Below, piece after piece: positions 1 through 51,035 of a stretch of 51,035 bases of DNA (positions are counted from its first letter, which is position 1; every line of letters begins with the position of its first letter). This DNA is from Clostridiales bacterium (GTDB lineage: Bacteria; Bacillota; Clostridia; Oscillospirales; Oscillospiraceae): assembly GCA_014799475.1 (NCBI GenBank), contig JAAVHX010000008.1:82677-133711 (forward strand), given 5' to 3'. The notes under the pieces are model-generated. The model was not told the origin of the DNA. It saw only the letters and a program-made list of their open reading frames with translations, and did no database searches. The position numbers were made by a program, and so were the translations under genes.

Positions 1-1
1 C

Positions 2-1006
2 CGGGCGCAGCGGCGCAGTCCATCCGGTATGCACGCCTTTCCGCAGTTGAAGGCCACCTACCATGTGGGCGAGGATTTTTTGGACATCGCCGACGGTCTG
101 CGGGCCATTGACGAGGCCGTCCAGTTCCTGACGCTGGAGCGGGGCGACCGGCTCGGCCACGCCTTGGCGATGGGGGTCGACCCGGAACGCCACTACCGGG
201 AAAAGGAGTTTCAGACCGCCCTGTCTCGACAGGACCGGCTGGACAATCTGGTCTGGCTTTTGTTCCGCTCCGCGGAGCTTGGAATCACCCTGAACGCCGC
301 GCAGCGGGAGCGGTTCCGCCTGGAGGCGGAGGAACTGCTGGTCCGGCTCTACCGGGATTTCCTGCCCACAGAAGTGAAAAGCATCAGTCTCCATGACTAT
401 TATGAGAGCTGGAGCCTGCGGGGAGATCATCCGGACTGCTATCAGGACCCGGCGCAGGACGCCCGCCCCGGCTGCTTTGTGCTTCCGTGCAGCTACCGCA
501 GCTTCATGACCCGGGAAGGCTCGGAGCTCAAACTCCGGCGGGACCGGAGGGAGCTCCGGTATCTGTGCTATCTTTATCACTTTGGCGCAGACACACGGCG
601 CATCGGCGCCGAGGTGGACGCGTTCCAGGTCGACGCGGCTTATGTCGGCCTCATGCGTACGCTCCAGGACTGTTTGCAGCGGGAGATCGGCGACCGGGGG
701 ATTATGATCGAATGCAACCCCACCTCCAACTACCTGATCGGCACCTTCCTGCGGTATGACAAGCACCCCATTTTCCGCTTCAATAGCTTTGGCTTTGGCG
801 GGGAATGCGCGGATGGCCAGCTTTCCGTGTCCATTAACACGGACGACCAGGGCGTGTTTGACACCTCGCTGGAAAACGAGTACGCCCTGCTGGCCTGCTC
901 CATGAGCAAAGCGCGGTCTGCCAGTGGAGATCGGCGGTTCCCCAGAGACACCATCTATCAATACCTGGATCACGTCAGACAGATGGGCAATGAGCAGAGT
1001 TTTTAA
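2..1006 (+). CDS. RdrB-like adenosine deaminase, 5'-truncated by window edge
   Basis: The frame is open from the first bases, so the true start lies outside the window; the first ATG is at 29. Numbering from that ATG, metal and catalytic motifs of the adenosine deaminase fold are visible: HVGED (12-16), RLGHA (41-45), ECNPTSN (228-234) and SINTDD (268-273). In ordinary adenosine deaminases the second and third motifs are about 20 residues apart; here about 180 residues intervene, so a large domain is inserted into the barrel. Long, insertion-bearing deaminases of this kind are known from RdrB of the RADAR anti-phage system, whose partner ATPase RdrA is normally encoded upstream (not visible here). 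I infer RdrB-like; another divergent nucleoside deaminase is possible. Confidence 0.65.
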   Translation, partial: RAQRRSPSGMHAFPQLKATYHVGEDFLDIADGLRAIDEAVQFLTLERGDRLGHALAMGVDPERHYREKEFQTALSRQDRLDNLVWLLFRSAELGITLNAAQRERFRLEAEELLVRLYRDFLPTEVKSISLHDYYESWSLRGDHPDCYQDPAQDARPGCFVLPCSYRSFMTREGSELKLRRDRRELRYLCYLYHFGADTRRIGAEVDAFQVDAAYVGLMRTLQDCLQREIGDRGIMIECNPTSNYLIGTFLRYDKHPIFRFNSFGFGGECADGQLSVSINTDDQGVFDTSLENEYALLACSMSKARSASGDRRFPRDTIYQYLDHVRQMGNEQSF

Positions 1007-1058
1007 AACAAGAGTCTCCGACTTCAAGCGAGGTGCCGTAACGAAGTATTTATGTACC

Positions 1059-1098
1059 GCAGGACTGTGACTGTAAAAGGTCACAGTCCTGCCTTTTC
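1059..1098 (+). terminator. Intrinsic terminator after the deaminase gene
   Basis: A perfect 13-bp stem (1059-1071 with 1080-1092), 8-nt loop and a following CTTTTC tract, 53 bases after the deaminase stop codon. It also touches the end of the opposite-strand recombinase remnant. Confidence 0.75.
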
Positions 1099-1570
1099 AG
1101 GCCGTTTTTCGTGCTTTACGCCATTGACCTCTGCCGTCCCCAGCTTCGCAAAGGTCGTCAGCTATGTCGATGATTCCAGCGGCCTTGTAGTAAATCTCGA
1201 TTTTCTGTCTGCGGTGCCCACTGCTCTTGTCGGGAGCGCGGACGATGATCTTGTCAACCAGTTCGTTCAGCATTTCCACTGTTAGTTCTTCCGGGTCGGT
1301 GTACTTGCGGACGCTCTTGAGGAATTGTCGGAGGTCATGCGCTTCCTGCTCACCATCGTCAATGAGCGATTGCAGTTCCCCGATGACCTGCCGCACCTGC
1401 TTCTGCTCCTCCTCATACTGCGTTGAGAGCTTATCAAACCGCTCCGGGCTGAGTCGTCCTGCCACTCTGTCCAAAATCCCGGATACGGTTTTCTGTGCCC
1501 AGCCAAAGGGACGCTCTGGAAGCAGTTCACCCCGCTGCTGCGCCCTATACGCTGTAGGTGTAAGCACCTG
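1097..1570 (-). pseudogene. Large serine recombinase remnant with internal deletion
   Basis: The product begins with a segment typical of the middle of TnpX/Tn4451-type large serine recombinases (VLTPTAYRAQQRG ... TVSGILDR). It then jumps directly to the C-terminal part of the same family (LSPERFDKLSTQYEEEQ ... ELTVEMLNELVDKI ... HRRQKIEIYY, a DUF4368-like tail). The zinc-ribbon and basic region that should lie between them are absent, and so is the N-terminal catalytic Ser domain. The frame-preserving joint falls near GILDR/VAGRLS. This is a dead remnant of a mobile element that once occupied the accessory region. The displayed start (GTG at 1567) is not meaningful. Confidence 0.8.
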
Positions 1571-1694
1571 CTCTTGCCCCGATATGTTGGGAGTAGAAAA
1601 ATAAATGATTATATAAAAAGAATTCGATACCGCTCAAGGGTGCCTCTTACCCACTGGGAAAAAGCAAAGCCAGACATAGAGCCCTAATCATATC

Positions 1695-1709
1695 GACAGG
1701 GGCCGCTTT
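1695..1709. repeat. 15-bp direct repeat flanking the OLD gene, copy 1
   Basis: GACAGGGGCCGCTTT occurs here and again at 3743-3757, on either side of the AT-rich OLD-family gene. The second copy forms the 3' arm and tail of a terminator hairpin; the first has no complete left arm. Confidence 0.5.
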
Positions 1710-1760
1710 TCCGAAAGGGACGCTTTTATATTGCCTGGATGTTAAATTTCAAAAAGCCGC

Positions 1761-1788
1761 TGTACAGTTGAACAAAAAGTGATATAAT
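1761..1788 (+). promoter_or_regulatory. Extended -10 promoter for the OLD-family gene
   Basis: TATAAT at 1783-1788 is preceded by TG one base upstream (extended -10, TGATATAAT at 1780-1788). A weak -35-like TGTACA lies at 1761-1766 with 16-nt spacing. The Shine-Dalgarno GGGAGGAG at 1831-1838 precedes the ATG at 1846. Confidence 0.6.
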
Positions 1789-1845
1789 ACAACAAGATTT
1801 GCAAGAACCAATGCAATTTTAGAATAAATAGGGAGGAGTACCTAA

Positions 1846-3507
1846 ATGTATACGGATATTCATTTCAAAGGGTATAAAAGTTTCCCAGATAATCGTGTTA
1901 CGACTTTAGCGAATATTAAGCATTGTAATGTTATAATAGGGAAAAATAACAGTGGGAAGTCAAGTCTACTTGATGTTATTGCAACATCGGTTGATGAAAA
2001 CTATTTCAAAAGATATAGTAGAGCCGTTCACGATTTGGAGGCAGTGTTCACAATTGACAGTGATGCTCTCGGATCAATATTCAGCCAATACAGTTCTATA
2101 GGTAATATAAATCAACCTGGCGAATATGTGAAAAGATACATAGGGCAGCCTTATAGAGTATCAATAGACCACATTGGTACAAAGAAACAGTTTTCAATGG
2201 CAGAAAATGAGAATACAAATTTCACATCTTCACCATTGGGAAGATATTGGGAAAATGTTGCTAATAATATTTCAAGGCAAGAGGAAAATACAGTTTTTCG
2301 TCGTATTTCAGCCGAAAGGAATATATCCCCAGAAATAGAAAGTCAAGACGAGTTTCTGTTAGAAGACGGTCAAGGGGCAAGCAATTTAATACGGAAATTT
2401 ATAAATTATAGCAGATATGATGAATCACTCATCGAACATACTTTATTGTGTGAACTCAACACAATTATGAAACCAGAACTCGAATTCGAAGAAATAAAAA
2501 TTCAACAAATCAATCAGGGTGAAGAACTGCTTTGGGAAGTATTTTTGCGGGAAAAGGGATATAATCGATACGCGCTGTCACAATCAGGTAGCGGCTTAAA
2601 AACGGTAGTTTTGGTGCTACTTAATCTGCTAATAATACCTCATTCAACGGGACATTCGGGTAAAACCATCATATACGGTTTTGAAGAATTAGAAAATAAT
2701 CTCCATCCCGCTCTGCAAAGGAGACTGTTTGATTATATATATACGTTTTCAATTAGAAACAACATATATGTTTTCTTGACAACACATTCTCACATAGCTA
2801 TTAACGCCTTTTTTGGCAAAGAAGAAGCAAATATATATCACGTTGTAAAAGATTCAAGAGGGTCGGGTGTTAAGAAAATCGACAACTATATAGACAAAGT
2901 AGAAATTCTTGATGATTTAGACGTAAAAGCAAGTGATTTACTACAGTCAAATGGGATTATATGGGTCGAAGGGCCATCAGACAGAGTATATGTCAAACAC
3001 TGGCTAAAAATCTTTTGTGGTAGCAAATATATAGAAGGAAAAGACTACCAATTTATGTATTATGGTGGACGTTTACTTTCACATTACTCCACAGAACAGA
3101 CTGAAGATTTGCTAAATATTCTTACAACAAACCGAAATGCAGCCATAATAATAGATAGTGACAAATGGAATAGGCAAGCCAGTATCAATGAAACTAAAAA
3201 ACGCATTATTCAAGAGTTTTTAGATCATAAAATGTTTGCTTGGCTAACTAAGGGAAAAGAAATCGAAAACTATATCCCTGCGAGTGCGGTGATGGAAACG
3301 TTTGACTGTGAGGGTCTTAAAGAATGTGGGCAATATGAACTTTTCCCGATATATATAGAAAAAGTGTGCTCAAATTTTACATCTCAGAAAGTTTCATTTG
3401 CCCATAGAATTACTGCAAAAATAACTGCGGATAATTCAAAAAGTAGGTTAGATTTGAAATCGCAAGTAGAAAAACTCTATGAGCAAATTCAAACATGGAA
3501 CAGTTGA
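1846..3507 (+). CDS. OLD-family ATPase/TOPRIM endonuclease
   Basis: The 553-aa protein has an ABC/SMC-type ATPase half with Walker A GKNNSGKS (32-39), a signature-like LSQSGSGLK, Walker B (IIYGFEELENNLHP) and a switch His (TTHSH). A TOPRIM nuclease half follows (IIWVEGPSDRVYVKHWL; IIIDSDK; GKEIENYIP). This is the OLD (overcoming lysogenization defect) architecture found in phage P2 Old, GajA and related anti-phage nucleases. No UvrD-like helicase (GajB) or reverse transcriptase follows, so a stand-alone class 1 OLD enzyme is the best fit. The gene is strikingly AT-rich compared with the chromosome, which suggests recent acquisition. It has its own extended -10 promoter and strong ribosome-binding site. 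A role in phage defence is inferred from family and neighbourhood. Confidence 0.85.
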   Translation: MYTDIHFKGYKSFPDNRVTTLANIKHCNVIIGKNNSGKSSLLDVIATSVDENYFKRYSRAVHDLEAVFTIDSDALGSIFSQYSSIGNINQPGEYVKRYIGQPYRVSIDHIGTKKQFSMAENENTNFTSSPLGRYWENVANNISRQEENTVFRRISAERNISPEIESQDEFLLEDGQGASNLIRKFINYSRYDESLIEHTLLCELNTIMKPELEFEEIKIQQINQGEELLWEVFLREKGYNRYALSQSGSGLKTVVLVLLNLLIIPHSTGHSGKTIIYGFEELENNLHPALQRRLFDYIYTFSIRNNIYVFLTTHSHIAINAFFGKEEANIYHVVKDSRGSGVKKIDNYIDKVEILDDLDVKASDLLQSNGIIWVEGPSDRVYVKHWLKIFCGSKYIEGKDYQFMYYGGRLLSHYSTEQTEDLLNILTTNRNAAIIIDSDKWNRQASINETKKRIIQEFLDHKMFAWLTKGKEIENYIPASAVMETFDCEGLKECGQYELFPIYIEKVCSNFTSQKVSFAHRITAKITADNSKSRLDLKSQVEKLYEQIQTWNS

Positions 3508-3726
3508 AATGCAAATTGAAACCTAATATATCCTAACGAAAAATTCAAAAATAGAGATATGAAAAGCATCGTCTATTCAGACGGCATTTTTTATGCTTTC
3601 GTAATCTGCTGGGACCGGCCACCTTTGGCTCCAGATCAATAACGGCCCGCAGGCCGCACCTTATCACGGCAGATATGAAAGGTGGTGAAAAAGGTGCACC
3701 AGCAGGAGAAAAATACATAACAGGAA

Positions 3727-3760
3727 CGGCCCCCGTCATGGTGACAGGGGCCGCTTTCTT
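3727..3760 (+). terminator. Intrinsic terminator
   Basis: Two stacked perfect stems (CGGCCCC/GGGGCCG at 3727-3733 and 3747-3753; GTCA/TGAC inside) are followed by CTTTCTTT. The terminator lies about 220 bases downstream of the OLD gene and just outside the left att repeat. Confidence 0.7.
3743..3757. repeat. 15-bp direct repeat flanking the OLD gene, copy 2
   Basis: Identical to 1695-1709 (GACAGGGGCCGCTTT). Together the two copies bracket the OLD gene as a 2-kb cassette. Confidence 0.5.
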
Positions 3761-3836
3761 TATGCGCTGATACTGTCCAGATAAACAACAAATCCGAACC
3801 CGTCCCCGATGGGGAAAAGATTCGGATAATGTTGGT

Positions 3837-3883
3837 TTGGTGGAGACTACAGAACTCGAATCTGTGACCTCTTGCGTGTGAAG
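3837..3883. repeat. Left attachment site (47-bp att copy)
   Basis: Exact copy of 13821-13867, ending at the base before the anticodon-proximal mismatch. It contains a tRNA 3' half with no 5' half, so it is not a functional tRNA. Confidence 0.9.
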
Positions 3884-3892
3884 GACGGAAAG

Positions 3893-4693
3893 TTAAAACA
3901 AAACCGCAAAAATATAAAAGATTAGGTATACAATCCAATCTCTTGTGGTACATTGCTTTGAGTTTGCTTGTTGACCTATATAAATGCCACCGCCCATTAC
4001 GGCGGTATCAGAGTTGACGGCTTGGTTTTGTGTAATAGTAGTGCTTTCAATCTGGACTTGTCCCTGACATCGGAGCGCACCGCCATTCCCTAACGACGAA
4101 TTTCCAGAGAAAATACAATCTGAAATTTGTCCAGTTGCGTTTGTGGCAATTTCAACCCCTGCTGTTCGTTGCGCAGTATTATCAAGGAATTGGCAATCAC
4201 TGATAATGGTGGAAATGTTGTTGATGTAGATAGTAGCATGGCTTGAAATAAAGTTTTTGACTTGAATATCTGTTAAATAGATGGTTCCTTTAGAACTGGG
4301 AACACCGTAAAAGTTTACTTCAATGGCAGTTAAAGCAGAGTTGTTCCGTCCGTCCAAAACAACATTTTGCAGTACAATATTCTGCTTTTCATGAGGCCAG
4401 ATTTGAAACATAATATTGCCGTCAAAATCGTCTGCTGGAATAATCGTAATCCGTTTTTCTTCCTTGCCGATAGTGCAGTTTCCATCAATGGCAATCCCAT
4501 TTTGCAAAATAATGGTATTTCCATTTTCTGCTGATTCAATAGCTGTAAGTAGTTCGTCCAGAGTGCGGACAGTAGCAGGAGTAGGTTCCTGTTCCTCTAA
4601 TGGTTCATTCTCTAAAGCCAGAGCGGGAATAGATAGCAGTAGGGAAAACATGAGGGCGAGAAAAAGAGACGGCACAAATTTCAATAGTTTCAT
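3893..4693 (-). CDS. Secreted right-handed beta-helix protein, 3' truncated
   Basis: Start is the ATG at 4693, preceded by AAAGGA, giving a Sec signal peptide (MKLLKF then a hydrophobic run ending SIPALALENE). The body has right-handed beta-helix character: repeated short strands and Asn-rich turns (TIILQNG, NIVLQNVVLDGRNN, TIYLTDIQVKNF, ISDCIFSGNSS, IESTTITQNQ). Such proteins are usually longer, surface-exposed adhesins or polysaccharide-binding proteins. Here the last beta-helix coil (GGGIYIGQQ) runs into an unrelated tail and stops 10 bases inside the element end, so the gene appears cut at the element boundary. It is probably co-transcribed with the XRE gene upstream (17-bp gap). The function of the remnant is unknown. 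Confidence 0.7.
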   Translation of the reverse strand: MKLLKFVPSLFLALMFSLLLSIPALALENEPLEEQEPTPATVRTLDELLTAIESAENGNTIILQNGIAIDGNCTIGKEEKRITIIPADDFDGNIMFQIWPHEKQNIVLQNVVLDGRNNSALTAIEVNFYGVPSSKGTIYLTDIQVKNFISSHATIYINNISTIISDCQFLDNTAQRTAGVEIATNATGQISDCIFSGNSSLGNGGALRCQGQVQIESTTITQNQAVNSDTAVMGGGIYIGQQANSKQCTTRDWIVYLIFYIFAVLF

Positions 4694-4709
4694 TGGATGG
4701 TTCCTTTCT

Positions 4710-4997
4710 CTATTTTTTGGTGCGTAACAGGTCAACCATGTGCGAGACAGTGGCAATTTCATCGCTATTCAATCCAGATACATCAACAAATTCCCGATTA
4801 TCTACACAAAGCAGATAATCCGTTGTCACCCCATAAAGACGGGCCAGCAAAACCAACACATCCAACGAAGGGAAACGCATTTCCGTTTCATATCCAGAAA
4901 TAACCGAGCGGGTCACACCAACAGCGTTTGCAGCCTGTTGTTGCGTCAATCCTTTTGCTGTCCTAAGTTGTTTTAGCCGAGCGGAAAGGCCAACCAT
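4710..4997 (-). CDS. XRE-family helix-turn-helix regulator
   Basis: The ATG at 4997 is preceded by AAGGGGTG, so the frame upstream of it is not used. The 95-aa protein has an N-terminal Cro/CI-type helix-turn-helix (RLKQLRTAKGLTQQQAAN ... TRSVISGYETEMRFPSLDVLVLLARLYGVTTDYLL) and a short C-terminal segment. Small single-domain XRE proteins of this type commonly repress their own promoter and neighbouring mobile-element genes. It precedes the beta-helix gene in the same direction, so the two may form an operon. Target sequences are not evident. Confidence 0.85.
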   Translation of the reverse strand: MVGLSARLKQLRTAKGLTQQQAANAVGVTRSVISGYETEMRFPSLDVLVLLARLYGVTTDYLLCVDNREFVDVSGLNSDEIATVSHMVDLLRTKK

Positions 4998-5138
4998 ATA
5001 CACACCCCTTAATATTACCGCAATAGGGGTTGCTGTTGGTGTCACAGGCCGACACTATTCGCGTCAAAATGGGCGAGGTACACCCGCCCGCAATCATCCT
5101 GCTACCGCTTGCGGAATTATGATTAAACTGTTAAGTTC

Positions 5139-5172
5139 AAAAAAGACCGTCCTGCAACAACGCAGGGCGGTC
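5139..5172 (-). terminator. Intrinsic terminator after the second XRE gene
   Basis: On the minus strand an 11-bp GC-rich stem (5172-5162 with 5155-5145, loop of about 6 nt) is followed by a run of six T. It lies 24 bases beyond the stop of the XRE gene at 5196. Confidence 0.8.
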
Positions 5173-5195
5173 TGACTTGCATATAAGGAAAACGG

Positions 5196-5441
5196 CTACT
5201 TTTCCTTGTCGAATAATTCATCAATGGACACTCCCAAAACTTCCGCAAGGCCGTATAACTCAATGTCTGTCACTGTCCTTTGCATATCCTCTATTCGGGA
5301 GATAGAGCCACGACAAATATAGACGGCAAGGGTTTCCAGCTTGTTTGACAGTGCCTGTTGGCTTAATCCTTTTGCTATCCTTAATTGGCGAACATTCTTT
5401 CCCACCATATTCATACTGCTTCCGTCAATAATTCGTGCCAT
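5196..5441 (-). CDS. XRE-family helix-turn-helix regulator
   Basis: Start chosen at the ATG at 5441, preceded by AAAGGAG with 9-nt spacing. The 81-aa protein is nearly all helix-turn-helix (NVRQLRIAKGLSQQALSNKL ... SISRIEDMQRTVTDIELYGLAEVLGVSIDELF). It is divergent from the lipoprotein gene at 5549, and the shared intergenic region holds dyads overlapping a strong promoter. It is therefore the likely repressor of both genes. Not closely similar to the XRE gene at 4710. Confidence 0.85.
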   Translation of the reverse strand: MARIIDGSSMNMVGKNVRQLRIAKGLSQQALSNKLETLAVYICRGSISRIEDMQRTVTDIELYGLAEVLGVSIDELFDKEK

Positions 5442-5460
5442 CTTGACTTTCTCCTTTAAT

Positions 5461-5528
5461 GTTGTCTTGACATAGGACAACATCAAGGGTATACTGAAAA
5501 TCGAAAAACTATGTCCTATGACAGGACA
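5461..5528 (+). promoter_or_regulatory. Promoter of the lipoprotein gene with repressor dyads
   Basis: A near-consensus sigma-A promoter is present: TTGACA at 5467-5472, 17-nt spacer, TATACT at 5490-5495. Two dyads sit on it: GTTGTC N9 GACAAC (5461-5481), overlapping the -35, and TGTCCT N5 AGGACA (5512-5528), just downstream of the start point. The half-site AGGACA recurs in both. This is the expected layout for repression by the divergently encoded XRE protein. Confidence 0.7.
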
Positions 5529-5548
5529 AGAAAATGGAGGATTTGTTA

Positions 5549-6580
5549 ATGAAAAAGGGTTTAGCTGTTATTTTGGCGGCAATACTTATTGCTGGCCTTG
5601 CAGGATGCTCAAGCGGGGCCGGAACTATGGAGCAAGAACAACCAACCAGCGCAGGGAAAACAAGTAGCGTTACAACAGATGCAATCAATCCATTATCTGA
5701 AAGGCAATATGAAGCGCTTGTAATTGACGAAGATACAAATTTTCTGGACTTTTTCAATTCCCTTAATCAGGAATATTCCGGTTTATTATTAGGACTGTCT
5801 GATTATGTGGAAATGCACGGGGCAGAAATAGAGAATGAAAACAAGGGATTTTCTGATTTTGACGATTATGCAGAATCACTTGACAGTTTCTATAAGTTTT
5901 TGAATGGAGTTATGTACTGCGATAGCGAGAACGTCCCCGAAGAATACAAGGACGCATGGAGTTATTATAAGACAACGATATGGGTAAACAAAACAGATTT
6001 AGATAATCTTTACTTTCTTAAAGGTCAAGATTTAATTTCTGGGTTTTCAGATATGCTGACCTCTATTGAAGCGGGAGCAACACTGGTATCTGATGCCATG
6101 CCAGATGATACTGTCGAGAGCGTTGCGCTTGGCGACACTATCTCCCTTGAATTTGTTGAAATATCTTTGGATGAAACGGGTGTATCTGATGAAATTCTGC
6201 CCGTTGATACAAGCAGGGGCTATTCATACATTAGTGATAATGAACTTGAAAAATACTATTATGCAACAGGGGTACTAAAGAATCTGAGCGGAAACGCCTA
6301 CAGCGCAGATGATATTTTCGCAGAAATGGTATTCGATGGGAAGTATACTTATTCCGCAAATCTAATAGCCTGTGCATGGTCAAATAATTTTTATGATGAT
6401 TATGTCAAACCGTTAGGAACGGTAAAGTATTATATATACGCTTCTATTCCTGATGAACTGATAGAATCATATTCTGAATGTGTTTTAACGTTCGGTTTTG
6501 CGGATGATTTCAGCGTTTCTAAATACAGTCTTTCACAGGATAAGTGCGACTATTTATATTCCCTTACCATCAATCCATAA
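5549..6580 (+). CDS. Putative lipoprotein of unknown function
   Basis: Start is the ATG at 5549, with GGAGG 8 bases upstream; an earlier in-frame ATG at 5534 overlaps that ribosome-binding site. A lipoprotein signal peptide is clear (MKKGLAVILAAILIAGLAGC, lipid-modified Cys 20), followed by a Ser/Thr/Gln-rich linker. The remaining ~300 residues are acidic and aromatic-rich with no family I recognise; the second half (EFVEISLDETGVSDEIL ... SYISDNELEKYYYATGVLKNLSG) looks like a beta-rich extracellular domain. It lies in the integrative element and is controlled by a strong promoter with repressor dyads. Surface exclusion or environmental sensing is possible, but that is a guess. Confidence 0.75.
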   Translation: MKKGLAVILAAILIAGLAGCSSGAGTMEQEQPTSAGKTSSVTTDAINPLSERQYEALVIDEDTNFLDFFNSLNQEYSGLLLGLSDYVEMHGAEIENENKGFSDFDDYAESLDSFYKFLNGVMYCDSENVPEEYKDAWSYYKTTIWVNKTDLDNLYFLKGQDLISGFSDMLTSIEAGATLVSDAMPDDTVESVALGDTISLEFVEISLDETGVSDEILPVDTSRGYSYISDNELEKYYYATGVLKNLSGNAYSADDIFAEMVFDGKYTYSANLIACAWSNNFYDDYVKPLGTVKYYIYASIPDELIESYSECVLTFGFADDFSVSKYSLSQDKCDYLYSLTINP

Positions 6581-6752
6581 AAGTCTACCTTTACAGATAC
6601 CCTATAACAAGCGCATTTTGCCGTCCAAAAAGTTTCGGTTTCCTATTTCTGGACATATCCATAAATTAAACAACTTTTACGGAAAATTAAACTGTGCAGA
6701 TGCCGCCCCACCTGTTACACTGGAAACAGATAACAGGAAAGGGGCGCTTTGC

Positions 6753-7346
6753 ATGGAGAGCCGCACATTTTACTACGCACGGGTGAGTAGTCGGGAACAG
6801 AATCTTGACCGTCAGCTTGCCGCATTTACCGCTATGGGGGCGCAGGAGCGGGATATAATTACCGACAAGGAGAGCGGCAAGGATTTAGACAGGAGGGGCT
6901 ACACGGCCCTTAAAACGGCCCTGTTGCGCCGTGGCGATACGCTGGTAGTTAAGAGCCTTGACCGTCTGAGCCGGAACAAAGCCGATATTAAAAACGAATT
7001 GGAGTATTTCAAAGAAAATGGTATTCGATTAAAGGTGCTGGACTTGCCCACAACCATGATAGATTATCCAGCGGGGCAGGAATGGGTGCTTGATATGGTA
7101 AACAATATTTTGGTGGAGGTTCTTTCCAGTATTGCCCAGCAGGAGCGGGAAACAATTCATCAAAGACAGGCAGAGGGCATAGCGGCGGCAAAATCTAAAG
7201 GAAAACATTTAGGCCGTCCACGGGCAGAATTGCCAGACAACTGGAATGAAGTCATTACAGCGTGGAAAGCCGGACAGATTACAGCGGTTGACGCTATGCG
7301 GCGTACTGGACTAAAGCGCAGTACATTCTACAAAATGGCAGGATAG
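6753..7346 (+). CDS. Small serine recombinase (resolvase/invertase family)
   Basis: Start is the ATG at 6753, preceded by AGGAAAGGGG; the open frame upstream is not translated. The 197-aa protein has the resolvase N-terminal catalytic domain (YARVSSREQNLDRQ with the nucleophilic Ser, ITDKESGKDLDRRGY, DTLVVKSLDRLSRNK). The E-helix follows (SSIAQQERETIHQRQAEGIAAAKSKGKHLGRP), then a C-terminal helix-turn-helix (AVDAMRRTGLKRSTFYKMA). The length is normal for the family, so it is probably active. In this element it may resolve dimers or invert a segment; integration itself is better assigned to the tyrosine integrase. Confidence 0.92.
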   Translation: MESRTFYYARVSSREQNLDRQLAAFTAMGAQERDIITDKESGKDLDRRGYTALKTALLRRGDTLVVKSLDRLSRNKADIKNELEYFKENGIRLKVLDLPTTMIDYPAGQEWVLDMVNNILVEVLSSIAQQERETIHQRQAEGIAAAKSKGKHLGRPRAELPDNWNEVITAWKAGQITAVDAMRRTGLKRSTFYKMAG

Positions 7347-7360
7347 TTTATAGCAGCCAT

Positions 7361-7400
7361 AAAAAGGCGGCGGGGTTTACATTCCCCGCCGTTCCTTTTT
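7361..7400. terminator. Bidirectional terminator between convergent genes
   Basis: An A-run, a GC-rich hairpin (GGCGGCGGGG paired with CCCCGCCG) and a T-run separate the resolvase from the opposite-strand gene at 7407. Confidence 0.8.
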
Positions 7401-7406
7401 AGCCTG

Positions 7407-7703
7407 TTAATCTTGTGCTACAATGATGTGCTGTTTTCCGCCCTTGCAGGTGATTTTGAGCAAGTCCCCCAATACATGGGGTTCGCAGTCAACGGCGGTT
7501 ACAAAGTCCAGCCCTAAATAGTTCCCCATTCCCATGAGAAAGATTGCCGCCATTGGTGGAATGGCAAGTATGTCCATGCTGGTAAAGGTCAGGCTTGCTT
7601 TCAGCGGTTGGGTGCAATCATAGCCGGGTTGGTTCTCAGATAGGTATAAAAAATATTTCCACGCTTTAGCTGCTTGCAGGGCTTTGAGGTCTGACAGATG
7701 CAA
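7407..7703 (-). CDS. Hypothetical protein of the integrative element
   Basis: A protein of about 98 aa that I do not recognise. Two TTG start codons are possible, at 7712 and 7703. The latter has AAAGGA 9 bases upstream and is preferred; the upstream TTG abuts the ribosome-binding site. It has a hydrophobic central stretch (SMDILAIPPMAAIFLMGMGNYLGLDF), perhaps one membrane-associated helix, and a short beta-rich C-terminus (HVLGDLLKITCKGGKQHIIVAQD). It lies 57 bases downstream of the SprT-like gene in the same direction and is likely co-transcribed with it. Confidence 0.55.
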   Translation of the reverse strand: MHLSDLKALQAAKAWKYFLYLSENQPGYDCTQPLKASLTFTSMDILAIPPMAAIFLMGMGNYLGLDFVTAVDCEPHVLGDLLKITCKGGKQHIIVAQD

Positions 7704-7760
7704 TGGTATCAATCCTTTCTCCCCGTCAAGCCGATAGGACAGCTTTTTAGATGTTGACCT

Positions 7761-8411
7761 TTAACTTTCCAGCATGGGGAGCATACAGTTCCCGCAGATA
7801 AGCCGGGCCGTTTTCGTAGTCCGGGCAAGCTGTCCACATACGGGGCACTTGTAGCGAATGGAGTGCCCTTTGCTTGCGGTTCCCGTGGTAGCGGCTCCAC
7901 CGTTAGCGGCGGCGTTCCCGCCAGCGATGCGGATGCCGTGAGGTTCGTTGCGGTTCAGCTTGATTTCTTGAATGTCGTTATCAAGAATCCATTCCAACAG
8001 ACTGTCGGTGGGTTCTGTTCGGCTCCAGCCGTAACGGGTATGGGTACAGATAAGGCCGTGAGTTTCGGCGGTTTGCTTAAAGGCTTTGTTGTGATACATA
8101 CGGCTCGACCCGCTACAGTCTTGGACGTTGAGAATGGTATCATTGTACATATGTACCATTTCATGTAGGAGGGTGGCAACGGTTTCCTCTATCGGCCTGT
8201 CCAGCGTTCCCGCCCCGATGTTGATTTCGTGCTTTGCCCCGTCCTTCACTTCCCACAGCGGGGACAGGCTATAGTGACCGTATGCCCGTGGTGTGCTTTG
8301 GATAGTGATAACAGGCGTTTCCAGTTCGCCGTTGAAAAAATCGGCGTTCAGCTTGTTAAACAGCTTTTCAAGCTGTCCGGCGAGGCGGCTTGTCTTTACG
8401 ATTTCTTTCAT
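7761..8411 (-). CDS. SprT-like zinc metalloprotein
   Basis: The 216-aa protein contains the SprT/Spartan-like zincin motif HEMVH (83-87) in the typical setting (IEETVATLLHEMVHMYND), preceded by LNADFFNGEL and followed by a C-terminal zinc ribbon (KCPVCG ... LICGNC). SprT-like proteins act on DNA-protein crosslinks in eukaryotes. Bacterial versions are common in conjugative and integrative elements of Firmicutes, where the role is unproven. A good ribosome-binding site (AAGGGGAG) precedes the ATG. A Gly/Ala-rich linker separates the protease-like domain from the zinc ribbon. Confidence 0.88.
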   Translation of the reverse strand: MKEIVKTSRLAGQLEKLFNKLNADFFNGELETPVITIQSTPRAYGHYSLSPLWEVKDGAKHEINIGAGTLDRPIEETVATLLHEMVHMYNDTILNVQDCSGSSRMYHNKAFKQTAETHGLICTHTRYGWSRTEPTDSLLEWILDNDIQEIKLNRNEPHGIRIAGGNAAANGGAATTGTASKGHSIRYKCPVCGQLARTTKTARLICGNCMLPMLES

Positions 8412-8449
8412 GGTATGTACTCCCCTTCAATCAAAATTAAACTTGCAAA

Positions 8450-8488
8450 GGGGAACGGGATGGGCTATAATCTGTTTATCCCGTCCCC
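8450..8488 (-). other. GC-rich hairpin in the leader of the SprT-like gene
   Basis: GGGG-AA-CGGGAT pairs with ATCCCG-T-CCCC across a 16-nt loop, 39 bases upstream of the SprT-like start. A second hairpin (CTTGCCTG with CAGGCAAG) lies just before it, at about 8510-8550. On the minus strand it is followed only by TTTGC, so it could be an attenuator or a weak terminator of the gene at 8553. Confidence 0.4.
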
Positions 8489-8552
8489 CTTGTGGGCGGT
8501 GTCAAGTCTCTTGCCTGTAGCTTTGGTCGGCAGTCAGGCAAGGGGCTTTCCT

Positions 8553-8831
8553 TTAGGCACTGACAGTGAAGCGGCGGCTGGTGGTCTGCTTGGTGTATGC
8601 CTTGTAAACGTCTGGCATGACCTTTTTAAAGGCGGTGCTATCAAAGCGGTTGGAAAGGATTTCTGTCCAGCGGACGATGAAACGGCCCACAGTCATTTCG
8701 CTGGCGTCCTCTTTCAGCATGACCGCCTTGATTTCGTCCCGGATGGTGTCGGCGGCTTCCTTGGCTTCCTGTGCCAGTCGGTCAAGTTCCTGCATTTCTG
8801 CAATCTTGGCTTCCATTTCATTCATTGACAT
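8553..8831 (-). CDS. Conserved mobile-element protein, coiled-coil N-terminus
   Basis: A 92-aa protein with a heptad-like helical N-terminal half (MNEMEAKIAEMQELDRLAQEAKEAADTIRDEIKAVM) and a basic C-terminus (SNRFDSTAFKKVMPDVYKAYTKQTTSRRF) of a type I associate with Firmicutes integrative elements and phage. I cannot name a family. It is transcribed toward the SprT-like gene and may share its transcript. The promoter would lie in the repeat-bearing region 8832-9100. Function unknown. Confidence 0.65.
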   Translation of the reverse strand: MSMNEMEAKIAEMQELDRLAQEAKEAADTIRDEIKAVMLKEDASEMTVGRFIVRWTEILSNRFDSTAFKKVMPDVYKAYTKQTTSRRFTVSA

Positions 8832-8980
8832 TGCTTTGTTCTCCTTTCATTCTGTGCAAGGCCGGGGGCGTGAGTCCTGTTCGCGTCCTGCCTACTTAGG
8901 GAATGCGTTTCCCCGGCCCTGCTGGTGTCCTGATTTTCAAGGTCTGTGCCGCTTGGGTTTGTCCCTTGCGGTGATTACAG

Positions 8981-9071
8981 TATACACTGGGTACAGTACA
9001 TTTTCAAGATGGGATAATGTACAAAATACACTGGGTACATTTGTGTATTATATACACTGGACACAGTACAC
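8981..9071. repeat. Three iteron-like repeats in a divergent intergenic region
   Basis: Three copies of a ~20-bp unit TATACACTGGGTACAGTACA are present: 8981-9000, 9025-9042 (ends earlier) and 9051-9071 (GA replaces GT). A dyad GTGTAT TAT ATACAC overlaps the third copy. They lie between the divergent genes at 8831(-) and 9117(+). Likely functions are operator sites for the ribbon-helix-helix protein encoded next door, or iterons of an origin. Confidence 0.7.
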
Positions 9072-9116
9072 TATAGCTGATACAATATATAATAAAATTT
9101 GAAAGGGGTTGCACTA

Positions 9117-9464
9117 ATGGCAATATCTGACGCAAGGCATAGAGCCAATGAAAAATATAATGCAAAAGCATACGATGAAATAAAAGTAAGAGTAGCCAAA
9201 GGCCGCAAGGCAGAATTGCAAGCGTTTGTGGAGCGGCATGGGTTGAGCGTCAACGGATTCATTAACAGTCTGATTGATGAAGCAATGGAGCGCGAGCGGG
9301 CCGGGGGTGTCCCTGCTGGTAGTCCAGCGGTAGAGGATGGGCCGGGGGTGGTTATGGTTTCTGAAGGGGGTTCCCCGGATAAAAACAGTAGTAGTCGGTC
9401 AATCTCACTGACACCACCCCAAAAATCAGTACAGCCGCAGAACAGCGATTCAGCGCAGGAATGA
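9117..9464 (+). CDS. Ribbon-helix-helix (Arc-like) DNA-binding protein
   Basis: Start at the ATG at 9117, preceded by GAAAGGGG; an upstream TTG lies inside the untranslated leader. The N-terminal ~55 residues fit a ribbon-helix-helix domain (DEIKVRVAKGRKAELQAFVERHGLSVNGFINSLIDEAMERE). The C-terminal half is a low-complexity Pro/Ser/Gly tail. Proteins of this kind act as autoregulators in plasmids and integrative elements, and some are relaxosome accessory factors. The three iteron-like repeats immediately upstream are its obvious candidate targets. Confidence 0.75.
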   Translation: MAISDARHRANEKYNAKAYDEIKVRVAKGRKAELQAFVERHGLSVNGFINSLIDEAMERERAGGVPAGSPAVEDGPGVVMVSEGGSPDKNSSSRSISLTPPQKSVQPQNSDSAQE

Positions 9465-9480
9465 AAGGAACAGCTTAACC

Positions 9481-9729
9481 ATGGGCTTTTTTGATATTTT
9501 CGGCGGTGGGCCGTTTGATTTCAACGGGGATGGTCGAACAGATGCCAGCGAGTTAGCACTTGGGTTTATGATGCTGGACGGGTTAGGGAAAGCACAAGAA
9601 AAAGAGCGAAAGAAACAAGAATTTGTGAATGAGCTTTTTCTGAATGCCGCTATGGAAGGGCTGGAATACACTGACGAAGAAATACAAGAGATTTTAGCCG
9701 ATTCTGAACGTCTTGGGCTGTTTGATTAA
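9481..9729 (+). CDS. Small acidic protein with an EF-hand-like loop
   Basis: An 82-aa protein preceded by AAAGGAA and starting 16 bases after the previous gene, so probably in the same operon. Residues ~13-25 (DFNGDGRTDASEL) match the DxNxDGxxDxxE pattern of EF-hand and dockerin calcium loops. The rest is helical and acidic (GKAQEKERKKQEF ... YTDEEIQEILADSERLGLFD). No secretion signal is visible. I do not recognise a family. The single loop suggests calcium binding or mere resemblance. Confidence 0.65.
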   Translation: MGFFDIFGGGPFDFNGDGRTDASELALGFMMLDGLGKAQEKERKKQEFVNELFLNAAMEGLEYTDEEIQEILADSERLGLFD

Positions 9730-10377
9730 AATTTTCAGAGTTGTTTATAAGAATGGGTTGAAGTCATAGGGTGAGCCTGATATACTGTTCAATACAAAAG
9801 CCCCCGCACTATCCAATGAGATAGCCGGGAGCCACAAAGACAAGCGTTGTAGATTTTCATTTGGACTTGATGCCAGATGCACAGATGCGCCAAAGGCCGT
9901 CCGCTTGCCAAGACAGGGATACTACATTCCTGCTTTGGTAGGTGCGGCCTTTTTGTTTTGCCCGAAGGAAAGAGGTGAAGCCTACTACAGAAAATTGCCA
10001 TAGAAGCCCGTAGGAAGTCCACAGAGCGCCGTTAGTGATAGAAAGGTAAAATCCCCACGAGCGGGAGTAACCACGCTGTAACGGCTTATATGAGGCTTGT
10101 GGACGGGTGCACCTTGACAAGTGAATTTTCCTTTGGATATAGAGGGTACCCCCTTTGCGATTATAGACAAGAGGGGGTTGCCCCTCTGCGATTAGGTCTG
10201 GCGCAGTTCCCATCCGAAGGTGATGTACTCTTAGGAGACGGGAACAGTCCGGCCCAAAAGGAAAGGTGGTGGTCTGTGTGAGTGCAAGAGGGCCGTAGAA
10301 GAAATTAAATCCGTCTGTTTAATTAACATTTCCCCAAAAGAATAAGGCGGCATGGAGCCGTCAGAAAGGGCAATCAT
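9730..10377 (+). ncRNA. Highly structured non-coding stretch (candidate RNA or origin)
   Basis: No credible gene lies in 648 bases, but pairing is dense. There is a long hairpin with a T-rich tail at 9892-9958. Nested long-range stems follow: GTCCACA (10017-10023) with TGTGGAC (10098-10104), enclosing GCCGTTA (10028-10034) with TAACGGC (10079-10085), which enclose the small hairpin CCCCACGAGCGGG (10053-10065). Further stems are ACCCCCT with AGGGGGT near 10149-10180 and GTTCCC with GGGAAC near 10207-10246. A promoter-like TTGACA-18-TATAGA sits at 10114-10143. This could be a structured leader or trans-acting RNA of the element, or a replication/transfer origin next to the putative initiator gene. 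Confidence 0.55.
9892..9958 (+). terminator. Long terminator-like hairpin
   Basis: AAAGGCCG (9892-9899) pairs with CGGCCTTT (9945-9952). An inner stem CCAA-GA-CAGG pairs with CCTG-CT-TTGG, and TTTTGTTTT follows. It ends any transcript coming from the genes at 9117-9729. Confidence 0.7.
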
Positions 10378-10725
10378 ATGAATATTTTGGATGAAAGTAC
10401 AAAGGCAATGCTTGATGCTGGGCAAGTGGCGGTGCTTGATGGCGGATACATCGTTATGACCCCGGAAACGCTGTTTCAGGTGGTGCAGGGTGCCACGCTG
10501 GAAACACTTGGCGATATTATGGTGGAACAGTCCGCTGAGGAAGAAGCAAACAACAGTTTTATTCAGCATGATTGCAAGTGCTATTTCTGCGGAAAGGAAA
10601 GCGATTGGGGAACAGAGTACATCGTTACGATAGAGGGCGGCTATAACAGCGACCACGACATGGAAACGGTGTCTATGAACGTGTGCGCCGGGTGTCTGGA
10701 AAAGATGCTTGCGGCGGTGAGTTAG
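10378..10725 (+). CDS. Small protein with a four-Cys zinc-binding pattern
   Basis: A 115-aa protein with GAAAGGGC ahead of the ATG. The N-terminal half is helical and acidic. The C-terminal half carries CKCYFCG (about residues 66-72) and VCAGCLEKM near the end, a CxxC...CxxC treble-clef-like arrangement that probably holds one zinc. No family name can be given. The next gene overlaps its 3' end in another frame by about 43 bases, implying translational coupling. It likely acts with that DNA-binding protein in maintenance of the element. Confidence 0.7.
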   Translation: MNILDESTKAMLDAGQVAVLDGGYIVMTPETLFQVVQGATLETLGDIMVEQSAEEEANNSFIQHDCKCYFCGKESDWGTEYIVTIEGGYNSDHDMETVSMNVCAGCLEKMLAAVS

Positions 10726-11720
10726 AAAGTGAGGTTGATAGTATAGCAATCACAGAGGTACGCTATCCAAAGTACAAACAGTATAGAGAGTTTTTGGATG
10801 ATGAAGGAAACATAACCTATAAGGATAGAGTGACAGGCAAAGAGTACAAATCTATCACACAAGAGGTCGAATGTCCTGCTGGGAGCAAGATTGTTGTTTA
10901 TCATCCCGCACAGCTTGAAGCAATGGATAGAAAGAATCAGCAAAAAATAGAACGAATACGCAACAGAGATTTGAATTTCTATTTTGTTTTGTCAAAAGAT
11001 AGAAGGGGGGTACTTGAACCGCAAACAATAGCTCGGTTGTTTTACCTTGCGACATTTCTCCATTCCAATGATAGTATCTTACGATATGACGATGGAACGG
11101 CAATAAAACGAGCGGAAATGGCAAAACTTATGGGACTGAGTAACAGCACTCTTGACAGTTTCTTGAAGGAAGTCGTAGGTCGCTATATTTTTCGGCAACC
11201 TGATGGGAGTATGGCAATCTCAGCAGACTTTTTCCGTGGGCAGATGGCAGGACACATAAAGCAGGGCATAGACAACAGCTATCAAAAAATATTCATCAAG
11301 TCGCTACGTGAGCTATACCACCAAACCCCCGCAAGCAAACATAGATACCTTGGATATTTGTTTCTGCTACTCCCATTTATCAATTTCGAGTATAACGTGT
11401 TATGCTGGAACGCTGATGAAAAAGATATCAATGAGATAAGGCCAATGTCGTTATCTGACTTTTGCAGGGCAATCGGCTATGATGATAATGGAGGTCGCAA
11501 TGCCCAAAAGCTGGTAAACGCATACAGTAAATTGAAATTCACCTTTCGCGGAAAAGAAATGGACGTGTGTGCCTATCTCGACAATGTTACAACCGGGAAA
11601 AAGTATTTCGTTGTTAATCCCGATGTTATATATCGTGGGCATGACAGGCGAAAAGTCGAAGCGTTTGGCGTATTCTTCCCGCGCAAAGCACGGACGAAGA
11701 AGTTAATAAAAATGGGTTGA
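10683..11720 (+). CDS. Winged-helix protein, possible replication initiator
   Basis: A 345-aa protein overlapping the upstream gene. There is no in-frame ATG near the beginning; GTG at 10683 or 10692 are the available starts, so the first residues are uncertain. The central part reads like a winged-helix domain (IARLFYLATFLHSNDSILRYDDGTAIKRAEMAKLMGLSNSTLDSFLKEVV) followed by a second helix-rich domain (MSLSDFCRAIGYDDNGGRNAQKLVNAYSKL). This layout resembles initiators/replisome organisers of Firmicutes plasmids and phage, but no diagnostic motif settles it. The position downstream of a structured non-coding stretch is consistent with an origin-binding role. Confidence 0.6.
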   Translation: MRRVSGKDACGGELESEVDSIAITEVRYPKYKQYREFLDDEGNITYKDRVTGKEYKSITQEVECPAGSKIVVYHPAQLEAMDRKNQQKIERIRNRDLNFYFVLSKDRRGVLEPQTIARLFYLATFLHSNDSILRYDDGTAIKRAEMAKLMGLSNSTLDSFLKEVVGRYIFRQPDGSMAISADFFRGQMAGHIKQGIDNSYQKIFIKSLRELYHQTPASKHRYLGYLFLLLPFINFEYNVLCWNADEKDINEIRPMSLSDFCRAIGYDDNGGRNAQKLVNAYSKLKFTFRGKEMDVCAYLDNVTTGKKYFVVNPDVIYRGHDRRKVEAFGVFFPRKARTKKLIKMG

Positions 11721-12395
11721 CAAACGGGGTAAAATGTGCATAGTCTAAAAATTTTGCGTATTTTTTTGGGGTAAGGGTCTTTCGCTCAAAAGTCGAGTTT
11801 TCCGCATAACCAAGGGGGTTTTTAGCATATTGGCGGTTTGAGCCTTGCGTATTATTTTGGGGTGTCTGAAAAGCCGGAAAGCATTGTGGCACAACCGATA
11901 TGGCGATTTAAGGGGTCGTTTTTATTCTTCTCTATAGCAAACACAGAAAGCGCCCCCTTTCGGAGGTTTGATTCTCTGGGTTTTGAGATTAGCAAGAAAG
12001 CCGGGGCTGTCCAGTGGATGAAGGTATGAACATGAGAAAAGCGCGGATTTTCTCTTTCTGGATGGCACAAAAATATTTCCGCTTGACTTGTCAACATCTT
12101 TATTTACACTTTATTCATGGCTTGAAAGGTTCCTATTTTCAGGAAATTCCCATAGTTACGATAACTTCTACAAGATGGAAATTGATGGGGTTTTATAAAA
12201 GCGTCCAGTGAAACACTGGTGGTTATGGGCTTTTCTCGATGTTGACGTTTAATTTCAAAAGTTCCGCCCTACAAAGGGAGCATAGTCACCACGCCAAAGG
12301 CTGGTGCAACATATCAGTTACTCGAATATCCACCCGCACGAGCGGGCCATATCCTCGCCAATGGCAGGAGGTAACGGTGCTAAAAAGGAGGATAA
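11721..12395 (+). other. Non-coding stretch and leader of the integrase gene
   Basis: No gene is supported in 675 bases. It contains a pair of imperfect direct repeats (TTGCGTATT..TTTTGGGGT near 11752 and 11844), a promoter (12083-12110), a perfect hairpin CCAGTG-AAA-CACTGG near 12206, a CACC...GGTG hairpin near 12288-12306, and CCCGC-ACGA-GCGGG (12333-12346). The last hairpin and the GTAACGG that follows resemble the core of the structured stretch at 10053-10085. Attachment-site arm sequences or a regulatory leader are possible. Confidence 0.5.
12083..12110 (+). promoter_or_regulatory. Putative integrase promoter
   Basis: TTGACT at 12083-12088, 16-nt spacer, TACACT at 12105-12110. The -35 lies inside the small dyad TTGAC-TT-GTCAA. 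The predicted leader before the integrase ATG would be about 280 nt. Confidence 0.5.
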
Positions 12396-13604
12396 ATGAA
12401 AAGCACTGTTTCCAATATTGGACAAGGGGAGTATCGCACAAAGGTCAGCGGCCCCTATTTCAAACTTGACCTTTACAACAATACCGGGGACGTGGTATTA
12501 TCTCAATGGCTGGAACAGCCGCCGCACCTTGACAACAGCACACAGAGAATGGATTGTATGCCATTTCAGCAGGGAGTTGAAGGAATGGCTACAAAAATTA
12601 ACCGCACTGTAACTATAGCTGGTGTAAAACGCTGGATTCATGCCAACACCGAACAGGAATACGCCGACAAGCTGGCAAAGCTGATTTGTGGAGAGCCACA
12701 GGGCAGGGAGAAGCACCTATTCAGCGAATACGCTATAAATTGGTTTGAAACGTATTCCAAACCGAACATTTCCACGGCCACAGAACAGCTATATAAGCGC
12801 CTGTTTATGTGCCACATCATGCCAGCGTTTGAGGGGTTGAACGTGGAGGATATCAGGCTGGACAATATACAGCGTATGTTCAACAGTATGGACACGTCCA
12901 AAGAAACAAAGTACAAGGTGAAGCGTCTTTTGAATCAGGTGCTAAAATCTGCTGTTGACGATGAATACCTGGTGAAGAATCCCCTAAAGTCAGACCGTAT
13001 CAAAATTACGGGAACGGAAAGCACCACAACGGCGGTCTACAGTGTTGAGCAGATGCAGTATCTTGTTCAGCACATTGGAGATATTAAGCAACCGTTAGAC
13101 CGTACATACATGGCGTTACAGGCGTTGCACCCGTTACGGCTGGAAGAAGTGTTAGGGTTGAAGTGGAGCGACATAGATTTGGAGCATATGACCCTGAGCG
13201 TCAATCGTGCCGTTACCCATCCTACACGCAATCAGCCCGAAGTGAAGGATACCAAAACGAAAAGTAGTGTTCGCACTATTGGACTTTCTCAGTTGACTGT
13301 ATCGTATCTGACACCCGGTAAGGCAGACGAGTTTGTGGTTGGCGGCAACAGCCCATTGAGTTATACGCAAGTTCGCCGTATGTGTGAGCGTATCCAGAAA
13401 GATACTGGATTCACAGAGAAGATTACACCCAAACGCTTTCGCACAACCGTACTGACAGACCTATACGACAAGACCCGTGATATTAAGTTGGTGCAAGCGG
13501 CGGCAGGGCATACTACGGCGGATATGACTTTGAAGCACTACGTCAAAGGCCGTGGAAACGTGGTGCAGTCGGCGGCAGCAGTCGATAGCGTATACATGGC
13601 ATGA
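12396..13604 (+). CDS. Tyrosine recombinase (phage-type integrase)
   Basis: A 402-aa protein with a strong AAGGAGG ribosome-binding site. An N-terminal arm-binding region is followed by a SAM-like core-binding domain (FSEYAINWFETYSKPNISTATEQLYKRLFMCHIMPAFEGL) and the catalytic domain. Catalytic residues visible are Arg I in HPLRLEEVLGLKWSDID, a K-x-x-R box (PKRFRTT, with Lys at the usual His position), the GHTT box and the Tyr nucleophile in LKHYVKG. The gene ends about 220 bases from the intact tRNA-Val, as expected for the enzyme that integrated the element there. Excision would also need a directionality factor, and none is recognisable. Confidence 0.93.
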   Translation: MKSTVSNIGQGEYRTKVSGPYFKLDLYNNTGDVVLSQWLEQPPHLDNSTQRMDCMPFQQGVEGMATKINRTVTIAGVKRWIHANTEQEYADKLAKLICGEPQGREKHLFSEYAINWFETYSKPNISTATEQLYKRLFMCHIMPAFEGLNVEDIRLDNIQRMFNSMDTSKETKYKVKRLLNQVLKSAVDDEYLVKNPLKSDRIKITGTESTTTAVYSVEQMQYLVQHIGDIKQPLDRTYMALQALHPLRLEEVLGLKWSDIDLEHMTLSVNRAVTHPTRNQPEVKDTKTKSSVRTIGLSQLTVSYLTPGKADEFVVGGNSPLSYTQVRRMCERIQKDTGFTEKITPKRFRTTVLTDLYDKTRDIKLVQAAAGHTTADMTLKHYVKGRGNVVQSAAAVDSVYMA

Positions 13605-13820
13605 CAGAGGTAAAATTGCAAATGATTTGCACGCCTGCAAAGCCGGAACCCGTTGATATGAGCGGGTTTCAAGGCCATTAGACGGCCCAAAGTTTGCAAA
13701 AATGATTGCAAATTGCCCCGAATTTCAGAAACGAGGTCGTTCGGCAGAAATAGAAACGCCACAAAAAGTTTTAATTTCAAAAGAAAAAGCACCCAAACCG
13801 TTAAGTTTGAGTGCTAAATC
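13605..13820. other. Integrase-attP interval with TTGCAAA repeats
   Basis: A short non-coding interval with a palindrome TGCAAAT-G-ATTTGCA (about 13618-13632) and a related TTTGCAAAAATGATTGCAAA near 13694, plus a hairpin around AACCCGTT...AGCGGGTT. The repeats are candidate integrase arm-binding sites because they adjoin the core att repeat. Confidence 0.45.
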
Positions 13821-13867
13821 TTGGTGGAGACTACAGAACTCGAATCTGTGACCTCTTGCGTGTGAAG
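13821..13867. repeat. Right attachment site (47-bp att copy inside tRNA-Val)
   Basis: Identical to 3837-3883. The sequence runs from the anticodon loop to the CCA end of the intact tRNA-Val gene, so integration restored the tRNA. Confidence 0.9.
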
Positions 13868-13897
13868 CAAGCGCTCTACCGGCTGAGCTAAGCCTCC
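13822..13897 (-). tRNA. tRNA-Val (anticodon CAC)
   Basis: A 76-nt cloverleaf with CCA encoded. The acceptor GGAGGCT pairs with AGTCTCC, the anticodon arm is CTTGC-TTCACAC-GCAAG, and the T-arm is ACAGA-TTCGAGT-TCTGT. The 3' half is the integration target of the adjoining element. Confidence 0.95.
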
Positions 13898-13901
13898 ATA
13901 T

Positions 13902-13976
13902 TGGTGACCCGGACGGGAATCGAACCCGTGTTACCGCCGTGAAAGGGCGGTGTCTTAGCCGCTTGACCACCGGGCC
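13902..13976 (-). tRNA. tRNA-Glu (anticodon TTC)
   Basis: A 75-nt cloverleaf with encoded CCA. Anticodon arm CCGCC-CTTTCAC-GGCGG; T-arm ACGGG-TTCGATT-CCCGT. It lies 4 bases upstream of tRNA-Val in the same transcript. Confidence 0.95.
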
Positions 13977-14011
13977 GCGGGTGCCCAAGGCGGGCGGTAT
14001 CAGAACGGGGG

Positions 14012-14042
14012 CCCGAAGAAGCGGCATCACCGCTTCTTCGGG
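14012..14042. other. Perfect hairpin between tRNA genes
   Basis: A 13-bp perfect stem (14012-14024 with 14030-14042), loop CATCA, between tRNA-Met and tRNA-Glu. There is no T-tract on the transcribed strand, so it is more likely a processing or stability element than a terminator. Confidence 0.6.
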
Positions 14043-14043
14043 A

Positions 14044-14120
14044 TGGTAGCGGCGACTGGATTCGAACCGGTGACAACTCGGGTATGAACCGAGTGCTCTA
14101 GCCAACTGAGCTACGCCGCC
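14044..14120 (-). tRNA. tRNA-Met (anticodon CAT), elongator type
   Basis: A 77-nt cloverleaf with encoded CCA. Acceptor GGCGGCG/CGCCGCT; anticodon arm CTCGG-TTCATAC-CCGAG. Overall similarity to elongator tRNA-Met of Bacillus; CAT could also belong to lysidine-modified tRNA-Ile2, which is less likely here. Confidence 0.9.
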
Positions 14121-14203
14121 ATGTTGCCGCCCCGACAGGGGCAAGAGTTACTATACATCATTTTTGGAGAAATGTCAACCCTTTTTTCCGCGAACCATGG
14201 CTT

Positions 14204-15748
14204 TTATCGCGGGGGATTTCCACGAACCACATCCCGGCGGGCCAGCTCTGCCTGAAAGTCCGCCGCGGCCTGCTTGGCGGCGGCGATCTTGTCCCAGCTC
14301 TCCAGATATTCCTTGGCGTATTTGGGGTTGTTCAGCCGGACGATCTTCCACCCCGCCGGGTCCACCAGCTTGGTGATCCCCCCGGCCCCCAGGGACAGCA
14401 CGGTCTGCAATTCCTCCATCATCACGATGTTATAGGCGCACACCACCCCCGGCTTGGTCCAGCCCACGTTCTCAAAGGAGCCGGACATGTACTTCTGCCG
14501 GTAGAGGTAATAGGGCGCGTACCCCGCCCCCCGCAGGCGCTCCGACGCCTCCTCCAGCATGGCCTTCACCGTCTCGGGGGTGCACAGATCCTTGCCCTCT
14601 TCAATGAGCCGGGAGCCCTTTTTCAGCGCCAGGGTGTGGACGGTAATGTTGGCCGGATCCATAGCCAACACCTTTTTCAGCGTCCGTCCGAAGCCCTCCA
14701 GGGTATCCGTGGGCAATCCGGCGATGAGATCCATATTCACCATGCCGCCGAAGTGCCGCCCCGCCAACTCCATAGCTTCCACAATTTCCGCGGCGGTGTG
14801 GGCCCGCCCCATGGCGCGCAGCACCCCGTCCTCCATGGTCTGTGGGTTGATGGAGATGCGGTGGATGTTATGGGCTTTCAGCGTCTCCAATTTTTCGGCG
14901 GTGATGGTGTCCGGGCGGCCCGCTTCCACAGTGAACTCGGAACAGCGCCCCATGGGCAGAAAGTTTTCCACAGCGGACAGCACCCTGTGGAGCTGCTCCG
15001 CCGACAGGGTGGTGGGGGTGCCGCCCCCCATATACGCCGAGCCGATGTGCAGCCCCCGCTCCCGGAGCAGGCCGCCCGCCAGCTCGATCTCCCGGCACAG
15101 CGCGTCCACATAGGGCTCCACCAGCGCCAGCGACCGCTTCACGTCGGCGGAGATAAAGGAGCAGTAGGCGCACCGGGTGGGGCAGAAAGGCACACCGATG
15201 TAGAGGGCCAAGCCGTCCCGCTCAAGCCCCCGATTTACGTCCAGCGCCGCCCGGGCGCACTCCACCGCCAGCGCCGCCCGGGGGGCAGACACGTGGTATT
15301 CTTTTCGCAGCTCCCGCTCTGCCTGCCTGGCCGTTTTCCCCGCCAGCATAGCGCGGGTGGGCAGCTTGACGGGCCGCACCCCGGTGAGGGAGCCCCAAGG
15401 CAGCTCATGGCCCAGCAGGGCGGTGCCGGCCTTATAAAAGGCCTGCTTCAAGGCGTGGGAGACGGTGTGGTACACCGCCTCGTCCGGCTCGTCCAGCTTT
15501 TCCGAGGAGAAGCGGGCCACACCGTTCCGATAGCGGTCCCCCAGCTTCACCAGCACGCTGACGCTGGCCTTTTTTGCCCCCCGGCTCAGTCCGATCAGCA
15601 CGCCGCTCTCCCCGTTCAGGTTTTGCGGCAAAGTATCCGGGTATTCCGGCTTCTCGCCGGGGAACAGGGTCAAAAGCATCTGCTCGGTGGGAAAGCGGTA
15701 GCGCTCCGGGTGCCAGGGCCAGTTATCTTCGGCAAACCAGATCCTCAT
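14204..15748 (-). CDS. hemZ: Coproporphyrinogen III dehydrogenase-like radical SAM protein HemZ
   Basis: A 514-aa radical SAM protein. The cluster motif is CPTRCAYCSF (CxxxCxxC), in the HemN/HemZ setting with YMGGGTPTTL, VEAGRPDTIT, INPQTM and DLIAGLPTDT. The ~170-residue N-terminal extension with LLGHELPWGSLTGVRPVKLPTRAML is characteristic of the clostridial HemZ group. HemN-type enzymes oxidise coproporphyrinogen III anaerobically, but HemZ-type proteins also occur in anaerobes lacking the rest of heme synthesis, so the substrate is uncertain. The stop of the upstream hydrolase gene (15750) is one base away, so the two are co-transcribed. Confidence 0.88.
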   Translation of the reverse strand: MRIWFAEDNWPWHPERYRFPTEQMLLTLFPGEKPEYPDTLPQNLNGESGVLIGLSRGAKKASVSVLVKLGDRYRNGVARFSSEKLDEPDEAVYHTVSHALKQAFYKAGTALLGHELPWGSLTGVRPVKLPTRAMLAGKTARQAERELRKEYHVSAPRAALAVECARAALDVNRGLERDGLALYIGVPFCPTRCAYCSFISADVKRSLALVEPYVDALCREIELAGGLLRERGLHIGSAYMGGGTPTTLSAEQLHRVLSAVENFLPMGRCSEFTVEAGRPDTITAEKLETLKAHNIHRISINPQTMEDGVLRAMGRAHTAAEIVEAMELAGRHFGGMVNMDLIAGLPTDTLEGFGRTLKKVLAMDPANITVHTLALKKGSRLIEEGKDLCTPETVKAMLEEASERLRGAGYAPYYLYRQKYMSGSFENVGWTKPGVVCAYNIVMMEELQTVLSLGAGGITKLVDPAGWKIVRLNNPKYAKEYLESWDKIAAAKQAAADFQAELARRDVVRGNPPR

Positions 15749-15749
15749 C

Positions 15750-16379
15750 TCAGCCCCTCATGGCGGCCTTGAGGCAGTAATTGCCCTTGCGCTCCCGCTC
15801 CAGGGTGGACTGCCCCTCGTGGCCGGGCAGCACCCGGTAATCCCCCTCCAACTCACCCAGCCGCTTCAGGGACTTCATGATCTGCCCCTCGTCGCCCCCG
15901 GGCAGGTCGGTGCGGCCCATGGAGCCCTCGAACAGGGTGTCCCCGGTGAACAGCACGTCCCCCGCGCGCAGGGTCACCGAGCCGGGGGTGTGGCCCGGGG
16001 TCTCCAAAACTTCCACATCAATGCCCGCGATGTTCACCACGTCCCCCTCTTTGTAGGGGGTGACGTCCCCAAAGGAGCGGACAGTGGGGAAGGTCTGGCC
16101 AAAGACCTGGGCGGTGTCGCCCTCCCCCATGTCGGCGGGATGGCAGTACACCCTGAGGTCGGGCCACTCCTCCCGCAGTCCGGGGATGCCCAGGATGTGG
16201 TCAAAGTGCCCGTGGGTGAGGAGCACCGCCTCCGCCTCCAGCCCGTTCTGGATCATCCACCGGGCCACCTGCTCCCCCTGGTCGCCGGGGTCCACAATGC
16301 CGCACCTGTACCCGCCATCCTGGCGGAAAATATAGCAGTTGGTGCCGATCTGGCCCAAACGCAGTACGCTGATTTCCAT
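15750..16379 (-). CDS. MBL-fold hydrolase, glyoxalase II-like
   Basis: Start is the ATG at 16379, preceded by GAGGTGG; the frame upstream is not used. The 209-aa protein carries the metallo-beta-lactamase metal motifs THGHFDH, GHTPGS, GDTLFEGSMGRTD and PGHEGQST. It matches the short YqgX/GloC-type hydroxyacylglutathione-hydrolase-like group common in Firmicutes. These bind two metal ions and hydrolyse thioesters; the substrate in an organism without glutathione is unknown. It is directly followed by hemZ (1-base gap). A terminator separates it from jag upstream. Confidence 0.88.
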   Translation of the reverse strand: MEISVLRLGQIGTNCYIFRQDGGYRCGIVDPGDQGEQVARWMIQNGLEAEAVLLTHGHFDHILGIPGLREEWPDLRVYCHPADMGEGDTAQVFGQTFPTVRSFGDVTPYKEGDVVNIAGIDVEVLETPGHTPGSVTLRAGDVLFTGDTLFEGSMGRTDLPGGDEGQIMKSLKRLGELEGDYRVLPGHEGQSTLERERKGNYCLKAAMRG

Positions 16380-16441
16380 CGCTACCACCTCAAACATATT
16401 CTTACTGTCCATCATACGATATTTCGGTTCATTTGTAAATA

Positions 16442-16472
16442 AAAACCGTCCGGCATATTGCCGGACGGTTTT
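16442..16472 (-). terminator. Terminator of the rpmH-jag operon
   Basis: A perfect 13-bp stem AAAACCGTCCGGC / GCCGGACGGTTTT with a 5-nt loop, 5 bases past the jag stop codon. On the minus strand it continues TTATTT. Confidence 0.88.
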
Positions 16473-16476
16473 CACC

Positions 16477-17304
16477 TTACTGCTTGCTTGGATCGTACGC
16501 CACCACCGTGCGGCGGTTGGGCTCGGTGCCGGTGGAGAAGGTGGATACGCCGGGGTAATCCTGAAGGGCGGTGTGGATCACGTGCCGCTCGTAGGCGTTC
16601 ATGGCCTCCAGGGTGATGTTCCGCCGGTACTTGACCACCTTGCCCGCCGTCTTGCGGGCCAGGCGGTTGAGGGACTCCTCCCGGCGGGCGCGGTAGCCCT
16701 CGGCGTCCACGTGGATGCGCGCCCGGTGGCTGCGGCCCTTATTGACGGCGTAGCCTGTGAGCTGCTGGATGGCGTCCAGCGTCTCCCCCCGGTGGCCGAT
16801 GAGGGCGCCCATATTCTCGCCCTCCAGCACCACCTGGTAGGTGTCGCCCTCCTTCGTGACCACAGGCGTGGCTTCCACGCCCATATGCTCGAACAGCCCG
16901 GTCTGGAACTTGACGATAGCGGCGGCCACATCGTCGTCCACACCCTCACTCTTGGCAGTCTGAGACTGGACAGGCTGGGACTGAGCGGCCGGCTTGGGTT
17001 CGGCCTTGGGGGCGGGGCGCTCCGTGCGGGGCGCTTTGGGCCGCTCCGGCTTGGGGGCCGGGGCGGGCTTGGGCTCTTTCACAGCGGGGGGCTCGGGAAC
17101 GGGCTCCGGGATGGGCTCGGGCTCGTCGGGAGCCTCATAGGTGAGCTTCACCTTGGCGGGGACGGAGCCGATGCCCAAAAAGCCGGTCTTGCCCCGGTCC
17201 AAAATTTCAACGGATACGTCGTCCCGGTCCAGGCCGAGGTGGGCCAGCCCCTTGGCGATGGCCTCATCCTCCGTCTTGGCGGTAAATTCCATATATTTCA
17301 GCAC
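16477..17304 (-). CDS. jag: RNA-binding protein Jag/KhpB (EloR)
   Basis: A 275-aa protein in three parts. The Jag-N domain is at residues ~5-55 (KTEDEAIAKGLAHLGL ... GFLGIGSVPAKVKL), followed by a Pro/Lys/Glu-rich linker (~60-115). A KH domain with GALIGHRGETLDAIQ and an R3H domain (NAYERHVIHTALQ) close the protein. It partners with KhpA in post-transcriptional control and cell elongation in Firmicutes. Start chosen as GTG at 17304, with AAGGAG 9 bases upstream; ATG at 17292 is an alternative. Last gene of the rpmH-rnpA-yidD-yidC-jag cluster. Confidence 0.95.
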   Translation of the reverse strand: MLKYMEFTAKTEDEAIAKGLAHLGLDRDDVSVEILDRGKTGFLGIGSVPAKVKLTYEAPDEPEPIPEPVPEPPAVKEPKPAPAPKPERPKAPRTERPAPKAEPKPAAQSQPVQSQTAKSEGVDDDVAAAIVKFQTGLFEHMGVEATPVVTKEGDTYQVVLEGENMGALIGHRGETLDAIQQLTGYAVNKGRSHRARIHVDAEGYRARREESLNRLARKTAGKVVKYRRNITLEAMNAYERHVIHTALQDYPGVSTFSTGTEPNRRTVVAYDPSKQ

Positions 17305-17336
17305 AAAACTGCACTCCTTACTATGAAATCTGGTGT

Positions 17337-18662
17337 TTACTGCTCTTCGCCGTCCTCGGCGTAGGCTTCCTCGTAATCCCCGTCGTCGGCGCTCTCATCC
17401 GCGGGGGGCTCAACGGCGGCCTGCTGATCCCTAGCCTTCTCCGCTTTCTCCGCCTGATCGAGCAGCGACCGGTTGGATTCGGCGAGGATCTTCTTCTCCT
17501 CCTCCGTCAGCTCCTTGGGCTCCTCCTCCACGGGCTTGGCGGGGCCGTCTGGGTCGTGATAGGGGGTGACGGGATAGCGGTTGGGGTCGTAGGCCCGGCC
17601 CCGGGCATAGGCACGCAGGCCCTCCCGGCTGGCGGACTTGTCCACGCCCGGCTCCTGCTTTTTCTTCTGCTTCTGCTTCTTGGGGTCCTTGCCGGCGGCG
17701 ATGGCGGCTGCCTTCTTCTCGGCGGCCACGCGGCGGCGCTCCTTCTCGGCCTCCTTGGCCTTCTTCGCCTGCTCTTCCATCTCCTTCTGGGCTTCCTCGT
17801 AGTCCTTGCGGAGCAGCCGGCCGCAGATGACCTCCTGCACCATGCCCAGCGCGGAGTTGGCGATCCAGTAGATACACATACCGGCGGGGAGAGCAAAGCC
17901 GATCCACAGCGACATGACAGGGCCCATCAGGATGAGGGACAGGTTCATCTTGGGGGGCGCCTGATCCTTATTCATCTGGTTGGTCCTCTGGGTGACCAGC
18001 ATGGTCACCACGGACAGCCCCGCCGAGATCACCGGCAGCAGGAACAGGCCCAGGGACCCCCACTTTATTCCGCCCTCCCAGAAATTCAATTGGGGAACTT
18101 TGGACAGGTCGATGCCGAAGAAGTCAAAGTTGATGACGAACATCCCGGCGGCGGACACGCCGGCGGCTGTGGCGGCGGCCTTGGCGGTGCCCAGGTTCTC
18201 GGCGCTCAGCATGGAGCTCAGGATCAGCTCGTTGGAGCCGCCGGCGGTGAAGCCGGTCATGCCCACGGCATTAGCCACGGCGGCGGTGGCCTGCTCGGTG
18301 AGGCTCATCATGTACTTCAGCGGGCGGCGGATGATGGCGTACAGCGGCCACAGGATGAACAGCGGGATCATAGACCAGCCGCATCCGCCCATGGGGTTGA
18401 TGTTGTTCTCGGTGTAGAACTTCTGAACCTCCTGGTTATAGCGCTCCTTGTCGTTGCCGCAGCGCTTCTGGATCTCCTTGATCTGTTCGTTGACCACGTT
18501 CATCTTGATCATGCTCTTTTTGCCCTTCAGGTTCAGGGGGAAGAGGATGATCTTGATCACAACCGTAAACAGGAACAGGGCAATGCCGTAGCTGTTGAAC
18601 ACCTGGCAGAACATTTTCAGCAGCCAGCTGAACGGCGTCATGAGTATTTGCCAAATATCCAT
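17337..18662 (-). CDS. yidC: Membrane protein insertase YidC/Oxa1 (SpoIIIJ-type)
   Basis: A 441-aa protein with the YidC/Oxa1 core. An N-terminal membrane helix (YGIALFLFTVVIKIILFPL) is followed by the coiled cytoplasmic hairpin (KSMIKMNVVNEQIKEIQKRCGNDKERYNQEVQKFYTE) and helices including GCGWSMIPLFILWPLYAII and GLFLLPVISAGLSVVTMLV. It lacks the large periplasmic domain of proteobacterial YidC but has a very long, highly charged C-terminal cytoplasmic tail of about 150 residues (Lys/Ala-rich, then acidic). That tail is likely a ribosome-contacting extension. It inserts membrane proteins alone or with SecYEG. Confidence 0.96.
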   Translation of the reverse strand: MDIWQILMTPFSWLLKMFCQVFNSYGIALFLFTVVIKIILFPLNLKGKKSMIKMNVVNEQIKEIQKRCGNDKERYNQEVQKFYTENNINPMGGCGWSMIPLFILWPLYAIIRRPLKYMMSLTEQATAAVANAVGMTGFTAGGSNELILSSMLSAENLGTAKAAATAAGVSAAGMFVINFDFFGIDLSKVPQLNFWEGGIKWGSLGLFLLPVISAGLSVVTMLVTQRTNQMNKDQAPPKMNLSLILMGPVMSLWIGFALPAGMCIYWIANSALGMVQEVICGRLLRKDYEEAQKEMEEQAKKAKEAEKERRRVAAEKKAAAIAAGKDPKKQKQKKKQEPGVDKSASREGLRAYARGRAYDPNRYPVTPYHDPDGPAKPVEEEPKELTEEEKKILAESNRSLLDQAEKAEKARDQQAAVEPPADESADDGDYEEAYAEDGEEQ

Positions 18663-18672
18663 GTTTGGCCTC

Positions 18673-18912
18673 CTACAATTTTCGGATTTTTTTCGGGGGT
18701 ACGGGATCGTAGATGAAGGTCTTTTGCCGGTGGAAGGGGTGGCAGCGCATCACCCGCCACAGGGCCAGCGCCCCGCCCTTGACGGCGCCGTGGACCTCCA
18801 CCGCCTCCAGCGCGTAGGTGGAGCAGGTGGGGATGAACCGGCAGCAGGGGGGACGGTTTGGGGACACATCCCGGCGGTACCGGCGGATCAGGGCCAGCAG
18901 CAGCCGTTTCAT
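18673..18912 (-). CDS. yidD: Membrane protein insertion efficiency factor YidD
   Basis: Start is the ATG at 18912 inside an ATGA overlap with the rnpA stop. The 79-aa protein shows the family pattern: [29 protein letters not shown] and [11 protein letters not shown] with conserved Cys residues. YidD is a small amphipathic membrane-associated protein that assists YidC-mediated insertion. The gene stands between rnpA and yidC as in most bacteria. Confidence 0.95.
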
Positions 18913-19259
18913 TTGACCCCTTCCTTTTTGAGCAGCTCCAGCTTGTCCGCCAGCTTTAAAAAGGATTTCTCCAGCTGACAATATTGGCTGGAGGCGGCCC
19001 GGACGCGGGCCACCACCACCACATCCGTCCCGGACACCAGCCTGTCCTCGTTGAGGCGGTAGATCTCCCGCAGGCGGCGGCGGATCCGATTGCGCACCAC
19101 CGCGCAGCCCACCTTGGTGGACACGGTGAGGCCCAGCCGGTTGTTCTTTTGGCCGTTGCGCCGGACGTAAAGGGCCAGGCGGCCGTCGGCGGCGGTCTTT
19201 CCCCTGTTATACGCCCTGCGGAACAGGTGGTTTTCCTTCAAGGACACCGTTTTTTTCAT
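18909..19259 (-). CDS. rnpA: Ribonuclease P protein component
   Basis: Start chosen at the ATG at 19259, with GGAGG upstream. The 116-aa protein has the RnpA core: [49 protein letters not shown] (the RNR motif that contacts the catalytic RNA). It completes the RNase P holoenzyme for tRNA 5' maturation. Overlaps yidD by 4 bases. Confidence 0.96.
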
Positions 19260-19360
19260 ACGACCTCCGTTGGACATTGTTGCGCTTCTCGGGAAAAGAG
19301 CCAAGGGGCGAGGGAAATTTCCCGCGCCCCGGTCTATTGTTTATCCCGATGTGTGCGCCA

Positions 19361-19495
19361 TCAGTGGCTCAGGCGGACGCGGCCCTTCGCGCGGCGGCGG
19401 GCCAGAACCTTGCGGCCATTGCTGGTGGCCATGCGCTTACGGAAGCCATGGACCTTGGAACGCTGACGCTTCTTGGGCTGATAGGTACGCTTCAT
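19361..19495 (-). CDS. rpmH: 50S ribosomal protein L34
   Basis: A 44-aa basic protein starting [22 protein letters not shown] and ending [12 protein letters not shown], the complete L34 signature. ATG preceded by AGGAGGTG. First gene of the operon. Confidence 0.97.
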
Positions 19496-19596
19496 GCGGG
19501 AACACCTCCTGTATCGTGTTGCGGCCATCCGGGCCGCCCTCCACAACGCCCTCTCAGGCGCGGTTGGCAAGATTGACGCATAATCGCGTATCAAGC

Positions 19597-19625
19597 ATTA
19601 TACCTTTATTTTTTCGCCCTGTCAA
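19597..19625 (-). promoter_or_regulatory. Consensus sigma-A promoter of rpmH
   Basis: On the minus strand, TTGACA (19625-19620), 17-nt spacer, TATAAT (19602-19597). All 12 consensus bases match. It gives a leader of about 95 nt before rpmH. Confidence 0.9.
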
Positions 19626-19693
19626 CAAAAAATCAGCAATGTTCCTCTTACTTTTCCTGTTTGTTCAAATATCCCGACGGGCGGCGGCTTGTC

Positions 19694-20374
19694 TCAGCGT
19701 TCCAATAAGCGGTCCAGTTCGTCCGCTCCATTTTGATACGATGAGGTCACCTCTTGGTACAGCCGATCATAAAATTCAACCGCGGCAGATTGCCGCGCCC
19801 TGGCGATCGCCGTCGCCTTTTCTGTGTAAAATTTTAAATACACATTTTCTAATTTATGCTTATATTCTTGAAAAAACGATGGTTTCGTGTCATTTTCTCC
19901 ACTGGAAACTGTCCCATCCGGCAGCACGGAATACAACGGCTCAGAAACAGTACCTTTATAAAGCAGCGTTCTCGCCATCCCGATCGCCCCTGTCACATCC
20001 AGCTTGTCCGCGTCAAATAAAATTTTTGCCTCCAAGCTCTGCGGCGGATTATTTTTTCTATATCTGTGTGTCTGAATACATTGCTTGACCTGCTCCGCAT
20101 AGCCCGGTTCAAATCCATGGGCCAGAAGAAACTGATAAGCTTTCTCGCCCCCTACCATCGCGTGGCACAAAGCGGGGTCCTCAAATTGTTCCTTCCTTCC
20201 GATGTCATGCAGCAGGCAGGCCGCGATCAAGACGTCATAATTCACCTTGCTCTCTGTTTTCGCGATTTCCAACGCGTTGTACAGCACACGATAAATATGC
20301 TCTTTGTCATGGGCCGCGTCCTCCATGGAGCAAAGCATGAAATCCTCAAGCAGCCGGTATGTCTCTTGATCCAT
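19694..20374 (-). CDS. HD-domain phosphohydrolase
   Basis: A 226-aa protein with the HD metal-binding pattern: AHDKEHIYRVLYNA, CLLHDIGRKEQFED and ADKLDVTGAIGMART. It belongs to the broad HD superfamily (YedJ/YqeK-like layout); the substrate is unknown, perhaps a nucleotide. Codon use is more AT-leaning than that of its neighbours. It stands between rpmH and dnaA, where most Firmicutes have only an intergenic region with DnaA boxes. ATG preceded by GAGGTGATG. Confidence 0.85.
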   Translation of the reverse strand: MDQETYRLLEDFMLCSMEDAAHDKEHIYRVLYNALEIAKTESKVNYDVLIAACLLHDIGRKEQFEDPALCHAMVGGEKAYQFLLAHGFEPGYAEQVKQCIQTHRYRKNNPPQSLEAKILFDADKLDVTGAIGMARTLLYKGTVSEPLYSVLPDGTVSSGENDTKPSFFQEYKHKLENVYLKFYTEKATAIARARQSAAVEFYDRLYQEVTSSYQNGADELDRLLER

Positions 20375-20490
20375 CCGTCATCACCTCTCAATCAGTTGGT
20401 TCCTGATTCTATCACAGACAGGTCCGAGATTCAAGGGAGCTGCAAAATCCGTTTTCACACTACATTATAAAAAAAGAATTCAGAAAACCC

Positions 20491-20519
20491 TTGTGCGTCA
20501 TTCCCTTTTTTGGTATAAT
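20491..20519 (+). promoter_or_regulatory. dnaA promoter
   Basis: TTGTGC at 20491-20496, 17-nt spacer, TATAAT at 20514-20519; a 40-nt leader with AGGAGG before the dnaA start. No DnaA box is evident on it. Confidence 0.75.
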
Positions 20520-20559
20520 ATAAAAGTTATGACATTTCACAATTAGGAGGCTTCCGCCC

Positions 20560-21879
20560 ATGAGATCGGCCGCCGACGTCTGGGAAAAAGTAAAGAGCCT
20601 GATGGAGGGCAGCATGACCGCCGTGGCCATCGACACCTGGTTTGGGGATGTGGAGGCCGTGGCCCTGGAGGACACCCGGCTGGTGCTGTGCGTCCCCACC
20701 GATTTCAAGCGGAACATCATCCGCGCCCGCTTCCAGTCGGGGGTGGAGGCGGCGCTGAAGGAGCTGTTCTCCTTCGACGTGGATGTGGCCCTGCTGCTCC
20801 CGGAGGAGCGGGACGCCTACGCCGCCCAGAGCTCCGCCCCCAACCCCGGCGGCGGGGAGGCGGAAAAATACACCTTTGAGCGGTTCGTGGTGGGCTCCAC
20901 CAACAAATTCGCCTTCACCGCCGCCCAGAAGGTGGCGGACGAGCCGGGCGGGGCCTATAACCCCCTGTTCATCTACGGGCAGTCCGGCCTGGGCAAGACT
21001 CATCTGCTCCACGCCATCGCCAACCGGGTGGCTCAAAATCATCCCGGCTTCCGTATCCTCTACATCCAGAGCGAGGACTTTGTAAACGAGCTCATCGGCA
21101 ACCTCCGCCGGGGCATTGATATGCAGGAGTTCCGGAACAAGTACCGCTGCGTGGATCTGTTTTTGATGGACGACGTGCAGTTCATCGCCGGCAAGGACTC
21201 CAGCGAGGAAGAGCTGTTCCACACCTTCAACACCCTGTACGAGCAGAAAAAGCAGATCGTGTTTACCTCCGACCGGCCGCCCCATGAGATGCTCCGCTTG
21301 GAGCAGCGCCTGCGCACCCGGTTCGAGCAGGGCCTGTCCGCCGACATCCAGCAGCCTGACTATGAACTCCGGGTGGCCCTGCTGAAAAACAAAGCGGTGG
21401 AGCGGGGGATCTCCCTTCCCGATACGGTATTGTCCTATGTTGCGGACAACATCACCTCCAGCGTGCGCCAAATCGAGGGCGTGGTCAACAAGATCATGGC
21501 CTTCCAGGAGCTGATGGGCGCCCAGGTGGACGTGGAGACCACCATCCGCGCCGTGCGGGACATCCTGCGGGCCAAGGAGAACTTCCTGCCCTCGGCGGAC
21601 ACCATCGTCCAGGAGGTGGCCCGGTTCTATGAGCTGGACGCCTCCGCCCTCACTGGGCAGAGCCAGAATAAGGAGATCAGCACTGCCCGCAACGTGGCTA
21701 TGTACATCATCCGGGAGATGACCCAGCTCTCCCTGGCGGAGATCGGCCAGCAGTTCGGCGGGCGGCACCACTCCACAGTGCTCAACTCCATCAACCGGGT
21801 GGAGAAGATGATGAAGGACAAGCCGGAGATGACCGAGATCATCCGGGACATCACCAACGCGGTGAACTCGGCGTATTGA
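20560..21879 (+). CDS. dnaA: Chromosomal replication initiator DnaA
   Basis: A 439-aa protein with all four DnaA domains. An N-terminal DnaB/self-interaction domain is followed by a short linker (about residues 85-105, ending GGGEAEKYTFERFVVGSTNKFA). The AAA+ domain has Walker A GQSGLGKTH and Walker B LFLMDDVQFI, with sensor and arginine-finger regions (RLRTRFEQGL). The C-terminal helix-turn-helix bears the box-binding signature (AEIGQQFGGRHHSTVLNSI). It melts oriC and loads DnaB. It is followed by a 418-bp gap before dnaN that I take to contain the origin. Confidence 0.98.
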   Translation: MRSAADVWEKVKSLMEGSMTAVAIDTWFGDVEAVALEDTRLVLCVPTDFKRNIIRARFQSGVEAALKELFSFDVDVALLLPEERDAYAAQSSAPNPGGGEAEKYTFERFVVGSTNKFAFTAAQKVADEPGGAYNPLFIYGQSGLGKTHLLHAIANRVAQNHPGFRILYIQSEDFVNELIGNLRRGIDMQEFRNKYRCVDLFLMDDVQFIAGKDSSEEELFHTFNTLYEQKKQIVFTSDRPPHEMLRLEQRLRTRFEQGLSADIQQPDYELRVALLKNKAVERGISLPDTVLSYVADNITSSVRQIEGVVNKIMAFQELMGAQVDVETTIRAVRDILRAKENFLPSADTIVQEVARFYELDASALTGQSQNKEISTARNVAMYIIREMTQLSLAEIGQQFGGRHHSTVLNSINRVEKMMKDKPEMTEIIRDITNAVNSAY

Positions 21880-22297
21880 CAACGCATTGTCACGCTACGC
21901 CTGTTCGCAACGCGCGGCTTCCTTTCGACTCGAGCAAAACCCATCCGGGCCCTTGGCCCTCCTTGGGCTTTTGCTCTCGCTCCAGTCCATCCGCGCCGTG
22001 GGCCGCGCAAAGCGCGGCTTAGGCCTGTGGCCGCTTCGCGGCCTAACGGCTGCTCACGACGGCTCCGCGCTTCTTATCTTCCACAATCCTGCGGACTGTG
22101 CTGTGGAACCCTGTGGAAGCATGAAAACAGCTTGCGTCCCATCCGTGACCTGTGCAGATTTTGTGCATCCCCTTTCGGACGCCCAAATCCAGCCGTTTCA
22201 ACCACTTTCCGACTTTTCCACACATCCCACAGCCCCTACGGACTACTACGAATTTATAAACCTCCTCTCCTTGCGGAGGGGGAGAAAGGAACCTCCT
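21880..22297. other. Putative oriC between dnaA and dnaN
   Basis: This gene-free interval has four sequences with the DnaA-box core TTCCACA: 22077-22085 (TCTTCCACA), 22102-22110 and 22112-22120 on the other strand, and TTTTCCACA at 22214-22222. None is the perfect TTATCCACA. A GC-rich palindromic tract (GCCGCGC-AAA-GCGCGGC, GGCCGC-TT-CGCGGCC, about 21998-22045) precedes them, and a hairpin CTCC-TTGC-GGAG lies before dnaN. The position next to dnaA and the box cluster argue for an origin; the absence of a marked AT-rich unwinding stretch keeps this tentative. Confidence 0.6.
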
Positions 22298-23419
22298 ATG
22301 AAATTTTCCTGTGAAAAGTCCATCCTGCAATCCGCCGTCACCACCGCCGGGCGGGTGGTGGCCCCCAAGAGCTCCATCCAGGCGCTGGAGGGCGTGCTCA
22401 TCGAGGCGGAACGGGACGGCCTGCGCCTGAGCGGCTACAATTTGGAGACGGGCATCATCACCAGCATCCCCGCCGACGTGGCGGAGGAGGGGGCCATCGT
22501 CCTGTCCGCCCGGCTGTTCGGCGAAATCCTCCGCCGTATGCCGGACGACATGGTGTCCATTGCCGCCGACCCCTCCTGCTCTGTCCATATCCAGTGCGGC
22601 CCCACCTCCTTTGACATCATGGGCAGCAGCGACGAGGACTTCCCCGAGCTGCCCTCCATCAGCGGCGGCGCCAGCCTCACCATCACCCAGAGCGACCTGC
22701 GCGCCATGATCGGCCAGACCATTTTCGCCGTCAGCGATAATGAGAGCCGCCCCATCCACACCGGCGCCCTGTTTGAGACAGACGGGGAGGAGCTGACCAT
22801 GGTGGCGGTGGACGGCTACCGCCTGGCCCTGCGGCGGGAGAAGCTGCTCAACCAGGAAAAGGCGGGCAAGCTGTCCTTCGTGGTGCCCGGCGCGGCGCTC
22901 AGCGAGGTGGAGAAGATCTGCGCCGACAGCGACGAGCCGGTGACCGTCACCCAGGGCGACCGCCATGTCACCTTTGAGATCGGCGGCACCCTGCTGGTGG
23001 CCCGGCGGCTGGAAGGGGAATTTCTGAACTACCGCCAGACCATCCCCCAGAACAACGCCGTGGTATTGGAGGCGGAGTGCGCCGACCTCCAGCGCTCCAT
23101 CGACCGGGCCTCTCTCATCATCAACGAGAAGCTGAAGAGCCCCCTGCGGTGTAAATTTGACGACGGCTCCCTGTCCATCACCTCCAAGACCGCCATCGGC
23201 GCGGCCTTTGATGTCTGCCCCATCACCGGGGACGGCAGGGGGCTGGAGATCGGCTTCAACAACCGCTTCCTGATGGACGCGGTGAAGGCCGCCCCCGCCA
23301 GCCGAGTGCGGCTGGAGCTGAACACCGCCACCTCCCCCTGCCTGATCCTGCCCCAGAAGGGGGAGCGGGACAACTTCCTGTATATGGTGCTCCCCGTCCG
23401 TCTGCGTGCTTCGGAGTGA
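22298..23419 (+). CDS. dnaN: DNA polymerase III beta subunit (sliding clamp)
   Basis: A 373-aa protein from the ATG at 22298, with GGAGAAAGGA ahead of it. The upstream open frame is non-coding origin DNA. Typical beta-clamp sequences appear: MKFSCEKSILQSAVTTAGRVV at the start, GEILRRMPDD, HTGALFETDGEELTMVAVDGYRLALR, RLEGEFLNYRQTIP, and a C-terminal LPVRLRA. It forms the ring that tethers the replicase. It ends immediately before a 28-nt palindrome. Confidence 0.97.
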   Translation: MKFSCEKSILQSAVTTAGRVVAPKSSIQALEGVLIEAERDGLRLSGYNLETGIITSIPADVAEEGAIVLSARLFGEILRRMPDDMVSIAADPSCSVHIQCGPTSFDIMGSSDEDFPELPSISGGASLTITQSDLRAMIGQTIFAVSDNESRPIHTGALFETDGEELTMVAVDGYRLALRREKLLNQEKAGKLSFVVPGAALSEVEKICADSDEPVTVTQGDRHVTFEIGGTLLVARRLEGEFLNYRQTIPQNNAVVLEAECADLQRSIDRASLIINEKLKSPLRCKFDDGSLSITSKTAIGAAFDVCPITGDGRGLEIGFNNRFLMDAVKAAPASRVRLELNTATSPCLILPQKGERDNFLYMVLPVRLRASE

Positions 23420-23447
23420 GTTACTTTTTCTCGCGAGAAAAAGTAAC
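23420..23447. repeat. AT-rich hairpin family member 1 (after dnaN)
   Basis: A perfect 28-nt palindrome, GTTACTTTTTCTCG and its complement, directly after the dnaN stop, followed by CAAAAAG. Related palindromes occur at 25757, 40633, 46608 and 50173. Confidence 0.8.
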
Positions 23448-23528
23448 CAAAAAGAGCTCTAAACTCGCTTCCAAAGCATTGCGTAAATGTTAGATATTAA
23501 CCCGGTGACGAGACAGGAGAAAACTTTT

Positions 23529-23741
23529 ATGCAGGAAGAGCACATCAAAATCAATACAGAATTTATCCGTCTGGACGCCCTTTTGAAGTTCGCCGGACTG
23601 GTGGAGACAGGGGGCGAGGCCAAGCTGGCCATCCAGGACGGCGAGGTCACCGTGAACGGCGAGCCCTGCACCATGCGGGGGAAGAAGCTGCGCCCCGGGG
23701 ACCGGGCGGAGCTGGACGGCCGGACGCTGGTGGTGGAATGA
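23529..23741 (+). CDS. yaaA: S4-domain RNA-binding protein YaaA/RlbA
   Basis: A 70-aa protein that is essentially one S4 fold ([34 protein letters not shown] ... [13 protein letters not shown]). The ATG at 23529 has AGGAG upstream. This gene stands between dnaN and recF in most Firmicutes, and its product is thought to act in ribosome assembly. The recF start overlaps its stop (ATGA), giving translational coupling. Confidence 0.93.
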
Positions 23742-24856
23742 CCGTCGACCAGATCACCCTGGACTTCTTCCGCAGCTATGTCCACGGGGAGGCCCAGTTT
23801 CACCCCGGCGTGAACGTCATCGTGGGGGAGAACGCCCAGGGCAAGACAAACCTGTTGGAGGCCATCGCCTACCTGTCCTCCGCCTCCTCCCACCGGGCCC
23901 GGTATGACCGGGAGCTGATCCGGCACGGCGTGGACCACGCGTTTATCAAAGGAAAGGTCACCAGCCGGGGACGGGAGCTTGTCCTGGAGGCCGGCCTTCA
24001 CCGGGGGGCGCGGCGTCAGCTGCGCTCCAACGGGGTGAAACTGAAAACAGCGAGTGAACTTTCCGGATTATTAAACACTGTGTTGTTTTGTCCGGAGGAT
24101 TTGTACCTCATCCGGGAGGGGGCGGAAGCGAGGCGGCGGTTCCTGGACAGCTGTATCTGCCAGCTCCGGCCCCGGTACGCCCAGGCGCTGGCGGAGTACA
24201 AGCGGCTGTACCAGCACAAGACCCGGATCTTAAAGGACAGCGAGCAGTATCCCGGCCTGCTGGACACGCTGGACGACTTTTCCCTGCGCATGGCCCAGTG
24301 CGGGGCGGTGCTGATCCACTATCGGGCCCACTTTGTGAAACGCCTGGTGGAGACGGCCCCCGCCATCCACGCCGACTGCTCCGGGGGACGGGAGAAGCTG
24401 GCCCTGCGGTATGAGACGGTGTCCACCGTCACCGACCCGGAGGCCAGCCCGAAAGCCCTCCTGCCCCAGCTCTTGGCCCACCAGGAGGCCCATCGAGATG
24501 CAGAGGTCGCATCTCGTACCTGCCTGTCCGGCCCCCATAAGGACGAGCTGGTGGTGGAGATCGACGGAAATTTGGCGAAAGCCTACGCCTCCCAGGGCCA
24601 GACCCGTACAGCGGCGCTGGCGCTGAAGCTGGCGGCCCGGGACATTTTCCGTCAGGAGACGGAGGAGTGGCCGGTGCTGCTGCTGGACGATGTGCTCAGC
24701 GAGCTGGACGCCCGACGGCAGGAATTCGTGCTCAACCGCATCACCTCCGGCCAGGTGTTCATCACCTGCTGCGAGGAGGAAAAGCTGGCAAAATTGAGAG
24801 ATGGCAAGGCGTTTTATGTAAAAGGCGGAACGCTGACGGACTGTTCAGCGCTCTAA
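23738..24856 (+). CDS. recF: DNA replication and repair protein RecF
   Basis: A 372-aa SMC-like ATPase. Walker [14 protein letters not shown] (about residues 31-43), signature region ([17 protein letters not shown]) and Walker B ([16 protein letters not shown]) are all present. RecF helps load RecA onto gapped DNA with RecO and RecR. It starts within the yaaA stop and ends 12 bases inside the convergent gene at 24845. Confidence 0.96.
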
Positions 24857-25123
24857 AATGCAGAAGGCCCCCAGCTTCAAGCCCATGGCAAGCCCTTTGT
24901 GGAACGCGGCGATATGCTCCCAGCCCTCCGCTTCCTCGCGGCCTTCAAGATACTGTTCCAACCGGGGAAGCTGGTCGTCACTCAATATTTCCCGCAGTTT
25001 TCGTTCCAGCGCTTGACTGCCGCGGATAGCGCTGTGGAGGTTTTGGACGTCGTCCCCAATCAGATATGAATCGCTCCCGGTGGACATGGCGCAGTTGTAG
25101 AGGCTTGATAATATATGGTTCAA
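24845..25123 (-). CDS. DUF6809-like small protein
   Basis: A 92-aa protein starting at TTG (25123), with GGAG 8 bases upstream; no better start exists. It is helical and ends with [24 protein letters not shown], a pattern I associate with short Clostridia proteins of the DUF6809 type (…F..GFxLGAxLM). Function unknown. It overlaps the recF 3' end by 12 bases on the opposite strand. A perfect sigma-A promoter with a palindromic operator in its spacer drives it, and it is divergent from an XRE regulator, so expression is probably repressed in most conditions. Confidence 0.65.
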   Translation of the reverse strand: MNHILSSLYNCAMSTGSDSYLIGDDVQNLHSAIRGSQALERKLREILSDDQLPRLEQYLEGREEAEGWEHIAAFHKGLAMGLKLGAFCILER

Positions 25124-25140
25124 AGTAATCACTCCATTTC

Positions 25141-25185
25141 TGCCTATATGGGCATAATTATAATATGCCTGTTTGGGCATGTCAA
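25141..25185 (-). promoter_or_regulatory. Promoter of the DUF6809-like gene with twin operators
   Basis: Minus strand: TTGACA (25185-25180), 17-nt spacer, TATAAT (25162-25157), a perfect sigma-A promoter. Two 14-bp dyads TGCC-TNTNTG-GGCA lie at 25141-25154 and 25166-25179. The second fills the spacer and the first covers the start region. Centre-to-centre spacing is 25 bp. The divergent XRE protein is the obvious ligand. Confidence 0.8.
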
Positions 25186-25201
25186 GAGAGAAGTGAAGTT
25201 T

Positions 25202-25450
25202 TTGGATATTTTTTCGGCTAGACTTCGTGAGTTAAGAAAAGCAAAGAAATGGACGCAGGAAGAAGCGGCAAAACAATTTGACGTACCATTACGCACTTAT
25301 TGCCGCTATGAATCTGGTGAAAGGGAAACTCCATTCCCTATTGCAGTACGGATTGCTGACGTTTTTCAAGTCTCTCTTGATTACCTGGCAGGCCGGACCA
25401 ATCAGCGGGAAAGGCAGGCGCTGGGGGTGGACGGCGGAGATCCCCAGTGA
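25202..25450 (+). CDS. XRE-family helix-turn-helix regulator
   Basis: A small Cro/CI-type regulator (DIFSARLRELRKAKKWTQEEAAKQFDVPLRTYCRYESGERETPFPIAVRIADVFQVSLDYLAG). The start is uncertain: TTG at 25202 gives the usual N-terminus just before the first helix, and GTG at 25193 is the alternative. It is divergent from the DUF6809-like gene across twin TGCC/GGCA dyads and probably autoregulates and represses that gene. The N-terminal half is more AT-rich than the flanking chromosome. Confidence 0.8.
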   Translation: MDIFSARLRELRKAKKWTQEEAAKQFDVPLRTYCRYESGERETPFPIAVRIADVFQVSLDYLAGRTNQRERQALGVDGGDPQ

Positions 25451-25454
25451 CCGC

Positions 25455-25786
25455 ACATAAGCGGCAGCACAAATAGGGGGGGATCAGTCCCGGCCCCGCG
25501 CGCCGGAAAGCCATCTCCGCGCCGGAAGCGGCGGGCCCTTCGCTCTTGGGGGTCCTTAGGGGGTGGCCAGCCTATGGACACGGCTATTGAGCGAGCTTTT
25601 TCTCCGGGAATGGCCGGCCAGGGCCTCTCTACGAAACAGCTCTAGGCTACGGGGCGCTGGAGAGCTGTTTCTTTGTTCGACCCTGACCGGCCATCCCCGA
25701 CCTGCGCGGTTCGGGCCGTGTCCATCCGGCGGCCCACCCCTTAAGCATTCTCTTTGGGTACTTTCTCTCATGTGAGAGAAAGTACC
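25455..25786. repeat. Composite interspersed repeat, copy A, with nested palindrome
   Basis: No gene in 25451-25825. The head (GCGGCAGCACAAATAGGG), a middle (GCGCCGGAAG ... CCCTTCG ... GGGGGTCCTTAGGGGG) and a tail palindrome correspond in order to 46415-46635. Inside, at 25610-25694, is a nested palindrome: outer arms ATGGCCGGCCAGGG / CCCTGACCGGCCAT and inner arms GAAACAGCTCT (25633-25643) / AGAGCTGTTTC (25661-25671). Its loop matches that of the palindrome at 31949-32046. The tail is an AT-rich hairpin, 25757-25786. Confidence 0.75.
25757..25786. repeat. AT-rich hairpin family member 2
   Basis: GGTACTTTCTCTC-ATGT-GAGAGAAAGTACC, a perfect 13-bp stem, 40 bases before remB. Confidence 0.8.
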
Positions 25787-25825
25787 TCGCCGAAGGCTTG
25801 ACGGCCTTCCAATGGAGGTAAAACA

Positions 25826-26095
25826 ATGTATTTGCATCTTGGCCAAAACGTCATGGTACGCCATCAGGACGTGATCGGCGTATTCGACCTGGACAACACC
25901 ACCTGGTCCTTCCGCACCCGCCGGTTCCTGGAGCGGGCGGAGCAGGAGGGCCGCGTGGTGGCGGTGGGCGACGACCTGCCCCGCTCCTTCGTCCTCACCC
26001 AGGAGGGGGACGGCCCGCCCACGGTATATATCACCCAGCTTGCCCCGGCCACCCTGCAAAGGCGGGCCGAAGGCGGCGCGATTTTTGATAACTGA
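25826..26095 (+). CDS. remB: Extracellular matrix regulator RemB (DUF370)
   Basis: An 89-aa protein with the RemA/RemB-type DUF370 core (MYLHLGQNVMVRHQDVIGVFDLDNTTWSFRTRRFLERAEQEGRVVAVGDDLPRSFVL). In Bacillus the gene sits between recF and gyrB, as here, and RemB is linked to biofilm matrix gene control. GGAGG precedes the ATG. Probably co-transcribed with gyrB 23 bases downstream. Confidence 0.93.
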   Translation: MYLHLGQNVMVRHQDVIGVFDLDNTTWSFRTRRFLERAEQEGRVVAVGDDLPRSFVLTQEGDGPPTVYITQLAPATLQRRAEGGAIFDN

Positions 26096-26115
26096 GCATA
26101 AAACCATGGAGGTAA

Positions 26116-28074
<1,959 letters not shown>

Positions 28075-28088
28075 GGAGGTGACGCCAT

Positions 28089-30641
<2,553 letters not shown>

Positions 30642-30712
30642 ATGAAAACCGTTACCCTATACACCGATGGCGCCTGCTCCGGCAACCCCGGCCCTGGGGG
30701 CTGGGGGGCCGT
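30642..30712 (+). pseudogene. Truncated duplicate of the rnhA 5' end
   Basis: The 71 bases after the gyrA stop encode [20 protein letters not shown] plus WGA, matching residues 1-23 of the intact rnhA at 30854 with only synonymous differences. The frame then enters an unrelated hairpin-rich insert. An in-frame stop comes at 30855-30857, so no RNase H is made from here. Confidence 0.9.
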
Positions 30713-30840
30713 TTCCCCAAAAAATGCTTCGCATTTTCCGGGGGCCCCTTTTGATTTCATGTTCCGCCGGGCGGAAATAAATTCCGCCCAGGCGGCGCGC
30801 CACTCGGCGCGCGCGCTGCCGCGCGTACAGGATGGCCCCC
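30713..30840. repeat. Hairpin-rich insert separating two rnhA 5' copies
   Basis: Three successive palindromes: AAAATGC-TTC-GCATTTT inside an outer GGCC..CCCC / GGGGGCCCC arrangement (about 30706-30748), GGGCGGAA-ATAAA-TTCCGCCC (about 30768-30793), and a GGCGCGCC/GCGCGCG tract. The insert ends with CAGGATGGCCCCC, the reverse complement of the rnhA bases that should have followed the truncated copy. The GGGGGCCCC end motif is shared with the parS-linked repeats. Confidence 0.7.
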
Positions 30841-30853
30841 ATTGGAGTGTGTT

Positions 30854-31291
30854 ATGAAAACAGTCACCTTATACACCGACGGCGCCTGCTCCGGCAATCC
30901 CGGCCCCGGGGGCTGGGGGGCCATCCTGATGTACGGCTCCCACAAGAGGGAGCTCAGCGGCGGCGAACGCAATACCACCAACAACCGCATGGAGCTGACG
31001 GCGGTGATCCGCGGCCTGGAGGCCCTCAACGAGCCCTGTATCGTGGAGCTCTACTCCGACTCCAAGTATGTCATTGACGCGCTGGAAAAGGGCTGGGCCC
31101 GTGGCTGGAAGGCCCGTGGCTGGGTGAAGGCCGACAAGAAGCCCGCGTTGAACCCCGACCTGTGGGATCGTCTGCTGGCGCTGTGCGCCAAGCATACCGT
31201 CAAGCTCCACTGGGTCAAGGGCCACGCCACGAACCCCTATAACAACCGCTGTGACGAATTGGCGGTAGGGGAGTGGCAGAAATTAAAATAA
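30854..31291 (+). CDS. rnhA: Ribonuclease HI
   Basis: A 145-aa protein with the complete RNase HI active site: [15 protein letters not shown] (first Asp), [10 protein letters not shown] (Glu), [11 protein letters not shown] (Asp) and CDELA (last Asp), plus the basic handle region ([15 protein letters not shown]). GGAG precedes the ATG at 30854. It removes RNA from RNA-DNA hybrids. It stands just downstream of gyrA, separated by a partial copy of its own 5' end. Confidence 0.96.
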
Positions 31292-31310
31292 ATTAAAGGG
31301 GGATACCGTT

Positions 31311-31466
31311 ATGGATGAGGTCGCGTTCGACAAAGCGTTTTCTGAGTATTTGAACGACGATTCGTTTATCAAGGCCAATGATTGCATCTATGACCTTGCC
31401 CGGGCCGCGTTCGTTGCCGGCTGGAAAGCGGCGATCAGTTCGGTGCAGGCAGAATCAGAAAAGTAA
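31311..31466 (+). CDS. Small acidic protein, paralogue of the ORF at 31747
   Basis: 51 aa: MDEVAFDKAFSEYLNDDSF at the start, then IYDLARAAFVAGWKAA and a short tail. AAAGGGGG lies about 9 bases before the ATG. It shares the pattern F-D-K-A-x-S-x-[YF]-L-[ND]-D plus IYxLxRxAFxxGWKAA with the 52-aa product of 31747-31905. I do not recognise the family. Because it ends on a strong terminator 20 bases after rnhA, it is probably translated from the gyrase/rnhA transcript or its own. Confidence 0.65.
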   Translation: MDEVAFDKAFSEYLNDDSFIKANDCIYDLARAAFVAGWKAAISSVQAESEK

Positions 31467-31504
31467 GCAACAAGCCCCTCCCGCCTGGGAGGGGCTTGTT
31501 GCTT
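31465..31504. terminator. Long perfect hairpin between convergent genes
   Basis: An 18-bp perfect stem (31465-31482 with 31487-31504), loop GCCT. It starts in the stop codon of the small ORF and ends in the stop region of the ribbon-helix-helix gene. There is no clear T-tract, but the stem is exceptionally stable. Confidence 0.75.
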
Positions 31505-31658
31505 AGCTTGACTTCTTCTCCAGCCGATCCAAATGCTCACGCAGCACCAGGTTGATGTAGCTGGATACGGAGCGGTCTTGATATTCGGCCAGTTCCTTTA
31601 TTTTTTCTAGTATAGGATCATCTATTGTGATACTGATTCGTGTTTTTAGTGGTTTCAT
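31503..31658 (-). CDS. CopG-like ribbon-helix-helix protein
   Basis: 51 aa from the ATG at 31658 (MKPLKTRISITIDDPILEKI ... EYQDRSVSSYINLVLREHLDRLEKK), a single ribbon-helix-helix domain like CopG-type antitoxins or autoregulators. GGTGATAAG precedes the start. No toxin gene is adjacent in the same direction. The gene lies between two paralogous small ORFs on the other strand. It is more AT-rich than the surrounding chromosome. Confidence 0.75.
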   Translation of the reverse strand: MKPLKTRISITIDDPILEKIKELAEYQDRSVSSYINLVLREHLDRLEKKSS

Positions 31659-31746
31659 CTTATCACCCACGCATAGAATATCACTTTTTAATATTGAGTA
31701 TTGACTTATCATATTAAAGGACATAAAATATGATTGAGGTAATATT

Positions 31747-31905
31747 ATGAATGAACTGGAATTTGACAAAGCCTTATCCGATTTTCTGGATGATGAGCAG
31801 TGTGAAACATCCAGCGAGGCGATCTATCAATTGATCCGCGGGGCGTTTGCGACCGGGTGGAAAGCGGCGCGCCAGGCGCGGGCGGTGGACAGCGCCGTGG
31901 TTTAG
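31747..31905 (+). CDS. Small acidic protein, paralogue of the ORF at 31311
   Basis: 52 aa: MNELEFDKALSDFLDDEQCE, then AIYQLIRGAFATGWKAA and an Ala/Arg/Val tail. The ribosome-binding site GAGG lies 7 bases before the ATG. The upstream 80 bases are AT-rich and probably hold the promoter shared with, and divergent from, the ribbon-helix-helix gene. Conservation of the two paralogues at protein level (FDKAxSxxL..D, IYxLxRxAFxxGWKAA) supports both as real genes. Function unknown. Confidence 0.65.
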   Translation: MNELEFDKALSDFLDDEQCETSSEAIYQLIRGAFATGWKAARQARAVDSAVV

Positions 31906-31911
31906 TGATGG

Positions 31912-32046
31912 CATATAAGCGGCGGCGCCAGCAGAGGTGATGTGCAGTGGGGAAAGGGCTGGCCGGGGTCGAACGAAGAAACAACTCTCCAGCGCCCTGT
32001 AGCCTAGAGTTGTTTCGCAGAGAGACCCCCGGCCAGCTCTTTCCCC
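31912..32046. repeat. Nested palindromic repeat, copy C
   Basis: Outer arms 31949-31970 and 32024-32046 (GGGGAAAGGGCTGGCC.. with complement) enclose inner arms GAAACAACTCT (31978-31988) and AGAGTTGTTTC (32006-32016). Compared with 25610-25694 it is inverted. The inner arm differs by a compensated G:C to A:T pair, the outer arms differ throughout yet still pair, and the loop (CCAGCGCCC-N-GTAGCCT) is conserved. Confidence 0.8.
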
Positions 32047-32061
32047 TGGCAGCGTAAAAGA

Positions 32062-32088
32062 ACCCCCCCGTCTTTCGACGGGGGGCCT
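32062..32088 (-). terminator. Intrinsic terminator downstream of aspS
   Basis: On the minus strand GCCCCCCGTC-GAAA-GACGGGGGG is followed by TTCTTTT. It is separated from aspS by a repeat and a copy of the aspS 3' end. Confidence 0.75.
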
Positions 32089-32093
32089 GTTTT

Positions 32094-32126
32094 ACTCTTC
32101 TTCCGTTGCCGTACAGGCAATGTCGT
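32094..32126 (-). pseudogene. Duplicate of the last ~30 bases of aspS
   Basis: The bases encode the aspS C-terminal peptide ACTATEEE plus stop and match 32247-32279 with about four differences. It lies beyond an inserted repeat (32124-32231), so the aspS end exists twice, on either side of the repeat. Confidence 0.75.
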
Positions 32127-32231
32127 CGGAACAAGCTCCATATCCTTCGCTTCCGCCTTCGGCGAAAGCTCACTCATTTCGCTGTTCCTCCTCTCCCCAT
32201 AAAGCCTGAGGGGCGGCTTTATGGGGGCCCC
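32124..32231. repeat. parS-linked repeat family, copy R1 (lacks parS)
   Basis: CGTCGGAACAAGCTCC, then CATATCC, CGCTTCCGCC, GGCGAAAGCTCACTC, CCTCCTCTCCCC, a hairpin CCCATAAAGCC/GGCTTTATGGG and the terminal GGGGGCCCC. It matches 45080-45253 closely but has no parS at its left edge. Confidence 0.75.
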
Positions 32232-32246
32232 ATGATGGGCGCTTGG

Positions 32247-34025
32247 TTATTCTTCTTCTGTCGCCGTGCAGGCAATGTTCAGTTCATCCAGCTGTTTCTG
32301 CTCCACGGTGCTGGGCGCGCCCATCATCAGATCCTGGGCCCGCTGGTTCATGGGGAAGGGGATGACCTCCCGGATGGACTCCTCGCCGGTGAGCAGCATA
32401 ATCATGCGGTCAACGCCGGGGGCGGCGCCCGCGTGGGGGGGCGCGCCGTAGGTGAACGCGTTATACATGGCGGGGAACTTGGCCTTCACGTCGTCCTCAC
32501 CCAGCCGCACCAGCTCGAAGGCTTTCACCATAATTTCAGGGTCGTGGTTGCGCACCGCGCCGGAGGCGGTCTCGTAGCCGTTGCACACCAGGTCGTACTG
32601 GAACGCGGTGATGGTCAGGGGATCCACCTCGCCCGCCGCCGCTTTCTTCAAAATATCCAGTCCGCCGTTGGGCATGGAGAAGGGGTTGTGGCAGAACTCC
32701 AGCTCGCCGCTCTCCTCGCCGATCTCGTACATGGGGAAGTCCACGATCCAGCAGAACTGATACTGTTCCTTGTCCATGTGGTTGGGGCAGAACGCGCCCA
32801 GCTTGGAGCGCAGCACGCCTGCGGTTTTCTGGGCCACGGCCAGCTTGCCCGCCGTCAGCCCCACGAAGCAGCCGGGTGTCAGGCCCAGGGCCTCCACCAC
32901 CTGCTCCTTGATGGGCTGGACGAACTTGGCGATGCCGCCCACGATCTCCCGGTTCTCGTCGTAGCGGAACCAGTAGGCTTTCTCCCCGGCCTGTACCTCC
33001 ACGTCGGCGCACAGCTTGTCGATCTGCTTGCGGGTACCCTCGAACCCGGTGACCACCACGGCCTTGACGGTGTTTCCCTCAAAGGGCCCGAAGCCGCACC
33101 CGGCCAGGGGGGCGGTGGCGTCCTGGATGAGGAGGTCGATGCGCAGGTCGGGCTTGTCGGTGCCGTAGAGCTCCATGGCATCGTTGAACTTGATGCGGCG
33201 GAAGGGGGCGGGGGTCACCCGGTCGTAGACGCCGAACTTCTCAAACACGGGCACCAGCACCCGCTCCAGCACGGACAGCACGTCGTCCTGGGTGGCGAAG
33301 GACATCTCCATGTCCAGCTGGTAGAACTCGCCGGGGGTGCGGTCGCCCCGGGCGTCCTCGTCCCGGAAGCAGGGGGCGATTTGGAAGTACTTGTCGAAGC
33401 CGGAGGCCATCAGGAGCTGCTTGAACTGCTGGGGGGCCTGGGGCAGGGCGTAGAACTTGCCGGGGTGCTTGCGGGAGGGGACGAGGTAGTCCCGGGCGCC
33501 CTCGGGGGAGGAGGCGGTGAGGATAGGGGTGGTGATTTCCAGGAAGCCCTCGCCGATCATGGCGGCGCGGAGGGCGGCCACCACGTTGGAGCGCAGGATG
33601 ATGTTGCTCTTGACCTCCGGGTTGCGCAGGTCGAGGTAGCGGTATTTCAGCCGGGTGGCTTCGTCGGCCTCCCGGGAGCGGTTGATGGGGAAGGGCAGCT
33701 CGTTGTGGCGGCAGCGGCCCAGCACCTCGATCTTGGAGGGCACGACCTCGATGTCGCCGGTGGGCAGCTTGGGGTTCTTGCTGTCCCGCTCCCGGACGAT
33801 GCCCTCCACCGAGATGGTGGACTCCTTGTTCAGCTCCTTGACGGCGGCCATCATGTCCTCGGTCTCAATGACCACCTGGGTGGTGCCATAGAAGTCCCGC
33901 AGGACCACGAAGGCCAGGTTCTGGCCCACCTCCCGGACGTTCTCCATCCAGCCGACCAGCTTGACCTGCTGGCCCACGTGTTCCATGCGCAGGTCATTGC
34001 AGGTGTGCGTGCGTGATTGAACCAT
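32247..34025 (-). CDS. aspS: Aspartyl-tRNA synthetase
   Basis: A 592-aa bacterial-type AspRS. The N-terminal OB-fold domain (VGQQVKLVGWMENVREVG ... FVVLRDFYGTTQVV) is followed by class II motif 2 (FRDEDARGDRTPGEFYQLDMEMSF), the GAD insertion domain and motif 3 (GAAPGVDRMIMLLTGEESIREVIPFP). Start chosen at the ATG at 34025, with GGAG 9 bases upstream. It charges tRNA-Asp. It lies downstream of hisS on the same strand, as in the classic hisS-aspS arrangement, but here a sigma/anti-sigma pair stands between them. Confidence 0.97.
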   Translation of the reverse strand: MVQSRTHTCNDLRMEHVGQQVKLVGWMENVREVGQNLAFVVLRDFYGTTQVVIETEDMMAAVKELNKESTISVEGIVRERDSKNPKLPTGDIEVVPSKIEVLGRCRHNELPFPINRSREADEATRLKYRYLDLRNPEVKSNIILRSNVVAALRAAMIGEGFLEITTPILTASSPEGARDYLVPSRKHPGKFYALPQAPQQFKQLLMASGFDKYFQIAPCFRDEDARGDRTPGEFYQLDMEMSFATQDDVLSVLERVLVPVFEKFGVYDRVTPAPFRRIKFNDAMELYGTDKPDLRIDLLIQDATAPLAGCGFGPFEGNTVKAVVVTGFEGTRKQIDKLCADVEVQAGEKAYWFRYDENREIVGGIAKFVQPIKEQVVEALGLTPGCFVGLTAGKLAVAQKTAGVLRSKLGAFCPNHMDKEQYQFCWIVDFPMYEIGEESGELEFCHNPFSMPNGGLDILKKAAAGEVDPLTITAFQYDLVCNGYETASGAVRNHDPEIMVKAFELVRLGEDDVKAKFPAMYNAFTYGAPPHAGAAPGVDRMIMLLTGEESIREVIPFPMNQRAQDLMMGAPSTVEQKQLDELNIACTATEEE

Positions 34026-34077
34026 TGAAATCAACTCCAATTTGTAATATTATGGTGTATAAATAACACTTGGTTTA

Positions 34078-34833
34078 TCATTTCTGGTGCTCGCCGTATT
34101 CTTGAATGACCTCTGCCAGCGTGTCAAACAGGGCGCTGTCTGTTTGATAGACGAAAAAGCCGGGCAGGGTATCCCACGAGGTGTAAACGGTCATCTGGCC
34201 CAGGCTGTCAAGGCCGACGGAGATGACCGTTTGGTGCTCCTGGGTAAACACAGAGAGGTGGAGCGAGTAGACGGATTTCCCATTTACATAGTCCTGAGGG
34301 AATGGGGTGTAATTGCGCAGGTTGCCCAGGCTGGCCCGGTAGGAGCTTTTATTCAGGGCGTCCAGGATGAGCTGTGCGGCAGGGTCGCCGCTGTCGACCT
34401 CATCCAGAACCCAAAATTCCCAGTAGTCCCAGTCTGAAGGGATCTCCCCTTTGCCGAGATAGGGGCGCATATTGGTGAGATTGCCGGAGACCGCCACCAT
34501 CTCGTCCGTCCCCGCAAGGCTGCCCCAGCTCCTGGGCCTGGTGTACCACAGGCAGAGCAGAACGATGACCGCCAGCGCCGCCCCGATTCCGATGAGGATA
34601 TTCCGTCTTTTCCGCCGCTGCTTTTCCCGGCGCACCCGGATTTTGTCCAGCACCTGCTGGGTATCCTCGTCCACGGGCAGGGACACCGGGACGCGCATCT
34701 TCCGCAGTTCCTCCCGGCACTCGGGGCAGTCCGCCAGGTGCTTACGCACCAGTTCGGCCGTCTCCTCGCTGACCGCGTTGTCCTCATACAGGGGAAGGAG
34801 GTCCCGAATGACTCCGCAATTAATTTCCTTCAT
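34078..34833 (-). CDS. Zinc-finger anti-sigma factor, membrane-anchored
   Basis: A 251-aa protein with the ZAS motif HLADCPEC (His32, Cys36, Cys39, and Cys6 near the start) in its cytoplasmic N-terminus. A basic stretch (RREKQRRKRR) and one transmembrane helix (NILIGIGAALAVIVLLCLWY, about 78-97) follow, then a ~150-residue extracytoplasmic domain of no recognised family (beta-rich, aromatic). It overlaps the ECF sigma gene upstream by 14 bases, so sigma and anti-sigma are coupled. It should hold the sigma factor inactive until an envelope signal is received. Confidence 0.9.
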   Translation of the reverse strand: MKEINCGVIRDLLPLYEDNAVSEETAELVRKHLADCPECREELRKMRVPVSLPVDEDTQQVLDKIRVRREKQRRKRRNILIGIGAALAVIVLLCLWYTRPRSWGSLAGTDEMVAVSGNLTNMRPYLGKGEIPSDWDYWEFWVLDEVDSGDPAAQLILDALNKSSYRASLGNLRNYTPFPQDYVNGKSVYSLHLSVFTQEHQTVISVGLDSLGQMTVYTSWDTLPGFFVYQTDSALFDTLAEVIQEYGEHQK

Positions 34834-35317
34834 GGTCTGTCGCCTCCATATGCTCAACAATCTGTAGCTTAGCCCGGTAGAAGGTCACCCGCGCCCAGTT
34901 GGCGCTCTTGCCGAACAGCCGCCCGATCTTCTCGTAGGGCAGCTCGCCGAACACCCGCAGGGAGAACACCTCTTTGTAGGGCTCCTCCATGGCGTGCAGG
35001 AATTGGTGGATGGCAAAGGCGCTCTCCTCGTCCTCAATCCGTTCCTCCATGCGCACGCTGTCCGGCAGTTCTTGTGGAAGTTCTTCCTGTGACAGGGTGC
35101 GCTTGTGGGCGCGGCAGTGGGAGTACCAGGCGTTGCGGGCGATGGTGAACAGCCAGGCACGGATGTCCTTGGAGCCGTCGAACCTGTCCAGGGCTTTCAG
35201 AGCCTTAAAGAAGGTGTCCTGGGCGATCTCCTCCGCCAGCGCCCCGTCCTGAGTCAGGCTGAGGGCGAAGCGGTACACGTCCCGGAAATACCGCTGGTAA
35301 ATCTCCTCAAACTCCAT
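34820..35317 (-). CDS. ECF-type RNA polymerase sigma factor
   Basis: A 165-aa protein with region 2 (EIYQRYFRDVYRFALSLTQDGALAEEIAQDTFFKALKALDRFDGSKDIRAWLFTIARNAW) and region 4 (LHAMEEPYKEVFSLRVFGELPYEKIGRLFGKSANWARVTFYRAK). This is the compact sigma-70 family group 4 layout. ATG preceded by GGAGG. Its partner is the overlapping anti-sigma gene. The regulon is not evident. Confidence 0.95.
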   Translation of the reverse strand: MEFEEIYQRYFRDVYRFALSLTQDGALAEEIAQDTFFKALKALDRFDGSKDIRAWLFTIARNAWYSHCRAHKRTLSQEELPQELPDSVRMEERIEDEESAFAIHQFLHAMEEPYKEVFSLRVFGELPYEKIGRLFGKSANWARVTFYRAKLQIVEHMEATDHEGN

Positions 35318-35401
35318 GGCTGTCCACCTCCTTTCACTCTACTAACGCGCAAGAGGCGGTTTTGTTACAGATTTTTTCGCATATTTTTGGCGGGAGGGTA
35401 T

Positions 35402-36766
35402 TCAGCCCTCCGGCTCCTTGATAGGCGCCGCGTCCCCGCTGGCCTTCAGCGCGTCCAGCACGGCCTCCGCCGCCTCGTCCGCGTCCAGCAGCTTCTGCTC
35501 GCCGGAGCGCATATCCTTGAGGGATACTTTACCCTGGGTAATTTCATCCTCGCCCAATAACAGGATGTAGGGCACCCCCAGCCGGTCGGCATAGGTCATC
35601 TTCTGCTTGAACTTTTTCTGCTCGGTGTAGAGCTGGGCCCGCACCCCGGCCTGGCGCAGTTTGGTGGCGAGGGCGATGGCGGGGGAGAGGTCGTCGGTCA
35701 TGGGCAGGATGAGCACGTCGGCGGGGGCGGTGTTGAGCTGGTCGTTGAGGTAGCCCTGCTCCTCCAGCACGTAGAACAGCCGGGTGAGTCCGATGGAAAT
35801 CCCGACCCCTGGGAGTTGTTTATCGGTGTAATATTCCGCTAAGTTGTCATATCGTCCCCCGGAGCAGATAGAGCCGATCTCCGGGTGATCCAGCATGGCG
35901 GTCTCGTACACGGTGCCGGTGTAGTAATCCAGCCCACGGGCGATGGTCAGATCCACGGTGAAGTGGTCCTCGGGCACGCCGAAGGAGCCCAGGTACTTGA
36001 CCACCGTGTTCAGCTCGTCCAGCCCCTGGTCGAAGGTCTCGTTCTGCCCCCGGTACTCCTCCAAGGCGGTCAAGACCTCTTGGTTGCCCCCCTTGATGGA
36101 GATGAACTTCAACACCTCGTCCACGGCGTCCTGGTCCATGCCCACCTCGTCGTAGAGCATCAGCCCCACCTTTTCGGCGCCGATCTTGTCCAGCTTGTCC
36201 ACTACCCGCATGATGTCCCCGGCCCGGTGATCCCAGTGGATGAGCTGATAGAACCCGTTGAGGATCTTGCGGTTGTTCACCCGGATCTGGAACCGCTTCA
36301 GCCCTAGGGAGGTGAAGGTGTGGTAGATGACGGAGGGGATCTCCGCCTCGTTGACGATGTCCAGCTTGCCGTCGCCGATGACGTCGATGTCCGCCTGATA
36401 GAACTCCCGGAAGCGCCCCCGCTGGGCCCGCTCCCCCCGGTAGACCTTGCCGATCTGGAACCGGCGGAAGGGGAAGGACAGGTCGGCGTAGTGGAGGGCC
36501 ACGTACTTGGCCAGCGGCACGGTGAGGTCGAACCGCAGGGACAGGTCGGAGTCGCCCTTGGTGAAGCGGTAGATCTGCTTTTCCGTCTCGCCGCCCGCCT
36601 TGGCCAGCAGTACCTCGCTGGCCTCGATGATGGGGGTGTCCAGGGGAGTGAAGCCGTAAAGGGAATAAGCTTTACGCAGCAGCTCCGCCATCCGCTCGAA
36701 CTGCATCTGCCGGGCGGGGAGCAGCTCCATGAACCCGGACAGGGTGCGGGGTTTTTGTTTTGCCAT
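35402..36766 (-). CDS. hisS: Histidyl-tRNA synthetase
   Basis: A 454-aa class II synthetase: motif 1 region (YGFTPLDTPIIEASEVLLAKAGGE), motif 2 (FRRFQIGKVYRGERAQRGRFREFYQADIDVIG), the His-specific RGLDYYTGTVYE, motif 3 (GISIGLTRLFYVL), and the C-terminal anticodon-binding domain (DVLILPMTDDLSPAIALATKLRQAG). AAAGGAG precedes the ATG. It is co-oriented with the rdgB-like gene upstream and shares its T-box-controlled transcript. Confidence 0.97.
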   Translation of the reverse strand: MAKQKPRTLSGFMELLPARQMQFERMAELLRKAYSLYGFTPLDTPIIEASEVLLAKAGGETEKQIYRFTKGDSDLSLRFDLTVPLAKYVALHYADLSFPFRRFQIGKVYRGERAQRGRFREFYQADIDVIGDGKLDIVNEAEIPSVIYHTFTSLGLKRFQIRVNNRKILNGFYQLIHWDHRAGDIMRVVDKLDKIGAEKVGLMLYDEVGMDQDAVDEVLKFISIKGGNQEVLTALEEYRGQNETFDQGLDELNTVVKYLGSFGVPEDHFTVDLTIARGLDYYTGTVYETAMLDHPEIGSICSGGRYDNLAEYYTDKQLPGVGISIGLTRLFYVLEEQGYLNDQLNTAPADVLILPMTDDLSPAIALATKLRQAGVRAQLYTEQKKFKQKMTYADRLGVPYILLLGEDEITQGKVSLKDMRSGEQKLLDADEAAEAVLDALKASGDAAPIKEPEG

Positions 36767-36793
36767 GGTGATTTCTCCTTTCGGTGTATGGGC

Positions 36794-37432
36794 CTACAGG
36801 GCCAGCGCCTGGGCCAGGAAGCGGACCACCCGCTCCCGGTATTGGCCCAGCATGATGTTTTCTTCCTGGGAATCGTATTTGTTATTCCCCTCATGGACGA
36901 AATAGGTCAGCGTGTTCCGGTTCAGGGAGATGGAGTCCAGGGGCCATCCCTCGTGGCGCTCGGGGGCGGGCTTGTCCACCATATAAAAGGCGCTCTGCCG
37001 GGTGGCCTCGCTGTTCTCCATGAAGGAGGATATGGTTCCGTGGTGGTAGACGGCCACCCCGTCCAGGTAGTAGGCCAGCACCTTTCCGCCCAGGGAGTGG
37101 ACCAGCTGGATGTAGTATTGGAGCATCTCCTCGTCGTCCAGCCGCGGGCCCCCGTTTGGGGTCCTGACGTTCAGCCCTGGCTGGCGGCTGTCGTCCATGG
37201 GCAGGCCGTCGAAGTACAGCCCGGAGTCGTTGCAGATCACCGCGTCGAAGTATTTTCCGTAAAACGCGGCTTTGAGGATGGCGTTCTCCTCCGGCGTGGA
37301 GCCCTGCTCTTCCGGCTCCTCCGTGATGCCCAGGTCTTTCAGGGTGCGGAATTCCACATCGTAGCCGGCCAGCAGCGCCTCAAAGCGCCCGACTTTGGCC
37401 GGGTTTGTGGTTCCAATCAGAATCTTTTTCAA
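36794..37432 (-). CDS. Non-canonical purine NTP pyrophosphatase (RdgB/HAM1 family)
   Basis: About 212 aa from TTG at 37432, which has GGAGG 7 bases upstream; no ATG fits. The HAM1-like start (KKILIGTTNPAKVGRFEALL) and the TPEENAILKAAFYGKYFDAVICNDSGLYFDGL segment give substrate and metal contacts. The usual GVYSARYAG loop is altered (RQPGLNVRTPNGG), and the C-terminus is longer and divergent, so its exact nucleotide preference is uncertain. It directly follows a T-box leader and precedes hisS. Confidence 0.8.
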   Translation of the reverse strand: MKKILIGTTNPAKVGRFEALLAGYDVEFRTLKDLGITEEPEEQGSTPEENAILKAAFYGKYFDAVICNDSGLYFDGLPMDDSRQPGLNVRTPNGGPRLDDEEMLQYYIQLVHSLGGKVLAYYLDGVAVYHHGTISSFMENSEATRQSAFYMVDKPAPERHEGWPLDSISLNRNTLTYFVHEGNNKYDSQEENIMLGQYRERVVRFLAQALAL

Positions 37433-37448
37433 AAGACCGCCTCCAGAC

Positions 37449-37690
37449 AAAAAAATGCTCTCCCCCCATAGCTATGGGACGAGAGCACTGCTTGCGCAAT
37501 ACTTCGTGGTGCCACCCACATTCAGCGGACATGGTCCGCCCTTTGGCCTTCTGGTGCGGGAAGGGGACCGGCCCGTCTCCGGGCCCGCTCGGTCGGCGTC
37601 TTTCCCGTCCCCCTGCCGTAAGCGCTTCCAGCCAAGGCGCTTTTCTCTGTCCGGCGGCGTGGATGGTACTCATCCGGCCTCAACGCGGCG
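37449..37690 (-). promoter_or_regulatory. T-box riboswitch upstream of the rdgB-like/hisS genes
   Basis: On the minus strand the T-box core TGGGTGGCACCACGAAG (37518 to 37502) is followed by a terminator: stem TGCTCTC..GAGAGCA (37487-37481 with 37462-37456) and a seven-base T run. Upstream are Stem I features: AGTA after GGATG, an AGAGA box, and a hairpin AAGCGCC...GGCTGG...GCGCTT. Uncharged tRNA would pair with the T-box and prevent termination. A candidate specifier is GAC (Asp) at 37600-37598 within GGGAAAGACGCCGACC; a His codon was not found there. Asp would fit aspS downstream, but the assignment is tentative. Confidence 0.85.
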
Positions 37691-37704
37691 TATTCAGTTT
37701 GTGG

Positions 37705-38118
37705 TCAGACCTTCAGCGGCGCGGTGGGGTGGCTGATGAGCCGCCAGTCCAGGTCGCCCCGGTTCAGGCCGTGGATGAGCATTTCCGCGCAGGCGGAGTT
37801 GGTGGCGATGGGCACGTTGTGCTGGTCGCACAGGCTGATGATGTTGCTCAGATCCTTCTCCAGTTCGTCGGAGCTGGGGTCGTTAAAGAACAGCACCATG
37901 TCGATCTCGTCATAGGCGATGCGGGCGCCGATCTGCTCACAGCCGCCCTGGGTGTGGGCCAGGAAGAGCTGGACGGGCAGGCCGGTGGCCTCCGCCACCT
38001 GGCGCCCTGTGTTGCTGGTGGCGCATACGGTGTGCTTGGACAAAATGCCGCAGTAGGCGATGCAGAACTGAACCATCAATTCTTTTTTGTTGTCATGGCT
38101 CATGAGGGCGATATTCAT
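37705..38118 (-). CDS. mgsA: Methylglyoxal synthase
   Basis: About 137 aa from the ATG at 38118 (GAAAGGA 10 bases upstream; an ATG three codons earlier is too close to it). Family motifs: LMSHDNKKELM, VCATSNTGRQVAEATGLPV, GGCEQIGARIAYDEIDMVLFFNDP and VPIATNSACAEMLI. It converts dihydroxyacetone phosphate to methylglyoxal, a glycolytic bypass. It lies between minD-like and the T-box, same strand. Confidence 0.92.
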   Translation of the reverse strand: MNIALMSHDNKKELMVQFCIAYCGILSKHTVCATSNTGRQVAEATGLPVQLFLAHTQGGCEQIGARIAYDEIDMVLFFNDPSSDELEKDLSNIISLCDQHNVPIATNSACAEMLIHGLNRGDLDWRLISHPTAPLKV

Positions 38119-38155
38119 GCCGGTCATCCTTTCTATGAGGGTGTGAGGCTGTCGG

Positions 38156-38887
38156 TCAGCGGATGCGGAGCAGGGGTACCCGTTGGCCCAGAAGCCGTTT
38201 GGCGATATTCAGATAGGCGGGGGCCGCCCCCTTGTAGGCGGACAGCACCAGCGGCACGCCGGCGGCGGTGGCCAGCGTGACGGCGGGATCCTCGGGCACC
38301 ACCCCCAGCAAGGGCAGTCCGGCGGCATCCATGGCGTGGTCGATGGAGGTGCGCAGCTGGACGATGAGCTTGGGCTGTACCCGGTTCATCACCAGGTGGA
38401 GCTGGGGCAGGGCGTGGAGTTCGGCCACAGTGCGCTGGGCGTCCCGCAGGGCGGCGGGATCCACGGCGGACACCACGATGGCCCGGTCAGCGGCGGACAT
38501 GGCCAGCTGGAACCCGTCCCCCAATCCGGCGGGGGAGTCCATAAATACGAAATCGAAATACTCTTTGGCCTCGTCCACCAGCTCGCGAAAGCGGCCGTGA
38601 TCCAGCCCGTCGGCGCTGAGGGGGGCGGTGAGCAGATAAAGCCCCCGGATCTCCGGCTGTTCCACCGCCGCGCCCAGCAGGGAGCAGCGGTAGTCCATCA
38701 CGTCGGAAAAGTCCATCACCGCCCGGTCGGACATACCCAGGGCCAGATCCAGGTCCCGCAGGCCGATGTCCACATCGACGCACAGCACCCGGCGGCCCAG
38801 CGCGGCCAGGCAGGACGCCACCCCCGCGGTGAGGGAGGTCTTGCCGGTGCCGCCCTTTCCCGATGTGACCATGACGGCGGTTCCCAT
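38156..38887 (-). CDS. minD: Septum-site determining protein MinD-like ATPase
   Basis: A 243-aa deviant Walker A ATPase (SGKGGTGKTSLTAGVASCLA, with the signature Lys). It has the MinD-type CVDVDIGLRDLDLALG switch and FDFVFMDSPAGLGDGFQLAMSAADRAIVV. A C-terminal amphipathic segment (NIAKRLLGQRVPLLRI) could be the membrane-targeting helix. No minC or minE is adjacent. MinD positions the division site; a MinD-like homologue with another role cannot be excluded. A promoter lies just upstream. Confidence 0.85.
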   Translation of the reverse strand: MGTAVMVTSGKGGTGKTSLTAGVASCLAALGRRVLCVDVDIGLRDLDLALGMSDRAVMDFSDVMDYRCSLLGAAVEQPEIRGLYLLTAPLSADGLDHGRFRELVDEAKEYFDFVFMDSPAGLGDGFQLAMSAADRAIVVSAVDPAALRDAQRTVAELHALPQLHLVMNRVQPKLIVQLRTSIDHAMDAAGLPLLGVVPEDPAVTLATAAGVPLVLSAYKGAAPAYLNIAKRLLGQRVPLLRIR

Positions 38888-38914
38888 GGGACGCCTCCTT
38901 CCGATACACTTGAA

Positions 38915-38943
38915 ATGATAGCATGAATTTGTGAAAAAGGCAA
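38915..38943 (-). promoter_or_regulatory. Putative minD promoter
   Basis: Minus strand TTGCCT (38943-38938), 17-nt spacer, TATCAT (38920-38915), within an AT-rich interval between rsmG and minD. Confidence 0.6.
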
Positions 38944-39020
38944 CAAAAAATCCAGTGTTTATGAAAAAAATTTTATTATTTCCCCGTTCTGTATGAAGCA
39001 GGAAAAAACGCGCCTCGATC

Positions 39021-39761
39021 TCAGAGCGGGGCCTTCTGTATCCTGGCCCAGCGCCTGGGATAGTTCGCCGGGGTGGGCGCGGTCTTTTGCACCACCACCA
39101 CCCGGTGGGTCACGCCGGTGCCCGGGATGGTGTAGTCAAAGCACCGCTCCACCCGGCCTCTCAGGGTCTGGACGGCGGAGCGGGCCCCTTCGATCTCCTC
39201 GTCGGAGCCGGTGCTTTTCATGGCCAGGAACCGCCCGCCCACCTTGACAAAGGGCAGGCACAGTTCGCACAAGATCCGCAGGTCGGCCACGGCCCGGGCG
39301 GTGGCAAAGTCGAACTGTTCCCGAAGCGCCGGGTCCAGGCCCGCCTCCTCCGCTCGGGCGTGGACGGTATGGATGGCGGTCAGCTCCAGGACGCCGGCCA
39401 CCTCCGCCAGCCAGTCCAGCCGTTTGTTCAGGCTGTCCAGCAGGGTCACGTCCAGGGAGGGAACCAGCATCTTCAGCGCCATCCCTGGGAACCCCGCTCC
39501 GGTGCCCACGTCGATGAGGGTTTTGCCGCCCTCCAGCTCGGCGCAGTTCAGCAGGGCGGCGCAGTCCAGCATATGGAGGTTTGCCGCGTCCATGGGGGCG
39601 GTGATGGCGGTCAGGTTCATCTCCCGGTTTTTGTCCAGCAGCATTCTGCAGTAAGTGTCCAGATCCTGGACGGCGCGGGGGCTCACCCGGCCGGCGAGGC
39701 CGTATTCCTCCAGTCCCCGGCGCAGGATGTCCGGGACAGCCCGGATCTCTTGGATGCCCAT
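39021..39761 (-). CDS. rsmG: 16S rRNA (guanine-N7) methyltransferase RsmG
   Basis: A 246-aa protein with the SAM-binding motif DVGTGAGFPGMALKML and family segments LDTYCRMLLDKNREMNLTAI, HMLDCAALL, LLDSLNKRLDWL and FDFATARAVADLRIL. It methylates G527 of 16S rRNA. Usually it follows mnmE-mnmG near the origin; those genes are not in this window. GAGGGTG precedes the ATG at 39761. Confidence 0.96.
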   Translation of the reverse strand: MGIQEIRAVPDILRRGLEEYGLAGRVSPRAVQDLDTYCRMLLDKNREMNLTAITAPMDAANLHMLDCAALLNCAELEGGKTLIDVGTGAGFPGMALKMLVPSLDVTLLDSLNKRLDWLAEVAGVLELTAIHTVHARAEEAGLDPALREQFDFATARAVADLRILCELCLPFVKVGGRFLAMKSTGSDEEIEGARSAVQTLRGRVERCFDYTIPGTGVTHRVVVVQKTAPTPANYPRRWARIQKAPL

Positions 39762-39765
39762 CCCG

Positions 39766-40113
39766 TCACCCTCCAAACGCGGCGATGAGGGCGGGCACCC
39801 CCAGGGCCAGGCCCAGCACGATCCCGGCGGCGCAGCCGATGAGGGCCAGCACGCCGCCCACCCGTCCGCCGGGCAGGGCGCCGCTTTCCAGGCGGTGGAC
39901 GACCACCACCGCCAGCGCGACGCACACCGGGATCAGAAGCAGGGGGAAGGTACCGGGCAGCTCCCGCCCCCCGGTGAACAGGACGAAATTGAGGATAAAC
40001 AGCAGCATGAGCATATAGGCCACGCCCATCCAGGCGGCGGCCCGCTTTTCAAAAGAGGCTGGGACATAGCGCTCCTGCTCCTGCTGTGTTTGGTCGGTGT
40101 GGGGCTCAGCCAT
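39766..40113 (-). CDS. Small integral membrane protein
   Basis: 115 aa from the ATG at 40113 (AGGAG upstream). A hydrophilic N-terminus (AEPHTDQTQQEQERYVPASFEKRAAA) precedes three membrane helices (WMGVAYMLMLLFILNFVLF; FPLLLIPVCVALAVVVVH; VLALIGCAAGIVLGLALGV). No family recognised. It ends 4 bases before rsmG and is presumably co-transcribed. Confidence 0.7.
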   Translation of the reverse strand: MAEPHTDQTQQEQERYVPASFEKRAAAWMGVAYMLMLLFILNFVLFTGGRELPGTFPLLLIPVCVALAVVVVHRLESGALPGGRVGGVLALIGCAAGIVLGLALGVPALIAAFGG

Positions 40114-40147
40114 TGCGCTTCTCCTTTCGGAAGGGTCCACCCCAGAG

Positions 40148-40498
40148 TTAGCCCTCGGCCTCGGGTCCGGCCTTGTCGTCCTCCGCCCCGGCGATCACTT
40201 CCTCGACAGCCGCATCCACCGCCTCTTCGATGACTTCCGTCAGCGGAGCGTCCACCACGGCGGCCTCCGGCTCGTCGTCGGCGAACAGGGCGCTCTCCTC
40301 CCGCTTGGTCTGGAGGGGGGATTTGAAGCCGATGCTGATGTCCAGCGTGCCCTTGTCCTCGCCCTCGCCGGGGCGGCGGGTGGCCTGCCACAGCAGGGCG
40401 TCCATGGTGGTGCTTTCGGTCTCGTCGTCCTTGTTGACCCGGTAGGGGATCAGGGAGGCGGCCAGGGCGGTGATGCCGAGGACTTTCCAGAGTTTCAT
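40148..40498 (-). CDS. Acidic protein of unknown function
   Basis: 116 aa with a short hydrophobic N-terminus (MKLWKVLGITALAASLIPYRVN) that may be a membrane-anchoring or signal-like helix, a middle part (GTLDISIGFKSPLQTKREES) and a very acidic Ala/Glu/Asp-rich C-terminal third. Clostridia have similar short proteins with a DISI-GF segment, but I cannot name one. AAGGAGAG precedes the ATG. Upstream of the small membrane protein and rsmG, same strand. Confidence 0.65.
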   Translation of the reverse strand: MKLWKVLGITALAASLIPYRVNKDDETESTTMDALLWQATRRPGEGEDKGTLDISIGFKSPLQTKREESALFADDEPEAAVVDAPLTEVIEEAVDAAVEEVIAGAEDDKAGPEAEG

Positions 40499-40632
40499 GG
40501 GAATCTCTCCTTTTATAATAGTGTTTTACAATTTCTCAGTGATGCGGCTTGTTCCGCTGCCGTGCGGCAATTTAAAACGCGGCAATCTTTGCGTCAGCGA
40601 GATCAAAATTCGCGAGTCTAAGACTCTTTTCG

Positions 40633-40660
40633 GTTCCTTTTTCTTTTAAGAAAAAGGAAC
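40633..40660. repeat. AT-rich hairpin family member 3 (after serS)
   Basis: GTTCCTTTTTCTT-TT-AAGAAAAAGGAAC, a perfect 13-bp stem abutting the serS stop codon; probably also the serS terminator. Confidence 0.8.
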
Positions 40661-41962
40661 TCAGTGCCTCGGTGTCAAAACCTCGACCCCGCCCATATAG
40701 GGCCGCAGCGCGGCAGGCACCTTGACGGAGCCGTCGGCCTGGAGGTTGTTCTCCAGCAGGGCGATGAGCATACGGGGGGGCGCGGCCACGGTGTTGTTCA
40801 GTGTGTGGGGCAGATAGGTGCCGTTCTCGCTCTTCACCCGCATTTTCAGCCGGCGGGCCTGGGCGTCGCCCAGGTTGGAGCAGGAGCACACCTCGAAATA
40901 CTTCTTCTGCCGGGGGGACCAGGCCTCGATGTCGCAGGACTTGACCTTCAGATCGGCCAGGTCGCCGGAGCAGCACTCCAGCTGGCGCACGGGGATGTCC
41001 ATGGAGCGGAACAGCTCCACCGAGTACCGCCACATCTTCTCGTACCAGTCCATGGAGTCCTCGGGCTTGCACACCACGATCATCTCCTGCTTCTCGAACT
41101 GGTGGATGCGGTACACGCCTCGCTCCTCAATGCCGTGGGAACCCTTTTCCTTGCGGAAGCAGGGGGAGTAGGAGGTCAGCGTCTGGGGCAGTTTTTCCTC
41201 GGGGATCATCTGGTCGATGAACTTGCCGATCATGGAGTGCTCGCTTGTCCCAATCAAATATAGGTCCTCGCCCTCGATTTTATACATCATGGCGTCCATG
41301 TCGGTCTGGCTCATGACGCCCTCCACCACGTTGCCGTGGATCATGAAGGGGGGGATGCAGTAGGTGAAGCCCTTGGCGATCATGAAGTCCCGGGCGTAGG
41401 CCAGCACGGCGGAGTGGAGCCGGGCGATGTCGCCCATCAGGTAGTAGAAGCCCGCGCCGGACACACGGCCCGCCGCGTCCATGTCCACGCCGTCGAACCG
41501 CTCCATGATGTCGGTGTGGTAGGGCACCTCGAACTCGGGCACCGCCGCCTCGCCGAAGCGCTCCACCTCCACGTTCTCGCTGTCGTCCTTGCCAATGGGC
41601 ACGGAGGGGTCGATGATGTTGGGGATGGTGAGCATGATCTTCCGAATTTCAACGGCCAGCTCATCCTCCAACTTTTCCAGCTCGGCCAGCCGGTCGGCGT
41701 TGGCCTTCACCTGGGCCTTGGCGGCCTCGGCCTCCTCCAGCTTGGAGGGGTCCTTTTTCGCCTGGCCCATGAGCATACCCACCTGCTTGGACAGCTTGTT
41801 CCGCTCGGAGCGCAGGTTGTTGGCCTCGGTCATGGCGTCCCGGTTGCGGCGGTCCAGCTCGATGACCTGGTCCACCAGGGGGAGCTTCTCGTCCTGGAAT
41901 TTCTTCTTGATGTTTTCTTTGACGATCTCCGGGTTGTCCCGGACAAATTTGATGTCTAACAT
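40661..41962 (-). CDS. serS: Seryl-tRNA synthetase
   Basis: A 433-aa class II synthetase. The N-terminal coiled-coil arm (residues ~30-100, LRSERNKLSKQVGMLMGQAKKDPSKLEEAEAAKAQVKANADRLAELEKLEDELAVEI) is followed by the catalytic domain with motif 2 (SPCFRKEKGSHGIEERGVYRIHQFEKQEM) and motif 3 near NNTVAAPPRMLIALLENNLQADGSVKVPAALRPYMGG. It charges tRNA-Ser. AAAGGTG precedes the ATG. The gene follows the par genes and two membrane coiled-coil genes on the same strand. Confidence 0.97.
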   Translation of the reverse strand: MLDIKFVRDNPEIVKENIKKKFQDEKLPLVDQVIELDRRNRDAMTEANNLRSERNKLSKQVGMLMGQAKKDPSKLEEAEAAKAQVKANADRLAELEKLEDELAVEIRKIMLTIPNIIDPSVPIGKDDSENVEVERFGEAAVPEFEVPYHTDIMERFDGVDMDAAGRVSGAGFYYLMGDIARLHSAVLAYARDFMIAKGFTYCIPPFMIHGNVVEGVMSQTDMDAMMYKIEGEDLYLIGTSEHSMIGKFIDQMIPEEKLPQTLTSYSPCFRKEKGSHGIEERGVYRIHQFEKQEMIVVCKPEDSMDWYEKMWRYSVELFRSMDIPVRQLECCSGDLADLKVKSCDIEAWSPRQKKYFEVCSCSNLGDAQARRLKMRVKSENGTYLPHTLNNTVAAPPRMLIALLENNLQADGSVKVPAALRPYMGGVEVLTPRH

Positions 41963-41986
41963 GATTTTATCACCTTTTCATTGTGT

Positions 41987-43072
41987 TTAGTCTTGGATTG
42001 GGATTTCGCCATAGAGATAGCCGCCGGGCGGGTCAAAGGGGAGGCCATAGTGTAAGTCGCTGCCCTCTCTTTTCCCGATTTTCAGGGCGCCATCCTGTTC
42101 CACCACGTATCCTTCTTCCATCAGGCTCTGGATCAGCCGCTGGTACTGCTGGATGGTGTACTCGCTTGCGGTGTCCAGAATGTGCTGGGACAGGGGGATG
42201 GTTTCTAATTCGCTGAGGAAAAGTTCCTGGTTTTCATAGAAAAGACTGTCTTTTTCATAAATGGGATAGTTCTCATAATACACCAGCCACTGGGCGGCCG
42301 CCTCGGGAACGCCGGTCACGTAGTACTTGTCCATCGCGCACCAGAGGATGCCCAGCGCGGCCATGTCGGGGTTCTGCTCCGGGTCCCACCGTGCCGCAAA
42401 GCCCATTCGGGTGGGCGGAAGATGACTGTCTAAAGGGATGTGTGCGGGGTCGATCGCTTCCTCCCAATATCCCCGGTCGATCAGCTCCTGCCGGTATTCC
42501 TGGTACTGCTCTGCCTGCGCCGGATTGGTGGGTATGCTGGCAATATTGGCTGGGTTGAAATACCGCTCTGCGGAAAGCCCGGCCACCAGCGCCGCCATGG
42601 GGTAGTCCCCGTTGTCTATGAACTGGCGGATATAGAACAGGTAGTCACTCTGCCACTTTCGGATGGCCAGGGTGTTTTGCTTCTGGAGGAGGTTTTCCAG
42701 CTCAGGCAGAAGGTGGCTGCTGTCCAGCTCCGCCTGGTCAAGCTGTTCTTGGAGCTGTTCGATGTTCTCCCGGAGGCTGTCCATGCTCTGTACCGCTTCC
42801 ACGGCCTGCTGGAGCCCGTCCAGCCGGTGGCCCATCCGCACCAGCTGGAGCAGGCAGACGCCCAGAATCAGCAGGGCGGCTCCCAGCATCACGCCCAGCC
42901 AGGGGAGGAGCTTCGCGCCGCCGTCCGCCTTCTCTGCGGGCTCGTCGGGCGGGGAAGCGGGGGGATCGTCCCCAGGCGGCTCAAACCGGGGCGGCGGCAC
43001 AGGGGGCGCGGCCGCTTGGCTTTTTTCAAAGATCTCGTTGAGAAAATCCTGGGGGGATTTGTTTTCGTCCAT
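41987..43072 (-). CDS. Membrane-anchored coiled-coil protein (paralogue of 43144-44118)
   Basis: A 361-aa protein. A Pro-rich cytoplasmic N-terminus (PPVPPPRFEPPGDDPPASPPDEPAE) is followed by one transmembrane helix (about 54-77), then a coiled coil (LDGLQQAVEAVQSMDSLRENIEQLQEQLDQAEL) and a ~230-residue globular domain. The latter is similar to its neighbour: WQSDYLFYIRQFIDNGDY...FNP against WYRQSNLLYCMERCRDTGEW...FNR, and both end in a G-Y-[VL] turn before the C-terminus. No known family is recognised. It lies downstream of parA-parB and is flanked by a parS site at 43087. Confidence 0.75.
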   Translation of the reverse strand: MDENKSPQDFLNEIFEKSQAAAPPVPPPRFEPPGDDPPASPPDEPAEKADGGAKLLPWLGVMLGAALLILGVCLLQLVRMGHRLDGLQQAVEAVQSMDSLRENIEQLQEQLDQAELDSSHLLPELENLLQKQNTLAIRKWQSDYLFYIRQFIDNGDYPMAALVAGLSAERYFNPANIASIPTNPAQAEQYQEYRQELIDRGYWEEAIDPAHIPLDSHLPPTRMGFAARWDPEQNPDMAALGILWCAMDKYYVTGVPEAAAQWLVYYENYPIYEKDSLFYENQELFLSELETIPLSQHILDTASEYTIQQYQRLIQSLMEEGYVVEQDGALKIGKREGSDLHYGLPFDPPGGYLYGEIPIQD

Positions 43073-43086
43073 TGGCCTCCTCCGAA

Positions 43087-43102
43087 TGTTTCACGTGAAA
43101 CT
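43087..43102. promoter_or_regulatory. parS site 1
   Basis: TGTTTCACGTGAAACT, 15 of 16 matches to the Bacillus parS consensus. It is followed by a short repeat-family segment (R5, CGTCGCCGCAAGCTCC) that runs to the end of the upstream coiled-coil gene. Confidence 0.9.
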
Positions 43103-43143
43103 CGTCGCCGCAAGCTCCGCATCGCTTACTCCGCCGCAGGGCT

Positions 43144-44118
43144 TCACTCTTTCTCGCACAGGCTCACGGTGCCGTCCTCGTTTTCGATGAGGTATCCCTG
43201 GGCGGTCAGGTCCGCCTTGATTTCCTCGAACCACTCCACGGTGGACGCTTGAAACACCCCGCTGTGGAGGATTTCCGTCTTGCCGCTGTTTGGCGCAAAG
43301 TCATGCGCAATGAGCCTCGCGGCGTACAGAGGGTCGACGGGGTAGTCCCGGACGATGGCATACAGGGAGGTGGCGGTATTCCGGACCTCTTCGCGGAACA
43401 CGCCGTCTTTGATCATGGGGGATTCGGTGTCCCCAGTCCCATCGGGCCCAGCCCGCCGCTCCATCACCATGAAGCCGCTTTTTTGAAACAGCTCCTCCCG
43501 CAGTTCCAGATACCGCGCCTCCTGGGCGGGGATCACATATTGGTCGGAGAAGCCGGGGCTCTGCCGGTTGAAGAGTATGTCGCTCATCTGGACGATTTCG
43601 CCCATCAGGAACCACTCACCGGTATCGCGGCACCGCTCCATGCAGTACAGGAGGTTGGACTGCCTGTACCAGGCGGTCATCCTGTAATAATCCGCCATGT
43701 ACCGCGCGGACTTCTCCTCCAGCTCCGCGCTGCGGGCCTGCTCTTCCTGCAGCTGTCCATCTAATGTTATCTTGTCCAGCGTGAGGGCCAGGTTCTCTTC
43801 CTCCAGCCGCTGGATGTCCTCCACCAACTCCTGCCGGGTGGCGGCGGTGGTGGAACGGAGATCGCTCAAGGCGGTGTCGTTGTTGCGCTGCTGGACGAAG
43901 TAGGCCAGCAGCAGCATGAGGAACGCCGCGCCGAACAGGATAAGCAGGTAGACGTAGAAGGAGGAGGGCTTGTTCCGCGGGGCTTTGTTTTCTGTTTCAC
44001 GTGAAACGCGTCGGGACAAGCTGCGCTCAACCGCTTCGCTGTCCCTCCTTTTCTCACCGAAACCGTCTGACGGCTGGGTTTCGGCGGGGGCCCCGGGATT
44101 GTCGTTTTTCCTGCTCAT
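43144..44118 (-). CDS. Membrane-anchored coiled-coil protein with repeat-derived N-terminus
   Basis: A 324-aa protein starting at the ATG at 44118, whose ATGA overlaps the parB stop. Residues ~8-42 are encoded by a parS-linked repeat; the parS site itself encodes V-S-R-E-T (38-42). A transmembrane helix (about 53-75) and a coiled coil (RQELVEDIQRLEEENLALTLDKITLDGQLQEEQARSAELEEK) follow, then a globular domain paralogous to that of the next gene. Function unknown. Its coupling to parB and the coiled-coil membrane architecture suggest a link between the origin region and the envelope, but that is inference. Confidence 0.75.
   Translation of the reverse strand: MSRKNDNPGAPAETQPSDGFGEKRRDSEAVERSLSRRVSRETENKAPRNKPSSFYVYLLILFGAAFLMLLLAYFVQQRNNDTALSDLRSTTAATRQELVEDIQRLEEENLALTLDKITLDGQLQEEQARSAELEEKSARYMADYYRMTAWYRQSNLLYCMERCRDTGEWFLMGEIVQMSDILFNRQSPGFSDQYVIPAQEARYLELREELFQKSGFMVMERRAGPDGTGDTESPMIKDGVFREEVRNTATSLYAIVRDYPVDPLYAARLIAHDFAPNSGKTEILHSGVFQASTVEWFEEIKADLTAQGYLIENEDGTVSLCEKE
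43993..44008. promoter_or_regulatory. parS site 2, inside a coding sequence
   Basis: TGTTTCACGTGAAACG, 15 of 16 matches to parS. It lies within the 5' part of the coiled-coil gene and is the left edge of repeat copy R6 (43993-44096). Confidence 0.9.
43993..44096. repeat. parS-linked repeat family, copy R6 (in frame in a CDS)
   Basis: parS, then CGTCGGGACAAGCTGC, CCGCTTCGC, CCCTCCTTTTCTCACC, a hairpin ACCGAAACC / GGGTTTCGG and the terminal GGGGGCCCC. It contains no stop codon in the reading frame of the host gene. Confidence 0.75.
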
Positions 44119-45026
44119 CCCTCACCGCCCCCTTCTGCGGCCTGGGGGGCCTTTTCCGCTGGGCGGAGTTTCTCCAGCAGGTCCAGCAGGTCGTTCAGGT
44201 CGTCCACGTTGTAGAACTCCAGCTCCAGCCGCCCCTTCCGCGCGCCGTTGTGGATGGACACCTTCCGGCCCAGACGCTGGGACAGCTCCTTTTCCACCGC
44301 CTGGATATAGATCTGGTGGGGATCGGGAGAATCCTTGGGCGGCAGGGCCTCGGGGGGCAGGAGGGTGAAGTTTTTGGCCCTGGCCTCCGCTTGGCGGACG
44401 CTCCAGCCCTCATCCACGATCTTCTGGGCAAAGGCGGCCTGGGCCTGCTCGCCCTCCACCATCAGCACCGCCCGGCCGTGGCCGGCGGTCAGCTTGCCGT
44501 CGATCATCAGCCCGCGCACGGCGGGGGGCAGGGCGGTGAGCCGCAGGGCGTTGGCGACGGCGGGGCGGGATTTGCCCATCCGCTTTGCCAGCTCCTCCTG
44601 GGTCAGCCCAAAGTCGGTGAGCAGGGAGAGGTAGCCCTCCGCCTCCTCGATGGGGTTCAACCCCTCCCGCTGGAGGTTTTCAATGAGGCCGATCTCCAGC
44701 ACCTTGCGGTCGTCCGCCTCGATGATGACCACCGGGACGTCCTTCCGGCCCGCCAGCTTGGCGGCCCGCCAGCGGCGCTCTCCGGCGATGATCTGGTAAT
44801 AGCCGGTGGACAGCCGCCGCACGGTCAGGGGCTGGATGATGCCGTGCTCTTCGATGGACGCGGCCAGGTCGGCCAGCGCCTCGTCATCGAACCGTTTTCT
44901 GGGCTGGTTCAGCCCGGGTTCCACCTGGGATATGGGCAGCAGGACGGAGCCCGCCTCCTGGCTCTGGAGGGTGGCATCCCCCATCAGGGCGTCCAGCCCC
45001 TTGCCCAAACCTTTGGCTTTGGCCAT
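44115..45026 (-). CDS. parB: Chromosome partitioning protein ParB (Spo0J)
   Basis: 303 aa from the ATG at 45026 (GAGGAG upstream). The N-terminus (KAKGLGKGLDALMGD) is ParA-interacting. The CTPase/ParB-N core has GLNQPRKRFDDEALADLAASI, ERRWRAAKLAG and ENLQREGLNPIEEA. The helix-turn-helix is LTQEELAKRMGKSRPAVANALRL. The C-terminal dimer domain ends VDDLNDLLDLLEKLRP. It binds the parS sites clustered here, spreads as a CTP-dependent clamp and loads condensin. Stop overlaps the start of the next gene. Confidence 0.97.
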   Translation of the reverse strand: MAKAKGLGKGLDALMGDATLQSQEAGSVLLPISQVEPGLNQPRKRFDDEALADLAASIEEHGIIQPLTVRRLSTGYYQIIAGERRWRAAKLAGRKDVPVVIIEADDRKVLEIGLIENLQREGLNPIEEAEGYLSLLTDFGLTQEELAKRMGKSRPAVANALRLTALPPAVRGLMIDGKLTAGHGRAVLMVEGEQAQAAFAQKIVDEGWSVRQAEARAKNFTLLPPEALPPKDSPDPHQIYIQAVEKELSQRLGRKVSIHNGARKGRLELEFYNVDDLNDLLDLLEKLRPAEKAPQAAEGGGEG

Positions 45027-45063
45027 TTGGGTGTCTCCTCTCTTTCTTTTGTAGCGTGGTTTT

Positions 45064-45079
45064 TGTTTCACGTGAAACT
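45064..45079. promoter_or_regulatory. parS site 3, upstream of parB
   Basis: TGTTTCACGTGAAACT, 15 of 16 matches, 38 bases upstream of the parB start; it could also allow autoregulation. Confidence 0.9.
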
Positions 45080-45253
45080 CGTCGAGGCAAGCTCCATATC
45101 CCTCGCTTCCGCCCTTGGCGAAAGCTCGCTCATTTCGCTGCCCTCCTCTCCCCACGCGACGCCCGCGGGGCCCGCCTTATAGGCGGGCTTAGCGCTGAAG
45201 CGCCGCCTTTGTGGCGCTTCGCGGCCTGACGTCTGGGCTCGCGCGGGGGCCCC
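45064..45253. repeat. parS-linked repeat family, copy R2
   Basis: parS, CGTCGAGGCAAGCTCC, CATATCCC, CGCTTCCGCCC, GGCGAAAGCTCGCTC, CCTCCTCTCCCCACGCG, several short hairpins (GGCCCGCC-TTATA-GGCGGGC; GCGCTGAAGCGC; GGCGCTTCGCGGCC) and the terminal GGGGGCCCC. It fills the whole parA-parB interval. Confidence 0.8.
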
Positions 45254-45267
45254 TTTAAGGGGAGTCC

Positions 45268-46035
45268 TTACTTCCTCACAAATGAATTTTTCTGCAAAAA
45301 TTCCTTGGCCAGTAAGTCGTACGCCTCCGCTCCCCGGGACAGGGGGTCGTAGACGGATACGGGCACGCCGTGGCTGGGGGCCTCGGACAGGCGCACGTTC
45401 CGGGGGATCACCGAGGCGTACACCTTGCCGGGGAAGTGGCGTTTGACCTCCTCCGCCACCTGGAGGGACAGGTTCGTCCGCCCGTCGTACATGGTAAGCA
45501 GTACACCCTCCAGCTCCAGGTTGGGGTTCAGCCGCTGTTTGGCCAGCCGGACGGTGTACAGCAGGTCGCTCAAACCTTCCAGGGCGTAGTACTCGCACTG
45601 GACGGGGACCAGCAGGGTATCCGCCGCGCACAGGCCGTCCAGGGTCAGCAGCTCCAGGGAGGGGGGGCAGTCGATGAAAATGAAATCATAGCTGTCCTTG
45701 ACCTCCTCCAGCGCGTCCCGCAGGCGGAACTCCCGGCGGTCCAGGCCGATCAGCTCCACGGTGGCGCCGGAAAGGGCCTTGTTGGCGGGGGCCACGTCCG
45801 CCCATTTGGTGGGCACGATGGCGCGGCTCATGGGCGCCATGTCCAAGATCACGTTGTACACGCTGGGGGAGCGGGTCTTGTCCAGGCCAAGGCCGGAGGT
45901 GGCGTTGCCCTGGGGGTCGAAATCGCACACCAGCACCTTGGCCCCTTGGGCGGTGAGCGCGGCGGCCAAATTGACACAGGACGTGGTCTTGCCCACGCCG
46001 CCCTTTTGGTTGACGATGGCGATGGATTTGCCCAT
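45268..46035 (-). CDS. parA: Chromosome partitioning ATPase ParA (Soj)
   Basis: 255 aa from the ATG at 46035 (AAAGGGGCG upstream). The deviant Walker A is QKGGVGKTTSCVNLAAAL, followed by the switch DFDPQGNATSGLG and Walker B YDFIFIDCPPSLELLTLDGL. The C-terminus carries SVIPRNVRLSEAPSHG, with the Arg residues typical of Soj. It works with ParB to separate origins and tunes DnaA in Bacillus. Separated from parB by repeat R2. Confidence 0.97.
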   Translation of the reverse strand: MGKSIAIVNQKGGVGKTTSCVNLAAALTAQGAKVLVCDFDPQGNATSGLGLDKTRSPSVYNVILDMAPMSRAIVPTKWADVAPANKALSGATVELIGLDRREFRLRDALEEVKDSYDFIFIDCPPSLELLTLDGLCAADTLLVPVQCEYYALEGLSDLLYTVRLAKQRLNPNLELEGVLLTMYDGRTNLSLQVAEEVKRHFPGKVYASVIPRNVRLSEAPSHGVPVSVYDPLSRGAEAYDLLAKEFLQKNSFVRK

Positions 46036-46174
46036 GGGGAAAGCGCCCCTTTCTCTCTCGTGAATGGGTGCCGCCGGAAGCGCGGGACGCGGTTCGCGGC
46101 GGTAAAATTCATTATATCCTGTTCCGGGCATGATTTCAACTGTTTCCCAAAAATATCGCCCCAAAGAAAGAGAC

Positions 46175-46204
46175 AAAAAAGGCAGGCCAAAGGGCCTGCC
46201 TTTT
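46175..46204. terminator. Bidirectional terminator between noc and parA
   Basis: AAAAGGCAGGCC-AAAG-GGCCTGCCTTTT, a perfect 12-bp stem bordered by A and T runs on both strands, upstream of parA. Confidence 0.85.
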
Positions 46205-46218
46205 GGGAGCAATTTTCC

Positions 46219-46360
46219 GGGGCCCCCGCGCGAGCCCAGCCGCTAAGGCGGCGGGTCGCGTGGGGAGAGGAGGTGCAGCGGAATGAGTGAGCCCAGCCGC
46301 TGACGGTTTGCGGCAGGGCGGGGGATATGGAGCTTGCACCGACGTGTTTCACGTGAAACA
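46219..46360. repeat. parS-linked repeat family, copy R3 (inverted)
   Basis: Runs GGGGCCCCCG, then CGCGAGCCCAGCCG-CTAA-GGCGGCGGGTCGCG, GGGGAGAGGAGG, ..GATATGGAGCTTGC, and ends in a perfect parS at 46345-46360. Opposite orientation to R2 and R6. Confidence 0.8.
46345..46360. promoter_or_regulatory. parS site 4 (perfect)
   Basis: TGTTTCACGTGAAACA, 16 of 16, at the edge of repeat R3. Confidence 0.93.
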
Positions 46361-46414
46361 TCCTGCCCCGCCGATTCAGGCGCGGTTCGTGGACGGCAGG
46401 AATTTTCAGTAACT

Positions 46415-46635
46415 GCATATGGGCGGCAGCACAAATAGGGAGAAATCCATGCGAAAGCACCACGCGCCGGAAGGGTCACCGCTTTTTCACAAACGGCGAG
46501 TCCTTCGTTCCCCAGGGGGTTCTCAGGGGGAAGCCCCGCCTGTGAGCGAGGGAGCGCCCCTGGCTCCCGAAGTCGAACCGGCGGGATGCCCCCTGAGTGT
46601 GTCTTTGCCTACTTTCTGCACAAGCAGAAAGTAGG
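46415..46635. repeat. Composite interspersed repeat, copy B
   Basis: Same order of blocks as 25455-25786: head GGCGGCAGCACAAATAGGG, middle GCGCCGGAAGGG ... CCTTCGTTC ... GGGGGTTCTCAGGGGG, then CGAACCGG, and an AT-rich hairpin tail at 46608-46635. The nested palindrome of copy A is absent or replaced. No gene in 46361-46697. Confidence 0.65.
46608..46635. repeat. AT-rich hairpin family member 4
   Basis: CCTACTTTCTGC-ACAA-GCAGAAAGTAGG, a perfect 12-bp stem downstream of noc. Confidence 0.8.
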
Positions 46636-46697
46636 GCGTTGGCCCCGGCGGGGACCGTCCAGTGCCGGCCGAGCCAACGGCGAGACCGCCGAAGGTC

Positions 46698-47489
46698 TTA
46701 TTTTGGAATATGGATGGTCAGCGTGATCTCGCTGTCCGTCTCCTCCCGGCCGCACCGGGCGTCCACCCCGGCGGACTGCATCACCGCCAAGCTTTTCTTC
46801 ACCGTATTGAGGAACAACCGCACGTCCCGGAAGCGGTAGACCGGCGCGGCCCTGCGGGGGGCCGCCTCCCGGCGGCACAGGCGGTCGATGTACGCCTCGG
46901 TCTGGGCCACGTTGAGATGATTTTTTAAAATGTGCTCCAGGGCCGAGCGCTGGAGGGACTCGCTGTCCAGCCGCAGCAGGGCCCGGGCGTGGCGCTCGGT
47001 GAGGTGGTTGGAGCGCAGGCCGTCGATCACGTCCTCGGGCAGCTTCAGCAGCCGCAGCTTGTTGGCCACGGCGGACTGGCTCTTGCCCACCCGCCGGGCG
47101 GCCTCCTCCTGGGAGAGGTGGTGCCGGTCGATGAGCTGGCGCAGGGCGGCGGCCTCCTCCCAGACGGTGAGGTCCTGCCGCTGGAGGTTTTCCACCAGGG
47201 CCAGCAGGGCGGAGGCGTCGTCGTCCGCCTCCGTGGGAAGGCAGGGCACCCGGGGCAGGCCCGCCAGCTCCGCCGCCCGCAGCCTGCGCTCTCCGGCGAT
47301 CAGCTCCCAGCCCTCCGGCGTGCGGCGGACGGAGAGGGGCTGGAGCACCCCCACCTGGGAGATGGACAGGGCCAGCTCTTCCAGCTCGTCCGGGCTGAAC
47401 TCCCGCCGGGGCTGGCGTGGATTGGGACGGATGCTGCCGATGGGCAGCTCCAGCACCTGCCGCCGGTCTGTTTTGGAAAAGAGGGACAT
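46698..47489 (-). CDS. noc: Nucleoid occlusion protein Noc (ParB family)
   Basis: 263 aa from the ATG at 47489 (AGGGAGG upstream). ParB-type CTPase core (IRPNPRQPRREFSPDELEELALSI, GERRLRAAELAG, ENLQRQDLTVWEEA) and helix-turn-helix (LSQEEAARRVGKSQSAVANKLRLLKLPEDV). The C-terminus (FRDVRLFLNTVKKSLAVMQSAGV ... ITLTIHIPK) aligns with the end of Bacillus Noc rather than Spo0J. The N-terminus (MSLFSKTDRRQ) is shorter than the membrane-targeting helix of Bacillus Noc. It should block division over the nucleoid. The Noc-binding consensus was not found here. Confidence 0.88.
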   Translation of the reverse strand: MSLFSKTDRRQVLELPIGSIRPNPRQPRREFSPDELEELALSISQVGVLQPLSVRRTPEGWELIAGERRLRAAELAGLPRVPCLPTEADDDASALLALVENLQRQDLTVWEEAAALRQLIDRHHLSQEEAARRVGKSQSAVANKLRLLKLPEDVIDGLRSNHLTERHARALLRLDSESLQRSALEHILKNHLNVAQTEAYIDRLCRREAAPRRAAPVYRFRDVRLFLNTVKKSLAVMQSAGVDARCGREETDSEITLTIHIPK

Positions 47490-47555
47490 AAAAACGCCTC
47501 CCTGCTGTGATATGGACAAGCATACCACAAGGCGGGAGGCGAATTCCATCGAAGA

Positions 47556-47689
47556 GGGGCCCCCGCGCGAGCCCAGCCGCTAAGGCGGCGGGTCGCGTGG
47601 GGAAAGGAGGAGCGGCGGAATGAACGAGCTTTCGCCAAGGGCGGAAGCGAGAGATATGAAGCTTGCGACGACGCGTTTCACGTGAAACA
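47556..47689. repeat. parS-linked repeat family, copy R4 (inverted)
   Basis: GGGGCCCCCG, CGCGAGCCCAGCCG-CTAA-GGCGGCGGGTCGCG, GGGGAAAGGAGGAGCGGCGG, GAGCTTTCGCC, GGGCGGAAGCGAGAGATATG, AAGCTTGC, ending at parS 47674-47689. Its first 45 bases are nearly identical to R3. Confidence 0.8.
47674..47689. promoter_or_regulatory. parS site 5
   Basis: CGTTTCACGTGAAACA, 15 of 16 matches, upstream of noc, at the edge of repeat R4. Confidence 0.88.
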
Positions 47690-47900
47690 ATGGGGCGCAC
47701 GGTTGGCACACGCTTCTTTGTCACGCTCGGATTGGCCGCGCCGCCGGGTCGCTTTCCCTCCGACTCGGGCTGGTCTGCGGGCCGCTTTGCGGCCCTGCGC
47801 TCGCCCTCGCCGTTAGGCGGCTTTGCCGCCCCAGGCCTAAGCGGGCCTATGGCCCGCCCACGGCTTCGGTCCAAGCTCCCCTGCGCGGCTATCCTCACGT
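47690..47900. repeat. GC-rich multi-palindrome tract
   Basis: No gene. Successive hairpins: GGGCCGC-TTT-GCGGCCC, GGCGGC-TTT-GCCGCC, GCGGGCC-TAT-GGCCCGC. The style resembles the tract 21998-22045 next to dnaN and the interior of R2. Confidence 0.6.
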
Positions 47901-48752
47901 TCATGCCCGCATAAACCCCTTGCCAAAGATCTCGCTGGAGTTGGTCACCAGGATGAACGCGTGGGGATCGACGGACTTCAGATACACCCGCAGGGCCACC
48001 GCCTGGGAGCGGGACAGGGCGGTGAGGATCACCCACTTGGGCTCGTGGGTGTAAGCGCCCTCCGCCTGCCAGTAGGTGGCGGAGCGGTGGAGGGTGTGGG
48101 TGATGAAATCGCACACCTCCTGGGGACGGGAGGTGACGGCGATGAAGCTCTTGCGCCGGTTCAGCGACTCGATCACCGAGTCCACCACCACCGACTTGAG
48201 CACCAGGCCCAGAACGGAGTACAGCCCCGCCTCGACGTTGACGAAGTACAGGGTGGAGGCGGCAATGAGCACGTCCACGCACAGCAGGGCGTTGCCGATG
48301 TCCATGCTGGAAAACCGCTTGAGGATCATGGCCAGGATGTCGGTGCCGCCGGTGGAGCTCTGCATATTGAACAGGATGGCGGAACCCAGGGAGGGGAGGA
48401 TGACGGCGAAGAACAGCTCCAGCATTTTCTGGCCGGTGAGGGGGGCGGCCAGGGGGAACAGCCACTCAAAGGCGGACAGCATGGCGGAGAACAGCACCGA
48501 GCAGTACACCGTGCGGATGCCGAAGCTCTTGTCCAGGGCCAGGAAGCCCAGCACCAGGAAGGCCAGGTTGATGACGGAGGCGAAGGTGGATGAGCTGACG
48601 GTAGGGATCACGGCGTTGAGGATGACGGCCAGGCCGGTGACGCCGCCGGTGTTGAAGCTGTTGGGAAACTTGAAGAAGTAGACGCCCGCAGCCACCAAGA
48701 AGGTACCCAGGGTGAGCAGGAAATAGTCGCGCACAGTTTCCTTGACGCGCAT
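47901..48752 (-). CDS. YitT-family membrane protein (DUF161/DUF2179)
   Basis: A 283-aa protein with five to six membrane helices (DYFLLTLGTFLVAAGVYFF, TFASVINLAFLVLGFLAL, LELFFAVILPSLGSAILF, ALLCVDVLIAASTLYFV, AGLYSVLGLVLKSVVVDSVIE) and family signatures NTGGVTGLAVIL and SSTGGTDILAMIL. A soluble C-terminal DUF2179 domain follows (KSFIAVTSRPQEVCDFITHTLHRSATYWQAEGAYTHEPKWVI). The transport role is unknown. A strong promoter lies upstream. Confidence 0.9.
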   Translation of the reverse strand: MRVKETVRDYFLLTLGTFLVAAGVYFFKFPNSFNTGGVTGLAVILNAVIPTVSSSTFASVINLAFLVLGFLALDKSFGIRTVYCSVLFSAMLSAFEWLFPLAAPLTGQKMLELFFAVILPSLGSAILFNMQSSTGGTDILAMILKRFSSMDIGNALLCVDVLIAASTLYFVNVEAGLYSVLGLVLKSVVVDSVIESLNRRKSFIAVTSRPQEVCDFITHTLHRSATYWQAEGAYTHEPKWVILTALSRSQAVALRVYLKSVDPHAFILVTNSSEIFGKGFMRA

Positions 48753-48804
48753 CGCAAAAAGACCTCTTTTCGCTCAAAATGAAAGGGGGATTTGACCGAG
48801 CATG

Positions 48805-48833
48805 ATTGTACCAAAAAAGTTTGGAAAGGACAA
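48805..48833 (-). promoter_or_regulatory. Promoter of the yitT-like gene
   Basis: Minus strand TTGTCC (48833-48828), 17-nt spacer, TACAAT (48810-48805), about 50 bases upstream of the start. Confidence 0.7.
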
Positions 48834-48910
48834 TAGGCATTTGGGGGAAAATGGTGGAAAAGAGGCGCGGATTTTGGTAGAATAAAGGCAATAGGAAAGG
48901 GGGACGGATC

Positions 48911-49480
48911 GTGAAAGAACTGGAGGAGCGCATCCGCCGGGACGGTATTGTGGAGGACGGAGACGTGCTGAAGGTGGACAGCTTTTTGAACCACCAGATG
49001 GATGTGGAGCTGTTCCGCGCCATGGGACGGGAGTGGGCGCGGCTGTTCAGCGGGGAGGAGGTCACAAAAATCCTGACCATCGAGGCGTCTGGCATCGGCA
49101 TCGCCTGCGTGGCGGCGCTGGAATTCGGGGTGCCGGTGGTATTCGCCAAAAAGAGCCGCACCAGGAACATCGTCGGGGAGGTGTACCACACGGAGGTACC
49201 ATCCTTCACCCACGGCGGGGTGAGCGATGTGATCGTCTCCAAGCGGTTCCTGCTGCCCGGTGACCACTTACTGCTGATCGATGATTTCCTGGCCAACGGC
49301 GCGGCGCTGGAGGGGCTCATTGACCTGGCGGAGCAGGTCGGGGCCACGGTGGTGGGCGCGGGCATCGCGGTGGAGAAGGCGTTCCAGCCTGGTGGTGAGC
49401 GCGTCCGCGCCAAAGGCGTACGGGTGGAATCCCTGGCCCGGATCCAGTCCATGGGGGCAGGGCGCATTGAATTCTGCTGA
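48911..49480 (+). CDS. xpt: Xanthine phosphoribosyltransferase
   Basis: 189 aa from GTG at 48911, preceded by AAAGGGGGA. Xpt motifs: [51 protein letters not shown] and the PRPP loop [21 protein letters not shown]. It converts xanthine and PRPP to XMP in purine salvage. A -10-like TAGAAT lies near 48879; no purine riboswitch is visible in the short upstream interval. Followed by two hairpins, the second a terminator. Confidence 0.95.
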
Positions 49481-49558
49481 TAAAATGGAAAACCGGGGCC
49501 CTGCGCCCGCGTTTCATTCAGTTCCCGCCGCATTGCGGCGGGAATTGTTGTATAAAAA

Positions 49559-49590
49559 GAAAACCGGGGCTTACGCCCCGGTTTTCTTTT
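49559..49590 (+). terminator. Intrinsic terminator after xpt
   Basis: GAAAACCGGGGC-TTAC-GCCCCGGTTTTC and TTTT; a 12-bp perfect stem. A second hairpin CCCGCCGC-ATT-GCGGCGGG precedes it (about 49523-49541). Confidence 0.88.
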
Positions 49591-49690
49591 AGAGGATGGA
49601 GGATAGAATGAAAAAGAAAGGATGTCTCTTGCAAGTATTAAGATACAGGAGAGATGTTGCGAAAGTTTGCGTTAAAGTGTTACAGTTGTG

Positions 49691-50143
49691 TTAAATCTTC
49701 CGCAGATTTTGGAAAAATTCCTCTAACAGCCCCCGGCACTCGGTTTCCAGCAGTCCGCCATATACCCGGGGGCGGTGGTTGAACCGCTCCTCGAACAGAT
49801 TCAGCACCGAGCCGCAGCAGCCGGACTTCTCCTCGCGGGCGCCGTAGCGCACCGTCCCGATCCGGGCGTTGATGATGGCCCCGGCGCACATGGGGCAGGG
49901 CTCCAAGGTGACGTACAGGGTGCAGCCCGTCAGCCGCCAGCTGTCCAGGGCGGCGCAGGCTTCGTTGATCGCCTCCACCTCGGCGTGGGCGGTGGCGCGG
50001 CCTGCCGCCTCTCGGCGGTTGCGTCCCCGGCCGATGATCTCCCCGTCCGGGGACGCCACCACACAGCCCACCGGCACGTCGCCGTCGGGCAGACAGGCGC
50101 GGGCAAGGGAAAGGGCTTCCCGCATATAATCCTCGTGGGTCAT
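49691..50143 (-). CDS. tadA: tRNA-specific adenosine deaminase TadA
   Basis: A 150-aa protein with the CDA-fold zinc site: HAEVEAINEACAALDSWRLTG and LEPCPMCAGAIINARIGTVRYGAREEKSGCCGS. It also has the N-terminal DYMREALSLARACLPDGDVPVGCVV and C-terminal ECRGLLEEFFQNLR segments of TadA. It edits A34 to inosine in tRNA-Arg(ACG) and is normally essential. Several codons separate its ATG from GGAGGTAG upstream. Confidence 0.95.
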   Translation of the reverse strand: MTHEDYMREALSLARACLPDGDVPVGCVVASPDGEIIGRGRNRREAAGRATAHAEVEAINEACAALDSWRLTGCTLYVTLEPCPMCAGAIINARIGTVRYGAREEKSGCCGSVLNLFEERFNHRPRVYGGLLETECRGLLEEFFQNLRKI

Positions 50144-50172
50144 ACGATGCTACCTCCTTTTTGCCTCCGGCG

Positions 50173-50204
50173 GGTTCCTTTTTCTTTGAAAAGAAAAAGG
50201 AACC
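50173..50204. repeat. AT-rich hairpin family member 5
   Basis: GGTTCCTTTTTCTTT-GA-AAAGAAAAAGGAACC, a perfect 15-bp stem between the tadA start and parS site 6. Confidence 0.8.
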
Positions 50205-50230
50205 GAAAAAGAAACTTTAAACTGGGAGCG

Positions 50231-50246
50231 TGTTTCACGTGAAACA
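50231..50246. promoter_or_regulatory. parS site 6 (perfect)
   Basis: TGTTTCACGTGAAACA, 16 of 16. The only parS of the window not attached to a repeat copy. A hairpin (GGGCTCCC..GGGAGTCC) follows. Confidence 0.93.
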
Positions 50247-50306
50247 TTGAAAATGGGCTCCCCTCTCAGGGAGTCCATTTTATCACAGGTCTGCGGAAAA
50301 GGGAAG

Positions 50307-51014
50307 TCATCTCCGCCAGCTGAAAACGGTCATCTGGTCGTAACCGTTAGCATACCAGGGCTTATCGAACCAGTCGTAATACTTCCATTCATCATTCTCT
50401 TCGTGGCCAAGCTCTTCGCTCCATAGGCGGATCTCCCCACTGTCCATCAAAACATAGATGGTGTGGTAGTTATGCCCATACCCGCTGTATCCGCCGCCGT
50501 TGGGAAGCTCCTGCTCGAGATACCAGCCGAAATCCTCCGGAACGCCGCCGAGGATCAGGGAACTCATGAGGTTGGTTTCCGGGTCGAGGTACTCGACGAT
50601 ATAGGGTGTCTCCTCATCAATGAGGTCGGTGATGTCGGTGCGTTTCCCGTTGAGTACCAACCAGAGACGGCCGTCCTCCAGAACAAGGGGATCCTCCGGG
50701 AAGGCATTGGACAAATCGGCATATACATGGCGATTCGGGCCGCTCATATTGACGTCGGCCCACAGGGTGCCGCCGGTGAAAAGTTGAAATGTATTCTGGG
50801 GCTGACCTGCCGCAACGCACAGCAGGCACCCCGCCGCCAGCGCCGCCGCGATCAGCACCTTGGTCAGCGGCGGCATCCGCTTCCTCTTCGCCGGGGCGGC
50901 CTGGGCCAGCACCCGATCCTTCACCGCCTGGGTATCGGCGGCGCTTCCCCCCTCGGGGAAAAATTCTGTGTCCGTGTATTCATCCATGAGCCTGGAAATC
51001 TCCAGCCGTTTCAT
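50307..51014 (-). CDS. Single-pass membrane protein, anti-sigma-like
   Basis: 235 aa from the ATG at 51014, with AAAGGAAGG at proper spacing; an ATG two codons earlier is too close to it. An acidic cytoplasmic N-terminus (LEISRLMDEYTDTEFFPEG) and basic stretch precede one transmembrane helix (PLTKVLIAAALAAGCLLCVAAG, about 48-69). An aromatic, beta-rich outside domain follows (VYADLSNAFPEDPLVLEDGRLWLVLNGKRTDITDLI). This resembles ECF anti-sigma-associated membrane proteins of Clostridia, but no zinc motif or sigma gene is visible; a sigma gene could lie beyond the window edge. Confidence 0.6.
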   Translation of the reverse strand: MKRLEISRLMDEYTDTEFFPEGGSAADTQAVKDRVLAQAAPAKRKRMPPLTKVLIAAALAAGCLLCVAAGQPQNTFQLFTGGTLWADVNMSGPNRHVYADLSNAFPEDPLVLEDGRLWLVLNGKRTDITDLIDEETPYIVEYLDPETNLMSSLILGGVPEDFGWYLEQELPNGGGYSGYGHNYHTIYVLMDSGEIRLWSEELGHEENDEWKYYDWFDKPWYANGYDQMTVFSWRR

Positions 51015-51035
51015 ATCCATACCCTTCCTTTCGCA

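Follow-up and report, generated by a model that had tools for sequence, protein, structure and literature searches.

Why should nearly all the parS sites around one parAB cluster be joined to copies of the same repeat? The question is raised by a 51,035-nucleotide stretch of a Clostridiales genome (the window), whose source assembly has 2.08 Mb in 46 contigs and is 86.6% complete; the genome carrying the window is called G000, and other G labels denote compared genomes. The answer could be that a hairpin repeat, scattered in many gut bacterial genomes, apparently favours centromere sites for landing.

parS sites and repeat copies in the window

Three minus-strand genes of the window are parB (44115–45026; ParB_N, HTH_ParB and ParB_C), parA (45268–46035; AAA_31 and other ParA-type ATPase models) and the gene of a second, Noc-like ParB-like protein (46698–47489), which scores 289.9 bits with the NCBIfam Noc model, below the cut-off of 315. 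The window holds six exact 14-bp parS cores (16-mers at 43087, 43993, 45064, 46345, 47674, and 50231) and a seventh match with 3 mismatches at 6713. GTTTCACGTGAAAC adjoins parA and parB, and the sites are predicted from sequence to be ParB sites. As the sequence-only reading had proposed, five of the six abut the CGTCG end of one repeat with one base between. The junction base is 43102 for the core at 43088–43101, 44008 for 43994–44007, 45079 for 45065–45078 in the parA-parB interval, 46345 for 46346–46359, and 47674 for 47675–47688; the core at 50232–50245, upstream of tadA, has no repeat in G000.

Both orientations claimed for the repeat are found in the window, and the noted copy devoid of parS is a full one at the aspS 3′ end (32124–32231, plus strand; CGTCG at 32124 and GGGGGCCCC at 32223–32231). 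The general layout ending in GGGGGCCCC holds for this copy and three other full ones: one with extra hairpins, whose GGGGGCCCC end lies near the parA stop (45080–45253, plus strand), and two minus-strand copies in the noc-parA region (46219–46344) and the yitT-noc region (47556–47673). It does not hold for the plus-strand copies at 43103–43141, a fragment with only the CGTCG end (39 nt by nhmmer, a weak 57-nt model match, no GGGGGCCCC), and 44009–44094, a short form with neither CATATC nor the inner hairpin. The short form and its parS lie in frame within ORF 43144–44118, the former in the N-terminal coding part, and similar copies stand beside parS in this slot in G291, G272, G285, and G276.

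The pattern GTTTCACGTGAAAC-N-CGTCG-NNN-CAAGCT occurs five times in the window, compared to none in 100 shuffles, and CGTCG-NNN-CAAGCT occurs six times (five at parS plus 32124), compared to 0.06 in shuffles; the whole assembly has 13 of the latter and none of its reversed form. With a fragmented metagenome assembly, an artefact of assembly might be suspected, or a chance likeness between GC-rich intergenic sequences. However, this reading has practically no chance of being correct and is already refuted by the shuffles and by reversed controls, which gave nothing in 400 genomes, and other assemblies show the same slots.

Structure and probable mobility of the repeat family

The repeat is widely distributed, with 15 good copies in the source genome and, by a strict pattern, occurrence in 46 of 250 family genomes. 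It is also structured: its fold has two domains of nested stems with a core of 78 positions; 89.9% of cells are paired and the covariation score is 0.471, compared to 0.169 in shuffled and at most 0.132 in slid alignments. CGTC is invariant in 28/28 aligned copies, which had been gathered by that motif; this end is unpaired in the plus-strand fold of one copy (L019) and paired in a tRNA-side copy (L056). By eye, the CGTCG end is not an inverted copy of the other end, GGGGCCCC, and nhmmer with the A2 profile overlooks a CAAAGTC subtype. The third base before CGTCG is A at parS but in just 3 of 109 other copies, and therefore parS departs from the usual junction of the repeat. An in-frame peptide was rejected as its content, as a possible small ORF is continued by two displaced ends and not by two others (by eye). 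A known Rfam RNA family was likewise rejected, with no match of the repeat in the window at the gathering score or in 10 loci at E 0.1.

Partly duplicated flanks and a variable occupancy of the aspS end in relatives make the repeat look mobile. Direct flank duplications exceed 99% of the null in 12 of 110 copies, where about one is expected, and nine are left after removal of three resembling nested or simple repeats. Their lengths are 21–103 bp, the 103-bp one having 2 mismatches. Inverted matches pass the same level in 6/110 copies, so the test carries background from hairpin-rich flanks. In the window, the displaced old aspS 3′ end (copy D′; 32092–32123, minus strand) ends at the CGTCG junction and is a 32-bp direct duplicate of the functional end (copy D; 32247–32278, minus strand), and the codons that differ between them are synonymous. 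Across seven pairs tested of the nine solid duplications (L179 and L053 were left out), 21 codons differ and 20 of these differences are synonymous, because of which simple neutral target duplication is hard to keep as the sole origin of the duplicated gene ends.

Of 30 aspS loci taken, eight were parsed by script (two with the repeat, six without), 22 were unparsed, and four more were read separately. The repeat occupies one junction in G000 and G291 and another in G275, G293, and G260, is a remnant in G276, and is absent in G285 and G272. Given the other junction and the remnant, the repeat-free ends of the last two genomes may be losses. These data also bear on the idea of a non-mobile, vertically inherited family of functional RNAs or attenuators. 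The strong covariation and the placement after genes and tRNAs would suit such a family, but aspS occupancy and junctions differ among close relatives, flanks are duplicated, and Rfam gives no match, which leaves this idea very improbable.

A partner enzyme was sought among Y1 and RVT_1 families in 18 genomes, some incompletely assembled: ten repeat-rich and eight without strict-pattern copies, on which pattern the label repeat-poor rests. A RAYT/Y1 transposase was rejected as the partner, with no match in G000 or in 8/10 repeat-rich genomes; Y1 matches occur in two of the ten, compared to five of the eight without strict copies. Reverse transcriptase matches occur in 8/10 repeat-rich genomes, with none in G272 and G058, and in 4/8 repeat-poor ones, a distribution that gives no consistent partner. 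Within these families and genomes, neither a transposase nor a reverse transcriptase could be linked to the repeat.

Fusions and gene junctions among relatives

A pattern that tolerates variants of parS and a junction of 1–2 bases finds the fusion in 8 of 400 family genomes, and its recurrence spans 7 of 106 genera (reversed control, 0); a search of 250 genomes for the exact junction finds it in G000 alone. For each of the 13 fusion places listed, parA or parB is at most about 6 kb away, and the collections searched gave no fusion beyond the parAB region. The earlier expectation that parS-bearing copies would be clustered and parS-less ones dispersed is borne out: the former lie near parA/parB, and the latter spread across many contigs of the source assembly. 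Moreover, the flanks of parS in related genomes have the repeat sequence in common, rather than lacking any shared sequence.

The junction itself is fixed. Of the 30 repeats with the CGTCG end in loci of the parAB region, 23 sit 1–2 nt from a parS, with 18 gaps of 1 nt, five of 2 nt, and the next at 106 nt. The count comes from 25 loci, six of which were chosen for having the junction, and the sisters among them are not independent cases. Dispersed parS sites with the same 14-bp core have the repeat beside them in 0/43 cases, where dispersed means a locus not taken as a parAB region and L267 (two sites) is probably parAB-side; hence the core sequence by itself cannot be the target. Among parAB-side sites, 51 of 85 were scored without the repeat, by a rule that counted two apparently false repeats (L109:3832 and L311:6093) and overlooked three or more ends of repeats (L109:6139, L109:11182, and L311:1281).

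Occupancy varies from slot to slot, and parS number and position differ widely among relatives. In the noc-parA interval, the repeat is indifferent to the side of parS, lying to its right in G000 and G285 and to its left in G291, G272, and G293, and G276 has none. In G291 and G272, 27–32 nt separate parS from the start of the common flank, which in G000 starts 6 nt past the repeat; the repeat thus sits between parS and that flank. At the tadA slot, G272 and G291 have repeats of two different subtypes and G000 and G285 have no repeat, and the yitT-noc slot has the repeat in G000 and G272, a remnant in G285, and none in G291 and G276. Since relatives keep parS but have either no repeat or one on its opposite side, the repeat was probably added to an already standing parS at some gene junctions.

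The parA-parB interval is different in G000, where spacer, repeat, junction base, and parS form one block from the parA stop to the parB leader. This block is wholly missing in G285, G272, G293, and G276, and in G291 parS is retained with the repeat eroded to GGGGCCCCCGCGA; from this comparison, a joint gain of repeat and parS is probable there. The G291 case also means that a repeat can be lost beside a kept parS, so an absence taken alone does not show the order of gain.

Landing point or cargo, and comparison with known systems

We consider it somewhat probable that the parS edges near parA, parB, and noc are recurrent landing points for the CGTCG end of a family-wide, non-autonomous mobile element. 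Such an element, folded as two hairpin domains, would have CGTCG as its single fixed end with one or two junction bases ahead, and parS borders around these genes would receive this end repeatedly, so that fusions form time after time, on one side of parS or the other, and later disappear. We infer that the preference is set by the insertion process at parS rather than by selection for a hairpin there. As an example route, where parS is folded or covered by ParB, a DNA 3′ end could remain at the edge of the site and be joined to the CGTCG end. parS and repeat sometimes seem to arrive together; against the landing model, the nearest relatives without the repeat at parA-parB also have no parS.

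That last point is accommodated if the parS-repeat block itself is cargo, copied locally among parAB gene junctions, with lone parS sites being blocks minus the repeat. The parA-parB block of G000 is missing entire in G285 and G272, parS count and placement vary strongly, and with just GGGGCCCCCGCGA beside its parS, G291 makes such a loss possible. However, none of the 13 listed places is outside the parAB region, the repeats at different parS sites differ in sequence, NNN, and subtype, the noc-parA site bears its repeat on opposite sides in different species, and the parS upstream of parA has no repeat in many relatives. The cargo reading is accordingly possible but rather unlikely. The earlier suggestion that parS is multiplied by the repeat stands in part, in that one family with a fixed junction exists and joint gain is probable at parA-parB; as a general rule it lacks support, given the states at noc-parA and yitT-noc, and the fusions outside the parAB region expected of a freely copying parS unit were not found in the genomes covered. 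Selection for function, whereby chance neighbours are retained because a hairpin by parS aids ParB loading or blocks read-through, could draw on the recurrence in seven genera and on the terminator-like hairpin of the tRNA-side copy L056. Selection alone does not yield gaps of 1–2 nt and an empty range of 3–105 nt beyond them, though, and since the side of parS is not conserved and 51/85 parAB-side sites were scored without the repeat, we regard it as improbable.

A bolder form of the landing model is doubtful: the insertion machinery or DNA ends of the element might single out ParB-loaded parS, skip identical cores elsewhere, and be able to add a new parS along with the element, which would then both target and build centromeres. 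The association ties a class of small bacterial repeats to a single precise place in the genome, the parS centromere, and offers a handle on repeat site choice and on parS gain, movement, and loss around parAB.

No earlier description of a parS-adjoining repeat was found in the open-licence literature, to which the search was confined. MITEs are small, non-autonomous, structured, and intergenic, as is this repeat, but they have terminal inverted repeats and a short fixed target duplication, whereas here no terminal inverted repeats are seen and the duplications vary from 21 to 103 bp. Rickettsia palindromic elements are repeats read in frame inside protein genes, which resembles the copy in ORF 43144–44118; their sequence and host are not known to be related to those of this repeat.

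GTAG REPs are small palindromic non-autonomous intergenic repeats mobilised by RAYT transposases (PMC3733652). The repeat shares their size class, palindromic nature, non-autonomy, and location between genes, but it has no GTAG tag, and no Y1 transposase was found in 8/10 repeat-rich genomes. A further comparison is with the CGTC-tagged REP superfamily, which Di Nocera et al. (2013) describe as mostly alphaproteobacterial single hairpins of 20–40 bp, with a stem of 8–9 bp starting with AT, a loop of 4–5 nt, and no dedicated transposase known (PMC3733652). Common to both are the CGTC end, the hairpin body, and many extragenic copies with some within genes, and an unpaired CGTC tag at one end is seen in the L019 fold, with that of L056 paired. 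In contrast to a single short hairpin, the Oscillospiraceae repeat is about 110–200 bp long, with two domains on its 78-position core, long flank duplications, and the parS junction.

Precision and scope of the parS-repeat junction

Five of the six exact parS cores in the window are joined to a repeat whose motif CGTCG-NNN-CAAGCT begins one base past parS, an arrangement that never arose in shuffles and that the sequence-only reading had correctly described. Its further claims, that copies occur in both orientations and that one copy lacks parS, could also be reproduced: the parS-joined motif lies on the plus strand at 43103, 44009, and 45080 and on the minus strand at 46331 and 47660, and the motif occurs once more at 32124. 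These six occurrences compare with 0.06 expected from shuffles. The whole assembly contains 10 parS and 13 CGTCG-NNN-CAAGCT motifs, with none for the reversed-pattern control. The window ORF at 43144-44118 runs in frame through parS and a repeat, which fall in the N-terminal part of the predicted protein, and the junction base is at a four-fold degenerate codon position; four sister species likewise carry parS with a similar repeat in this slot.

The exact junction was found at nine loci in a species-level collection and in 1 of 250 sampled family genomes. A relaxed form, allowing one or two junction bases and variant central parS bases, was found in 8 of 400 genomes, representing 7 of 106 genera, and never with the reversed control; all 13 places among the matches listed lie no more than about 6 kb from parA or parB. 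In G058, a genome of the same family, the parS core is GTTTCATGTGAAAC, and its repeat matches, by eye, the other copies in that genome in inner-stem type.

The gap was counted in 25 parAB-region loci (27 minus two duplicates), in which nhmmer identified 30 repeats that have a CGTCG end. Presence of the junction was the reason for fetching six of the loci, L028 came from the exact-junction search in the species-level collection, and, except for the window itself, the rest had been chosen for their parS and not for the repeat. The nearest parS on the side of the CGTCG end is 1 nt away in 18 of the 30 and 2 nt away in five; the remaining gaps are 106, 108, 510, 561, 935, and 1594 nt, and one repeat has no parS on that side. 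At two loci (L318 and L321, from G079 and G429), parS stands on both sides of the repeat or a short remnant, a pattern that a duplication of parS during insertion would produce.

Comparison of the 128 distinct parS in the fetched loci (85 in parAB regions and 43 elsewhere) points to two classes. A repeat end lies 1-2 nt from 34 of the 85 parAB-region sites (32 without two doubtful cases), never on both sides, and beside 0 of the 43 others (Fisher p about 1e-7, with sisters not independent). The extension GTTTCACGTGAAAC-NNNN-GTT(C/T) accompanies 37 of the 43 dispersed parS versus 0 of the 85. At dispersed sites (L007-L010 and others) it is one-sided, so that a palindrome of the SOS-box-like form GAAC-NNNN-GTTT shares half of parS. 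G260 and G275 carry 31 and 47 parS cores, respectively, far above the other relatives searched.

Structure and distribution of the repeat

The consensus, drawn from 13 aligned copies and a 28-copy alignment spanning several genera, starts with CGTCG-NNN-CAAGCT-NCATATC and an inner stem of varying sequence, and continues with TCATT-NC-GCTG-NNN-CTCCTCTCCCC and a terminal hairpin closing with GGGG and ending GCCCC. Many copies have the two NNN triplets paired with one another; the three positions are unpaired in 12, 10, and 5 of the 28, respectively. For the 28 sequences, 89.9% of cells are paired versus 72.6% in shuffles, and the covariation score reaches 0.471, against 0.169 for shuffles and no more than 0.132 for slid versions. 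Every one of the eight inner-stem pairs has changed on both sides; double-change pairs and further pair types show no clear excess, being reached by 47 and 238 of 500 shuffles. Six single-copy folds fall below their own shuffles by 2.5 to 7.1 standard deviations. No Rfam family matches the repeat. At E<=0.001, a model of its 78-nt core matches 15 places in the window's own genome, rising to 23 at E<=1; ten related genomes have 11 to 50 matches apiece at the stricter threshold. The strict pattern occurs in 46 of 250 family genomes and 30 of 106 genera (reversed control 0).

Varying occupancy beside parS and flank duplication

In the aspS tree, the window's genome (G000) and its sisters G291, G285, and G272 form one clade (support 100/99, inner order unsettled), with G276 and G293 outside. 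Between noc and parA, all six genomes have parS; G000 and G285 have the repeat on the right of parS, G291, G272, and G293 have it on the left, and G276 lacks it. In G291 and G272, 27-32 nt separate parS from the start of the shared flank, which in G000 begins 6 nt past the repeat. Between yitT and noc, parS is present in five genomes, of which G000 and G272 have a repeat, G285 has a remnant, and G291 and G276 have neither. Upstream of tadA, all four genomes of the clade have parS, with a repeat in G272 and a different subtype in G291. These states are consistent with gain and loss of the repeat next to a parS that stays in place. Between parA and parB, G000 has parS and repeat, G291 has parS and a repeat remnant, and G285, G272, G293, and G276 have neither. 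Joint gain of parS and repeat is the more economical account there; parS without the repeat occurs at this position in G066, G202, G253, and G257. The G291 remnant shows that the repeat was lost while parS was kept.

Repeat positions also change among close relatives, as judged from aspS. The insertion at aspS, in the window the copy at 32124, is shared by sister G291, and G285 and G272 have no repeat there; G275, G293, and G260 carry a repeat at another junction of the gene, and G276 a remnant. Between G000 and its sisters, the last ~25 codons of aspS and parA, both adjoining repeats, are two to three times more divergent than the rest, the last parA bin being inflated by ends of varying length; parB and tadA show no raised 3'-end divergence, and noc and yitT mostly none.

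Mobility was assessed in 110 copies by comparing the CGTCG-side flank with that at the opposite, GGGGCCCC end, the null being the 99% level of mismatched pairs. Direct duplications exceed it in 12 copies, versus about one expected, and inverted matches in six. Three of the twelve were dropped, L033 and L189 resembling nested repeats and L202 a simple repeat. In seven of the remaining nine, the duplicate stops exactly one base before CGTCG and its second copy, in most cases at the end of a gene, lies some 2-60 nt past GGGGCCCC. The L179 duplication spans 103 bp with 2 mismatches. A gene end resembling phosphoglycerate kinase (by eye) carries the repeat in L019, L046, and L193, from three genera and at two different positions.

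For seven of the nine (L011, L013, L021, L046, L061, L193, and L196), the displaced second gene end beside the repeat was compared with the working end, and 20 of 21 differing codons are synonymous, which makes the displaced end unlike a neutral leftover; exchange between diverged alleles would be our guess at the cause. Target sequence from near the junction recurs, inverted, in the spacer from GGGGCCCC to the working gene end in five of the nine (L013, L046, L053, L061, and L193, scoring 9-18 units; not in L179, L196, L011, or L021). Control spacers on other copies' targets score at most 9, except L046 on the same gene, and across 55 copies four exceed the 99% null versus about 0.5 expected. 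These inverted copies hint at a fold-back or strand-switching step.

Insertion sites and known relatives

The fixed end comprises CGTCG plus one or two extra bases. Among 109 copies away from parS and tRNA, the base at -1 is T in 87, and that at -3 is C in 70 and A in three; parS has A at -3, suggesting that it is targeted for another reason. Of 131 copies, 15 have a tRNA called by ARAGORN in the 110 nt leading up to CGTCG (on the opposite strand in one), and in 12 the reported tRNA end abuts CGTCG with zero bases between, the repeat directly following CCA (L037, L041, L049, L056, L062, L178, L180, L183, L187, L204, L218, and L220). In L056 and L041, the repeat at the tRNA folds into a terminator-like hairpin followed by T-runs. 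Repeats also lie inside the RNase P RNA gene in L050 (by Rfam) and in L052, L203, and L215 (matching flank, by eye). On our reading, sites that are structured or covered by protein would expose a DNA 3' end at their border, and the CGTCG end would be attached there. Across 18 genomes, the presence of the repeat follows that of neither Y1 transposases nor reverse transcriptases.

A search of an open-licence library for parS with repeats or MITEs turned up no such report. CGTC-tagged REPs resemble the repeat in having the same tag and no known transposase, but differ from it in size, stem, and host range (PMC3733652).
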